From the NCBI GenBank assembly GCA_010093485.1, contig MU001509.1, positions 959,373 through 1,023,372 on the forward strand: DNA of 64,000 bases, given 5' to 3'. Under the pieces are notes generated by a model that was not told the origin of the DNA, did not search any database, and saw nothing but the letters and a program-made list of their open reading frames with translations. The stretch comes from Karstenula rhodostoma CBS 690.94. Taxonomy: Eukaryota > Ascomycota > Dothideomycetes > Pleosporales > Didymosphaeriaceae. Shown here in pieces: positions 1 to 64,000 of the stretch (position 1 is its first letter; every line of letters begins with the position of its first letter). Position numbers and translations under genes: made by a program.

Positions 1-2312
1 TATGTCCTGTGGCATCTGTGACACCTGTGCCTGCGCCTGCCTTCAAGAGCATCTCCACCGCCTCTGCATTACCATCATGGCTCGCCTCCATCAAGACCGT
101 CCATCCTTTCTTGTTCGTGGCATCAAGGTCAGCCCCACGATCGATCAACAACCTCACACATTCTCTGTTCTTCCTCGCAAGCATCAGCGCCGTGTTCTCG
201 CCTTCACCCCTGGCGTTCCGCACCTCGGTATCAGCACCAGCGTTCAAAAGCAGCTCGACTATCTCGCTGTGCCCTCGAATACCAGCGTCATGCAACGGGG
301 TCCAGTCCCAATAATTCTTCGTATTCGGGTCCGCGCCGTGCGCCAGAAGCCGCCGCACACACTCGATGGTTCCATTGATACTCGCCTTCTGCAGCGGGGT
401 GTCGCGGTTCCCGTCGCGGGGCTCGAGATGCGCGCCGGCGTCGGCGAGGTAATCGACCACGTCGGGGAAGTTGTGCCACGCCGCCTCCATGATGACAGAC
501 CATCCCGAGTTGCTGTTCTGCGTGTCGACGCTTTCGCCGTGCGCGACGAGGAGGCGGACAAGGTCTAGGAACCCGGCTTGGCCGGCGCGGTTGATGGCCG
601 CGTAGCCCCATTTGTCGCGCGCGTTGAGGGCGGCGCCGTGCTCGACGAGGTAGCAGGCGATGGAAGGGTGTTTGTCGCAGATTGCTGCGAGCAAGGGCGT
701 GTATGCGTCCTCTTCAGCGGAGCTGGTCTTCTCGAGGTCTGCGCCGGCGGATGTGAGGAGCTTCACTGCAGAGAGGTTTCCGTTTCGCACGGCGGTCATG
801 AGGGGGGTCCAGCTGGCGTTGTTTTGGATGTTGAGCTTGCTCCTGTTGGCGATGAGGAGATTTGCGATCGATGTGTCGTCTGATTCGCACGCGTAGTGCA
901 GTGCTGTGTTCTTTGCTGGACACTGGACGTCGAGATCTGCGCTTTGGTCGATGAGTGCTCTCACGCTTGTCTCGTCGCCGTTCTTGACAGCTTGCATGAG
1001 CGCTGTGAGTTTAGTGGTTGCGTCAACAGCATCGACATGGTGCCCGCACTTTCGCATCCAGTCTAGCAAGAAGTTATCTTTGTTTGCGTAGTAGAACGGC
1101 TTTCGGCCCTCATCGTTCTCGAAGTCGGAGTTCGCATGGCGCATCAAGAGGAAGCGCACGAATGCAGCGTCGCCGCTTTGCACAGCATAGTGGAGCGGCG
1201 TCGACCCCGTGTCGTCGTCTTGGTTCACGTCGGCGCCTTTCTGAATCAGGTACTTTGCGATATCGAATCGTTTGTTGACGCACGCGAGGTGTAGTGCGGA
1301 TCGTCCGTCCTCGTCCAGCTCGTCAACGTGTTGCCGCACGTTGCGCAGGATCTTGCGCACATGCTGCAAAGTGCCTGACCTCACGGCCTCATGCAGGGAC
1401 GGAGCTGGCGTCGGAGAGGGCGTGTTGGCGCGCGATATCGAGACCCACGAGTCGTCGTGTGGTTGCGAGGCGACATCGAGTGTGGATGAGCGGCTGACTT
1501 GGAGCAGTGTGGCATTCAAGAGTTCACGCGTCCTTTCGTTCTCGGCCATGATGAGCCGCGAAAGACGCGTGGTGAGGACGGCAATGTCCATGTTGGCGTC
1601 GTTGCGGTTCTCCATCAACGTGGACAGTATATCTCTTGCCTTCTCTTCGAGTGTTTCCAGGCGGCCGTCGTGCTGGGTGGCGCTGCGGTCCAGACGTTCT
1701 CTATAAGTGGCGAAGGGTTAAGATTAGCCGGGTACAACAAACTCGTGCGCATGTGCAGCAAACCAAAGCGGGGGATGGTTACCTCACCGACAGTAACAAC
1801 CTTGTGTTCAGCTGTTCGCGATACTGTCGCAACCGCGAATTGATCGACTCGATCTCACTCCTGTCCCACGCGACACGGAACGCCTTGGCTGCAGCCCTCC
1901 ACTCGTTCTTCGAGGATCCAGGCTTGAGCTTCACCTTCAGAAGCTTCAAGAGCAGCGTATCAGCTATGCGATTGCAATCGTGACAGAGATCCGCAAGCGC
2001 CTGCTCATCCGCGTTTATAAAACGTTGTGGCTTGTTGGGAGCCTCGTTGCCAGCTACTAGCGTCGTGTTACTGTCGCCTGGCACCAAAGGTGGCGGTTTC
2101 ACGGCATCGACGGCATCAACGCGGTGCAGATAATTCAGTAGTAAGTGATTGCAGCCGGACAGGTCAGTGGCTAGTTTTTCCGTGTCGCTGAACTCGCCCA
2201 GGGTGCCGTCGGTGGACTTGTAGATACGGTAACCGTGGGAGACCAGGTCGATCGAGAAGTTGACGACCTGGAAGACGTTGGCGCTAAGGCCAAATGCGGT
2301 GAGAGGGTCCAT
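1..2312 (-). CDS. Ankyrin-repeat protein with STAND-like N-terminal domain (partial)
   Basis: Two exons: 2312-1783 and 1700 to beyond position 1, joined across an 82-nt intron (donor GTAACC, acceptor TATAG; phase 2). The start ATG opens a domain beginning MDPLTAFGLSANVFQVVNFS, the typical beginning of the N-terminal domains of fungal STAND/NACHT proteins. It is followed by a helical linker (about residues 177-280) and then about 14 consecutive ankyrin repeats (units such as GRSALHLACVNKRFDIAKYL and EIVELLLNAGADTEVRN). More than 740 residues are present and the C terminus is off the window. No Walker A/B NTPase lies between the N-terminal domain and the ankyrins, whereas NACHT proteins normally have one there. 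In fungi such proteins are linked to non-self recognition and signalling; that role here is inference. Neighbouring DNA is gene-poor. Confidence 0.85.
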
Positions 2313-4043
2313 TGACCGGTAGTGCAGAGAGTCATGGAGAACTAGCAGGTGGGGAAAACGGGAAATTAGATCGTTTTTGAACGGCGGCTAAATTTGACCA
2401 GGCTACGATGGTACTGTGGTGGGCTGTGGTGGCAGATTCGTGCGTAGCAGGGTTGCAGGGCGTAACTGCGCCACGCGAGCGAATCCTGCGAGGCGAAGGT
2501 GTACAATTATAGGCGAAGAAGAGCACGATACGATGTATCACCGGAGTCTTTTGGACGATCACCATCCGATGCGCGGTCCTGGACCTCTCAAACCCCGCTC
2601 AGTTTGCCTTATCCGTCCGCGCCCTTGGCTACAGCCTGTCACTCCAAAACTGCAGTGCTCAAAGGGGATTTCCATGATTCAGCAGAGGACCGATGCGCCC
2701 AACGTATATCCCTATCGCTCAGATTCATGCCACTGTCGATATCGTATAGCACGAGCCACAAATCGCAAATTTGTTCTTCAAACTTCTCGGTAGAGCGGTG
2801 CAACCCGTCGTTGGACTTGGGCCAAGATGGCTGACGAATTCGACTTGGCTTCTATACGCTACTGAGATGAAGATAGAAAGGAGCGTATCAAACCTGCGTT
2901 GATTATAAATGCACTGTGGGTGCATGGAGAAGCAGTGCTGTTAGGATATCGACGCGAGCACCACGCGCAAACATTGGGGCTGAGGAAACGGCGCCACGTC
3001 ATCCTCCACCCTCCCTACAACTTCACAATTATTCGTGCAGCTCCCCAGCGCATACCTACGCATTCCCTCTCCCCATAGATCCATTTCCAGGACCCACTGA
3101 GCCGCGAAAATGTATCAATGAAGAAAGGACGCGGAGTATTTTACTGGAAGCGGAGATCCGCCACTACACAAACAGCGACAGGGGGAACATAATACGACGG
3201 CTGCAGTTCTACATCTCATCGTAACAAACATAAACTCACGTGGGTATCGTATGCTCTGTCATCAGGCTCATCGAGTTAACCATGTTACTGAAATGCAGGA
3301 TGCAGATGCCCATATGGAGACCAGTCACGTGATCAACAACTGGACAATCTCCATGCTTTGTAAGAGTCTAGTTTAGTCTTGCAATGGGAATCGGCTAGAT
3401 TTCACTCTTGAAAAACTTCTGATTTCATATAAATGGCACCAGCGCAAATTCAATGTTAGATGTAGTCCCTAGACTATTACAAAACATCAAAGTCTTTCCG
3501 ACCGTTGCCCAGTTAATCATCATTTCTCAAGGAACCGACTGTCAAGCCAGCATTGTCCGATGTGGAGGCTGTATATAAGCCTTAAGAATCATACTCATAG
3601 TAGGTACTTGCCGCTGCGCCAGCCAAAGCGCCAGACACCCGAGCGGATTGCGATGTTCCGGGAACATACCATGCTAGTATCAACCGCACGAATGAAAGTG
3701 AGATATTTGAATCTGTCCATTTTCGCTCTACATAAACCTATGTCCTTTCCGCATGAATCTTCCCAGGTGTATAACTAACAGGGATCGGAACAGATAAGTC
3801 CTCCATCATTCGATCGGTAATCCGATGTTACGTTCAGCAGTCTGCAAGAACCCAAAATTTGCTTGCTCCCCATAAGTAGCAGTGTCGATCCTAATAAGAG
3901 AGCACTGGCTCGTGAATCCAGAACGTTGTTTGATCCCGAAAGGCGCAATAAAGAATCCATACGACCGCAGACGTCTAGATGTATAGTCCACTCATAAAGC
4001 GCAGCATTTGCTCGCACTTTATCGTAGTGCTGGAAGGTAGTGA
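2313..4043. other. Gene-free stretch
   Basis: About 1.7 kb between two minus-strand genes. Only short open frames without recognisable domains are present, and no RNA gene was seen. The part next to 2312 must hold the promoter of the ankyrin gene. Confidence 0.6.
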
Positions 4044-4903
4044 TTAATGCCTATCGATTTCGTCGGGGTCATCCTTGGTCGGGCCCGGAGACGGATGAGA
4101 GGAGGAAGGGACCACATCGCTGCTGCTTGGATTGGGCTTGTGGATCCGGCTGGACGCAATCAAACGGCTACGGCTACGGCCACTGGGAGTGCGAGGGTTG
4201 GCAGGACGGACAGACGGAGAGAGAGGATCGACAGTACCGGCCACATCCGTTAACGTTTTGACAGTTCCAGAGGAGTCGCGCTTTCTAGCTCCAGGGTTGT
4301 GGCGCTTCTGCTCGGGCTGGCCTTGGGCCAAGTCTTGAACTTGGTTCATGACCCGGTTGACCTCCGCTTGGTGAGTCGACAGACGAATCTCCAAGTCCTC
4401 ACGATCGATCTGGGACTGGTTCAGCATCGATACCACCTTCTTCTTGGTGCTGTGTAGTTCCTAAGTGACTGTCAGTCTATGCCAATGATCGTAAGTAGCG
4501 GTAGACTGACCCGAATCTTCGCGTTGGCCTCGTCAATGGCCTCGAAGTTTGTCTCGGCGTCCTCCGTGGAGTCGATCTGGTCTGTATGAAGTCGCAGGAT
4601 GTCCTGCTGGCCTTGGAAGCTCTCTTCTATCTGATGGAGTTCCACGCTGTATCCGCGCTCAGCCTGCTGGATGCTCAACAAGATTCCGCGGAACTTTTTG
4701 AACTCGTCCTCCATGCGCGCTACAGACTCTAATGCCTTTCTGGCCTCTTCCGAAAAACGATCTTTCGTGGCCTTCACAGCTGCGACTCGTGGATCCTTGT
4801 CAACATCTTCTTGAGCGGACACCATGGTCGCCTCTGCTATGCCGGCCCGTGCTTCTGTAGAGTCGCCCTCCTTCTTGACCGTCACGGGTGGTGCATCGGC
4901 CAT
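4044..4903 (-). CDS. Coiled-coil protein of unknown function
   Basis: Exons 4903-4511 and 4460-4044 are joined across a 50-nt intron (GTCAGT...TTAG, phase 0) to give 269 residues. The frame stays open upstream of 4903 to an AG at 4955, and an ATG directly followed by GTAGTA lies at 5018-5016. The real gene may therefore start with an ATG-only exon (5018-5016) and a 60-nt intron, adding an N terminus MFNLFSSFSDKAP and giving 287 residues. Residues about 35-190 are charged heptad-like helix (ARMEDEFKKFRGILLSIQQA; QSQIDREDLEIRLSTHQAEV). The tail is a disordered Ser/Pro/Arg-rich region. No enzyme motif, signal peptide or membrane segment is visible. I do not recognise the family; a structural or scaffold role is only a guess. 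Confidence 0.7.
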
Positions 4904-5018
4904 TGTCTGATCTTGCGGGGGCGCCTTGTCTGAGAATGAGCTGAAGAGGTTGAACTATTCATTCGATCATATATTAGCATCTCTTCCAAACAGTCTAGGT
5001 GCGAAGGCCTACTACCAT

Positions 5019-7582
5019 AGTGGTGTGTTTGGTTAATGTTTCCAGGAGCAATAAAGTTTTGAGTCCAGCAAAACGGGGTGATGGTGGGCGTGGGTGATGA
5101 GTGCTCTTCGGCTGTCGGGGTACGGGTTTATATGCAGGGCGTCATTGCCTAATTGGCTCCATGGGCTTGTGCACAACTGGAAGGTTCTCATGCCGCAACC
5201 CATGTGTTTCCTAAGCAATCAACGCGGTCTGAGGGTTTCCATACCTTGTTTGCCGCCCAAGCCTTGTTCATCGGCAGACCGCGGAGCCGTTATCGTCCCC
5301 GTTTTGCTTTCGAATCATAAACAAAGTAAAAAAGCAAAACCTGCTGTAGAAAGGACGACACCAATCGAGAATTATGAACTCGCAGGTGGTGGAACATATG
5401 TAGGGAAAGTTCCGGTCAAAGGTCAAAACTTATATGTCTTGTGAGCGTTACGTGTGGATGATGTTTCTAGCACGGAAGCAGAACCTGCTGGACGCCATAG
5501 AATATCCTCAGGTCTACGGAACGACTCTTTACTATAAGTATTGATTTCTCTTGAAATACAAGACGAGCATGCGAGCATCTATGAGTAAACATAGCGCTGA
5601 TGGGATGAATATCAAGCTTGCAAAGGGCACAGGTGCACATATTGAGATGTAACCTGGTTCAGTCGGATTCGGGTTCGGCTCGGTAAAGGGTTTGTGAGAA
5701 GCTTTCAAGATACGATCATGTCTGTATCATCTAGCTAGGATCTGCATGCCCGCAAGCCATGCAGCGGTATCGCGCTCACCGATGCTAGGTTGCCTGAAAG
5801 ACGCAGCTTCCTAACCAACCACAACCACATTTTCTTTGACCAACAACTTGCTTAGCTCTAACTGAGGAAAAGAACATTTCATAATCGTGCGTGACTGCGA
5901 CCTCGTTTATGCAATCTGCGAAGGCCGCACTTCTCAATGTTTGTTGATGCGGGGAGCTTGATAAAGCTGCAAAACTCCATTGGCATCTTCATGAATGCGA
6001 AGTAACGCAACGAAGAGACCCCAGTACGGACAGAGAGCGGCTTACAGAAGCTTGCGAAGAGTCGAGAATTGAGTACGGATAGAGGAAATGTGGTCTGCCG
6101 CCAGACACATTTCCAACATCAACATGCACGTGACAAGACCTTCATCCCAAAGTCCCTCTCACCTGCGGCAGCCCTCTACGTCACCGGGACTCAAGATACA
6201 CACCACATATGCTTCGAATGGCTCCCGGAAAAGCTTCTACGGCTATCCATACTGCGCACGGCCCAAGCTGTCGGTGCAGCGACCTCGCTGTCGCCTCCTT
6301 CACCGGAGCGAGAGGTATCCCCGCGCTGGTGGCCCAAGCTTCATTAGCGCACCTGCCTGTCTATATAAACCCGAACCCCGCCCTCGTATTCTTCTTCTTC
6401 TTTATCCACTTAACGGCGCCTGAGCTAGGCCGCACACCTGCGCCCACCGCCGTGAATCCAGCTAAGTACTCCAACCCTTTCGTGTAGGCACGAGCTTCGA
6501 TACGGTAACTTTCACAGATGTTGCAATCATCCAGGCACTCATTTGACGTCTGGCTGCGTGCCGCCCGGCTGGTTAGATCTGTTTTTTGCGTCCTGGGTGT
6601 TTGTCTGATGATCTTTGAGGCAAGTTTTTGATGCCTGGTTGCGTGCCGCCCGGCCGATCAGACCGTCTTTGCGTCCTTGAGCTTTTTCCAGAACGTGGTC
6701 ACCTCCGGTCTGTTGATTAGGTGACGGGTGCCTCCCTGGTATTCTTTTGACAAGTATGAGCCGCCTGGTTGCGTGCCGCCCGGCCGGCCAGATCCGGCTC
6801 TGCGTCTCTGAGCTTTTTCCAGAACGTGATTACCTCCGGTCTGTTGAATAGGCGACGGGTGCCATCAGAACTTACCACACTACTTTTTCATTGATTGAGA
6901 GCTTTATGAGTTCTCTTCGAGGAAGATGTCTTGTGTAAAGTTTAAAGCGTCATGATTGAGTCGAACAGAAGCTAAGTAAAAGGTTGTATCTCGAGCTTGC
7001 ATACTGCATATGCCGGCGCTATACATGTGCATAGGACAAGCTTGAGCAACCTGTCGCATTCCACAGATCGCCATGTGATATCGCTTCTAGAGTGGCCGAT
7101 GATTGATTCGGGGGGCGGATACGGCTGGGTGTCCCATGCAATGCGTCCACGTAGTAACAGAACGCAGCATAAATAGCAAGCTGGAAGGTAAACCGACACA
7201 CGAGGTGAAAACTCAGAAACAATAGCCAATAGCCAATAATGGTTGCTTGTCTGGATAGCTAGTCCACTGAGATTGTGCTGCTTATGTTCAAGGAATGTCT
7301 AATGTCAACTCTGAAGGACACATGAAGATTGTATGGCTAAGAACTGTTCAACAAATAATTGCATATCTCTATAATAGGATATCGAGAATCCTGGATGATC
7401 ACGACATCTGCTTGTATCTGTATGAATGGGTGTGAAAAATTGACCATGATGGTTGCTTTCATTACCATAAGCTATCTTCCCATCCCACGCGGATGATCGT
7501 ACTGGATACTCAAAACAGATGTGCCACACATGTATTGAGGTCCATCGAGGTATCCTGAGTGACCATAGTGTAGACAGAGTTC
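5019..7582. other. Gene-poor stretch with a diverged tandem repeat
   Basis: No convincing gene in about 2.5 kb. A TATA-like TATATAAA with a following pyrimidine-rich run lies near 6362-6400, but no coding frame follows it. A GC-rich repeat family occupies 6545-6865 (separate entry). Confidence 0.5.
6545..6865 (+). repeat. Three-copy imperfect tandem repeat
   Basis: The core GCGTGCCGCCCGGC recurs at about 6555, 6642 and 6771. The second and third copies (from 6634 and 6763, period 129 bp) match over about 100 bp, including the shared strings GAGCTTTTTCCAGAACGTG and ACCTCCGGTCTGTTGA; the first copy is truncated and diverged. No coding frame runs through them. The repeat was not seen elsewhere in the window. 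Confidence 0.75.
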
Positions 7583-8320
7583 TCAATCTACGTCAGGCAT
7601 AGAACATCCCGCCATCTCAGGAACCTCGTGAAGAAACCCACGCCGCGCACATCTTGCCGCACTGCTCTTGCACTTGCCCTTCAGCCACAGCTGACATACT
7701 GTAGGTGTTCGAGTGGTCGCCCGCTTCTGGCGGCTTGTATATTCGTCCGCATAGAGGGCCGAGGAAGCAGTCAGTGTGGCCTGAGAGGACTCGGACCTTC
7801 GAGAGTCGTTGGCACGTGGGATGGGAAGGCCGTGCTGGGAAAGCACAGTGTGCGCGTGACCAAGCTGGACCTGAGTTCGCGCGAGGTCGTTGTCAGCGAC
7901 GGCAATCATGCGTCGGACCCGGGCCATCTCGATCTTGTGGATGCGGTAGTCATTGCGGTTGTTCATCGCTTGTTGGTTGAGTTTTAGGGAGCGGTTCTCC
8001 TCTCGCAGGGCCTTGACTTCGCGCTGGATCGCCTCGACATCGCGTATCTCTCCGAAATTGTTCGCGTTGTACTTGCAGTAGCCATCCTCCCCAATCGGGT
8101 GCTCCAAATCTTGGTGAGCCATCGAAGCCTCCAGCGAAACTTGAACCTTCTTGAGGGCGGCGACGTCGGCCTTCAAGGGACCCACTAAAATGACCGGGCT
8201 ATCCTGCTGAGGGCGCTTGCGGGCTGATGACCCATGTGGGCGTGCATTGTGATCAGCGCTCCGGTTGGGGAGAGCCTCGCCCTTGTCGACTTCGTTGAGA
8301 AGATCTCCGAAGAACGACAT
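7583..8320 (-). CDS. Coiled-coil protein with C-terminal Cys/His cluster
   Basis: Single-exon frame of 245 residues starting MSFFGDLLNEVDKGEALPN. Residues about 95-165 form a charged coiled coil (IQREVKALREENRSLKLNQQ). The C-terminal part carries CQLWLKGKCKSSAARCARRG followed by FLH, i.e. C-x7-C-x6-C-x6-H, which resembles a CCCH zinc finger with longer than usual spacing. CCCH fingers of the C-x7/8-C-x5-C-x3-H kind bind RNA; binding here is uncertain because of the spacing. No signal peptide or membrane segment is seen. It shares its general coiled-coil character, but no clear sequence similarity, with the gene at 4044-4903. It could be an uncharacterised Pleosporales-type protein. Confidence 0.65.
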   Translation of the reverse strand: MSFFGDLLNEVDKGEALPNRSADHNARPHGSSARKRPQQDSPVILVGPLKADVAALKKVQVSLEASMAHQDLEHPIGEDGYCKYNANNFGEIRDVEAIQREVKALREENRSLKLNQQAMNNRNDYRIHKIEMARVRRMIAVADNDLARTQVQLGHAHTVLSQHGLPIPRANDSRRSESSQATLTASSALYADEYTSRQKRATTRTPTVCQLWLKGKCKSSAARCARRGFLHEVPEMAGCSMPDVD

Positions 8321-8977
8321 ATTGGGCGCTGGAGTGGTAGTTAAGAGTTCGGGAGTATCTGTCGAATGTGTGTGATAGCTGTGGTCGGTTGTTCTGGCCG
8401 TTCAAGAGAGTGCGGTATGGTCGAGAAGCCTCGGGCTTAGGCAGTCCCAGGATTGACGCCGAATCGGGAAGGGGCAAATTCTTCACGAAGGGCCATTCCG
8501 GTCGCTGGTGCAGCGCCCGGATCCATTACAGCCTCGCTCGCGGGCATTTTGCGGTCACGTGCGCTACCTTGCCGCAGCTGCCTTCAAAGCTCTGCACTGT
8601 CGTTTTCAACTTGACCCAATACCCTGTGAAGTATTAAGTTTGATAGAAACGGCTACCCTTTCTTACTTTGTAAGATAACACGATGAGCAAGAAGCCTCGC
8701 GAGCCTGGAAGACGGTAGTTGAAGTGTTCGTACGACCCTTAGCCCCGATGTGTGCTATCAGATGCCGCACTGTGTGGTGCATTCCGTCGTCCAAACTTGT
8801 ACATCTAATTCTCTGCTATAAATTTTGATAACATTGCTCATCAGATTCCATCTGAGAACCAGAGTAACGAGACCCATAGTATCAATACAGATCTGAGCCA
8901 CGCCCAAGTCTTCTGTGACATCGCCCCCAGCCCCGGCCTCATCAACAACACGTGATCTCCCCTCCCTCACAATCCCC
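8321..8977. other. Intergenic region
   Basis: About 650 bp between the 5' end of the coiled-coil gene and the 3' end of the histidine phosphatase gene. It must contain the promoter of the former; nothing else is recognisable. Confidence 0.5.
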
Positions 8978-9618
8978 TCAACTATCCAACCCCGGACAAT
9001 TCTCCGATTCTTGCGCCGTAACCCCGTCATCATAAGGATACGGATCAATCCAAATAATATTGAACCTGCCCCACATTAGCACACCCTCTCACCGCACTTC
9101 ACAGCAAACTTACGCATCATCAGGGTAGCTCGGCGGATTGTCGTCCTTGCCCAACTCATCCACGATATCACTCAACGCATCGTGCTCCCAGCAGATCAAG
9201 ATGTTGCCTGCGCCCGTATACCCCTTGACCACATCTTCCACGCACTTCGCGTCGTCCCGGTCGCAGGAGGTGTCGACGGAGAGCCCGAGGTCGGCGGCGA
9301 GGGGCGCGACGGTGTCGTAGGGGCGTTTGCGTTTGCCATCTTCCCGGGACAGAATTAGCAGACGATGGGCGATGGGCGGGTGGAGAGGGGAAGGATGGTA
9401 CCAGACTTTGGCGTCTGCGCCATGACGTGGCCGATGTGGTATTCAGAGGTAGCGCCGAAGACGGAGCGAAGGCATTGCGCGCGCTGCTGGCCTGCTGTGC
9501 TGAGGCCGTTGCCGCTGGCGGGTTTCTCGCCGTGGCGGATGAGGTAGACGGTGGGTTTGGCGGCTGCGACGGTTGTGGTGAGGAACGCGACGGCGCTGAG
9601 GAGTGTTGGGAGATGCAT
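8978..9618 (-). CDS. Secreted histidine phosphatase (phosphoglycerate-mutase-like)
   Basis: Three exons: 9618-9402, 9339-9114 and 9065-8978 (introns GTACCA...GGAAG and GTAAGT...GGCAG), coding for 176 residues. The N terminus MHLPTLLSAVAFLTTTVAA is a signal peptide. It is followed immediately by YLIRHGEKP, the catalytic RHG phosphohistidine motif of histidine phosphatase clade 1, and later by LICWEHDALSD, which supplies the second catalytic His. The C terminus SENCPGLDS is typical of small secreted fungal members. At about 155 residues after cleavage it is compact compared with phosphoglycerate mutases, so it is probably a broad phosphomonoesterase acting outside the cell. The substrate cannot be told from sequence. 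It is the first gene left of the metabolic cluster and need not belong to it. Confidence 0.88.
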
Positions 9619-9981
9619 TATGGATACGAGCGGGAATGATGGGTGCTGAGTGAATAGATATAGCAGAAATGTATGCCTTTATACTATGCGACTAGAGTAC
9701 GTTACTGAAACCCGGATCTCAACATGTACTTGCCGTTCGTGGTGTCGCGTGGGCAAAGCTCGTAATCGTGTGACATTTATGGGCAGGAACAGACCAATCG
9801 AGGCGTGCGTACGTACACACATGGGTCTTTTGGGAGGATAACAAAGTGTTAAGCTTCCTAAACATGACAAGCTTCGGACATGCCTGGCGGGCCGTGGCGA
9901 TCGTTAATATGCGATGGCGAATCGTTCTCGCACGTTGATGCAGTAGGGTGGGATGATATGCTCTTAGCGTGCTTGTTTCTA

Positions 9982-10050
9982 CACACTCACACTCACACTC
10001 ACACTCACACTCACACTCACACTCACACTCACACTCACACTCACACTCAC
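9982..10050 (+). repeat. (ACACTC)n microsatellite
   Basis: About eleven perfect hexamer units in the 3' flank of the minus-strand hydrolase gene. The long open frames that cross it on the plus strand are artefacts of the repeat. Confidence 0.95.
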
Positions 10051-10066
10051 CTAACCCTCATCCACC

Positions 10067-11071
10067 CTACAACGTCCCCGGCCAAAATCTCCCCCCATTC
10101 CTTTCTCTCCACCCTCCATCATGCGCAACCACAATCTCGACATCTACCCTTTCACCCCCCTCCTCCCTCACCTTTCCCTCCCCCAGCAACTTCCTCACCC
10201 ACTCCACCGTTCTCGTCGCCCCATCCGTATCCATATGCACGCTCCTTAGCCCACCCCTCCCATCGTCATACAGCGCAATCTCCCGCTCCCCACTCAAGAT
10301 CCTCTTATCATGGCAACAGTCGCCACCAAGGTACACCCACTTCCCCGGCGCCGTGCGCGCGAGCACATTGACATGGCCGTGCAGGTGCCCCGGCGCGTCG
10401 ACGATGTACAGCGAGCCGTCGCCGAAGAAGTCGACTGCAGCAGGGAACCCAGCGAGGGGGCGCCATGTGTGGTCTGTGACGCGGGTGTGCGAGGCAAATT
10501 CCTTGCTTTCGGTTACAGGTGGGAGTTCTTTCGTCCTGTCGTGCGGGAGTTCGGTGGCGTTGAAAAGGGATGCGGGATATAGAGGCCCGGCGCCGTGTGC
10601 GAGGAGATGGAGGGTCCCGTTTCCCACGACGAATTCTGCGTTGGGGAAGTCTGAGGGGGTGCCTACGTGGTCCCAGTGGACGTGGCTGAGGACGACAACG
10701 TCGATGTCTGAGGGTGAGAGGCCGCCATTTCGCAAACTCTCGGCGACGTCGGGCGATACCGTCGTGGGTTGGCGCTGGGCGATATGGTGTTGTTGGGCTT
10801 CGCGGTAGCCGGAGAAGTCGCGCTTGAGGCCGAGGTCAAAGATGAGTTTGGTGGTTTTGGAGTTTTGGTTGAAGGTTTGGAGTGACGGTGGGTGTTGGAT
10901 GAGGAAAGATAGGGAGGGAACAGTGCTGCGTTTTTCGGGATCAGCAGGCGTGACGAAGGAAGATTCGGGCAAGGTCAGGTGACCGCCTTCGAGGGCCGAT
11001 ATGGTAACGTAGACTTGGTTTGGCGAAGGCGCCGGAAGGGTAACGATTTCTTCGTTGACGGACGAGGTCAT
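10067..11071 (-). CDS. Metallo-beta-lactamase-fold hydrolase, copy A
   Basis: Intronless, 334 residues. It carries the MBL zinc motif HVHWDH (residues 130-135, in LSHVHWDHVG), further metal ligands in VDAPGHLHGH and GGDCCHD, and a C-terminal AHD. The family includes N-acyl-homoserine lactonases and other lactone/lactam/ester hydrolases. No signal peptide is seen, so it should be intracellular. Copy B (17719-18778) aligns over the whole length with shared strings such as PSLSFLIQH/PSLAFLIQH, QPTTVSPDV/QPMTTDPDV and VDAPGHL. The gene is divergent from the alcohol dehydrogenase, with 275 bp between their starts, so the two probably share a promoter. A ring-opening or ester-cleaving step in the cluster pathway is inferred; the substrate is unknown. 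Confidence 0.9.
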   Translation of the reverse strand: MTSSVNEEIVTLPAPSPNQVYVTISALEGGHLTLPESSFVTPADPEKRSTVPSLSFLIQHPPSLQTFNQNSKTTKLIFDLGLKRDFSGYREAQQHHIAQRQPTTVSPDVAESLRNGGLSPSDIDVVVLSHVHWDHVGTPSDFPNAEFVVGNGTLHLLAHGAGPLYPASLFNATELPHDRTKELPPVTESKEFASHTRVTDHTWRPLAGFPAAVDFFGDGSLYIVDAPGHLHGHVNVLARTAPGKWVYLGGDCCHDKRILSGEREIALYDDGRGGLRSVHMDTDGATRTVEWVRKLLGEGKVREEGGERVDVEIVVAHDGGWRERNGGRFWPGTL

Positions 11072-11346
11072 GATGGCAGTGAGACGTTAGCTGATCAACG
11101 AGAAATATGAATTGTTTTGTTTACAAGATACACTGACGTTGATCACATCGCGATCTGGGATGAACGAGAGAATTGGAGAAAGCGTGACTTGGGAGAGCTC
11201 AGCCCCACCTTATTCCCCCATACCCCGCTGCGGGGTTTGCGCCTGGATCCATGGCACACGATCAAAATGACATATACACGCAAAGGCGCTGGTATCTTTT
11301 CCAGCAGACACGAAATTCGGAGTTTTCCAGTATCACAGAAGCCGCG
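11072..11346. promoter_or_regulatory. Divergent promoter between MBL-A and alcohol dehydrogenase
   Basis: The 275-bp gap separates the start codons of two divergently read cluster genes. No clear TATA box is seen for either gene. Confidence 0.5.
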
Positions 11347-12471
11347 ATGGCGACCAAGCTTCCCGAAACAATGCGGGGCCAGTTCCTCGAAGCCTACAAG
11401 CAACCATACCAATTATGCACCGTACCTATACCGGAACCCTCGCATCCAGACGACGTATTGATTAGAGTTGATGCCGCATCGTACTGCCATACAGACTATG
11501 TTCTAGCTGAAGGGCAGATGCCAGGCTTTCCAAATTCCTTCCCACACATCGGGTGCCACGAGTTTGCCGGCACAATAGTCTCCCACTCCGCTCGCCCAAG
11601 TCCAGATGCAGTCAGATTCAAGATAGGCACCCGGGTTGGGGTTACCGGACGCGCGTTCCATGCTTGTCGGGAGTGTTTCGAGTGCCAGGGTTGCAAGGAC
11701 CCGATAGCCGAAGACGAGAAAGGATACTCGGTACACTGCACTCGTGCAGAGAACAACGGAATCAGCAAAGACGGCGGATTTGCAGAGTATGCCGTGGTCG
11801 ATTCTCGCCAACTAGCGCCCATACCAGACAAACTTTCGGCAGCGGAGACTGCGCCGCTCATGTGCGCTGGTATAACGATTTATGCTGCCCTGAAACGATG
11901 CCAGCTGGGATCTGGGGACCGTGTAGCAATCATGGGAGCTGGCGGAGGCCTTGGACATCTTGGATTGCAGTATGCGACGAAGATGGGGTTCAAAGTCCTT
12001 GGAATCGATGCGGCGGACGGGCCACTCAGCCTGGCTAGATCACTCGACACCGGCGCACGAATTATAGACGCGAGATCTGAGAAAGCAGCAGACGTCGTAC
12101 AGCAACTTGGCGTGGAAGACGGGAAACGCGATCTTGGGGAGAAGGGCGTTGATGCTGTTATTATTCTGCCCGAAAGTCAAGCAGCGTTCGATTATGGCAT
12201 GACACTGCTAAAATCCCACGGCAAGTGCGTGGTCGTGTCTTTCCCAGAAGCGGGTTTCCATATGTCTTCCCGGGACATTGTGTTTCGAGACATCTCAATC
12301 ATAGGCAGCCTCGTTGGGAGCAACAGAACGCTGCGGGAAATGCTGAACTTCTCTGCTGATCATGGTATACGGGCGGTGGCCAAGTCCTTCCCTCTGTCAG
12401 GTCTCAACACACTAGTCGAGGATTACCACAAGGGTGGCGGTGGCAAACTAGTTGTTGATATGTCGCTATAA
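11347..12471 (+). CDS. Zinc-dependent alcohol dehydrogenase (MDR family)
   Basis: Intronless, 374 residues from the ATG at 11347 (MATKLPETMRGQFLEAYKQP); an in-frame ATG at 11251 would add 32 residues unlike the family. Catalytic zinc ligands are in SYCHTDYVLAEG and the GCHEFAG motif. The structural zinc loop has four cysteines (HACRECFECQGC ... VHC). The NAD(P) Rossmann fingerprint is GAGGGLGHLG, followed by an acidic residue (GIDAAD), which suggests NAD(H). Members oxidise alcohols to aldehydes or the reverse in the cytosol. It is divergent from MBL-A and convergent with the regulator gene, and likely provides a redox step of the same pathway. Confidence 0.93.
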   Translation: MATKLPETMRGQFLEAYKQPYQLCTVPIPEPSHPDDVLIRVDAASYCHTDYVLAEGQMPGFPNSFPHIGCHEFAGTIVSHSARPSPDAVRFKIGTRVGVTGRAFHACRECFECQGCKDPIAEDEKGYSVHCTRAENNGISKDGGFAEYAVVDSRQLAPIPDKLSAAETAPLMCAGITIYAALKRCQLGSGDRVAIMGAGGGLGHLGLQYATKMGFKVLGIDAADGPLSLARSLDTGARIIDARSEKAADVVQQLGVEDGKRDLGEKGVDAVIILPESQAAFDYGMTLLKSHGKCVVVSFPEAGFHMSSRDIVFRDISIIGSLVGSNRTLREMLNFSADHGIRAVAKSFPLSGLNTLVEDYHKGGGGKLVVDMSL

Positions 12472-12530
12472 AAATTGAGACAGACCAGAGTCCAACTAAA
12501 GCGTCCTCGTTGCGACCAGAAAGCCGAAAG

Positions 12531-15195
12531 TCATCCCGACTCCAACATGTCTGCGTATAAATTTAGAGCACTGCCAATGACGTCGACGATCGCCCAAGTC
12601 TGCGCGCCTTTGAAGATAGTGGCCCAGACCCTGAGGACTCCAGCGCTTAAACACTTGGTGTACGCGGGTGAGTCAATAGGTACATCAGCCGGAAGAGCGA
12701 ACTCCGTCTCATCGAGCATGCTCTTGACGATTGAAGTAATCCGGCGCTCGTCTTCTGTGATAGCAGGCTCTGGACTAGGTACAGATAGCGCTTCCAACCA
12801 CTTACTCATCAAGTAGGCGCATTCCAGCGTGCAGAGAGAATGCTGTATGGACCAAATGAACGATTGAGTCTTGGCCACGAGCCGGTAGCCAATTTTAACG
12901 GGAATGCTTAATGCATGGGCTGAGTGCAGGACAGCTCGAGTAATTTTAGGAGAGCGCCGAATGGCAGGACCGGCCCGCAATGCATTGGCGATCAACACGG
13001 GATCCCGCGTATCCAGAGCTCGACCGGTGGTGTCCACGTAGAGGCGAATGTATGCCAAGCGAAGAAGGGCGGTGGAGTTGAAAGCAACTGGGCCATTGGG
13101 GCTCATGGGATCCAGAGAGGACTCGGGATTCTTCTTCCATCCAATTTGCCAATTCCTCAGGGCATTTTCGAGGTACGACACATCGTCTTGACTGAGCTCC
13201 CCCGGTCCGTCAAAGCGGCAACGGACGACTTGACGGACGAAGAATATATGCTGGATCAGGGCATGTATTAAAGCGTAGTTTCCAGCGCTTGAGTTCCATT
13301 GCGTAATGTCTCGACCATTCTTGGAGAACAGTCTCTGCAAAGCATCCTGAAACAGGATCTCTGGAGCGCCATTCTTCTTCTCCTCTCGCCAAGATGTTTC
13401 ATTTGGAGCCTTGAACTCCGCAGCACTGCATGGCAGAGTCAATTTGACTTCGGAAGTGAGTAAGAATGGCGGAATGTTGTAGACGATGCAGTGGAGATTC
13501 GAGAAGCCGTAAACAATGAACTTGGTTCGTTTGATCGTCTCACGGCGTATCCAGTCCTCCCAGGATAGGTCGTACCGTAACGGTTCGTTCTCCAATCCAT
13601 CATCGCGAATCAGGGTGGCCAAGATGGACTGAATTGCAAGAGCTTCTCGCAAGATCTCTTTGTGTTTGGCCCAAGTACAGAGAGCCATAAGCAGCAGCAG
13701 AGCCTGAGCTGTTTGCATGAGATCTTCTCCCATCGGTACAATGTCAGAACCGGATGGAAGACCAAGTGGGCCAACAGTGGATGGAGCACGGACAGGGCTT
13801 CGTGGCCGCGATACAACACCTGGTTCGTGCGAGGAAGAACGATCCGATTCGGCCCGACGGTGTAGCTCGACTAAGCGCGCGTCTCTCCTGCGGATGCGAT
13901 GCGTGGCTATCGTACGGCTCACATTAAACAACTCTACCCCTTTCTCTCCCTCAAAGGTGTATTGGGCGCCCACTGCGGCGAGTGCAAGAAGTAGTTCGAT
14001 GGAGCAGCCGTCGACTGACAGGGTGGGAATGTGCAAGAAGGGCATGTGCTCATGAAAGCCATTGATATAGGCAGCTAGGTATCTGCAAAGCGCCAAACGA
14101 GTAGGTAGTTTGAAGTCCACGGGAAGTATCGAGGAAAACTCGTCTAGTTTCTCTACAATCTTCTGTCGGTCATCCAGGGATATGTCTGCAAATCCTCGGC
14201 GGCTATCATGCTGACCTAGATCTTCGGGCTGCAACGAAGGCAACCTCGAACCGAAACGCGAAAAGGTATGATTTTCGTCGTTTTGGGGTTGAGGTACAAG
14301 TGTACAAGCTAAAGGTGTGCTTGCGTTTGGAAGGAACTCGTTTCCGTACCCAAGCGACTCCGGTGAAAAGAATGGCATAGGTTGTTCTGTGTTGATGATG
14401 CTCGAAAGGCGGTATGAGGCCAGCGGCTCATTGTCCCAGAAAGCTGCTAGACTGTCTAATGATTCCCCGAGGCTGGGACCGCCAATCTGCGAGCCATTCA
14501 TGTGAACAGTGCTCTGGGGTATTGCATGCGTTTCAATCGTTTGCGAAATGGTGTTCTGCAGTGGCAGCGGACCCGCGTGGTGGGAGTCGCCGTTCGCCAT
14601 GGTTGCTTGTGTACCCTGCAATGACTGATACTCTGCTGCCATAGAGAGTGCTGCTAGAGAAAACTCGTCGTTCTGGCTGTAATGCATGGGTACAGGGGGC
14701 GGATGAGGGTGGAGAGGCGGTTGCATGTCCATGTGCACAGCTGCTGGGGTAGACATCATACTGGGGATCTCAGGGACCGGCCGGCCAGCATCGAAGCTGC
14801 TGCGTATACGTTTTGGTGGCCTTTGCTCTTGCATGACATATTCGTCGACAGTATGTTGCTGGTCTTTGTGGTTGAGGCTGTGCTTGTGGTGGGTCAATCG
14901 TTCGTGTCGAACAAGCAAGTCACTTTGAAGATCAGCACCCCACAAATGTCGGCCACGGCCACCGGTTGCCTTACCTGCGTGTGAAAGAGTAGTTACAGGC
15001 ACCGCAACTGAAGGGCTTGACCCCGCTGTCTTGGGGGCGCATTAGAATGGCTCAATGTGGCCGTGCGCACGACTTACGGATACGCTCATGGCGTTGCAAA
15101 TGCTCGAGGCGCGCAAAGCTGCGACCGCAGTGGTCACAATGGAAGCGTTTCTCCTTCTTCCCCACCGGCGCTTGTTCGCCCGAGGTTGTTTCCAT
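12531..15195 (-). CDS. C2H2 zinc-finger transcription factor with fungal-specific TF domain
   Basis: Three exons: 15195-15078, 15029-14975 and 14922-12531, 854 residues. The introns split the zinc-finger region. After splicing, two adjacent classical fingers appear: C20/C23/H36/H40 and C48/C51/H64/H69 (RFHCDHCGRSFARLEHLQRH, then KPFSCGACNYSFTRSDLLVR). A long Gln/Pro/His-rich linker follows. The fungal-specific transcription-factor (middle homology) domain begins near residue 320 (LPTRLALCRYLAAYINGFHE). This two-finger plus MHR architecture is a known fungal regulator class. The gene lies inside the metabolic cluster between the alcohol dehydrogenase and copy A of the decarboxylase-like gene, so it is the obvious candidate for pathway-specific control. 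No nuclear export or kinase features were noted. Confidence 0.92.
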
Positions 15196-15653
15196 GCGAG
15201 CTAGATAAGACGGGCGGCTACAGCTTCATTGGTCCACCAGCAGTGCCAGCATCTCAGACCGTCCGCAGTGAGCCCTGTGCTCCGTTGGGGACATCAAGCG
15301 GCGTTTGGGAGGTTGGAGGTCGGGGAGGAGGGAGTAGTAGCAGAATGCGGAGAGTGCGGGACGTGAATGCGGAGAAACTCATGTGTGGGGACGCCACCAA
15401 CCGTCCAAGGCTTGGCGGGACGAGCATCTGAATCTGCGTCATCACCGAGGCACACATAGGGTCGGAAAGCTTCATATTTTGCAAAAAGGGTATTTTGAGC
15501 GGTGGACTGGTGTTGAGCAGAGCAACAGACGAGCTTTGTGGGCCTTGCTTGCTGGCCCGATATCCAGGTCGCGTCTGCTGCAGTTTCATTTGTTGACGCG
15601 TTGCGCTGACCGGCTCTCCTGTCCACCCGACCTACATCCCACCTTCACCCGAC
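15196..15653. other. Promoter region of the cluster regulator
   Basis: About 460 bp upstream of the transcription-factor start and downstream of the decarboxylase-like stop. It contains only short open frames. Confidence 0.5.
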
Positions 15654-16193
15654 CTACGCCCGCTCGCTCTTGGCCCCGAGCTCTCGTGGCATCTCGCCCT
15701 TCTCTGCCATGTCATTAAGCACCTTCTCGGCTGTTTTCATCGCGTCGACGCCCGCCGGCACCCCGCAGTATGTTGTTGCGTGGATGATGGCTTCGCGGAT
15801 CTCGAGTTCCGATAGGCCGTTGTTGCGAGCACCGCGAACGTGGACCGCCAGCTCAGGTGCGCGGTTCAGCGCCATGAGCATGCCAATGTTAAGCAGACTT
15901 CTCTGCTGCTTGCTGAGCCCCGGCCGTGTCCATGCATAACCCCAGCACCATTCGGTCACGAGTTCTTGTCCTGCTCGCGAAAAGTCGGTAGAACCATTGG
16001 CGAGAGCCCTGTCAACATACTCCTCTCCTACGACGCTGCGGCGCATCTTCAAGCCCTCATCGAAGAGCTGTTTGTGGAGGTCGTCGTATTTCGGATCCGA
16101 TGACATGGCGCCAGCGATTGGTGGGAGCTCCTTTATGGGTGGTAGGTTGGCTGGGGGCTCTCGAGATGGCTGAAATTGAATTGATCTGAACAC
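15654..16193 (-). CDS. Carboxymuconolactone-decarboxylase-like protein, copy A (single domain)
   Basis: Intronless frame of 179 residues; the ATG at 16106 ([18 protein letters not shown]) gives 150 residues and fits the family better than the first ATG at 16193. The CMD/AhpD fold is recognisable from [20 protein letters not shown], then [20 protein letters not shown], and [20 protein letters not shown]. The last stretch matches the gamma-carboxymuconolactone decarboxylase end, where a conserved His/Cys region sits. Bacterial PcaC decarboxylates 4-carboxymuconolactone in the protocatechuate branch; many fungal members have unproven activity. The next gene, HIBADH-A, has the same orientation 210 bp upstream. 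A role in lactone or aromatic breakdown fits the neighbours. Confidence 0.85.
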
Positions 16194-16403
16194 GAGAGGA
16201 TGCTGTGTCTCAAGTAGGTATTTGGAATCTCAGAACAGGACTCTACAGAATGATGTTCATGTGGGCCGGCACCCGTGTTCCTTCGTTGGGGATGCCCCTC
16301 ACCACTGCCCCTCTTCTCCAACGGATGCAGCATTGCGTCACACCCAGCACGAGAAATCCCTCCGCCGTCATTGTTCGCATGTCGCTTCCTAGGAGAGGCT
16401 ACT

Positions 16404-17415
16404 CTATGATCCATTCATCGTCGGCTGCCAGTCTTCGTTACCACCGAGATATCTGTATACCACGCGCGAGTCCAAATCACGACAGTTGGGATCTTTGCTT
16501 GCGCCATCGTATGTTTCCAGGCCCACCTCTCCCAGAACATTATGGGATCCCACACGCTTTGCCATATCCACTGCCAGGCCGAAATCTTTGCGCATCAGTT
16601 GCACCTTGAAACCCTGCTTGTATCCACCTGAAGAAGGCGCTTCCGGGTACACATGCGGAACAGGGCAAAAGCGATCGCAAATAGCATTTTGCGCGGTTCC
16701 TGCAGCGTACACTTTGGCTAAAGTGCGAGGGTCGAGGCCAGATCTCATGCCCATGTCGAACGCTTCCGAGCAAGCAATCGCTATGACACCTGAGAGGTAA
16801 TTGTTTGACAACTTCGCAGCAAGTCCCAGAGAGGGACCGCCGCATGGAATGACCTGCTTTCCCATCATCTCCATCAGCGGTGCTAGCTTCTTGATGTTCG
16901 GATCCGACTCTGCGCAGCCTAAGAAGAATGCTATTGTGCCTTTGATCGCGCCCACAACGCCCCCGCTCACTGGGCAGTCATAAAATGATGCGGTGGGGAA
17001 ATGTTCCTCGATATGTTCCTTGACTTCCAGACTAGTCGCCGTGTCTATCGTGGAGCAATCGATGAGCAGCTTGTTGGAGATATCCGCGCTGCAGACGCCG
17101 TGCGAGGGATCGAGGTAAACTGAGCGAACGTGCGAGCCTTCGGGCACCATCGTGATGATTGTATCCTAATCCGTTAGCCTGATCATCCAACAAGCTGACA
17201 TGACCTACCGCTTGTTGTGCGACATCTTTGGCGTCTGTGGCCCTCAACACTCTGTCTGGGAATTGCGAGCAAACTTCGTTTATCGCTTCCTCGATAACGT
17301 CGAAAACGTATATCCGCGACTCTTTTGGGAGCTTGTTTGCCAAATGCACTAGCATTGGTTTCCCCATCGCTCCCAGGCCAACAAATCCCAATGTCTTGAA
17401 CTCGGATTCGCTCAT
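16404..17415 (-). CDS. Beta-hydroxyacid dehydrogenase (3-hydroxyisobutyrate dehydrogenase family), copy A
   Basis: Exons 17415-17209 and 17165-16404 (43-nt intron GTAGGT...TTAG, phase 0), 322 residues, the usual family size. It shows the N-terminal Rossmann motif GFVGLGAMGKPM, the substrate-binding signature DCPVSGGVVGAIKGT, and the catalytic lysine region KLSNNY. The family reduces or oxidises short beta-hydroxyacids with NAD(P) (3-hydroxyisobutyrate, tartronate semialdehyde, succinic semialdehyde). No clear mitochondrial presequence is seen, unlike valine-pathway enzymes, so a cytosolic pathway-specific role is likely. It is divergent from MBL-B with 303 bp between the starts. Copy B is at 20190-21224. 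Confidence 0.92.
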
Positions 17416-17718
17416 GTTGCTGGTCGAGTATCAGATAGACACGACGGCTTGTACGAACGACAGTCTCGCGCTCTGCCAGAGGTTGTCGACACCTGAGGGT
17501 CCAACCCACCCTAGCCCGTTTCTCTGCCCCACACTAGCTGTTGGCGTCTAGTCGTCAAGGCGGGGTATGCCTCCATGCATCCGGTTGGGGTAGCTCAATG
17601 AATATGCCTTGGCACGATGTTACTCAACAACCATGCAGTTGGCAAGGCCCAAGATCCAGAATCTTATGGGCGGCCAAATGCCTTGTTGTGCAATTCAAAG
17701 TAGTGTGGGTTACTGAAG
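17416..17718. promoter_or_regulatory. Divergent promoter between HIBADH-A and MBL-B
   Basis: 303 bp between two divergent cluster genes. It contains TTGTTGTGCAA at 17683-17693, which recurs in the HIBADH-B/MFS promoter at 21401-21411, and a related TCAACAAC at about 17622. It is a candidate operator for the cluster regulator. Confidence 0.45.
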
Positions 17719-18778
17719 ATGGCTTCGTCGGTTCTCGTGGCACAAAGCGGCCCACCATCACCACCACCCGACAGAGCAATAGTCTCACTCCATGCACTCT
17801 CAGCCGGCCACTTCACACTTCCAGAATATCAGTTTGTGCATCCGGTATCGAGAGAGGCGCGAAAAACGGTGCCCTCGCTAGCATTCCTGATCCAGCATCA
17901 CGATGTCCAGACGGGCAAGCGGACCCGCATCGTATTTGATTTGGGCTTGAGGAGGAACATCAGCAGATATGCCCCTGCAATACAAAAACACACGGCAACC
18001 CGTCAGCCTATGACCACTGATCCGGATGTCGTGAAGAGCCTCGCCCGAGGGGGTCTGAGGCCGGGTGATATCGACTATGTTCTCTATTCGCATGTACGCA
18101 CACACTCCTATCTAATCCATTAATCTCACCAACAATCTCACCAACAATACATCGCAGATCCACTGGGACCACATCGGCGAACCCCGAGATTTCCCCTCCT
18201 CTACGTTCCTGGTAGGCCATGGCGCGTTCAACCTCCTGAATGGCACGTCTTCAGCATTGCGCGGCGGGCACTCCTTCTTCGAGAGTGATCTCCTTCCCGA
18301 AGGACGGACAATCGAGTTGTCGCAGCCTTCAACCCAAGGAGTTGTTCAACACAAGTCTGACACAGTCCAACTGGAAGGGAAGCTCAGTCTTTCACAATGG
18401 AAGCCATACAACCATCTCCCTTATACACTCGACATATTCAACGATGGATCCCTCCTCATAGTAGATGCACCCGGTCATCTGCCTGGGCATGTGAACATCC
18501 TTGCTCGGATCTCCGAGACGCAGCAGGTGTACTTGGGAGGCGATGCTTGTCACGACAGAAGGCTCTTAACCGGCGAGAAGCAGATCGGTGAATGGAGCGA
18601 TGCGGAGGGTCACGTGTGCTGCATTCATGCTGACAGAAAAGGTGCTGAAGAGACGATCCAGCGGATCGGGAAGCTGGAGAGTGAAGGCGTGGAAATCATA
18701 TTCGCGCACGACGTGGAGTGGGAGAATGACGCTGCGAACAAGACGCGATTCTTTGGTGCAGGCGCCAGCGAGCTTTGA
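17719..18778 (+). CDS. Metallo-beta-lactamase-fold hydrolase, copy B
   Basis: Exons 17719-18093 and 18158-18778 (64-nt intron GTACGC...CGCAG, phase 0), 331 residues. The intron falls exactly at the zinc motif, which reads HIHWDH (residues 125-130) only after splicing. Other ligands match copy A: VDAPGHLPGHVN, GGDACHD and a final AHD. Copy A has no intron, so either this one was gained or copy A lost its own; the level of divergence shows the duplication is not recent. It is intracellular by lack of a signal peptide. It is expected to have the same reaction type as copy A (lactone, lactam or ester hydrolysis), perhaps with different substrate range or acting on a later intermediate. Confidence 0.92.
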
Positions 18779-19109
18779 GGCCGTGTACATTTCTACTTGA
18801 TGGACAAATTCTGAACCATGTTCCACGATTACTGCCAGGCGAAGATGATTGTGAGTGCGAGCTGACTAGCAGTTTGTCGCCGGAGCATGGCAAGAGCCGA
18901 GAAATGCCGCTGCTTACACCTTCCCCGCACCAAGAGTTGGAGAATGTGGGGCTCCATCCACGACTCAGTACCAGCACCATTTTCCCATCCGCCTCTCACC
19001 CGCCTCTCACCCGCCAAGCCCTGACCCTCTGTATACCACGGCCTGCACCCCGTCTCGACTACACGCACGCACGCAAGCTAGACCTAATCTAGCCAACTCC
19101 CCTCTCCAC
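18779..19109. other. Promoter region of the two-domain CMD gene
   Basis: 330 bp between two co-directional cluster genes. The last 100 bp before the ATG are C/T-rich, as in many fungal 5' leaders. No TATA box is evident. Confidence 0.45.
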
Positions 19110-20078
19110 ATGCTCCTTACCACCATGTCGCACTCGCAGCGCCCGCCCGCCTACTCCATCCTCTCCACGCCCCCAGACATGTCGCTCAGCCCAGAGCAAC
19201 AGTCGCTGAAAGAGCGTTTCGACGCCTCGCTCGGCGCCTCCGCCTTCGACGCCTCGTGGTCGCGGCTCCTCAGACACAGCCCGGACATGTTCGCCGCCTC
19301 GGTCCGCCTCGCCGCCGTGCCAAAGCGGAAAGGCCACCTCGCACTCAAGATCCAGTCTCTGATCTCGCTCGCGGTGGCTGCGGCAAGCACGCACCTCCAC
19401 GTGCCCAACATTCAGCGCTACACCAAGCAGGCGCTCGCAAACGGCGCGACGAAGGCTGAGATCGTGGAGACGTTGTGTTTGACGAGCACGCTGGGGATCC
19501 ATGCGTGTAATATTGGGGTGTCGCTGCTGGTTGAGGTGCTACGGGAGGAGGGGAGGGAGGTAAAGAGCGGGATGGAGGGGATGAGTAAGGAGCAGTGGGA
19601 GCTGAAGGAGGAGTTTGAGAAGAAGAGGGGATATTGGCATGGGTTCTGGGAAGACTTTTTGCGCATGAGTCCGGAGTTTTTCGGGGCGTATGTGGAGTTT
19701 TCGAGTGTGCCGTGGGTGAACGAAGGGGGTAGGGGGGTGTTGGAGCCGAAGGTATGTGAGTCTAGATCTTGAACTAGGCATACGTTGAGGATGATGCACG
19801 CGGTAATGTGGTGTCGGAATCGTTCCCGGGGCGATTTCTAGTCGAGGTACGGATGTCAGCTAACATAAACGCAGGTCAAAGAACTGATATACTGCGCTTT
19901 CGATTGCGCGGCGACCCATCTATACAAGCCCGGCTTGAAACTGCACATGAAGAATGTGCTCCAGTATGGAGGCACGCCAGAGGAGATCATGGAGGTGCTG
20001 GAGCTAGCATCGTTACTGAGCATAAGCACAATGGACGTTTCCTTGCCCATTCTAGAAAAGGAACTGGAAAGTCAATAG
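19110..20078 (+). CDS. Carboxymuconolactone-decarboxylase-like protein, copy B (two tandem domains)
   Basis: Exons 19110-19751 and 19875-20078 (123-nt intron GTATGT...CGCAG, phase 0), 281 residues; starting at the ATG 19125 (MSHSQRPPAYSILSTP) gives 276. Two CMD/AhpD-like repeats are visible: the first around LKIQSLISLAVAAASTHLHV with NGATKAEIVETL, and the second, completed only by exon 2, around VKELIYCAFDCAATHLYKPG with GGTPEEIMEVLELAS. It differs from copy A (single domain, PcaC-like), so these are two distinct members of one superfamily and not a simple duplicate. Function in the pathway is inferred from neighbours: decarboxylation, hydroperoxide reduction or isomerisation are all known in the superfamily. 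Confidence 0.85.
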
Positions 20079-20189
20079 TCGGAATCGAACTTAACAACAC
20101 AACCACAACCATGCACCATCCCGCGCGTGTTTAACCAATAGAATTCGGGAGACATTGGTAGCTTGTTCACTCTCAGCAATGTATCATCC

Positions 20190-21224
20190 CTATTTCTTCT
20201 CACTCTCATTCAACCACTTATACACCACCCTCGCATCCTTCCCCTTATACCTCGCATCCCCCATCGCCTCCCCAAACGCCTCCAACGTCGGCTTATCCAG
20301 CACCGTCCGCGCCCCCACCATCTCGGCAAGCTCGCTCCCCATCTTCAGCACCTTCGCACACAACTCTATCCTAAACCCGCCCTCATAGTCCCTCGAGCTC
20401 GGCACGTTCGCCTGTATCCCAGGCACAGGGTTGCTCTTCGAGGTAACCCAGCACTGGCCGCCGCTAACATTGATAACATCTGTCAAGAGCGCGAGATCGA
20501 GGTTCATCTTTGCGCCGATATTGAGGGCTTCCGAGGCAGCGAGCGACGTGATGGCGGAGAGGTAGTTGTTGATTACTTTGAACGCGGTGCCCGCGCCGAC
20601 GTCGCCGCAGAGGAAGACGGCGTCGGCTTTCCCCATGTGCGAGAGGTAGGATTTGACAGCCGGAAACACGTCTTTGTTGTCTGTGCCCACCATGAAGGTC
20701 AGCGAGCCGTCTTGGGCGCCCATGGGACCGCCTGAGACGGGTGCGTCGACGAAGGTGAGGGTGCGGGCTACGTTGGATTCTCTCGCGCGCTTGGCAACTT
20801 CGAGAATCGTTGCTGTTTCGATGGTGCCGCATTCCATTATTATCTTCGAGGTGCCGCCGTTTGCGAGGGCCTTCTCTGCGCCGGCTATGACGCCCGTGGA
20901 GGGGTCGAGGTAGACGTCTTTTACGGCAGCGGAGCCGGGGAGCATGGTGATGACTGTGTTTGCGCGTTGGATGGCGTCGAAGCCGTTCTGGACGGTTTCT
21001 ACGGGGCCGTGGTTTGAAGTCTCGGAATGGAATTTCTCGAGGGCAGAGGGGACTACGTCGCATACTAGGAGGGTGTGGGTGGAGGGGAGACCTTTTCGGA
21101 GGTTGATGGCCATGGGGTAGCCCATTACGCCGAGGCCTGGGTTGCAGTGTTAGTATGAGGCATATATGGACGAGGTTTGAAGAGACTTGCCTATGAAGGC
21201 TACTGTTCTGTCTGGGGACGACAT
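20190..21224 (-). CDS. Beta-hydroxyacid dehydrogenase (3-hydroxyisobutyrate dehydrogenase family), copy B
   Basis: Exons 21224-21191 (34 nt) and 21136-20190, 326 residues. The intron begins with GC (AG before, then GCAAGT) and ends CCCAG; only this GC-AG splicing restores the Rossmann motif VAFIGLGVMGYP. It carries the family signature DAPVSGGPMGAQDGS and the catalytic Lys region FKVINNYL. It is clearly diverged from copy A. The C-terminal helices (KMGSELAEMVGARTVLDKPT) match the dimer-forming domain. It is divergent from the MFS transporter with 692 bp between. A redox role on a hydroxyacid or semialdehyde intermediate is expected. Confidence 0.92.
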
Positions 21225-21916
21225 GGTTGTATGTAGGATGAAACCAAAAACACTGTGTTCTTGCACAAATTGAAGGGCAAAATTGGCGCGTGAGCAAGGT
21301 GGTCCGTTTGGTAGGCAGTGTTGTGAAAGCCTTCACTAAAGCATCCCACGAGTCAATCGGGGTAGGAAAAACCAAACAACTCAGCTCTACGCGACGTAAG
21401 TTGTTGTGCAACAAGCTGGATGTTTCCCTTCCTGCGTCGCATCGCTCAGCATGTGCACCTCCTCATCCGTCGACCCCGCATCCTCTCCAAGCTCCTCCAC
21501 ATTCTCCAACGCGGAGAACGGCCACTTCGTCCAATCAGCTCCCCTTTGCCCCCGCGTGAGCAGTCTGACTGCACCGAGCATCCAAGGCGTCTCGGTCGTC
21601 AGACCAATCGTGCAGAATAGTGCTTCGCTTCGCGCCATTGAATTCTTCGTTTTTGGAGAAGCAGGGAACCGCGCAAGCTCGATGTTGCTCACCACTGTCA
21701 CCATCCTCCCAATGACGCTGCGGCGCTACCACAGACCGCCCCCCGCATCTTATTACTTGCAGCGAACGGGCGTTTTAGCCAAGCCAAGGTAGCGGTGAGA
21801 AGCCTCAAAACACAGTCATCACCGCGAGGTACATACCATCTCATCTGATCTCCTAGCCCATCCGTCCATCTTCTTTCTTCTGTTGGATCGAACGGCGCCT
21901 TTTCACTCGACTCAAG
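21225..21916. promoter_or_regulatory. Divergent promoter between HIBADH-B and MFS transporter
   Basis: 692 bp. It carries the near-palindrome TTGTTGTGCAACAA at 21401-21414, whose first 11 bases also occur in the HIBADH-A/MBL-B promoter. A minus-strand open frame of 105 codons (21387-21704) lies here but shows no domain and was not called. Confidence 0.45.
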
Positions 21917-23780
21917 ATGGCCGATCCCGGCACCAAAGACCACCGCGACGTCGTCTCCCTCACAGACGATGAGAAAGAGAAGCGCGTGCACCGCGAGTAC
22001 CTGACGCAAGATGAGTCCCCGGCAGAGATGGAAGCGCGGATGAAAGAAGCTGCGTTGGTGCGGAAGCTGGATATGTTTATCGCGCCGGTGATGATGCTGC
22101 TTATGTTGATTTCGTATCTGGATCGTGGGAATATCGGGTTCGCCGCGACGCAGGGGATGACGGAGGATATCAATCTGAAAGGGACGGAGTTGAATGTGAG
22201 TGAAGCAGGATGTTCAGAGAGATGGCGAGAGACTGATAGGACGTAGACTGCGGTGTCGGTGTTCTATATCTTTTATATTTTGGCTGAGGTAGGTCGGCTG
22301 AGTGGGATTGTAGTGTGCATAGTGGCTAAGGCGACACGCAGTTCCCGACCTCCATCGTCGTGAAGCGCCTCCAGTTTAACCGTGTTATCCCTACTATTAC
22401 TTTCTGCTGGGGACTTGTGTGTATGTGCACGGGGTTCGTGCAATCTTTCGGTGGGCTGGTAACCACGCGTATCTTCCTTGGTTTCTTCGAAGGCTGTCTG
22501 TTTCCATCTATGACGCTATTTTTGTGTAACTGGTTAGCAGCCCTCTTTTTGCTTTGCATTGGAGATACGTTGCTGATGCTGAATCAAACAGGTACACCCG
22601 AGAAGAGCTCGGCATCCGCGTTGCTTACCTTTTCATCGCTTCCGCCCTCAGTGGCGCTTTTGGCGGTCTCATTGCTCTAGGTGTGCTGTATATGGACGGC
22701 GTGAACGGCTGGGAAGGGTGGCGATGGTATGTATCCCACATTTCCCATCCACAACTCGAGCATCTTACCACCACTCTCCACCACCACACTCTACCGCCGT
22801 GGCACCCGCTGATTACCCCAGGCTCTACGTAATAGAGGGCCTCCTGACCATTGTCTGGGCCTTCTGCTGTATATTCCTCGTCCCCAAGTCCTACGAAACA
22901 GCCTACTTCTTGAACGCCGACGACAAAGCGATAATGAGGCTGCGCGCCGAGCGCGCAGAAGCGTGAGTCCCCCTCTTCAATCCTCAATATCAAAGCTCAA
23001 CCAGCACGTGATAGATATTCCGGCGGCTCCGGGCACGTGTCGAAAGCCGACATCATAGAAGCCGCAAAGGACATCAAGAGCTGGGTGCACGGCTGCATCC
23101 AGATAGCCGTGGTGACGATTCTCTACGGCTTCGGCACGTTCCTGCCTATAATCATCAGATACGGGTTCAAGTACTCCACGCAGCAGGTGCGTTTCTTTCC
23201 CTCCTTCCACCCCGTTCACTGGGGGAAACTAAGACCGAACAACCAGGCACAATACCTTGTCGTCCCCGTCAACCTCTGGGGCGCCTTCGTCTACGCGGTC
23301 GGCGCCTACCTCTCCGACCGCTACCAATCCCGCTTCTGGCCCATGGTCCTCTGCGCGCCCATCGGCATCGTCGGCTACACAATTCTCATCGCGCCTGTCT
23401 CCGCTGGGATCCTCTACTTCGCCACGTACCTCATTGCTACCGCCTGCTTCCTCTGCACGGGGAGTAACATCACGTGGTTGTCAGTAAATAACGCGCCGGA
23501 CGGCAAGCGCGCGGCGTCGATGGGCATCCTGCTGACGCTGACGAACATTGGGGGCGTGGTGAGCGGGCAGATTTACTACACGGGCGCGGCGCCGAGGTAT
23601 GTGCTGGGGCATGCGTGGAGTTTGGGGTGCCTTGTCTTTGCGTGGTGCGGATGGTGGGTTGTAAGGGCGATTTATAGGCGGAGGGAGAGGGAGAAGGATG
23701 CGTTGTTGGCGGAAGGGTATATGAGACCAGAGGGGAGGATGTATACCGATCGCGAGCCGGATTTTAGGTATCAGATCTGA
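21917..23780 (+). CDS. MFS transporter, allantoate permease/anion:cation symporter type
   Basis: Seven exons: 21917-22195, 22247-22288, 22342-22532, 22592-22726, 22822-22962, 23015-23186 and 23247-23780; all splice sites are GT-AG and the frame closes at 497 residues. The first transmembrane segment ends in SYLDRGNIGFA, the typical TM1/loop motif of the Dal5/Tna1 (ACS) family of fungal carboxylate and amide permeases. About 12 hydrophobic segments follow (for example TAVSVFYIFYILAE, GAFGGLIALGVLYM, ASMGILLTLTNIGGVVSGQI). It is a plasma-membrane importer of organic anions by family. As the only transporter of the cluster it is the likely substrate uptake system. It is divergent from HIBADH-B. 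Confidence 0.93.
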
Positions 23781-24419
23781 TGGTGGAGGTGCTGTTTGCC
23801 TATGATTCGAGGTGCAACTATGGTTAGGACTGCAAAAGTGACACCACTATGCGATCGTTGACACTAGGTCATGGATGTGTTTGTGACAAGAGACCAAGCC
23901 CAGTGTCTGATTTGCGTCGATCGAGGTTGAGTACGCAAGTGTTTATCCATGTGCTTCTCTGCACAAAAGACCTGCATATTGCATGCAGATGAGATTAAAA
24001 GCTCAAGACCAGTGACCCACCTAATATGCCACTAAAGGTAGTGCGTATGAGCATGGAAGAGCTATCGGTATAATCAGGTCAAATATGATACTTCGCGAGC
24101 TTGGACAAGCCGCGGCAAAACTCGATAAAGCAACTCGGTAGGGTGCCAAAACACAAATACGGTATAATCAGGTATACACAGTAACCAGGCAGGCGGAGCG
24201 TTAACACAGACACGGATTGTCGTCCCCTGTCGTAGATCCAGTGATGGCAGTTCCCACCGCATCCCAGGCAGATCTGAGAGACGTAGGTATCGTCGACAGC
24301 ACCCTGCATCAGGGGTTCCACGTGCGCAAAAGTGCCGACAGCTTACTTGGCGATTGTAAGAAATCCGGAGCTCACGTGAAAGTCACGTTTCTGCAGGGCT
24401 AGGAACACCAAAAATCCTG

Positions 24420-24790
24420 CATTTACGTAACATTATATTTTTAAACTTTTTAATAGTAAATAAAGCCGCACAACCCTAGTTCGAATCCCACCCTGATCTT
24501 TACCTTTTTTATGACCTTTTTTTGAATACGCTTATTTTTGAGCTATTAGCTAGGGGAAATACCTTTTTGTCAACATTTTTGTCTACACTCAATAACTCAA
24601 TCTTTTTGTCATTATTTCCCTCCTGATAGTAAATGAAATTTAATGAATACTTTTAAATGCTATAGCTATATATTAAATTCTTTTTAGCTACTAGTACTTT
24701 TTATTATATGTAGAGGGCGCAAATGCAAGAAAATAGAGGGGAAAAAAAGAAGATAATTGCGAAAAATTGCTGCTGACTAAGCGCGCTAGT
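24420..24790. repeat. AT-rich relic, probably RIP-mutated repeat
   Basis: About 370 bp of strongly AT-rich DNA inside balanced-composition flanks, with runs such as TTTTTAAACTTTTTAATAG. It includes AGTTCGAATCCC at about 24478, which looks like a tRNA T-arm/B-box, followed by T runs. The stem bases do not pair, so it is not a tRNA gene. A decayed transposon or SINE-like piece is likely. Confidence 0.5.
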
Positions 24791-24960
24791 TGCTAGCGTT
24801 TCCTAATTAGGACGTACTAGCGCCGCAGGAGCTCCGGATTTCTTGCAATCGCCTAGTACCTAGTACGATTCACCGTGTATGAGTGCATCCCTGTTGCACC
24901 AGGCGACGAACATACCACATGGACCTGCCTGTCAAGAACGCCAGGGCAGCCAGCGGCAAG

Positions 24961-25014
24961 AGATCCGGTAGATCCGGTAGATCCGGTAGATCCGGTAGAT
25001 TCGGTAGATTCGGT
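24961..25014 (+). repeat. 9-bp minisatellite
   Basis: Six tandem copies of AGATCCGGT, the last two as AGATTCGGT. Confidence 0.9.
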
Positions 25015-26594
25015 GTCGTCCCATACGTTCAAGAATGGAATGATATGGGGACTTGAGTCATGTAATGAGTCACGTTTCTTTGGTACGACGTCTGCGTGGC
25101 GTGTGTCGAGAAGAAAATCGTGGAAGTCGAAGGAAGAATACGAGACAGAAGCGTCCATAATTTCGTATTAACGAACGTTCCCATCCCTCGTGCCACTTAT
25201 TATCTTCTACTGTGGAGTTCGGCCGCTATACGCCTGCCCTATGGGGAAAGGTAGTCATGAATGCTGGGAGTACCTGAAACAAGTGGCGGCTTGGCACTCG
25301 CTCGGCCCGACATCCTTCCGCCACAAGGGTATAGCTCCACCACTCGCTACCACGGTAAATTGTCGAAGATTAATCCGGCGTGTAATTACACCCAACCCTC
25401 ACGTCTCGATTGACATTGGTGCCTCCCGAAGCTCGCGCAACCGACGGTCTTTTATAACTCCGCCAACTTCTGCTGTGGGAGCCCCCAGGGGTGAGAGGTG
25501 GGTGTTAGAAGCGGAGATCCCATCCTCATCGTACATAGACAGAAAACACCGAGTCAAGACAAGTTGAGAGGCGTGGTGCCGATGACCCTGTAGTCCTCTT
25601 CGAGTTGAGAATGAGGAGTGAAAAGCTTGCTGCACATTCTCAGTAACATGCTGCGAGCCGATCGCCGAAGGAGTACCGTAATGACGGCGACGAATTTCCG
25701 TGGCTCCTTTGGGGATTGTGACATTTAGGCAGTATCCGTCTTGGGGATGAGGGTTCGAAGCCGCAACATATGGGTAGGGCCGACTCGTAAAACGCAGGGT
25801 CGGGCATCCCGAGTTTCTGGATTTTCGCAGGTCCACGCCATGATCGAGAATCATGCAGATCAACGGGTTCGGTATTCCAGTTCTTTGGGTGCCACATCCC
25901 ACACAGCATTGCAGGAATCGGATTTTAGACGTCGAGGTGCACACATCGAGTTCATGGGGTCAGGGGTGCGAATCTAACACCACGGACCACACATTAACGC
26001 CACCGGCCGACTAACCTGCCATGTTAGGACCGGTGCCCGCCAGCAAAATTTATATGATACGGGCAACGAATGTAACTATTGCGAGAAGGAACACTAGTAT
26101 CGAGTCAAGAACTTGACGCTTAGGCTTCTCCTGCCTGAATACGTTAATCAGTCGCCACAACTCGAAGGGTGTTTAAACCTCTGGCAGTTCGCGCTGGCGT
26201 GCTGCCTGTCCCACCTTGAAGGCAGGTGCCAAGTGGGAGGCCTTTTGCTAGTCAATGTGGAAATGGACGCAGCATGGATCACCTCGCATAAGGGAAACGG
26301 GAAAATCTTCTGACACGGGCTGCTCAAACATTAGGACCTTCGCGAGCCGGATAGCGTGTGGCGGAAGAGTAGACCAGGATGTTGGGCAGGGCTCCACCCT
26401 GAATCATGAGAGATCTGTCGCACGCGCTGTGGAGCCATGGTGGTGGATATACCTAGCCCTGTGAACATCCTCGAACCGCATCGTGCAACCCGTTTGCTAC
26501 GGATATCCGAGCGCAATGGTATGTTGGGAGGGCACGCATTTGTCTCTGGATTATCCTCAACTGACCGACGATAGAGCGACACTGCAGGCCAAGT

Positions 26595-27827
26595 ATGGCT
26601 GAGACCTCTTCTGATCGTTCGACCTTACTGACCATCGCGAGTTTCCTCCTGGTTTCCTGGAACAAAGCCGAGCTCCTCAGATTGTTGCAGGCAACGCAAC
26701 CGTTCAGGCTCTCGGATGTCTTATGTTCTTTGCCCGCGTTTACTCTCGCGCGGTCTTAATCGGCACATGGAAGAGTGAAGACTGGGCACTATCAGCAGCT
26801 TGGGTAGAAATTATCGCGCATTTCTTTCTTGATCGTTGCTGACGCAAGTCTGTAGCTGCTAGCCACAGGATACTCGATATGTCAATACGGTCAGGTCAAT
26901 CATGGCTCCGGGAAACATCTTGTTGCGACTCCCATGGCCGAGGCCGTCACGGGCCAAAAGTACGCTTTCGCGGCTCAATGCTTGCTTTTTCTCGCTATTC
27001 CCATGCCGAAAGTCAGCATGTGTCTCTCCTATCTCAGGATCTTCTACTCGGACGTAGCCGGTCGGCGCCTCATCTACGGCTTGCTTGTTCTGCTGGCATT
27101 GGCCATGATACCGATCGTGGTCGAGAACTTCTTCACGTGCAGGCCCTTGAGCCTTTACTGGGAAGAGTTTAGGCCAAAGAGCAAGTGTTTGAAAGACTTG
27201 CCAATACTTTTTATCCACGGTAGCTTGAACCTTTTCATCGACGTTGCATTGATGAGTATTCTCATTCCACGCATCGTCAAGCTGAAGGTCACCAAGCAGC
27301 AAAAATGGGCGCTGGTCGGCATCGTGCTTCTGGGGTCACTCTCGGTGGTGGCAGGGATCATCCGGATGGTACGCGTCGGCACGTTGTTGAGGAGGAAGAA
27401 ACTGGACCCTCCGTGGGATATGTACGATGTGTCCATCTGGTCGTCGACCGAGATTTATGTTGCGCTCATGTGCGCGGCGGCGCCAGGAATCAAGCCGCTT
27501 GTCAGCAAGTTACTACCCAAGTTGTTGGGTACGACGCTCCGTAGCCGGACTGGAACGATGGGGGCGCAGTCGAACCACATCGAGTTGGCGTCGAAGATGA
27601 AGCGATCACCGCTCGCGTCGAAACACTTGTCGGTGCGGAAGAGCAACAGCACAACCCGACTCACGTCGGCCCACGGGCCATACGCGGAGATATACAGTAC
27701 TGGAAAGCATGACGAGGAGAGCTTGGACGGAAACAGCGAAGTGGACGAAGGATCAGGCCGCTTGAAAGTGGAAGATGGCATTCTGCGGAATACGAGCGTG
27801 GTCGTCAAGTCGGAGAAGCGCATGTAA
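26595..27827 (+). CDS. Pth11-like (rhodopsin-domain, SAT4-type) integral membrane protein; 5' end disturbed
   Basis: The confident part is an exon ending at 26803 (PGFLEQSRAPQIVAGNATVQ ... SEDWALSAAW) joined across a 52-nt intron (GTAGAA...CTGTAG) to 26856-27827. It has about seven hydrophobic helices, a conserved Cys before TM3, PLSLYW-type loop and a long Ser/Thr-rich cytoplasmic tail. The N-terminal frame does not connect to an ATG: the ATG at 26595 is in another frame, and a shift by one base within AGTTTCC (about 26640) would join them. The alternative is an unseen tiny 5' exon ending before the AG at about 26641. Pth11-like proteins are surface receptors in appressorium-forming fungi, but many members have unknown roles. 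It may be a pseudogene. Confidence 0.65.
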
Positions 27828-28416
27828 CGGGTGAAGACACACAACGAGAGCGTAGCTGGACCGGCATTGGCGGCTGTATGTAAAGATACCCGTGCAATAG
27901 TACCGACAGTGTCGATGTACTCGTTTGAGGCTGGGGATTATTGCAGTGATGGGGTCGTTGAAGCTGGGAGGGATTGAGCTCGAGCTCTCGACGCGAGGGG
28001 AAGGAATGACCTCATCGAACGCGATGCAATACACTGACTGCGCTGCAGCGCTGCTTCCACACGGTCCATCTCGCTGCAGTATTCCTCCTCTCTGGTTGCA
28101 GCCTTGGAGTCATGAGATGCTGCTCGCTGCTTTGTCCAAGGCCCTAGTGTTTGCTGCAACCGGACCATCGATTCATCCCGCCCGGCTCCGCTCCGCTCAT
28201 TGCGCGTCATCCCCAGTCTCTTTTGCAATGGCCTGTCGATTACCCCGACCGTGTAGGCTCTACCGTATGCACGAGTCTGCTCCTTGCCGCGTGGTAGGCC
28301 GTTGGCGTTCTTGATCACTTCGTCAACCCGTCGCTCGCCCAGATGCTCGCCGTGTATAAAGCCCCTGCTGGCGAAAGCTTATACCCGCGTCAAGCCTCGC
28401 TTCAGGAACAAAGGCA
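27828..28416. other. Intergenic region with TATA box for the acid phosphatase locus
   Basis: 590 bp. GTGTATAAAGCC at about 28352-28362 lies 55-65 bp before the expected start of the phosphatase frame and is a good TATA box. Confidence 0.55.
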
Positions 28417-30355
28417 TTGATTGAAAAGATCCCGCCGCTTGCTTTCGCACATTTCATAGCCGTTTCGGCATTCGTTCTGGGTACCGTAGCTGCTCCGGCA
28501 ACGACTGTCTCAGCCGCGCCTTACGCCGGCTCCGCAACCGCAGACTCGTTTCCCCCGACAGACAGTACGTCGCTCATACTCAACCGCGTTGAATGCGTGT
28601 GTACGCCTTCTCTGGAAATGTTGATTTTTGCCACGCAGCGGCTGTCAATCCATCCTTGTTCCCCCCGGAGAGTGTAGTTGGCTTCGCTGGCCCTACGCCG
28701 GCTGGTCTTGAGCCTGCCGCCGCACAGACGGCACCCGCGTACCCATACAACGAGGGCGATGCCAACGAATTCCCGCTCGTCAATCCTCAACCGCACGGAA
28801 GCAGTACTGGTTTCACGTTTGACATCGGCAAGTACTGGGGAAACCTCTCGCCGTGGTACAGCCTACACTCTGCCGACTACGGACTGCCTGACGCAGATCC
28901 ACTGATCCCCGAAGGTTGCGAAATAACGCAGTTGCATCTGCTCTACCGTCATGGAGCCAGATATCCTACCAGTGATGCAGCTCCTCCAACCTTTGCTCAT
29001 AAGATTGCCAACGCCACCGAGACCGGCTTCGAAGTATCTGGCGAGCTCGCCTTCCTTGGAAATTGAACGTATAAGCTGGGTGCCGAGCTCCTCACTCCTT
29101 TTGGACGCAGTCAAAACTTCCTCCTCGGTGTTGCGTACCGTCAATTGTATGGGCATCTGCTCAACAACTTCACAGAAGCAGGGACAATACCCGTCTTCCG
29201 CACCGAATCGCAAGATCGCATGGTCAAGACAGCCCAGAATTTTGCGGCGGGTTTTTTTGGTGTCCCTGAATTCCTTGACCAGGTTAATCTCGAAATTTTG
29301 GTTGAGAACGCTACTGTGAACAACTCTGGCGCGTCGTACGACATGTGTCCCAATGCAAATATCACGAGCCGGGGAAGCATAGGGAGTACAGTCGCCGCAC
29401 AGTTTGCCAACAATGCATTCAACGCGACAATTGCTCGCTTGCAGTCGCAGGTAAGTTAGGTCCTTGAGCCGCAGATGGGCCGAGTTCCGTCTGATCACGC
29501 TATCAGATCTCGGGAATCAATTTCACTTCCACCGATGCCATTGCGATGCTTCAGCTCTGCTCGTATGAAACAATCGCTCTCGGATATTCCGCCTTTTGCG
29601 ACTTGTTCAGCCAGGAAGACTTCCTGAACTACGAGTACTACTACGACTTGGTATGATGCCCGCTGCATCCTTCACTAGGGCTCCAGTGAGCCGACTGACG
29701 GCTTTTTCTAGACTTTCTACTACAACAACGGCCCTGGCTCTCCAGTGGCTGCTGCCCAAGGCAAGGGCTACCTAGATGAGTTCATCGCACGATTCACGGG
29801 AGAATACCCGCAAGCGAACTCAGCACTAAACGAAACATTCGACAACACATCGACTTACTTCCCGCTCAACCAATCCATATATGCGGATGCTACGCATGAA
29901 GTCGTTGTTCTTGATACGCTAACCGCCTTTAACCTGACGGCGTTGTTCCAAGGCCCGCCCTTGAGTGTCACCGGCAACCGCGGCCAGAACAGCTTCCTGG
30001 CTAGCAGGCTCGTACCGTTCGCCACACATTTTACCACTCAGGTGCTGTCTTGCCCTGTTTACCAACCAACCAAGCAGATACGCTTCATTATGTAAGTGAC
30101 ATTGCGCTCAATGCTTTCTGCATTTCACACTTTCTATCAACCCAATCTCTGATACTTGTATACAGCAACGACGCCGTCATTCCCATCAACAACTACCCTG
30201 GCTGCCCCGAGAACCTAAACGGCCTCTGTTCGTTTGAAAACGTCGTCTCGGTCCTCCAGAGCCGAAGCAGTGAGATAGATTTCAACTACGACTGTTTCGC
30301 CAACTACACGGCCGCTCCGGGCATGGATTACAACGGTCGGGCACCAAACTCTTAG
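28417..30355 (+). pseudogene. Secreted histidine acid phosphatase/phytase-like gene, inactivated
   Basis: Five exons: 28417-28564, 28639-29450, 29507-29650, 29712-30091 and 30166-30355; all splice sites are GT-AG and frames are consistent over 558 codons. The product has a secretory N terminus (HFIAVSAFVLGTVAAPATTV), the catalytic motif LLYRHGARYP near residue 153, a second catalytic region ADATHEVVVLDTLTAFNLT, and many N-glycosylation sites, as in extracellular fungal acid phosphatases/phytases. Two defects are seen: no ATG opens the frame (TTG stands where the start is expected, about 60 bp after a TATA box), and an in-frame TGA at 29064-29066 (codon 192) interrupts a conserved stretch between AFLGN and TYKLGAEL, where relatives carry Trp. 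No intron removes it. Otherwise the frame is intact, so inactivation is recent or the base is a sequencing error. Confidence 0.8.
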
Positions 30356-31669
30356 AAAACCGCTTGTGTTGGTCTTTTTCGCAATGAGATCTCGCGCATG
30401 TCTACATCAAGAGACGTGACCATGTGGGATTATAATGTACATAATGAGGTCACTTCATCGACCCACTTCGTTCCAAGATCGAGAGGTGCACCGCGCCGTA
30501 GTGCACAATTGAACGGAAACAAGCACCACGAGTTGATATGTTCTATTCTCAGAAAATCATAGAATGACCGGGCATCATTGTCTACGTGTCTCCTGGATAG
30601 CTCTGAGGGGCTCGGCGCTTAATTGAATATATAATCGCGGTAGCCGAACTGGCGAGCTCGATGACCGAGGCGAGGAGCGACAAGCGCCGAGCGGAACGCG
30701 TTCGTCTCGGGTATCGCGGATCCAGAAACGCAGGCATGGACCCTCGGGTGGCGAATATCACGATACAGCTCGCGAGAGCATGGTGTCATTGTGGGAGGCG
30801 ACTTCGGCACAAGGCATGACGAAGTGTACAGTCTTACATGGAAATACCTCCAGGCGGTGAATCTGACTGGTAAGCGGATCAGAAGCCCCGTTGAGCCAGG
30901 ACATCAATCTGCTCTAAGGCGTTACACCTTTATCGTATTTCGCCCTAGCGGTCACCGCGACTGGTTGTCTCCACATCACCAACATAGGCTGGCCTGGAGC
31001 GCATGGTGCTCGTGAAGATGCCTCAGGTTAGCTGATCAATGGTAGTAGCACTTCCGCCACATCCCGCTTCATTCTGAAGTCAGCCTTATCTAAATTTACA
31101 TCTTCTTGCGTGCTTATAGAATAGCCCGCACCACGGATACCCCGGACCCATTGAACCATCCTTTTCCCCACATAGTCTGCCCTACGCCTGTCTCGGTGCG
31201 CGCCGAACAAAGCTTCTTTGAAAGCCCAAGAGCCGATCTGTTGGACCGCCGTTCAGGCAGGTCCTACCCATCGGAAGTTTCGGTTCGGGGAATGATATGC
31301 TCCGCTATCGATTTTCGTACACCGAGGCGACGGCTGCGGCGGATGATCGCTAGGGTGGAGCTAGCACGGCTCTTTGCGAGTGGGCCCTGGACCAAGGGTC
31401 TTGTGTGGAGAAAGCTGGGGCTGCAAGGTTAGGTCGAGGAAAAGGCTGGTAATGCGATATGCATTTTGTGCAAGTGGCATCTTTGAGATTGAGGGAGACT
31501 TGAATTCATTGGGGGAGACATAGATTTGTTGGGGGAAACATAGGTTTGTTGAGGAAACCGTAGATTTATTGAGGGAAACATGTATCTATTGGGGAAAACA
31601 AAGATCCATAAATCGTTGCAGGGCTGTCGTACCAATACAATGCACACGCTTTCTGTCCACATGCCGCGC
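30356..31669. other. Gene-poor stretch
   Basis: 1.3 kb between the phosphatase locus and the UstYa-like gene. Weak open frames on both strands (30619-30810 minus, 31106-31432 plus) have no domain features. A 20-bp minisatellite lies at 31508-31606. Confidence 0.5.
31508..31606 (+). repeat. 20-bp minisatellite
   Basis: Five imperfect units of ATTGGGGGAAACATAGATTT type in a row, just downstream of the UstYa-like stop codon. Confidence 0.85.
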
Positions 31670-32588
31670 CTACCACGTCAATCCATCGCCCGCATGGTAG
31701 TTGTCCAGATGCATAATGCCCTTCTCCGGCTCTACATCGAAGTAGTTGGCCGATAAAGTTTCTGTGTAGTCCCGGAGTGCATCCCAGTCGTTACACTTTT
31801 TGTCCTGCCCGTGACCCGTCTCTCTATGACCATTTGTCCAAAGAATGGTGTCGTCGACGTTACACATGATGTACTGTCGAATTGCGTCGAGGCAGTGCAT
31901 GTCATGTGGACGAGACCAGTTCCACGCACGTCCCTGTTCCATCAGAACGTAGTGTTCGCGAATTACTTTCTAGATTTGTGTCAGTGAAAACCGGAGAGAT
32001 CTTGCCAGAGGTGACTTACCGTGCAATGCATAGCATGGTACGCTTCAATCACGTACATGAATTTCCCGCTCTCGTCTGGGAGAGGTACGCTGGGCGGCAG
32101 GTTCTTCTCCGCAACGTAGTCGGCGTCCAGAGCTATCACTCCGTGGCCCGGAAGGATGTCGTCCCATGCCTTGGATGCCACCTCCTCGTCGTTGGACATG
32201 TATTTTGAATGCGCATAGATTGTTCGGGATACTGTTCGCTCATGGCTTAAACCCGCTGCACCCTCATCAGTGAAAGTGAAACATGTTGGTCGGTGAGTAG
32301 TGACATACTCGGACCCAGGAAGCGTGCGTTCACGCTCCGTTGGATCTCGACAATATATATGCTCTCGACCGCAATAACGAGAAATGCGAACGTCAACAGC
32401 ATTTTCGAGGTGTTGTTTCTGAGCCAGGATTTCCAGGATTGGGACCCTCTGCTCGGAGTTTTGGGTGAACTCGACACCCCTAACAGTGCCTCGGAAATAT
32501 CGTATTGTGCTGACGAACCCTGATCGTCGTCGTGGGACTCCTCAAATGATACACTAACATAAGAAGACTTTTCTGAAGGGAACGCCAT
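31670..32588 (-). CDS. UstYa-like (DUF3328) oxidase-type protein
   Basis: Three exons: 32588-32309, 32246-32020 and 31969-31670 (introns GTATGT...TTTAAG and GTAAGT...TCTAG), 268 residues. A cytoplasmic Ser-rich N terminus is followed by one membrane anchor (MLLTFAFLVIAVESIYIVEI, about residues 63-82). The lumenal domain has the two HxxHC motifs that define the family, YHAMHC (H164-C168) and HDMHC (H191-C195), the second continuing LDAIRQYIMCNVDDT. DUF3328 proteins (UstYa/UstYb) carry out oxidative cyclisation of ribosomal peptides in ustiloxin, asperipin, phomopsin and victorin-type pathways. All family motifs are present, so the gene looks functional. The Kex2-repeat precursor starts 1.4 kb away in the opposite direction, which strongly suggests they work together in the secretory pathway. 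Confidence 0.9.
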
Positions 32589-32706
32589 TGTGATGGTAGT
32601 GCAGGGAGTAAGTGAGGAATTTGATGAGGATCAATGGACCTTGGGATTACTTTGGCAGCACGCCTCTATACCAAGTGCTCACCCTACCTTTCTCAGTTTT
32701 CGTAGG

Positions 32707-33180
32707 TTAGTATCCACTTTTTTTTTCCTTAGAGCCCGTCGCTTCAGCTCGTCGACTGTCTGTATAATCCTCCGGGGTGTTTGCAGACATGCACTGCTGC
32801 CAACTCTCCATGTGCATATTGAGGGTGGCTCCACGTTGAGGAACGTATGCACAGCCTTGAGTAACCCTTACGGTGTAGGTTGCTCCGTCCGGGTAAGGCC
32901 CGAGCTGCGGGATCCTGATGGAACCACGTTTTTTACCTGGCTTGCATGGATGACTTCCTGCCGCGGTCAACAGATGTGGGAAGGTTGTTGTGATTCCGAT
33001 TTCTGGACCCTGGCAGCGAAGCGATGAAGAGCACGAATGTGGCTCGCCAGACGTAAAGTTTAGACCACCGACGGTTTGCCGACCGTTTTCTACGTTATTG
33101 TTCCTTTCGGAAATCTGCCGGTTGGCGCCTATGAGAAGCGCGCGGCCGCTGCCCGTCCAGGTTAGTTTGTGCGTAAGCAT
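32707..33180 (-). CDS. Hypothetical protein between UstYa-like gene and peptide precursor
   Basis: A 157-codon frame with no family I recognise. It has five cysteines spread over the middle and end (HSCSSSLRCQ, HPCKPGKKRG, TQGCAYVPQR, SWQQCMSAN) and several Gly/Pro-rich turns, which would fit a small disulfide-bonded protein. The frame from its own ATG lacks a signal peptide. A possible intron of 63 nt (GTTAAC...CTAACCTGGACGGGCAG, good branch site) would join it to an upstream short exon starting at about 33250. It lies inside the putative peptide locus, so it deserves a transcript check, but it may be a chance frame. Confidence 0.3.
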   Translation of the reverse strand: MLTHKLTWTGSGRALLIGANRQISERNNNVENGRQTVGGLNFTSGEPHSCSSSLRCQGPEIGITTTFPHLLTAAGSHPCKPGKKRGSIRIPQLGPYPDGATYTVRVTQGCAYVPQRGATLNMHMESWQQCMSANTPEDYTDSRRAEATGSKEKKSGY

Positions 33181-33440
33181 CCTTCATGTGGGGCAGCGGC
33201 ACGACGTTAACGAGGGAAAGGATTGCGAGGAGTGCCGTGACATGCGGTTGCAGTGCGGCGGCTGCTAATACGAGATAACCACGCGGCTGCACGCCGAAGC
33301 TGAGGATCAGATTGTCGATCGTCAATCCAACCAACACGAGTCATGGTGGAACACGGAAGTACGTCCGACCAGCAAAGACCTAAACAGTATAGAGGTTGAG
33401 TTTGCCATGGGCACGAAGTGATGTCGTGCATATGGAACAA

Positions 33441-34028
33441 TATCCTAAACGGTTTAGTGCGACCTTCGGAGACCGAAACTTATAGCGTGCATCCGCGCTC
33501 AGCGCACATCCTGACTGCCTGACCGACCGCCGCTCGAATCCCGGCGCCCATCATCCAGGATGGTGCCCCAGCATCACGGGGATTCTGACAAAGATCACGA
33601 AGCCACCCTAAGGCTGCTCGCTGGTAGCCTGGCCGATGCATGCTAACTCTCGCAACGAAGTCGATAGTACCCGTGGAAAATAGTCGCGCTTCGTGGAGCC
33701 CGTACGGCCACCGTCATAGGGTACCGTTCGCTGAGACGAGCTTCAGAGTGGAGTAAACGAGTGTTTATGATGGCCGATATGGTGTATACATATATCGTGA
33801 GAAGATCGACCATGGATGATCATCACGAGCAATTACCACAAGATCAGCATCACTTGCAGCATCAAAGTTCTACACGACGCCTCCACCAACGCAAAGGCCA
33901 ACCGCATCCGTCTCCACGCAATCGCCAACTTGCTGCTGCCCAGGTCTCACCACTGAACAGCGGTACTTGCCATTTAGCCACCTGCACCTTTCCCATCTTA
34001 CGCCCTTATCACTACAACCCTGGTCAAT
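33441..34028 (+). promoter_or_regulatory. Upstream region of the peptide precursor gene
   Basis: About 590 bp without coding features before the precursor ATG. A TATA-like GTATACATATAT lies near 33785, about 240 bp upstream, and the last 130 bp are C/A-rich like a fungal leader. Confidence 0.4.
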
Positions 34029-34580
34029 ATGCGTTCCATACTCGCATTCGTCACTGTTGCCCTCACTATGGCGCTCCACATCGGTGCTGCCCCTCTAGCA
34101 TGGGATAACAATTCGGCAGCCTCGCAGATTGAGCGGGATCTCTCAGGTCTCAGGCGGAGCGCTGATCCGGCTACTGCCGACCTGAGTGGGTTGAAGCGTT
34201 CGAGCACCGATCTGTCCGGACTGAAGCGTTCGAGCACCGACCTATCTGGTCTCAAGCGGTGGATCATCGAGCTCGTTCAGAGAGCATCCACCGACCTCTC
34301 TGGGCTGAAGCGCTCCGCTACCGACTTGTCCGGCCTCAAGCGATCGACTACCGACCTCAGTGGGTTGAAGAGAGCAGCCACCGACCTCTCTAGCCTGAAA
34401 CGCTCCAGCACCGACCTTTCAGGGCTCAGGCGATCGACCACCGACCTTTCAGGGCTCAAGAGGGCTACTACCGACCTCTCTGGCCTCAAGCGATCTACCA
34501 ATGATCTCTCAGGCCTCAAACGATCCATGACCGATCTTTCAGGCTTGAAGCGTTCCAACACTGATCTCTCCGGCTTGTAA
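34029..34580 (+). CDS. Kex2-processed repeat precursor (putative RiPP precursor)
   Basis: Intronless, 183 residues. A signal peptide (MRSILAFVTVALTMALHIGA, cleavage likely near GAA-P) is followed by a short spacer and 14 copies of the core DLSGL (one DLSSL), mostly as xxTDLSGL. These are separated by 13 dibasic sites (11 KR, 2 RR). One degenerate unit WIIELVQR replaces a core in the middle, and the protein ends exactly at the last core. After Kex2-type cleavage and removal of the basic residues this would release about 8-residue peptides such as SSTDLSGL, STTDLSGL and SNTDLSGL. Such secreted KR-repeat proteins are precursors of fungal dikaritin RiPPs or of unmodified signalling peptides. The nearby UstYa-like gene favours the former. 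The usual aromatic core residues (Tyr/Phe) are missing, so the chemistry would be new. Residues flanking the core vary while DLSGL is fixed. Confidence 0.9.
   Translation: MRSILAFVTVALTMALHIGAAPLAWDNNSAASQIERDLSGLRRSADPATADLSGLKRSSTDLSGLKRSSTDLSGLKRWIIELVQRASTDLSGLKRSATDLSGLKRSTTDLSGLKRAATDLSSLKRSSTDLSGLRRSTTDLSGLKRATTDLSGLKRSTNDLSGLKRSMTDLSGLKRSNTDLSGL
34127..34580 (+). repeat. Approximately 30-bp coding tandem repeat
   Basis: Fifteen units of about 30 bp encode the KR-separated cores. Third positions differ between units although the core amino acids do not, which shows selection on the peptide rather than fresh repeat expansion. Confidence 0.9.
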
Positions 34581-35682
34581 ATTGCCTTGGGGAGGCGGTG
34601 ACCTGTGTCTGTCTCAAAGTGGCACAGCACGAAAACACGGAGGATTGTACATATGCATCTGCGCCACCGGCTCCGACCTCCGACTTTTCCCTCCATCTAT
34701 CCAGTACATACCGATAGCGTTCTTACGTCAGCATTTACCCACGGCGCCTGCATTTAGAGGGAATATAGACAAGTACACGGGCTTTTCGATAGAGGCATTT
34801 CTTTGTTTAGAACATCTTGGAGGCAGCCGATTCTTGGGTCTAGGCTTCCTCTTTGATAAATAGTATTTGCATACCGTCGACGCCGTCACGAGCGGCTTAC
34901 TGGGTGGGCTTGTCGACTGCATTTTGGTGTTCAGCATTGTTCATATAATCAGCATTAGACAAATAGACTAGACGAATAGACGGCACGTACCTTATCACAT
35001 CATTGACGTCAGCTTAGCCGCGTGTGGGGACGAGTGCTGGAAAGGCTGGGGATTTTTCCAGTGCAGAATGTCTTCTGATCGACGAAGCACTCGCCTTGTA
35101 CACTAACGCAGGGTCTCTTCAAGTCTGATGTGAAGTGATCCCTTGGACCCTGAGGACCCTGAAGATGTGGATGTGATGTGTACATGCGTCCACGAGTTTG
35201 GCGATCGTGTGCGCCGCCCAGCCCTATGGGATTCTGAAAACCTGAAGTTCGAGTGTGGTACCAGATTCCCGGTACCGGAGGATCGCCTACTACACCCTCC
35301 TCCACCAATCGCACCATGCACGGCACGGCCGACGATACCGTTGGAGTCAAGCTTAGCAACTCCACATGTGTACATGTAGGTGATCGAGGGCAGCGCCGCC
35401 ATTGACGTTCGGTGGCTGGCCTGGCTACTCCAGTGCGCGTTAGGCAGCGGTTGGTATCGCTGCGGGCGCTCCGCAATGGGCCAAGGGTCAGGCTCCCACC
35501 GCGTGTTGGATGTGGTCGTATTCCAACACGCTACAGCGAAGGATTCCCTCTTGTTGCGTGCGATGCTGGCGTCCAAGTCTGTACTAGATAAATCTCTCGG
35601 AGACCGCAGGTGCCCGCGCGACGACGGCACAGTCGAGTTGCACCCTCCCAGCCGGCTACTTACGACTACAAACCGCTGAGCC
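34581..35682. other. Gene-free stretch
   Basis: 1.1 kb downstream of the peptide precursor. No supportable gene; short open frames only. The right end is the promoter of the Pth11-like gene. Confidence 0.5.
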
Positions 35683-37006
35683 ATGTCGACCAACGCTGCG
35701 GGGCTTTACGTTTTGTGCAGTCTTTTGCCGGCGCTGTCGACTATCGCCGTTGGTGCTCGCCTTTACGTCCGGAACCTTAAGAAGCAGAAATTCAGCGTTG
35801 ACGATGGGACTGCGCTGGCCGGTCTGGTAAGTTTCGTTGCATGCCACTTCCTGCACTGTGCTGATGGTGTGGGCAAGATCGGGCTATGGGGTGTCGCGGG
35901 CGTGATTCTTGATGGTGAGTCGAGCTTGTGCGTTGTTTATTGTGTCTTTTCTGATTTGTGAATAGGCACAAGACGAGGACTGTTCGGAGGAAATTCCAAT
36001 CTCGACCCGGTAACCGGGGCACTGTTACGCTCGTGGCGAGAAGGTCCCAATGTCAAGGTGCGACACCCCACCTCGGTATCCCACGACCCCGGTGTACTGA
36101 TGCCAAGAATAGTATTCGTGGATTGTCCCCATCATTACGGTCGTGGCTCTGGCGCCGATCAAACTCAGTGTCATATTCCTGTACCGCCGAGTCTTTCACA
36201 TCAGCCGATTCTTCCACTATTATTCCATATTCCTATGCGTTGTACTGGTCGCTTGGGCCATCGCGTTTATGTTCGCGAGTATCTTTCAGTGCGGTACAAG
36301 ATCCTGGGCGTATTGGACGACGGTGCAAACCATCAGGCAGTTCTGTGGCGACACGGGCGGCGCAAATGTCGCACTTTGTTTTTCCGACCTATTCATTGAT
36401 ATCTTGATCCTCATTGCGCCCTTGGTCATGATATGGAAGATGAACTTTTCCATGTGGAGAAAGATGCAGATCGTGGCTGTGTTTGCACTGGGCTTTGTAT
36501 CCACCGCAGCTGCTGCTGCACGCGTGTACATCATGTGGGAAGACGCTTATGGTACTATGATCTCCCTTAGCACATGTTTCCAGCCTACTGACTGCGTTTT
36601 AGATACCAAACGCGGACACACGAACTTGATAAGAGAGAATACCAAAGTCGTCATGTGGTGCCTCATCGAGATCAGCTCCGCACTCATCGCCTGCTGTCTA
36701 CCCGTTCTCCGACCCATATTCGCAGACACATGGGTATCACGTCTCTTCTGCAAACTACAAAACCGAATTCATCCGGAAGATCCGAGCATCTCTCCAACGG
36801 ACCGCCAGCTCGAAGAAGGCATGGCGTTCCGCAGCATCGGCGGGACTGACTTCAACGTGGTGAAGCGCGACTCGATGTCAAGGAAGGACTCGAAGATGAG
36901 CACGAATGTGGAATCCCGCGAGACCGACCCCACAAGCGATATCGAGAAGTCGACGGGACAGATAGATGTGATGTTCAAGGAGATAAATATCTCGAAGGGG
37001 CAGTAG
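35683..37006 (+). CDS. Pth11-like (rhodopsin-domain, SAT4-type) integral membrane protein
   Basis: Exons 35683-35826, 35878-35914, 35966-36057, 36113-36551 and 36603-37006, 371 residues. The first and last introns are each exactly 51 nt, have no stop in frame and would be readable if retained, but both carry a branch-like CTGAT/CTGAC and splicing gives better family matches. The predicted protein has an extracellular N terminus (MSTNAAGLYVLCSLLPALST), about seven membrane helices (KYSWIVPIITVVALAPIKLS, FSDLFIDILILIAPLVMIW), ENTKVVMWCLIEISSALIAC as the family TM7 motif, and a Ser-rich cytoplasmic tail. Members resemble the surface receptor Pth11 without the CFEM domain. No ligand is known. It lies 1.1 kb from the secreted-peptide precursor. 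Confidence 0.85.
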
Positions 37007-37361
37007 AGCAGCCATGAACGGCGCAGTTACGATCACGACATGTTACGATACCACTGTACGAGATATGAGTACACGAAAAGTCAATGCCAACGTTTGATAG
37101 AGGACAACGGTTCTTCAATGAATCATGGAGTTCTTTTTTGGTCTTCCTATTTAGTAACTACCGATTATGTATCAGAACGTAGTGACTTACTAGCGTGCCG
37201 CATATGCGCGACTGTGTGCTTCATCATGTTGTCCTAATTGAAAGAGTGCATCGAGCGATGGGTAGGGACATTGCAGCCACTCCACCTACAGCCTCCTCAT
37301 TTCGATCTACTATTTCGTAGCGTCAACATAGCATCCTTCTGAATATCCGTCTTTCAGGACG
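37007..37361. other. Intergenic region
   Basis: 355 bp between the Pth11-like stop and the dehalogenase fragment; nothing recognisable. Confidence 0.5.
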
Positions 37362-37691
37362 TCACAACCTATTGAGTAGTTGAATTTCTCCAAGAGGCCC
37401 CTCCATTACGTCCAAAACTCCATCGAGTTCTTCTCTCAGTGCATCCATATCCTCCTCAACGTCGTCTGTCCACCGCCTTGTGTACACCGTCTTGATCTCT
37501 ACCTCTTTCGTACCCCGCAAGTCCCACGCATGCGCCGCTACCTTCACCCCCTCATTGGGTTTCGCATCGATAAGCTCTAGGACCTTGCGGTATGCCTGAG
37601 GAGCAGGCATGTACAGCCAAAGTAGCTCGGATGATAAGAGGATGTCAAGTTCTGAGGTGAGACCAGAAGAAGCGATGATGTCGACCTGTAG
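37362..37691 (-). pseudogene. C-terminal fragment of a haloacid dehalogenase-like hydrolase
   Basis: About 108 codons remain. The frame reads SELDILLSSELLWLYMPAPQ, then VAAHAWDLRGTKEVEIKTVY and TRRWTDDVEEDMD, the end of type II (S)-2-haloacid dehalogenases (HAD superfamily). The N-terminal half with the nucleophile Asp motif DxY/FGT is absent: sequence upstream of 37691 shows no related frame. It lies beside a dispersed AT-rich repeat (37841-38000), so truncation by a repeat insertion or deletion is plausible. Confidence 0.75.
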
Positions 37692-37840
37692 GCTAGTGCT
37701 CCCCTTCGCATGGACGAAAGTTTTTAATCCGGCAGGTCAAAGATATTGTAACTTGGGGATGTCATCGGGCCACGCTTGTTGATTATGGAATGTGCGAACT
37801 GCCTTATGTCAAGCTTCAGCATCGAAGTGTGATGCACTGG

Positions 37841-38000
37841 ATAGGAACATGAAGACCAGATGTAAGCTAATGCCTTTATTCATTTAATATAGAATAGTTG
37901 ATCTTAGAGTAACTTAGGCTACTATATAAGATTATCATTCTAACCTAATACTGTACTGCCGGTGTTCACCTTCTCGTGAGAGACATGGTCCAGGGCCTGA
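37841..38000 (+). repeat. Dispersed AT-rich repeat, copy 1
   Basis: Begins ATAGGAACATGAAGA and runs through TAACTTAGGCTACTATATAAG to GTGTTCACCTTC and GTGAGAGACA. A second diverged copy in the same orientation is at 45230-45620. It is probably a small transposable-element remnant. Confidence 0.7.
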
Positions 38001-39197
38001 GCTAATGTTGTTTCGAAGGGTTCAATGATTTGCTTGGCTTCGACGCGAACTTTGTTGTGGTCAAAGTAGTTTTGGACGCTTATGGTACTCATCAAGGCTT
38101 ATCGGCACCAGTTGTAGAATGCGGGGTAGGGAACTTGTATTTGGTGAATCACCCTTACCTACTTTAGGACTAGAGCGAATGGTGACGTAACAAACACCAG
38201 CTCTTTCGTAGGGATGCTGCGTGGGACCAAAAGACACTGCATATAGCCGTACTGTAAAGCTGCCTCCTACTATGCATTTGAAATGTTTGACCAAGTTAGG
38301 CATATTCCAGTATCTCTGTTTATCTAAGACGTTCCTCTCAAAAATTGCTCCACGAGGACGCGTGCGGACACAAAGACAAACTGGCGAACCGCCTCGTCTC
38401 ATCTGATCTATAGACACAACTCTGATTTAGAGGCCTAAAAAAGGGTTCCAAGATGAAGCTATCGAATCCGCCGCGGATATACAAGCCCCAACGTTGCATC
38501 TGCGCCCCGGCTTTTATTTCAGCCGCACATCACTATCCGAGACCATCCTGAAGGCCTTGAACCGCCATCTCACCTACGCTAATATGGGCAAGATTTATGA
38601 CAACTTGCCAAGTGTCAGCGGCCCTCCATAGCCCACAACCAGGCAGATGTCTCGTTTGACCGACCAATCACATGTCTCGTCAAAGTAGGGCATTGATCGC
38701 GTCAGCAGAGTAAATACGGTCCGGCGAGCTGAATGTGGGGTATGGAGAGAAAACTTGTGCACGTGGAAAGCTTGGCTGCGGCTGAGCTGTTGGGGCGTGG
38801 AGGCTGAAGTACTAACATTAACGCGGAAAAGTAGGGTGAGAAAGTAAGCGACGAATTGGCATCATAGGTAGTACGTTAGATACGAAAGGGCTTGACGAAA
38901 GATGAGGGGGCAGTGATAGCACGGATCTCGAACCTCTCCAGCTGGATGACGATGTCACTTCGAAGAGGGGCGGAGCGAGGAACATACGACGAAAGAAAGT
39001 ACAGGAATGGATCGCCTGACGATGACCGTGGTGGTCCTGATGGCGATGAGAAGTGTATAAAGCACACACAGATCTCTACGTCTTACTTTACCATCACAAC
39101 ATCTCATCACAGCTTCACATCATCAAACATCCAATTCAATCATCAATTCAACCACCACCGTCCTCTCAACTTCCAACCAATTATTACCTTCTTCAAA
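38001..39197. other. Gene-free stretch ending in a strong promoter/leader
   Basis: 1.2 kb. TGTATAAAGC at about 39054 is a good TATA box and is followed by about 140 bp of C/A-rich leader (many CATCA/CAACC), the usual 5' UTR style of a well expressed fungal gene. Confidence 0.55.
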
Positions 39198-39584
39198 ATT
39201 TACACTTTCATCACCATCACTACCCTCTTCGCCGCCGCTCTCGCCGCCCCCGCCAAACAGGCCCGTCAATCCCTCCCAACCCTCAACTTCTCCGTGGCCA
39301 ACGACGTCTCGGGCGCCAACGTCGGCAGCTCAATCATCGCCGACGGCACCGCCCTCACCTTCAGCCACGTCTTCGCCGGCACCGCGCTCCAACGCGAAAG
39401 CGCTATCATCGCCACCAGCATCCAATCTACCTCCAACGGCGCGGGCATCTTCTGCATTGTCTCCGATGGCAAGGGCAACAACGTTGGGCTTCTGAACGAG
39501 CAGAGCACTTTTGTGGACTTGGATGGGCAGGAGGACGCGGTTGAGACGGATGTTAGCGACTTTACGCTTTTGTGCGAGGCGTGA
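39198..39584 (+). CDS. Small secreted protein; expected start codon is ATT
   Basis: From codon ATT at 39198 the frame gives 128 residues with a near-ideal signal peptide (YTFITITTLFAAALAAPAKQ) and a mature domain of about 105 residues (NFSVANDVSGANVGSSIIAD ... DVSDFTLLCEA) with two cysteines. TATA box and leader lie at the right distance upstream, so translation should start here, yet the codon is ATT and not ATG. The only in-frame ATG is at 38892, upstream of the TATA box, and would bury the signal peptide. Either the start was lost (pseudogene), a near-cognate AUU is used, or the base is an error. Small secreted proteins of this type are effector candidates in plant-associated fungi; that role is a guess. 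Confidence 0.6.
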   Translation: MYTFITITTLFAAALAAPAKQARQSLPTLNFSVANDVSGANVGSSIIADGTALTFSHVFAGTALQRESAIIATSIQSTSNGAGIFCIVSDGKGNNVGLLNEQSTFVDLDGQEDAVETDVSDFTLLCEA

Positions 39585-40004
39585 GTGGGAGAGTAAGGGG
39601 ATAGTGCAGGTGTAGGAGACGCGGAGGTTTTCGGTCCTTTTAAGGTTTTGCATAGCGTGGGTTTACTTATATATTTTAGCACTCCTTTACGTGTGCTCTG
39701 CTGATAGAGCATCCTCTGTCCTTAATTATAATCTTTTATAACGTTTGACAATGACGATCTCTACGATAGCTTTTGATGGAATATCAGTGAAATTGTCCTG
39801 CACTTATTGTTACACTTCGCGTGAACTGATCAGGTTGCTGCATTGTTGTATGGCGCTAGGCAGGGGGAGACTTGTACGGATTGAAAGCTGAGTGTCGACT
39901 TCAGACAATGCGGAGTGAAACTGACGGAATGATTTCCATGAATCTATCAAGCAAGAACGCTACACAACGTCATCGAACGCTAGCCTGGCTACAGCCCTAC
40001 TGAC
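39585..40004. other. Intergenic region between convergent genes
   Basis: 420 bp between two convergent genes. It should hold both 3' ends; no further feature is visible. Confidence 0.5.
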
Positions 40005-41235
40005 TTAGACGCGAGGATGCGCGCTGTACCCATAAGGTTGCGCAGCGTATCCACCTTCACTCATAACCTCTCCGCCCTCGGCAGGAAGAGGAAAGCTTTG
40101 CGAACGCTGCATTCCCCATTGTTGGTCCCGAACCAACCTCATCGGACCCCTTACAAAGCAGCTCATCAAGTCCGTGATATTGAACGCCTGCACCATCGCC
40201 GACAGCGGACCGGCAGCCGGGCTGCATCCCTCGGCCTTGTATACGCCCACTGGGAAAGCGAAGATTAGCACCAGCGCAAACAGTGGCATCTCACACGCCA
40301 ACATCAAGCTCGGCAGTGCAGTCTTGACGTCGTGATAGGTCATATGTTCGGTCGGTTTGATCGTGTCATTGCCCACAAGGATGCCGATGACGAACACCTG
40401 GATGGCATTCAAACCAATGATGCCCTTGAAAGCGAAGAACTTGAGCATGACCTTGTGCGGCGCAAGCTGGTCTTTCTTCATATGGTAGAAGCGGAAACAG
40501 GCAAGGATGGCGAACGTGGTCGACGCGATCTTGATGACCTGGAGCCAGATGTGTGCGAATTTGGGCCTGTTGGACGCGCCGCAGTAGATGCCGACAGCAA
40601 CGGAGATGGCGGTGGCAATCCAGACGATGACGGAGACAGGGAAGAATTGGAGGGCCATGTACCATATTCGCTGGAAGACTTGTCAGTGGCTTGAGGGGGA
40701 AGAGGGAGTTAGAGAGGCATGCCTTGAGCCACTTGGGGCTATCCAATCCTTCTCGTACGACCTTTGATGCGCCTTGACCGAAGAGTTCGTCGAAACCTCC
40801 GGTGTTCGAAAGGACGTAGTCGCAGAGCAACAGCAGAAATGCCGAGATGGCGATGGAACATCCAAAGTCCAGAGATTCAACGAGGTACTCTCCGGCGTCC
40901 TCTTGCCAGACAATGAGGAACGAGAACAGCGCAACCCATGGTACCAGCAGCAAGATGCGGATGACTTGTCGCTGCTGGATGGGATTCGTGAAATTTGTGG
41001 CATGTCGAACGATTGCTACCGAGACGATAAGGAGCGTTGCAAGACTACATGCACCGGCCAAGATAGTTGCCAAGTCGTGGAACATGAATGAACCGACTAC
41101 CGGCTTCATCTGATCCGCTGGAACATTGGTGGGGTCTGTGGGACACGCTTTGTCCGTGCTATTCTTGTCGTGGTGGTGACCAAACAATTTGCGTGTGACC
41201 AGGTAGCCGACATCCATACTTGAAGAGGAAGCCAT
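40005..41235 (-). CDS. Organic solute transporter alpha-like (DUF300/LAZ1) membrane protein
   Basis: Exons 41235-40723 and 40670-40005, 392 residues. The 52-nt intron starts with GC (AAG then GCATGC) and ends TTCCAG; no GT donor gives the right frame. Seven hydrophobic helices are visible, including FHDLATILAGACSLATLLIV, VIRILLLVPWVALFSFLIVW, FFPVSVIVWIATAISVAVGI and FKGIIGLNAIQVFVIGILVG. The motif FYHMKKDQLAPHKVMLKFFA and the family DUF300 pattern place it with OSTalpha/TMEM184/LAZ1 proteins, found in endomembranes and vacuole of eukaryotes. The cytoplasmic tail is Gly/Ser/Tyr-rich. A transport or membrane-trafficking role is known for relatives; the exact substrate is unknown. Confidence 0.9.
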
Positions 41236-42179
41236 CCAAATACTTAGGACAATGTGTTAGAGTTAAGTGAAGGTCGGTTCGATCGAAAGGTGGGTTCTTG
41301 CAGGAAGTTGCTGCAGGAATGGGACAATGACAGTCTGGCGCGAAACGCTTCCGTCCTATATACTATATGCCTCCGTTCGGCGTCCAGTATGACGGCCCTG
41401 AGCGACGAATACCGGGGTGTTGTGGGCATTGCTGAACACACCGCCGCCATGCGAGCCAAACTAGGTATAGTCCTCGAAATCCAAAAGCTTGCCCAAAGCT
41501 TGCCCAAAGCTTATCCGGGAAACGATTAACAACCGAGCGTAATACTTTTGTGGGGGATGCAGGCACCATCCCCAGATGAGTATGAATCCTAATTACGCGA
41601 CAAGCTTGATTCCTGATGGAGCCGATATCTCATGGTTTCGATCTGCAACCTGGGATAGCACAGCCCGCGCCATGCTTTACTTATTCGGGACTGCATTGCG
41701 CCCAGCGAGTCATCTCCAGGACCCTCCCGGGTTTAGCGATCATACGCGTAAATGCGATTGCGGCTGAGCGGTCGTGGTGGGTGTCCAAAGCACAATCCAC
41801 AGTGAACAGAGTGCATACGAGGCAAGGAATGTACGAGGCAAGGATGATGCACTGGCGTTCTTGTTTGATGCGTAATCATTCTGGTGGGACGGGACGAAGA
41901 GCAACGAAGAATTGTACGCCCTTTGGCGCGGATTGACTTGATAAGTCGGGCTGTCGCGAAGCACTCGTCTAGCGCGCGATACACGACCTAAAGGGGAAAA
42001 AGGTGTCTCGAGCATATAATGCTTTTCAGCTTCACGCGCAGATAGGTCGGTGGCCGTATAGCCCCACCGCTCTCCGCGTGTTCCAAAGAGTCTGAGCGTT
42101 TGTTGTCGAACACAAAATCAAACCGGTTCCTTTCAGGCCATGTGTGGACTGTTCTGCACTTGAGGTGCTACGCTGGGTC
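41236..42179. other. Intergenic region
   Basis: 940 bp between the DUF300 gene start and the inverted repeat; no supportable gene. The left 200 bp are the DUF300 promoter. Confidence 0.5.
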
Positions 42180-42299
42180 ATGGTTTTCTGATTGTTGACT
42201 CAAACTACAAAGTAGTGTCCCGTAAAGTGATAGACAAATATGGACATGGACTGCCGTCCAAAAGTGATACAAAAGGAAGCGTTGTGAGTGGATAAACAA
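42180..42299 (+). repeat. Left arm of a 120/129-bp inverted repeat
   Basis: Starts ATGGTTTTCTGATTGTTGAC and ends GTGGATAAACAA. It matches the reverse complement of 45305-45433 with two substitutions and two small indels (6 bp and 3 bp). The 12-bp sequence ACGCTGGGTCAT lies directly on both sides (42170-42181 and 42301-42312), like a target duplication. Confidence 0.9.
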
Positions 42300-42315
42300 A
42301 ACGCTGGGTCATAGC

Positions 42316-44880
42316 TTACGAACAGGCCCTCGCTGTAATCCGCCCAGCATACATATGTCCAACCTTCGGCAGCTTTACCTCCTTCGTCGAAAACGCGCAA
42401 TGCCCTATACCATCCTCGTTCACGTCCACCACACCCCACTGCACCTTGCTTCGCGCAGCCTCGAATCCATCTACATCATCTAGTCCATGGCACGCCGCAC
42501 TCATCGCAGCACTGCAGCTTCCTGCAACGTTCATTCCTTCCTTGAACGGAATGAAGCCAATCCCGATTGCTGCCGCGGTCATAACTATGCCTAGGATAAG
42601 CGTAGTCAAGATCGCAATGGGTGAATACCCTGTCGATTTGAAGTCGCCTTGATAGGCATTAAGCCCCGAGTGCGTCCCATCGTAGCTGTACACATCGACC
42701 GCGACCAGAAAAATACTCTGTGACACAAGCCAGTGAAGCACACCACTCAGCACCATGAGCGGCAATGCAAAACGATAAGGCAGTTGGAGGAAGTATGTTG
42801 AGCGTTGTGCTCCCTCTGCAGGACGCGACACCCGCAAGCCTTTGCGGTGATGTGCGTAAGACACCCATTCATATCCGAGAAGCATGGCAGTGAAAAGGCC
42901 ATTGTACGAGAAGTAAAGGAATGAAAGGACCGGCTGTGCCAGATTTGCAAGGATGATATATCCGATGGTCGTTAAGCTGGTAGGGTAACTCATGATCGTT
43001 CGAACGTCGATAGTGCCATAGCCCAAGGAGGCAAGCCCGGTGAGCGAGCGGGAGGTTCCGTTGGGAAGTTGGTAGACGCCGTATCCAAACATTACTGCCA
43101 CAAAAACGAGGGTGAGAGATAAGCTAGAATTGGTGAGCAATAAGTAGATGGGTCATTTAATGAATAGTAAGTCGAGTTTGCAAGCACGATGGATCTGGAG
43201 GGGTCTTTGAACAGCAACTTGCTGGTCAAATACTGATGACCGGGGGTTCAGAAGAGAGACTTACAACACAAAAGTGACAGATCTCCGCTTACGGCTCGCA
43301 ACATCTTTCAATCTTCTTCGCTCGCCCGCCCATGCCTTGGGCCCTGCTGGGAAGTATTGATTATGGGTCTTTACGTCACGGACGGATAATAGACACATCC
43401 CCTTGGTCGTCTCATCCGTCCGCTCCAGGAAAGAGGCTACGGCATCTCCCATGGTCATCAGAGGGTTCTCCTTCGTCCCCAAAGCCGTGTAGAAGATGAG
43501 GACGGCTTTGAAGAAGTTAAGAATTGTAACTAGTATCGCAATTGGCAGTGCGAATTGTACCTTGCAGCGTGGCTCGGATTTCTCACTGAGGCAATAGTCG
43601 ACGGGATAGGCGAGCGACCCAAAATCTTTATGATATGCCACGCCGCTCACTGTCCATTTATCTGATGCGCTTTTGATGCCATCAACAGAAGCGGAGCACG
43701 GCAACGGATTCGATCCGTAACTACGAGGGTATCCGGAGCAAATCCATTCATACGATGATATCGCTGTCTCTACTTCCTTCGCTTGACCAGCGTAGAAAAT
43801 GTTGTAAGAATATATGTTGATTGGCGTTCCTTTGGCGGTGGTATTTGGCGTAGGCATCCTGTTATCGGCGGTGACGAGGAGCACATTTCTCCTATTTGTC
43901 TGAATGGACTTCGCGTACTCGCCAATGCAGTCGATGTTTGAGAGCCGATCCAGCTTGTTGTCACGCGCCTTCTCGTACATCATGGGAGCTACGACCGAAC
44001 TGTAGAGAATATCAGTGTTCAAAATAGTCATAACTCGTGTACTGGTGCAGGCTCACAGATTGTAATTAGAAAAGTAAAAGTCAGTTGCTTCCCCTCCCAG
44101 AAAGCTTTCCGCACAATCAGCGCAGTCTGGACTGCTGATGAACGATTCTCGCACGCTCACTGCGAAGTAATCATTAGACGATATCGACAGGAACACAGTT
44201 GAGTTGTAACTACAAAATCAATATATGGTAGAGCAGCGGAAACAGGCAACTTACAATAGATGCAGAGGGAGTGATGAGAAACCAAGAAGAAACCACACCA
44301 CTGCCCGCTTCCGGTCGGTGTTGTAAATGTTTCTCAAGTTATGAACACTCTGCACACCAATATCAAGCCATTTGCCCTTTGAGTGCGCATCATCTACCTC
44401 CTTCCTTGTTGGAGCGGAAAGACATTGCATGCAATAGTTGCTTGAGCTCAGTAGTACGGTGCTCAAAATGTTGATGAGCAAATGTAGTCCAGTGTTCAGT
44501 TTGCTGGCACGATCGCAATCGCCGTCGAAAAGTACGCCATTCTTGTGAGATGAGAACAAGATGGTAACGATGAGGTTTATAAAGAACACGATAGAAGAAG
44601 AAAAAGCACCATTAATGGCGCCAAATCTCCACCCAGTAGTGTACCGTGTGATACTCGAGGGGATTTTGTGGGTCGTGCCTGCGGGGGTAGAACTCGCCTT
44701 CTCAGCGCACATCGAGTGTGGTCGATAGCTCGTGTCTTGCGCAAACCCCGACGAAGAACGCGCAAAACTGCGCAATTCTGTCTCGCCTGCATCGCCCCAT
44801 TGCTGTTTCTGTATATGCTGTGCACGAAGCTGCTGAATCCACGTCTTCGGGATGGCGTAAACATGGTAGAGGCCGAACAT
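42316..44880 (-). CDS. DUF6536 fungal membrane protein
   Basis: Four exons: 44880-44255, 44209-44057, 43999-43265 and 43123-42316 (all GT-AG), 773 residues. The start is the ATG at 44880 (MFGLYHVYAIPKTW). The N-terminal DUF6536 module is clear: TGWRFGAINGAFSSSIVFFI, LLINILSTVLLSSSNYCMQC followed by LSAPTRKEVDDAH, and WLDIGVQSVHNLR, with membrane helices. A Cys-rich lumenal/extracellular segment follows (exons 2-3), and the C-terminal half has about six more helices (for example PIAILTTLILGIVMTAAAIG). Proteins of this kind are common and multi-copy in Pezizomycotina, with unknown function. It is bracketed by the inverted repeat arms at 42180-42299 and 45305-45433. Confidence 0.88.
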
Positions 44881-45304
44881 CTGGGGACATGGTAGTGGCA
44901 GAAATGCCAACTAGGGGAACGTTCGTAGATGTCCCTCAGAGTCTGGGAATGACGTGGGGCATGAGTTGTTTCAGGCGTACTTGGCCGTTTGTCAAACTGT
45001 TGCCTGGCTTTAAATAGACGGATCAGCCCCCATCATTTCGGCATTCGGCAAAGGGGCGCCTTGTGCCTAGGGGCTTGGTATGACGTCCGACGAGATACCG
45101 TGTAGTTGACGCTATATATCGCGGAAACTAATGGGCGTATCGACTCTTTCCTCAGAGGGTGGATGATAGACGTTGAGCGATGAAGCTTGCGTATGTGCTT
45201 TCGTTGGGCGGCTCTTTAACAGAGCTCTCATAGGAACATGAAGATCGCATATAAGCTAAGGCCTTTACCAGTTAAATATAGAATAGTTAGGCTCTTACCT
45301 AACC

Positions 45305-45433
45305 TTGTTTATCATCCACTCACAACGCTTCCTTTTGTATCACTTTTGGACGGCAGTCCATGTCCATGTCCATATTTGTCTATCACTTTACGGGTCACTA
45401 CTTTGTAGTTCGAGTCAACAATCAGAAAACCAT
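45305..45433 (-). repeat. Right arm of a 120/129-bp inverted repeat
   Basis: Reverse-complement partner of 42180-42299. It has one extra ATGGAC-type hexamer and an extra 3 bp relative to the left arm. It lies inside dispersed repeat copy 2, so it was inserted there. Confidence 0.9.
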
Positions 45434-45436
45434 AGA

Positions 45437-45534
45437 ATAGTTAATTCTATAGTAAATATAAAATAGTTAATTCTATAGTAAATATAAAATAGTTAATTCT
45501 ATAGTAAATATGGAATAGTTAATTCTATAGTAAC
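45437..45534 (+). repeat. 26-bp tandem repeat
   Basis: About 3.8 units of ATAGTTAATTCTATAGTAAA plus TATAAA, immediately after the inverted-repeat arm. Copy 1 of the dispersed repeat has only one such unit, so this is a local expansion. Confidence 0.85.
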
Positions 45535-45831
45535 TTAAGCTACTATATAAGTTTATAATCTCGACCTTATACTGTATCACTGGTGTTCACCTTCCCATGA
45601 GAGACAGGGCTAGCGGGCCTGTTGATGAGTGTGCTATGAGAACCAAACCTCTTCAACGTGCCTTCTGATGAACGTTTCTATTTTGTGGTCACCAGAACAC
45701 ATATTGATTAACTGTACGAAAGTGTGGGACACGTTTAAATTGCGGAATCCACTTGGGTGGTTGAAGATTGACTGCTATTTGTGCTATCTTCGAACCTGTA
45801 TTGTGGTGCACCGCAAACCAACACCCTGTGT

Positions 45832-47626
45832 CTAATCATCGCCACCGCCAATGGGACCTGACACTTGTTTCGCTGCCTTCGCTGCGACAATATCATCCAC
45901 CCTCAACAACAGGCATGCGCTCTCCACGGCAGTCTTAACACTCTGCTCCTTGACGGCCAGAGGCTCCCAAACGCCAAATTGTCGCATGTCCACGACCTTT
46001 CCGGCCTCACCATCGATGCCCCACGAGCTTCCGCTTTGCTGTCCGTCCTCATAGCCCTCAGCATGCTTCGCGCGGAGCTGCGTTAGGATCTTGATGGGGC
46101 TATTTCCGGAGTTTTGGATGAGCGTGCGGGGAATGACCTCCATGGCTTCGGCGACAGCCTTGTACGGCCACTGTGCAACGCCCTCAATCTGCTTTGCTCT
46201 TCGCTCCAGGCCAACTGCGACGGCCATCTCGGTTGCTCCACCTCCTGGGCAGAGCTTGGGGTTCCAAATGACGTTTCGTGCTACGCCCATCGCATCGTGA
46301 AGGTTGCGCTCGACCTCGTTGAGAATGTCCTTGGAGGGGCCGCGAAGTAATATCGTGCATGCTTTAGGATCTTTGCACTTGGTGAGGAATGTGAAGTATT
46401 CGTCGCCGATCTTGGAAATCTCGAAGAGACCACATTGGGTGCCAATGTCCGAGGCCGATGCGGAGAAGACCGAGTTTACAATGGTTGCGCCAGTGGCTCG
46501 TGCAACACGGTTGTTGTCAGTCTTGCGGATACGTCGGATGGCGGTGATATTGTGTTTGACGAAGTGATGCTGCGCGAGGTCTAATCGTGTTATTAGTATT
46601 GGACATTAGTCGCGAGCGATTGCGAACGTACCGCTAACGCCCTTCTCCGTGATGACGAGGTCAGGCTTGAGCGCAATGATGGCATCGCACATGGCCTTCA
46701 CCTGTTCCTCCTCGATCTGCAATATGCGGTTCCAGTCTTCCTCCTTGCTGATCTCAATGTTGGTCTGAGACTCGCCCTTCTTGTACTCAAGCGGGCAATC
46801 GAGGAGCAGAACCTTGGGGTTCTCTATCCTTCGCCTCATCTTGGGATGTGTGATGTCCTTGTTGAGCATAACTCCATCCAGCACTTCACTGTCCTGGATT
46901 TCGCCTCCCGGAACCTTTTCAATACGCGCGTATCGCTTGATGTCCACCTCCCGCTTGCCGCCTCCTGCATCCAGTGAAACTGTCCGCACAGCCTTCAGTG
47001 CCAAGCTGCACATCAGTTCCGACCACCGCGAAACGAATTTTGTGCCAATCGACGCGTTGATGAGCTGGTACATGGCCTTGTCATCGTCAATGTCAACATC
47101 TACCGAGACCTCATCGATGATCTCGAGAGCGTCTGCCAGAGCGCGCTTGAAAGCCTGAATAATGACAACAGGGTGGATGTTGCGCTCGAGCTGCGGCAGA
47201 GCTTGGGCAAGCATTTCACCGGCTGCTGTGTGTTAGAAGCGTCCATGACTCCCGTCAGGTTACATACCTAATATTATGACGGTGGTGGTGCCATCGCCGA
47301 CCTCCTCATCTTGTGTTCGGCTCAGCTCGATCATGCTCTTTGCGGCGGGGTGTGCGACTTCGATCTCTCGTAGGATGGCGTGGCCGTCGTTGGTGAGGAC
47401 GATGCCGCCCATGGGGTCGAGCAGCATCTTGAGCATGGCCTTGGGACCCAAACATGATCGGATGATGTCTGCGACCGTCTTTGCGGCTGTGATGTTGGAA
47501 ATTTGGGCTTTGCGGCCAAATTGGCGCTCCCCGCCGGGGGTTTGGGTGTCTGTGTTGCTGTGAGCTGCTTGCTGCCCAGCTTCTGAGCTGTCCACACTCA
47601 CTCATAACCACCACAGGCGCCTGCAT
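45832..47626 (-). CDS. CCT3: T-complex protein 1 (chaperonin CCT) subunit gamma
   Basis: Four exons: 47626-47602 (25 nt), 47549-47268, 47222-46632 and 46580-45832, 548 residues. The tiny first exon encodes MQAPVVVM, the conserved start of CCT gamma; the 52-nt intron ends ACACAG. Group II chaperonin ATPase motifs follow: DPMGGIVLTNDGHAILREI and DEEVGDGTTTVIIL, later VITEKGVSD, and WNPKLCPGGGATEMAVAVG in the equatorial domain. CCT is the cytosolic hetero-oligomeric chaperonin that folds actin and tubulin. Length and motifs fit the family closely. The gene is divergent from the conserved protein at 48336. Confidence 0.97.
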
Positions 47627-48335
47627 CTTGACGGAACTCTAGTGACAAATTTATGGGAATAGAAAGCAGCAACGTGAGGCGGGGTATCTAGCTGCGCAGG
47701 TGCCTTGCAGCTCTTGCTGTTGCTCCACCAAAAAACGCGTCGTCGGGGCGCACTTTCTCCGTCTCCGAAGTGGGAAGGAAGCCCACCCAAAACGGCAAGC
47801 GCAAAGGGGCACGTGATCTCTCGAACCTTCCGCAAATCGCCTGGCTCTGGTTGGCCGGTCTATTATCGGAGCGCAAGGTCTGGGCTGTTTCTGCGGTTTT
47901 CCGCATTCAGCGCGTGGACGCTCAAACCGCGCTAAGTGAAGCTAAGTGATTGGCGTTTTGCCGCGTTCTACCGCCTCGGACCCAGCCTCTCACGGGACTT
48001 CAATCGCGGAGCTTACAAGAGTCCCGCGCGCCCTCCATCCCTCTCTCTTCTCTCCCACTTCACTTGCCCTCACAACTCATCGCGTAGGCCTTGTCCCTCT
48101 TCGCCCACCGGGACTTTCTCTCACCTCATTCCACCCTCAATCCTTCTACCTTTCATCTCTCGGCCTCATCCACACCATCCTTGCGCGCATTCACCTTGCG
48201 GCCGCCGCCATCTTCTACCACCATCCTGTCGTGCTAGTGCTCGTGGCACCGTAGTCTGTCTGCTCGTAGTCCAGCAGACCTTTGTATCTTTACACAACTC
48301 ACTCCTATCATTGATCTACTAAACACACAGTGACC
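47627..48335. promoter_or_regulatory. Divergent promoter between CCT3 and conserved fungal gene
   Basis: 709 bp. The 300 bp before 48336 are strongly pyrimidine-rich (CTCTCTTCTCTCC, CCCTC runs), typical of promoters/leaders of steadily expressed fungal genes. No TATA box is obvious. Confidence 0.5.
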
Positions 48336-49259
48336 ATGGGTCTCAACTACTACGCCTCATCGCCCACCGTGGTGCTCCCGCCTCAGCAAGCACACGGCTA
48401 CTACGCTCCCCGCCAGCGCTCTTACTCACCGGGTACTTACCGTCCGAAGTACCCGACCCCACCCTCGCTCAACTATCAAGCTTCGCCTGTATCCAATGCC
48501 AAAGTCGGGCGAAAACGATCCATCACCGACGTCGACGACCCCGAGGAGAACCGCCCAGTCGGCGCAGTTGTCACGCAACCGCCCGTAAAGCCTAAGCCTG
48601 AGCCTGTCTATGGCCCGGGTATGACCCTCATCTACCCCGGTGAGCCTGGCTACACAATGGCCGCCGAGTCGCAATCCGGCACCTGGTACGAAGAGAAGAT
48701 CGAGAAGGAAGAGAAGGCGCAACCCGTCCGACCCATCTCCGCCTCGCGCAAGTCGCAGCGCATGGACTCAGCAACCGACGTTGTCGTCCCATCACTCACC
48801 GACATGGCCATGGATGCGCAGAGGACCGATGCCATCGTCGACGAGCACGGCACCACCCTCGACACGCTCATGTCGTCGCTCGGCGTGGGTTGGAAGAATG
48901 TCATTACCAACCCATCACTGCGCGATGCTGCGCGCGCCTATTCACGCGTTATTGAGAACCACTTCGACCTCACTGATGCCGTCATCCTGCTAGAGAAGGA
49001 GTCGCTCTCAGCCTACCTTGTCCGCGCGAAGCAACACGGCGTGCAAGGCTTTTGGCTTTTCTCCGACAGCCTCCAGTGGGGCCAGCTCGTCGGCTGGTCT
49101 ATTCAGCGCACAGTGCAGAACCTCATGGCTGGTCCCATCCCGCAAGTCGAAGGTGAGCGCATCAACGCGCGCCAGCGCACCCCATCGGAGCCTTCTACGC
49201 CGCCCTCACACGTCCTCGCTATGACGGCTGACGCCGACGCCGACGCGATGGAGATGTGA
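48336..49259 (+). CDS. Conserved fungal protein of unknown function
   Basis: Intronless, 307 residues from the ATG at 48336 (ACCATGG context). The N-terminal third is disordered and rich in Pro/Tyr/Ser (MGLNYYASSPTVVLPPQQAH) with a basic patch KVGRKRSITD that could be a nuclear signal. The C-terminal half is an ordered helical domain (SLTDMAMDAQRTDAIVDEHG, LSAYLVRAKQHGVQGFWLFS, LQWGQLVGWSIQRTVQNLMA). No catalytic motif is recognised. Its position in a block with CCT3, COG8 and UBE2O-like genes suggests a core gene. Confidence 0.8.
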   Translation: MGLNYYASSPTVVLPPQQAHGYYAPRQRSYSPGTYRPKYPTPPSLNYQASPVSNAKVGRKRSITDVDDPEENRPVGAVVTQPPVKPKPEPVYGPGMTLIYPGEPGYTMAAESQSGTWYEEKIEKEEKAQPVRPISASRKSQRMDSATDVVVPSLTDMAMDAQRTDAIVDEHGTTLDTLMSSLGVGWKNVITNPSLRDAARAYSRVIENHFDLTDAVILLEKESLSAYLVRAKQHGVQGFWLFSDSLQWGQLVGWSIQRTVQNLMAGPIPQVEGERINARQRTPSEPSTPPSHVLAMTADADADAMEM

Positions 49260-50039
49260 TGCATCCACGATCTACAAAAGTTTCACCGCCATCTACTTCC
49301 TTCTTTCTCTTCATCTTATTTCATGTACGGCAACATTATCTATGGTTTTTCGGTATTTGCGCACTACGCTGCCTCGGTCTCGGAATGGTCTTTCTGAGGA
49401 ACTTGGCGTTCGGTTCTGGAATGGCTTCGCCCGGCTCACTGGGATAGTGATGCTCATGTACTATAGTTCTAGCTCTTGCTCTCTGCGGCTGTTTGATCGC
49501 ACGTCTACGATTGAACGTCGCCCGTGCTCCCCATACCTAACGAATAAGCACTAAACAAAAGAACATCATTATGCGATTTGGTCCATATGAGTTGAGGTCG
49601 TCTGTTGGTTTCTATCTATCCATCTGCTCAGCGGATTCGCAGCGTGCGCGAGGCTGAAAAATCTAGAATCCGGCCAGTCGCAAACGGATTCCAGTCGGCC
49701 CTACGATTCACGAAACAAGGCAACCGCGCCTCGTTGCTGCAGCATTTATCATTTCACCCGGACCACGGCACCTAGCTGGTCTCAGCTCGGCATGCCCTGT
49801 ATCCGCGGAAACGAATCACAAAACCCGCGTGCGCCCGTTCTCTAGCGCGTCGCTTCACTGTTTCGCGTCGTACAAAGGCTGGGCTTCTCGGGCGAGTTGC
49901 CTGGGCTCTGCGGCGCGCCGATAAGGTTAGGCCCGGAGAAGGAGAGGAAGGAGCGTTTTGGTTGTTGGTCAGGTAGATGTTTTTGAGAGGAGGCCTGCCG
50001 GCTGAACCTTTTGCTGAATTACACATTCTCGTCGCTATT
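49260..50039. other. Intergenic region between convergent genes
   Basis: 780 bp separating two convergent stop codons. No supportable gene or RNA was seen. Confidence 0.5.
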
Positions 50040-51503
50040 CTAATGGCTGGGACTAACCACACGCTCAATCGGGGGTGTCGTCCGCCCGGCGCCCACGCCC
50101 GAGGCCAGCAGCTCCAGTCTGCTGGCCTGCACACGGTGTTTCTTCATGACCTCGACCCACTCCTCTTCCAGCTCTTCGTCGATGTCGTCGTCGTCGGCCA
50201 CGGCGGCGCGGAGGTCTTCTTCGAGCAGCGCTATCATGATGCTGAAGTCGCCTCCTAGTCTGCCTAAGGACCCTGCACAGTATAATACCTGAGTGAGTAA
50301 AGAGTCGCGAGAGGAGCGGTCTTTCACGTTGGGCAGGTATGTGCGGAGTGTGTCGAACAGCATGTCTACGAGGTGGAGGGGGAATGTCGCGAGCGCGGAG
50401 GGTATGGGTTGGAGCGGGTTGGCGGTGGGCGCGGGTTGGACTGCAGGCGCGGAGTGTTCCTCCGACCCCGGTGCTGGCAGCGCCGACGGGAAGATGGACT
50501 TGTACATGGAGATGATGGCGAAGCTCTGCTCGCGGAAGACCTCGAGGTATTTTTTTAGGTACTTCTCCGTCTGCTGGCCGACGGCCCAACCTGCGTCTTG
50601 TTTCTTCGTGCCGCTGACGCGCTTCTCGGTCTCTTGGTCTGCAAGATCGCGCAGGGGGTCGAGCGCGGACAACATGGCTTCTAGGCACGCGAGACGGCAG
50701 ACGAGGAGTAGGGCTCCAAGACTGCCTTCGCCGCTGCCGATGCTGGTCTGGCGCGTGGACCAGGACTCGTCGAGCTCGGGGGCTACCCGTCGCAGCCAGC
50801 CGATGGTGCGCATGGCGCCGGCGAGCTTGATGCCTTGCGATTGCAGGGACGCGATGAGGTTGGTCGTCATGGTCTTCATCTCCTGCTCAGCTTGAGACGA
50901 CAGCGATGATACCAGCGACGAGTTTGGATACAGCGTCGACAGGCGCTTGATGTGCGCATGCAGATCCAGGGCTGAGGCGTAGTTCGCATTGGTAGCGGCC
51001 GTGGCTGTGGCAGCTTGTGTGGGCGCAGTTGACGACGTTATGGCTGAGGACAACAGCGTGGGCAGATCCAGCACATCGGACACCCTGTCGACGTTCCGCG
51101 CCAGCAACATGGCGTTCCTCCGCCGGTCTAGGATGGCATTGTCCGCGCTCTTGGTGTACTTTTGCGAGAAGCTCTGGGCTGCGTTTTCGAGCTTCGGCAG
51201 CTCTTGCTGCACCGTGGCTGCTTCGTGGCCGACTGTAGGGAGGACATGGCGCAGGTGGGCGAGGTGGTCGGTGGATGATATTATCGGTCTGTATGAGCGT
51301 TTGGAGAGAGCCTGGAGGGCGCGCAGGACGGATTGGGTGCTCTGGGCGAGCGACTGCGGCTCGGACGAGGTGAGGGCGGCGAGCGGGAGCGTGGTCAGGC
51401 GCGACAGGTAAGCATTGGTCGTGGCATCGTTTGGCGGGGGTCGTGCGCGGGCGTCCTGCGCGTCGAAGTAGGGAATCAAGAGCTCATACAGCGGGTCGGC
51501 CAT
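50040..51503 (-). CDS. COG8: Conserved oligomeric Golgi complex subunit 8 (Dor1-like)
   Basis: Intronless, 487 residues from the ATG at 51503 (MADPLYELLIPYFDAQ); an in-frame ATG at 51536 would add 11 residues. It has the Dor1/Cog8 pattern: YLSRLTTLPLAALTSSEP near the N terminus, helical bundles with RRRNAMLLARNVDRVSDVLD, GWLRRVAPELDESWSTRQTS, and LLLVCRLACLEAMLSALDPL. It also has CAGSLGRLGGDF, matching the conserved Cog8 sequence near the C-terminal part. The C terminus is shorter than in animals, as in other fungi. Cog8 belongs to lobe B of the tethering complex for retrograde intra-Golgi vesicles. Only 184 bp separate it from the divergent UBE2O-like gene. Confidence 0.92.
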   Translation of the reverse strand: MADPLYELLIPYFDAQDARARPPPNDATTNAYLSRLTTLPLAALTSSEPQSLAQSTQSVLRALQALSKRSYRPIISSTDHLAHLRHVLPTVGHEAATVQQELPKLENAAQSFSQKYTKSADNAILDRRRNAMLLARNVDRVSDVLDLPTLLSSAITSSTAPTQAATATAATNANYASALDLHAHIKRLSTLYPNSSLVSSLSSQAEQEMKTMTTNLIASLQSQGIKLAGAMRTIGWLRRVAPELDESWSTRQTSIGSGEGSLGALLLVCRLACLEAMLSALDPLRDLADQETEKRVSGTKKQDAGWAVGQQTEKYLKKYLEVFREQSFAIISMYKSIFPSALPAPGSEEHSAPAVQPAPTANPLQPIPSALATFPLHLVDMLFDTLRTYLPNVKDRSSRDSLLTQVLYCAGSLGRLGGDFSIMIALLEEDLRAAVADDDDIDEELEEEWVEVMKKHRVQASRLELLASGVGAGRTTPPIERVVSPSH

Positions 51504-51687
51504 GGTGATTGTGCCGTGAGCCCTGGGCATGTCCACAGTAAGCTGCCCAGCGTGTGGGAACCAGCGGAGTGTCCAGCCAGACCAGGACCGTGCGTGGCCG
51601 ATGAATGGCGAAAGCGGGCTATTCTCTGCATGTCACCGCCCGCGCCGCCAAAGTCGCACCAGGTACACAATCTGCGACTCCGGATAC
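51504..51687. promoter_or_regulatory. Compact divergent promoter between COG8 and UBE2O-like gene
   Basis: 184 bp between start codons. GC-rich, no TATA box. An in-frame ATG for the right-hand gene at 51529 would shorten it further but is less likely. Confidence 0.55.
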
Positions 51688-54600
51688 ATGGCCAACGACA
51701 CTCATCCGCACAAAGACGATCCAGACCCAGACGCACCCGCCGAGTGCCGCACCGCCGTGGAACGCTTTCTCGCCAACCTCTTCGCCGACCGCTTCCTCTC
51801 CGACAGCCCCGCCACGCCCGCCGACTCTGCGCCCTCACCGTCGCCTGCAGCAAACGTTGCCTTTCTCTCCGCCGAGGCCGACCTCGCGCCGCCTGCCACC
51901 GGGACACCAACTCCGCAAGCCCACATGGGCAGCCGCCCGACCGAAGTCGTCTTCTGCGTCGAAGACACGGTGGGCTTGAAGGGCGACAAGCTCAGCGTCG
52001 GCGTGGTTGACCGCTGCTTTGGCGATGTCGACAGCCACTCGCCGCGGCCCCAGCGCGACTATGGCGAGGACATCGAGCGCCACGAGGATGTCTCGACCGA
52101 CGACTTCGAAAAGTTCATGTGGGGCGGCATCCCCCCAAAAGGCACCGTGCTCGTGTCCTGGCAGACCAAATACAAGACGGAACTGATCCCCGAGGCACGG
52201 CTGGAGCTGCTCGACAGGGCCTTGTACGTCGGCGATGTCGTCAAGCGCACCTTCAAAGATCCCATGAGCGGCACCGTCATCGGGACCAAAGCCGTGTGCA
52301 CTCTCTTCCCCGCGACCATGTTCAGCCCCGCCAACCTCCACCAGGCCCTCAGTGAGGACCACTCGATACGCGTTGTGCCCGCAGAAGAGCTCATCAACGT
52401 GCACGAATACGTCGAAGGCGCCCTGGTAGTCTACCGTGACTGGGTCGGGCGCATAGACCAGGTCTTTGACGAGGTGGCCATCAAGCTGTCAAACAACTCC
52501 GTGGTCGTCGTGGAAGACCCGGAAGATCTGGAATACGAAGATCTCATGATTGAGCGCCTAAGCGTCGGGGACACCGTCAAGACGAAAAAAGGCAACTTGC
52601 GGAGAGGTCGCTGGAGATATGGTGCCTTTGACCCCAACGTACGCCCCCAGGGAACAGTCGTTGAGACGCGGACCATCTGGATTGATGTGCGGTGGCTGAC
52701 GAGAAGAATTGGCCCCAGCGCCTTGGAAGAGCACGAGGAGCCCCCTGCTCGTCTCTTTACTGACGAAATGGAGGATCCCAGTTTCCGCATTTATGATGCA
52801 GCACGCTCAGCCGATATTTCGCTCCCTTTCGCTGCAAACGGTACCGACCGATCTTACCAGGTCGCAGAGGTTGCCGTCGGGGACCGTGTGCGCTTCAAGG
52901 ACATCGCAGGCGCGGCTGTCAAATACGATGGCTCGGTGACTCTGCCGAATGGCTACCCACAGGGCAAAGTAACGCGGCAGATGCGCACAGAAACCTTGGG
53001 CTACGACATGAATGTGTTCCATGTAATGCAAACACATACAAAGGTCACAGTGCAATGGCAGGATCTTACCGTGACCGAAGATCTTAGCCCCTCGTTGATA
53101 CCTGACCCCAATGTGGAAGACGACGACGAGGTCTGGCCAGGAGAAGTCATATGTACCAAGGAAGAAGCTGAAGGCCCGGGCCCTGATGTACCCTGGACTT
53201 CCAGGCCGGCGAAAGTTGGTATCGTACAGGCTGTGAAGTCACACGACCGGATAGCCACAGTCAGATGGTTCGAGAATCCCACAATCCAATTTCTCGACGA
53301 CGACATAATACCTCCCTCTGAGACCGGGAAGCTGTGCGAAGCTACAGAAGATGTTAGTCTGTATGATATTCGCTCAACTCCGAGTTTAACCCGCCGACGC
53401 GGGGACTTCGTGCTCGTTCACCCTGACTCTATCAATCCTCAAGTGCTGCCCAGCGACCTGCAAGGACCTTCGTGGTTCGGAGAGGTTATAGACCTAGGGT
53501 TGGACGGCAAAATCACAGTCAGGCTAGGTGCTGCTGAACCGATTCTCGACGTTCGTGTACCGTCCGAGAGGGTCACACTGGCATACAGCAGCGACATGGA
53601 CAACCTCGGCATGGAAGGCTCAGAAGACGATGACGAAGAAGACTCAGATGAGGAAGAGAGTGTCTCGGACTTTGATTCCGCGTCCTTCAATGAGATGTGG
53701 ATCGAGTATGAGGGCATGGATGGCGAGCCTATCGAGGGCAACGAAGAAGATTGGTCGACAGAAGATGAGGAGGATTCCGACGGCGACATTTCCATGCCCG
53801 ATCTGGTTCGCTCCGACGATGTTGCAACTTCAAACACGACTCCTGATGCACAATCCGATGCCGATAAAGCATCCCATCCCCCACAAGCGCAGAATATTGG
53901 GCTTGCACCAGCTGTTGAGGATTCAAATACAGCAGCACATCCACCGCCAGAAGTAATATCATCCACCGGCCCCGAGCCTTTCTTGATTTTAGATACCCCG
54001 CCGCCAACCGATCATCACTACCTCACAAAGAGCCCAGCCTCATCATCATCTTCCATGCGCCGCATCGCCAAAGAACACAAAATCCTCCGCACCTCGCTTC
54101 CGCCAAACATCTTCGTCCGCACATGGGAGTCACGCATGGATCTGCTCCGCGTCCTGATGATCGGTCCTGAAGACACCCCCTACGAATATGCTCCCTTCGT
54201 CATCGACTTCTATCTCTCATCCGAGTATCCACAATTCGCACCCGAAGCCTTCTTCCACAGCTGGACCAACGGCAACGGCCCCGTAAACCCCAACCTGTAC
54301 GAAGACGGTAAGATCTGTCTGAGTTTGTTGGGCACGTGGCACGCAGACGAGCGCAACGAGAGCTGGACCCCGGGAAAGAGCACACTACTCCAGGTCCTTG
54401 TGAGTATCATGGGCTTGGTGCTGGTCAAGGACCCCTACTATAATGAGGCGGGGTACGACGTCCATCGTCAGGCACAAGAAACGAAGCCCAGCAGCGCACT
54501 ATACACCGAACGCTCGTATTTCCGGACGAGGGCGTTCATCGTGCATGCCCTTACCAAGGATGTTGCGCCTTTCGATGAGGAGCTGAGATACCTGTACCGG

Positions 54601-54792
54601 AACGAGAACGAAGGCGCGCCGCGCCTGCTCGACAAAGCCATCGAGGCGTCAAAAGCGGTGCTCGAACGAAGTGCACAGGACAACGACGAGGAGCGCGACG
54701 GCCTACGGCGAATCAGTCGAGGTGCTACGGTCATGCTCAAGCGACAGGTGGAGAAGCTGGAGGAGTTAAAGGCCCAGTCGGCATCATCGTGA
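51688..54792 (+). CDS. UBE2O-like E2/E3 hybrid ubiquitin-conjugating enzyme
   Basis: Intronless, 1034 residues from [20 protein letters not shown]; an upstream in-frame ATG at 51529 gives a Cys-rich extension unlike the family. The first 600 residues hold repeated small beta-rich (SH3/tudor-like) modules (for example [40 protein letters not shown]). A very acidic stretch lies at about 640-710 ([20 protein letters not shown]). The UBC fold starts near residue 790 ([20 protein letters not shown]) and contains the active cysteine at about 877 in [14 protein letters not shown]. This order (N-terminal modules, acid region, C-terminal UBC) is that of UBE2O/E2-230K, which ubiquitinates substrates without a separate E3. 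It is divergent from COG8. Confidence 0.93.
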
Positions 54793-55034
54793 TTTGGGCT
54801 TATTTTTGCATCGCGTGGAGTTGGCTGGCATATTGGGGAGTACTGCATTGAATCTTCGCTACAGGAGCGTCCAGTGCCAGGACAGCATAGCATCATAGCG
54901 TGTGGAATTGCTGAACTATACACCCAGTTGATCCTTGTCACTTGCACCGAGACAGCTTTTTCATGTTCACATTATCATTACGTATCACGCCGTTACAATG
55001 TACACCAACTCAGTCGTATACTTCCATCCACCTC

Positions 55035-55803
55035 TTAACACCCCGTCTGATTGAACTTCCCTATCCGCGTCCGATCCGACCCCAGCGCAACCGCGCGGTC
55101 GATCCAAGCCTACAAAGATCAGCACCTCCGCCTATCACGCAAGAAGCAATGCACAGGAAGGGAAACTCACATCCACCAGCGCTGGCGCTGGCTCCCGCTC
55201 CCGACTCAGCACATACAGCGTCGTCCAGTTCTGCGTCTGCACAAGCGCGTGGTCGGTGCAGAATTCTATTGCATCCACGTTAGCATGATTTCCTTCCAGT
55301 TCCACCAGCAAGGCAACGCAACACAACGCACCTTGCACGATATAGTTCGGCCCCGGACAGCCTCCCGCCGGCGTCGACGGAAACTCGACCTTGAACGCGC
55401 CCGCGCCCACGTACGCGGTATCCACGGGCGTCGCCGTCCCCTCGATGCGGATTTCCTGCGGGCCTACGGCAGCGGTGTTGACGACACGCACGGTTCCGTT
55501 GGCATTGAGGGCGTACTCGGCGGTCACGCAGCGGGCGCCGGCGGTGGGTCCGAAGGGCGTACCTGCGACTTGGTACCAGGTGCCGAGGTAGGAGGTCAGG
55601 TTGAAGTTGGGGGTTGGGCGGGGGTAGAAGCAGTGACTGGGGGTGTGGTTAGAACGGTAGGTATGTGGGAGGGAAGGGGAGGGGAGGACGGACCCGTCGT
55701 ACAGCGCGTCTTGGACGAGGGTTTTTTGCGAGGAGGGTTCTGCGCGGGGGAGGTAGAGCGCTGATGCGGTGCTCGCGGTGGTGAGGAGGGTTGTAAAGCG
55801 CAT
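55035..55803 (-). CDS. Secreted lipocalin-like protein
   Basis: Three exons: 55803-55332, 55265-55171 and 55109-55035, 213 residues. The first intron is 66 nt, has no stop in frame and contains a CTAAC branch site, so unspliced it looks coding; the second (GTGAGT...TTGTAG) leads to the C terminus GKFNQTGC. Signal peptide MRFTTLLTTASTASALYLPR. The lipocalin GxW motif is in LGTWYQVAGTPFGP, followed by beta strands with AEYALNANGTVRVVNTA, PNYIVQ and ALVQTQNWTTLYVLSRER. Cysteines are spaced as in fungal lipocalin-like secreted proteins. Lipocalins bind small hydrophobic ligands; the ligand here is unknown. The last intact gene before the AT-rich block. Confidence 0.88.
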
Positions 55804-57130
55804 GGTTTAGGTTTCTTTGGTGCTTCTTAGAGGTACAATGATGTTATATCTTCAACACAATAATATCTTCTCAGAGTCGTTCAAACGTACAGAACGACCG
55901 CTACGCACTGCCGTACCCTGTACCCAGCCCTCCATTTTATTCCCCGTCCTCGACCTACGTCACAGTCACCACGCGCAAAGCGGCACGCTGCATCCGAAAA
56001 TATGTGTAGGACAAGACTTGTTTCACCCCACAATGTTTGCGGTTCCTGGCGCGAACGCATGGTGTGGACCCTTGCCAAGGCGGCGGGCGGCTTGACTTGC
56101 ATCATCAATCGTGGAATTTGGTCTAGGCTGGGGCAGGGTAGGTCATTGTTCGCCGAGGTTCTAAGAGCGAAAGTTCGATGCTGTGTGGTGTGCACAGGAC
56201 GGGCGTAGCATACACAGTAGAGCGCGATGGTGCGGTGTTTCGGCGAGAACTGAGGAAGGGACAGAAAGGGCCGATGGAGGTTGTTGGTCGCGCTGCATGA
56301 ACATTGGAATCGGGGACCTCGCGATCTGGACTGGTCAAATGCTCAAATTCATCAAACTCGTGTTCAAGCTATTACTACTGTAGGAAGATAATTTGTTGAT
56401 GACTTCGCTCAACAGAGACTGGTTCGTGGCTGGTTGTTCCTTGCGCCTCTCACAGCGTTGCTTCCCATCGCGTCGAAAGGCGCGATTAGATGGCTTACAA
56501 CAATTTTACACGACGAAATAGACCATCACCAGTTTAATCTACATCATAAGACTTATTTTACGAAGTTTGTGGGGAATTGAAGTGGTTGCGTGCTGTGGAA
56601 GATTTTATCTTTTCTCAAAATCGAGGTTTTGTCGTAGGAAAATGACACTGCGAAACAGACATCGCTGTGAATAAAGTTCGCCTATCTTTTGTATTTATTC
56701 AACGTACGAACAAGTACAGTACAATCTCAGCAGTAGACTTTTTTATTAGAGTATCTCCGGTCTCTTCTGTTAACGATGAGATCCACACACAATCCACATC
56801 TCACATCTCACTTCTCACCATGAGCTCACGATTTGGTCAAACCTAAATAACACGACCTTCTCGCCCGAAAAGTTCTCAGTCCTACGTTTTCGTGACCGGA
56901 ACCGAGAGGTTCTACATGCATGCTCCTTCCAGACATTCCTGGTCTCGAGCATCTCCCTCAACCGTCCGTGTAGCCAGCCAACCATGGTCGGTATACCGTT
57001 CAATTTCATGGTTCGCACTGACCGTTTCTACAGATTTCGATGGCCAACATGGCCGTCATGGCGTCTGTCTGGACTGCATGGCTCCAATACTGTACGCTAC
57101 CTCGTGACCTAACCCGTTCACACTACGGCT
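55804..57130. other. Gene-free transition zone before the AT-rich block
   Basis: 1.3 kb of balanced composition with no supportable gene. The left end is the lipocalin promoter. Confidence 0.5.
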
Positions 57131-57132
57131 AG

Positions 57133-57217
57133 AGTTTCCCTATAATAGGGATACATTTACCTAGATAGATATATTATATCCCTATATAGGTATATTATAT
57201 CCTTATATAGGGAAACT
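57133..57217. repeat. Inverted repeat/hairpin at the composition boundary
   Basis: AGTTTCCCTATA at 57133-57144 and its exact reverse complement at 57206-57217, with further A/T pairing inward. It sits where GC-balanced DNA ends. Confidence 0.7.
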
Positions 57218-60060
57218 TTAGTTAAAATAGATAATAAATCTTATAAATAGGGAAAAATTTCCCTCTTTAAGTATAGAATATCCTTAGAAGGGATATTTTA
57301 TATAATAAAATATATATAATTTTATATTTCTATATTATAGCCTTTTTTTATACTAATAATAACTATTAGTATAGTAGTAATATATATATAGGAAATAGAA
57401 ATTTATTATTTTCTTTAAGAATATATATTTAAATACTACTATATATATATACTATTTACTACTAATATAAGAACTTATTATTTAATTTTATACTAATAGT
57501 TACTATTAATATAAAAGTTTATTATTTAGTTTTATATTAATAGTTACTACTAGTATAAGAGCTTATTATCTAGTTTTATACTAATAGTTACTATTAGTAT
57601 AAGAGCTTATAGATATATAAAGGCTTTAAAGTAAATAAATAATTACTTCTAAAAATATATTAGTCTCTAAATAGTAGTAATAGTAAAGGAGAAAAAGAGA
57701 GAAAAAGTTAGTAAAAAAGAAATATATTAGTAAATTTATTACTATACTTTTAGTAGTAGTAATAGTAATAAAGAGGGGAGAGAAGAAACTATAGTATTAT
57801 AATTAACTATTTAAAATAAAATATAAATTTACTTAAAATATAGAAATAGTTATTTAAATATATATTCTTATTAATATACTCTTATAAATTATACTAGTAA
57901 GGATAAATAGTAATAGTAGTAGTCTCTATATAGTTTCTTTTTTATAAATCTATACTCTATATTATTAAATATATAAAGGTTTTAGAATAGATAAGTAGTT
58001 ACTCTTAAGGACTTATTAGTTTTTAGGTAGTAGTAGTAGTAAGAGGGGAAGAGAAATTAATAAAAAAAAAATATATTAGTAGATCTATTATTATATTTCT
58101 AATAGTAATAATAGGTAAAAAATTATATAGTTCTTTTATTATAAATTTATACTCTATACTACTAAATATATAAAAACTTTAAGGTAGATAAATAATTATC
58201 TTTAAGGACTTATTAGTCTCTAGGTAGTAGTAGTAGTAAAGAGGAAAGGGGAATTAATAAGAGAGAGATATATTAGTAGATTTACTACTATACTTTTAGT
58301 AATAATAGTAATAGTAGTAGTAGAAAAAAAAAAGAAAGAAAAAGAAAAAAGGGAGCTATAGTATTATAGTTAACTATTTAAAATAAAATATAAATTTATT
58401 TAAAATATAGAAAATATATCTAATAGCTAATAAATACTAATTAAACTTAACTAGTATAGTATTATATATTTATATAGTAAAGTCTAAATTTTTATTTATT
58501 AGATTATATTTATTTTATATTTTAGTAATAGAGCTTATTATACTACTTCTAGCTAAATATAGTTATTTAAATATATATATATTATTTTTATTAATATACT
58601 CTTATAGATTATACTAGTAGGGATAGATAATAGTAGTAGTAGAGAAAGGAATACTAGTAAAAGAAATATATATTAATAGATCTACTATTATATTTCTAGT
58701 AATAGTAATAATAAAGAGGGAAAAGAAAAAATTAATAAAAAAGAAATATATTAATAGATCTACTATTATACTTTTAATAGTAATAGGGAGAGAAATATTA
58801 ATAAAAGAGATATATTAATAAATCTACTACTATATTTCTAGTACTAGAAAGGGGTTATAACTTCTAAGTTAATATTCCTATATAATTAAATATATAGAGT
58901 ATACTATAAGTTTATATAGAGATAATACTATTATTAATTTACTAAAACTAATAAAGAATAGAGCTTATCTAAAGATACTTTATTTTTTTATTACTATATA
59001 GATAAGTTAGTTTTATTAAAAGGTTATTTATAAAGAGATTATTTAATAGTTATAGAATTCCTTATAGATATAAGTATATTAGACTATTTTTTTTAGTTTT
59101 ACTATAGTATAATTATTTTTTTTTTTTAATTCTAATACCTTTTATCTTATATACTTACTAATAAAATAGTAATACTAAGGTTCCTTCTTAATAGTACTAA
59201 TTCTCTAGATATAAACTTTTCTTAAAATATATCTAATAACTAATCTAGTATAAGTAGGAGATAGTTTTAGAATATTTAATAAAATATTCTTTTATACTAA
59301 TATATTATATACTATATAAGAGCTATATAGGAATAAAAACTCTAATATCTCTAGATATTATTATAGATATTTAAGGGGAAGTATAGAAGAGGTATATTAT
59401 AGCCTAATAAATATATTATTAGTAGAGGTATAAAGCTTTATTTCTAGCCCTAATTACTAGTAATACTAGTAGTATATTTCTAGCCCTAGTAATTAATAAT
59501 AAAGGCGCTATATTACTAACTCTAATAGCTAATAGTAATAATTATATATTTCTAGATTTTATTATAGATTTCTAGGGGGAGGTATAGAAAAGATATATTA
59601 TTAGTAGAAATATATAGCTTTATATCTAGTTCTAGTTACTTATAATACTAGTACTATATTACTAGCCCTAGCTATAATAATAGTTTTACTACTATTTTAC
59701 TTTAATATAGAATATTATATATATATTCTTAACCTTAGATTATATATAAATATATATTAAATTAATAGCTTTAACTTCTTTTCTATTTAGACCTATATCC
59801 CTTTATTTAAACCTTTTTTTACTAGATTTTCTTATCTACTATATAATAGAGCTTTTTTATAGCCTACTTAGTTTTATCTAATAAAAAGTATTCCCTCTTT
59901 TTTAGTATTTTAACTAGTAATACTATATATACTAATATCTTAGTATTTATAGGCCCTAAAAAGGGACTTTATAGTAGTAAGAATACTAGTATAGGTACTA
60001 ATACCTATACTAAATTAAGTAAGAATAAAGATAATATTAATAATAGTACTAATAATAAAG

Positions 60061-60300
60061 GTATAGATATAAAACTATAACTATTTAGTATATTACTTTA
60101 TTTATAATATAAAGAGTTAGACTTATAGTAATATAAGTATAGATATAAATATAGAATTATATTTACTTAATATATTACTTTATCTATAGTATAGAGGATT
60201 AGGCTTATAATAATATAAGTATAGGTATAAGTATAAAACTATAACTATTTAGTATATTACTCTATTTATAGTATAGAAAATTAGGCTTATAGTAATAATA
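60061..60300 (+). repeat. 82-bp tandem repeat inside the AT-rich block
   Basis: Three diverged units; the landmark TATTAC recurs at 60091, 60173 and 60255, followed each time by a TTAGRCTTATA-like string. Confidence 0.75.
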
Positions 60301-62737
60301 GTTAAGTTATCTATAATAATACCCTCTATAGTAAATAAAATAATAGTAATAAGGGTAAAAGTAAATAGTAATAGATCCTTACTACCTCTTTTTAAGAGAG
60401 AGAGTATTACTCCCCTCCCTTAAATATTATAATAGGTATAGAGACTAAAATAATATTAAGTATTAACTATTTTAGAATAGGACTACTTATAAGTATTCTA
60501 AATAGAATTAAAATACTTAGAATTAAATAGTATAATTATATATATTAAGAAGAAAAAAAGTAGCTATTTAGTATATACTTAAGTATAGACTTATTTATTT
60601 ATTAGACTACTATTTATATATTATTATAGTAACTATATTAAAAAAATATATTTAGTAACTAGTACTAAAAATATATTACTAGTATTATTAGTAGTTAAAG
60701 CTAGCTATATATATAAGGGAAATTATTTAGTCTAATAGTTTAGCTATAATTTATAGTTACTAGGGAACTATATAGATTATTATATAATTAACTAGTATAG
60801 ACTAGCTATAATTAATCTATATATAGTATAACTATAGCTAGTTTATATTAGTAAGAATAGAGAGAATAGAGAAAAAGGAGTATATAAATAGTTAGAAAAG
60901 TATCTAAAGGGCTAGTAATACTATATAGATTACTATAGAATTAACTAATATAAATTAGCTATAATTAGTTTATATATAGATATCTATAGTCTATCTAAAT
61001 AAAAAAAAGGAATAAAATAAAAAAAATAAAAAAGGTAAAAATAGAGGCTAGTAGTCTAGTATTATAGGAAATAATTTCTTACTTCTAAGAATTATATAGT
61101 TAGAGACTACTCTTTAAAAATAAAATTAATAGTATATATTATATTATTAAATATTAATCTATACTAAAGTACTTAATATATAAATAAAAAAAATACCTAT
61201 AAAACTAGTAATACTACTAGAACTAGTAATATAGAGTAGTCTACCTTCTCTACTATTAATCTACTTATCTTTACTATAGAATTAACTAGTATAGGCTAGC
61301 TTCTCTATAGTAGAGATAAATAAAAAAGAATAGAAAAAAAAGAAAAAATAAAAAAAAAAAAAAGTATAAATAGTTAGAGGAATTTTAGAATAAAAGTTTA
61401 GAGGGGTATCTATAAGGCTAGTAATATTACTAGTACTAATAATATAGATAAACTACCTTTTTTATTCTTAGCCTACTTATCTCTATTATAAAATTAGCTA
61501 GTATAAACTAGCTATAATTAGTCTATATATAGTATAAGCTATAGTTTAACTAGTAAAGGAAAGAATAGAAAGGGTAAAAAAAGTATTTAAAAGATATTTA
61601 AATATTATTATCTTTAATTATAGTCTCTAAACTAGACTACTTAGGCTTAAGTTATTAAAAATCCTTTCTCTAGTTTATTTATTATTTTAGTAGTTATATA
61701 GTTAGAGACTACTCTTTAAAAGTAAAATTAATAATATATATTATATTATTAGATATTTATCTATACTAGAGTACCTAATATATAAGTAAGGGGAGTACTA
61801 CTATATAGGTAAAGGGGGTATCTAGAAAAGTATCTAGGGGTTTCTAGAGAAGAGTACTAAAGGGCTAGTATACCTAAGCTATAAAGATAATAGAAAGGGA
61901 AAAGCTAGGGCTAAAAATATAATTAGGGCTAGAAATATAATACTAGTACTATTAGTAATTAAAATTAGCCTACTTTATAAAACTACTAATATAAGTCTAT
62001 ATATTATTTTTAAAAACCTAATATTAATAATATAGAGGTTAATAAATAAGAATAGCTTTTTATAATAAAATAAATTAAAATAACTATATTTAATAGTAAG
62101 TCTATAAACCCCCTTTAGAAAACTAATACTAATAATATAAAGGTTAATAAATAAGAATAGCTCTCTATAGTAAAGTAAATTAAAATAATTATATTTAATA
62201 GTAAATACTATTAATAGAAGCTAGAGAAGGTAGGGCTTAAAGATATAATAAATACCTCTAATACTTATAAAAATTATTATTAATATAAGGAAGTAATAGT
62301 TATAGTAAATAGCTATAAGGTTAGTAAAGACTAGAGGTATTAGATCTACTATAAATAATAATAGATTACTATAAACTATAGATATAAATAGGTTAGTTAT
62401 ATATTATATATTTATATAAATTTTTATAATTAATTATTATTTTAAGTCTAGCTAAGATACGCCCTTAAATAGCGCCTTAATACCCTATACTAGTTCTAAT
62501 AGTATAAAATATCCTAGCCTCTTCTTTTATACTTACTACCTATTACTACTAGTAGTTACTATAATTTACTATAATAGTAAATATACTATATTATAGGTAA
62601 TAATATATATATATAATCTAATATACCCCCTTAGCTTAGTATCTCTAAATTACTTAAGCTAGATTATAAGTAATAACTTAGAATACTTAGTAAAGATAGT
62701 TTTAGATTTCTTTAAATAGTATAGTACTTATTACCTC

Positions 62738-64000
62738 TTAATTTTCTATATTAACTAATCTAAGCTAGTTAAGAAAGTCTAGTTATTTATTTACTAATAG
62801 TATCTTTATAAGTCTATTAGTAATTATTTTAGCTAACTTAATATACTTAATAATAATTATTTCTATAAAGACTTTTTATTATAGCTAGTAATTATAGATA
62901 TTAATATATTAGAGCTTAGTCTAGAGTTTTAATACTTTCTAAGTTATTAAGTAAATTATCTATTAATTATTATATTATATTATAATTATAGAGCTAAGTA
63001 ATATAATTCTAAACTCCCTTAATAATTTTAAAATATAGATAGTTTCCTTAGCTACCTATAATAGGGCGAGTAGTTCTATCTCTATTATAGAGGTAGTAAT
63101 AGTATTTTATTTATTTACCCTCTATACTATTAGGCTATTATATTGTAGAGATTTACTATAAGGTAGGGTAACTTAATAAAGTAGGGGGGATAAAAAGGTG
63201 CGTTGTGCTTTGCCAATACACGAATAAAGGGGGACTAAAAAAGTGGCTAAGGCTTGCCTAGCGTCTATACACAGGCTAAATTAGACTATTAAATAACTTA
63301 ATTATATAGCCCTATAAGCTTTTCCTATTAATTATATTATTAGTAAATAAGGCGTTACTAGTAATCTAGAAATATAATTTACCTCTAAACTATAAACCCT
63401 TATATTTAGTAGCTAAGAGATATAATAATACTTTATTAGTAGTATTTTAATATACTTAGTCTAGATTTAATAGAAACTAGACTAGCTATAATATAGTAAA
63501 AGCGATATCTAGTTATATTATAACTATTATAAATAGTAGTAATTTAATCTTTTATTAATACTTATTAATCTCTAATAGTAAAACTAGACCTTTTTAAAGT
63601 TTAAACTCTATACTAGCTATAGGTATATTATAATAGTAATTAGTTTTATCTACTAGTTATTAGATCTTTTTAATATATAAGGTCTATAATAATTATATAA
63701 ATTACTAGTCTTATTTTTAAATAACCTCTATACTAAGGAACTATTATAGATTATCTCCTCTAGTTATAATATATTTTTATTTAAGTAGTTTTACTACTTT
63801 AGTTACTACTACCTCCTTTATTTAGTAATAAGTAATAATAATATTATCTATATAAAAGAAAATAATAATACTATTTTTAATTATATAATATAGTTTATAT
63901 AGAATTATAGTAAAACCTATATCTTTAAGTATTATAGTAAATTTTTTCTATTATAGCTTAGGTAAGATTTAGAATCTATAAAGGGCCTTTTATAGTTTAA
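62738..64000 (-). mobile_element. RIP-mutated Ty1/copia retrotransposon, pol 3' half (partial)
   Basis: Minus-strand translation, full of stops from CAA/CAG/TGG to TAA/TAG changes, still follows a copia pol. Reverse transcriptase lies at the right edge (KALYRF, NSIIIFFYIDNIIITYY corresponding to the YVDD box). It is followed by a VITRPD-type stretch (VII*LDIAFT) and VLLYLLATKYKGL. RNase H follows (SNALFTNNIINRKS; then TTSIIEIELLALL*VAKETI, the usual TEAE region), and the C terminus ends near FLN*LRLVNIEN at 62738. The element continues beyond the window. It is dead. Confidence 0.85.
63120..63265. other. Insertion with non-RIP sequence inside the copia RNase H
   Basis: The RNase H reading is interrupted between KLFNSLI and the next recognisable part (NTITTSIIEIE) by about 150 bp with no homology. 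Part of it (about 63197-63285) has normal composition with many CA/TG (AAGGTGCGTTGTGCTTTGCC, GGCTTGCCTAGCGTC), unlike everything around. Confidence 0.6.

Follow-up and report, generated by a model that had tools for sequence, protein, structure and literature searches.

Gene Content and Layout of the Locus

The locus lies in a 64-kb stretch of the Karstenula rhodostoma CBS 690.94 genome (the window) and comprises a UstYa (DUF3328, PF11807) gene and a Kex2-processed repeat precursor (KEP), which are arranged head to head on both sides of an intergenic stretch of 1440 bp (32589–34028) separating their start codons. The UstYa gene occupies positions 31670–32588 of the minus strand and consists of three exons (32588–32309, 32255–32020, and 31969–31670) encoding 271 aa. 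Its introns are canonical (GTATGT..CAG and GTAAGT..TAG), the spliced frame is intact, and across its 271 aa the product shows 100% identity with the K. rhodostoma CBS 690.94 protein P0004. The two downstream exons match PF11807 with 42.6 and 26.4 bits (cut-off 25), and both HxxHC motifs are present, HAMHC (H167–C171) and HDMHC (H194–C198), with all six of their His/Cys residues invariant in 6/6 aligned proteins. Two further cysteines, 208 and 231, are located 23 residues apart. The predicted structure contains helices at residues 52–90, 164–183, and 193–210, its mean pLDDT of 39.9 indicating low confidence, and the search for PDB relatives by sequence gave none at E up to 1. Codon usage was also tried as an exon test and rejected, since true exons did not stand out against other reading frames (−0.196 for UstYa exon 2), and for this reason the score is uninformative on the ORF at 32710–33183.

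The precursor gene is a single exon on the plus strand (34029–34580), read as one open frame from the ATG at 34029 through the stop codon ending at 34580, and encodes 183 aa. Its N-terminus (34029–34091), judged by eye, resembles a signal peptide: it is hydrophobic, has an AA/P site between MRSILAFVTVALTMALHIGAA and the following P, and is succeeded by a conserved P[L/I]AWD motif. The rest of the protein is dominated by 14 DLS[G/S]L cores (34137–34577; DLSGL in 13 cases and DLSSL in one) recurring with a regular period of 10 residues; KR or RR follows 13 of them and the stop codon follows the last. Cutting in silico after [K/R]R, with the basic pairs trimmed, yields 14 pieces: the leader, the 12-mer SADPATADLSGL, the 16-mer WIIELVQRASTDLSGL, and 11 octapeptides of the type xx[T/N]DLS[G/S]L. 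Calculated [M+H]+ values of the unmodified peptides are 779.3781 (SSTDLSGL), 793.3938 (STTDLSGL), 777.3989 (ATTDLSGL), and 1800.9854 (WIIELVQRASTDLSGL); on gaining O, SATDLSGL and ATTDLSGL would have the masses of SSTDLSGL and STTDLSGL, respectively, and SSTDLSGL having lost 2H (777.3625) would nearly coincide with ATTDLSGL. The array is interrupted by a single non-repeat segment, WIIELVQR (34260–34283), standing right behind a KR site. With 14 cores and 13 dibasic sites, the protein is a KEP in the sense of several alike peptides lying between KR/RR sites. It has a single match within the genome, and no identical protein occurs among its protein-database matches, so the gene is apparently unannotated. 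Two Pfam matches of the precursor (Spectrin_Anc-1 and CovS-like_HAMP) are below their own cut-offs, probably derive from the repeats, and were discarded.

Neither a second UstYa nor a tyrosinase was found in the window (whole-genome six-frame searches, E up to 0.001), and no methyltransferase occurred among the 40 window stretches, covering the window in part, that were scanned against Pfam. These results bear out the original prediction of a secreted-looking 183-aa protein with KR/RR-spaced cores, placed 1.4 kb from an intact DUF3328 protein with both HxxHC motifs and accompanied in the window by no second UstY gene or tyrosinase. On the other side of the precursor, a gene with a Fung_rhodopsin domain is located (35683–37006, plus strand; 371 aa). 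Another Fung_rhodopsin-domain gene lies in the window at 26856–27824.

Selection on the Repeats

The KEP detector used here, with a threshold of at least three alike fragments per ORF, was triggered by 4/68,500 shuffled ORFs, while the precursor ORF, the sole positive in the 64-kb window, contains 13 alike fragments; therefore, the repeats are not due to chance. Among the 14 core units, pS is 0.77 and pN is 0.11, part of the latter value coming from paths that link the two Ser codon groups, and pN in the three residues preceding the core reaches 0.40. At the R position of the 13 cut sites, all six types of Arg codon are used. The cores are thus preserved although their synonymous sites are near saturation, which, together with the Arg codon variety, argues for selection on both the peptide and the dibasic site, as opposed to recent copying. 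A similar codon pattern was found in ten KEPs of this genome including that of the window (pS 0.27–0.89, pN 0–0.12), these values being based on 2 to 14 units each and on core patterns chosen by the analyst.

A secreted structural or wall protein that stays uncut might also display a regular 10-residue period, and cleavage of the precursor is a prediction. Nevertheless, this reading appears very improbable, because the dibasic sites survive codon change and are mostly kept in the relatives, and because the genome has a match to a Kex2-type protease (one P_proprotein, PF01483, match of 105.7 bits).

Relatives of the Precursor

A search of 5.8 billion proteins (1689 candidates, E up to 1) returned three matches of the precursor, two of them convincing. 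P0001 is a metagenome protein of 313 aa, 72% identical to the precursor in the alignment, and P0002 (N0V90_004161) belongs to Kalmusia sp. IMI 367209 and is 66% identical in the alignment. The third match, P0003 (E 0.17), was dropped, as by eye it resembles an unrelated coiled-coil protein. The signal-like start, the AP[L/I]AWD N-terminus, and the repeat plan are common to the precursor, P0001, and P0002. Similarity of P0001 to the window extends even ahead of the gene, where the last ~260 bp of the intergenic stretch (from 33770 on), when translated, match it piecewise.

The three proteins differ in the third residue of the core. All 14 window cores have S; P0001 has A in its ten DLAGL copies, alongside several decayed units with S or without the motif; and Kalmusia has T in seven DLTGL cores, its eighth and final unit reading DLSQA. 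Dibasic sites are mostly retained; at least two were lost in P0001 (KH, KDR) and one in P0002 (KER). The segment WI[I/V]ELVQR is present in one copy in each protein, with 7/8 of its residues invariant in the three sequences.

The absence of Tyr, Phe, and Trp that had been claimed is true of the 14 repeated cores, which hold no aromatic residue, and fails for the precursor overall, where Trp occurs at residue 25 of the leader and at residue 78 of the WIIELVQR segment. The original prediction that oxidation must be non-aromatic overlooked this near-invariant, Trp-bearing sequence. One can suggest that UstYa targets the WI[I/V]ELVQR-bearing peptide only and that the DL[S/A/T]GL repeats are an unmodified second product or carriers. 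The invariance of the segment against the S/A/T change of the core and the decay of nearby repeats in P0001 speak in favour of this version, as does Trp in the cores of 6/9 of the other UstYa-associated KEPs described below. However, a single copy of the segment stands against 14 cores, the comparison rests on three sequences, and the QR behind the segment is not a dibasic site, so we regard exclusive action on this peptide, which forms a subset of our best explanation, as rather unlikely.

Tests of the Pairing in Related Fungi

Full-length relatives of UstYa (100% query cover) were found in Paraconiothyrium brasiliense (82% identity) and Bimuria novae-zelandiae (77%), a partial protein in Paraphaeosphaeria sporulosa (92% identity, 65% cover), and more remote ones in Periconia digitata (62%, 77% cover) and Pleosporales sp. 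CAS-2024a (52%, 55% cover). In the alignment, identity amounts to 77–92% for the three closest entries (one partial) and to 55–56% for the two most distant ones. No precursor match accompanies UstYa in P. brasiliense, Bimuria, P. sporulosa, and Periconia, which provides weak counter-evidence to the pairing, since the window's own precursor is also missing from the database.

The reverse situation was observed in Kalmusia, where the precursor is present and no UstYa orthologue was detected among annotated proteins (E up to 1e-20, 327 candidates). This search covered proteins of 149–474 aa, so that split gene models (<149 aa) escape it, and the Kalmusia models may well be fragmentary, as the rhodopsin model is short (235 vs. 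371 aa in the window). The tag of the precursor (N0V90_004161) is consecutive with that of the rhodopsin-like gene N0V90_004160, and both genes are on contigs of equal length (3.93 Mb), which suggests that the place of the precursor is kept in Kalmusia. The check on conserved pairing that had been proposed did not demonstrate it: by locus tags, the Kalmusia precursor adjoins the rhodopsin-like gene, and an annotated UstYa orthologue was not found there. In Bimuria, UstYa and the rhodopsin gene are on contigs of equal length (773,127), presumably one contig. In P. brasiliense and P. sporulosa, UstYa was found and no rhodopsin orthologue was detected at E up to 1e-40, and in Pseudopithomyces, a rhodopsin-domain gene was found with neither a UstYa nor a precursor match. 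In sum, a precursor–UstYa pair was observed in a single genome, and its presence in the relatives is neither demonstrated nor refuted.

The adjacency of the precursor to a rhodopsin-domain gene in the window and, judging by locus tags, in Kalmusia might indicate that the peptide is the ligand of this membrane protein. We consider this extremely improbable, because shared gene order is the default within a family (both fungi belong to Didymosphaeriaceae), the window has a second rhodopsin-domain gene, and Pseudopithomyces possesses such a gene with no precursor match.

Another alternative is a linear KEP, the octapeptides of which would be secreted unmodified (as a signal, surface, or defence peptide) while UstYa serves another substrate. 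Kalmusia with a precursor and no annotated UstYa orthologue found, and the other genera in which UstYa lacks a precursor match and is as well conserved as if it had its own job, are in agreement with this alternative, as are the repeats devoid of aromatic residues and the published census, in which 6120 of 7878 KEPs had no DUF3328 gene nearby (Umemura 2020, main text, PMC7329392). It is opposed by the closeness of the two genes and by their divergent layout, both considered in the next section. On balance, we rate the linear KEP as a serious competitor that is nonetheless doubtful.

KEP–UstYa Pairs Elsewhere in the Genome

The K. rhodostoma genome (44.3 Mb) contains at least 59 PF11807 matches, which, merged within 1 kb, form at least 42 gene-like places. 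Given 42 places, a random point has a 0.28% chance of a UstYa within 1.5 kb, a value that is not a p-value because the locus was chosen for having the pair. KEP-like ORFs were revealed in 9/20 of the best-scoring other UstYa stretches of 10 kb each (L010, L011, L012, L017, L018, L021, L024, L025, and L029) and in 0/12 of the weaker-scoring ones (5 kb, searched with less depth). Left out of the count of nine were matches of the same arrays in other frames (L010, L029) and those in the stretches L001–L009, which overlap longer stretches or the window. A precursor of two repeats, apparently interrupted by an intron, is present in L023 and is also outside the count. The background rate of KEPs was gauged by the shuffled ORFs, by the lack of any other such ORF in the 64-kb window, and by the average KEP number per ascomycete strain, 5.25, given by Umemura 2020 (PMC7329392).

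In the nine other pairs, the closest UstYa is 0.65–2.8 kb from the KEP, and 7/9 KEPs have a divergently oriented UstYa at up to 3 kb; at L010, the UstYa closest to the KEP shares its strand, and another one is divergent. The geometry of the window pair (divergent, ~1.4 kb) is thus the commonest one among them. All nine other KEPs have Phe, Trp, or Tyr in the repeated core, with Trp in 6/9. The presence of KEPs at 9/20 of the other UstYa stretches supports the pairing, and the aliphatic repeats of the window are the odd one out: in design, the window pair is typical of this genome, and in its core it is unusual.

By summed tblastn score, the paralogue ranking first relative to the window UstYa is L039, where the 5 kb contain no KEP, and the second is L010, which has one; the best single tblastn piece comes from L017, a KEP stretch. 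Judging by these scores, the window UstYa is not especially close to the UstYa paralogues found beside KEPs.

Comparison with Known Systems

The name KEP was coined by Le Marquer 2019 (PMC6339444), and the proteins described there and by Umemura 2020 resemble the window precursor in the signal-like N-terminus and in the alike peptides between KR/RR sites. According to the main text of the census (PMC7329392), a DUF3328 gene is among the 15 closest to 1758 of 7878 KEPs (22%), with the adjoining position being the most frequent, and the repeats of these KEPs contain Tyr in 65.6%, no Tyr in 34.4%, and Trp in 20.5%. KEP–UstYa pairs are thus a published, common kind, of which the window locus is another member. 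The RiPP-type pair that had been proposed, a Kex2-repeat precursor beside a UstYa gene, is retained and its novelty is not. The strings DLSG, DLTG, DLAG, and GLKR are absent from the main texts of PMC7329392 and PMC6339444, the supplements of which may list the type, and DLSGLKR, DLTGLKR, DLAGLKR, WIVELVQR, and WIIELVQR had no occurrence in the literature searched, supplementary tables excepted.

Dikaritin RiPPs (ustiloxin, phomopsin, asperipin-2a, victorin, and epichloecyclin) likewise derive from a KEP precursor with a UstYa homologue nearby and are defined, in the account of PMC10512285, by a product cyclised by this homologue. The window differs from them in its non-aromatic repeated core, in the one UstYa found, and in the lack of a tyrosinase in the window. 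An aromatic core residue, described in PMC7329392 as the cross-link site in ustiloxin, asperipin-2a, and phomopsin, is outside the dikaritin definition. The other nine pairs of the genome share the two-gene design with the window pair and are distinguished from it by their aromatic cores.

The UstYa family is presented in PMC12435403 (2025) as binuclear copper enzymes with the signature HxxHC(x)nHxxHC, common to the window UstYa and the cyclochlorotine hydroxylase CctR. Cysteines 208 and 231 of the window UstYa are spaced like the inter-chain C190/C213 reported for CctR (the two proteins being unaligned), the substrate of which is a non-ribosomal peptide, unlike the ribosomal precursor here. 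Non-aromatic chemistry is on record in the family: for phomopsin, PMC10880069 relates gene inactivations that credit three UstYa members with the formation of dehydro-Ile, dehydro-Asp, and dehydro-Pro, and hydroxylation and halogenation are also reported (PMC10880069, PMC12435403). Since family members are credited with such dehydro residues, a non-aromatic core is compatible with a UstYa substrate.

Proposed Working of the Pair

We suggest that the locus is a two-gene unit for peptide production, of the KEP–UstYa type, the members of which would be co-expressed. The precursor would enter the secretory path, where Kex2 may cleave behind KR/RR and a carboxypeptidase may remove the basic pair, releasing about eleven xx[T/N]DLS[G/S]L octapeptides and one 16-mer, WIIELVQRASTDLSGL. 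UstYa, by analogy with CctR presumably a lumen-facing binuclear copper enzyme, would oxidise one or both kinds of peptide. The reaction would be either dehydrogenation or hydroxylation of the repeats, on residues with aliphatic or hydroxyl side chains, or oxidation of the Trp in the conserved non-repeat segment.

That the window UstYa acts on the window precursor is, in our opinion, somewhat better than an even guess. It is favoured by the selection on peptide and cut site, two relatives of like design, one Kex2-type match, the intact motifs, the 0.28% proximity, the 9/20 genome pairs, and the reported non-aromatic chemistry of UstYa proteins. Opposed to it are the lack of an annotated Kalmusia orthologue, the aromatic cores in all nine other KEPs, the 0/12 weaker stretches with a KEP, and the top summed-score paralogue, L039, having none. 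Somewhat less than half of the weight given to this action falls on the Trp-bearing peptide, because the segment is the best conserved one and Trp occurs in 6/9 of the other cores.

A bolder version combines two products, species-set aliphatic octapeptides and a near-invariant Trp peptide, with UstYa oxidation of an all-aliphatic core in which no aromatic cross-link is formed. The third core residue would then be S, A, or T by species in nearly all intact copies, and the oxidation would give dehydro-Leu, dehydro-Asp, or a hydroxylated residue. We consider this combination unlikely as a whole; if true, it would represent a dikaritin-like path that is new for such a repeat core in the literature searched.

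With one precursor, one UstYa, and no tyrosinase found in the window, the locus comes close to the minimum for such a system, and this small gene set makes it a clean test of UstYa action on non-aromatic repeats, for which at least nine further KEP–UstYa pairs of the same genome provide a comparison set. The absence of the precursor from the protein database suggests that such genes are overlooked by automatic annotation.

Core composition and other precursors

Position 3 of the core is S, A or T and, decayed units excepted, is almost constant inside each of the three precursors, namely that of the window (repeats at 34137-34577), its metagenome relative P0001 and its relative P0002 from Kalmusia sp. 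IMI 367209. In the window repeats this near-constancy is found even though synonymous sites are close to saturation.

Nine more KEP-like precursors adjoin UstYa genes in the same genome (stretches L010, L011, L012, L017, L018, L021, L024, L025, and L029), with cores such as QWYDITYVD, VDQAFVNVAYYGLKER, DDVWLW, ATYAPLVYTGGLK, and TEFAPWYRATNILPASD. Another UstYa-bearing stretch, L023, carries a precursor with two repeats, AYARGDGAPLGFKIN and AYTRVDGSPLGFKIN (6447-6707 and upstream), which has an apparent intron preceded by a signal-like stretch.

Surroundings of the UstYa gene and the wider window

Between the UstYa gene and the window precursor lies an open, possibly coding frame of 158 aa with several Cys residues (32710-33183, minus strand), for which a Pfam scan returned no match; a hydrophobic stretch in a different frame (33095-33340) is located ahead of it. 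Immediately downstream of the UstYa gene there is a minisatellite with a unit of about 20 bp (TTGAGGGAAACATAGATTTG, 31488-31605).

The histidine-phosphatase (phytase-like) gene at 28593-30355 is interrupted by an in-frame TGA (29064-29066), on either side of which the identical frame is open; the interruption represents either a pseudogene or a sequencing error.

The segment 10070-21149 contains two hydroxyisobutyrate-dehydrogenase-like and two carboxymuconolactone-decarboxylase-like genes, together with those for a zinc alcohol dehydrogenase, a metallo-beta-lactamase-like protein and a Fungal_trans regulator, and this set is perhaps a catabolic cluster. In the last part of the window (56000-64000), tandem repeats are numerous and GC content declines, reaching 0.35 at 56-58 kb and about 0.20 beyond 58 kb, a combination that fits the expectation for a RIP-mutated block.
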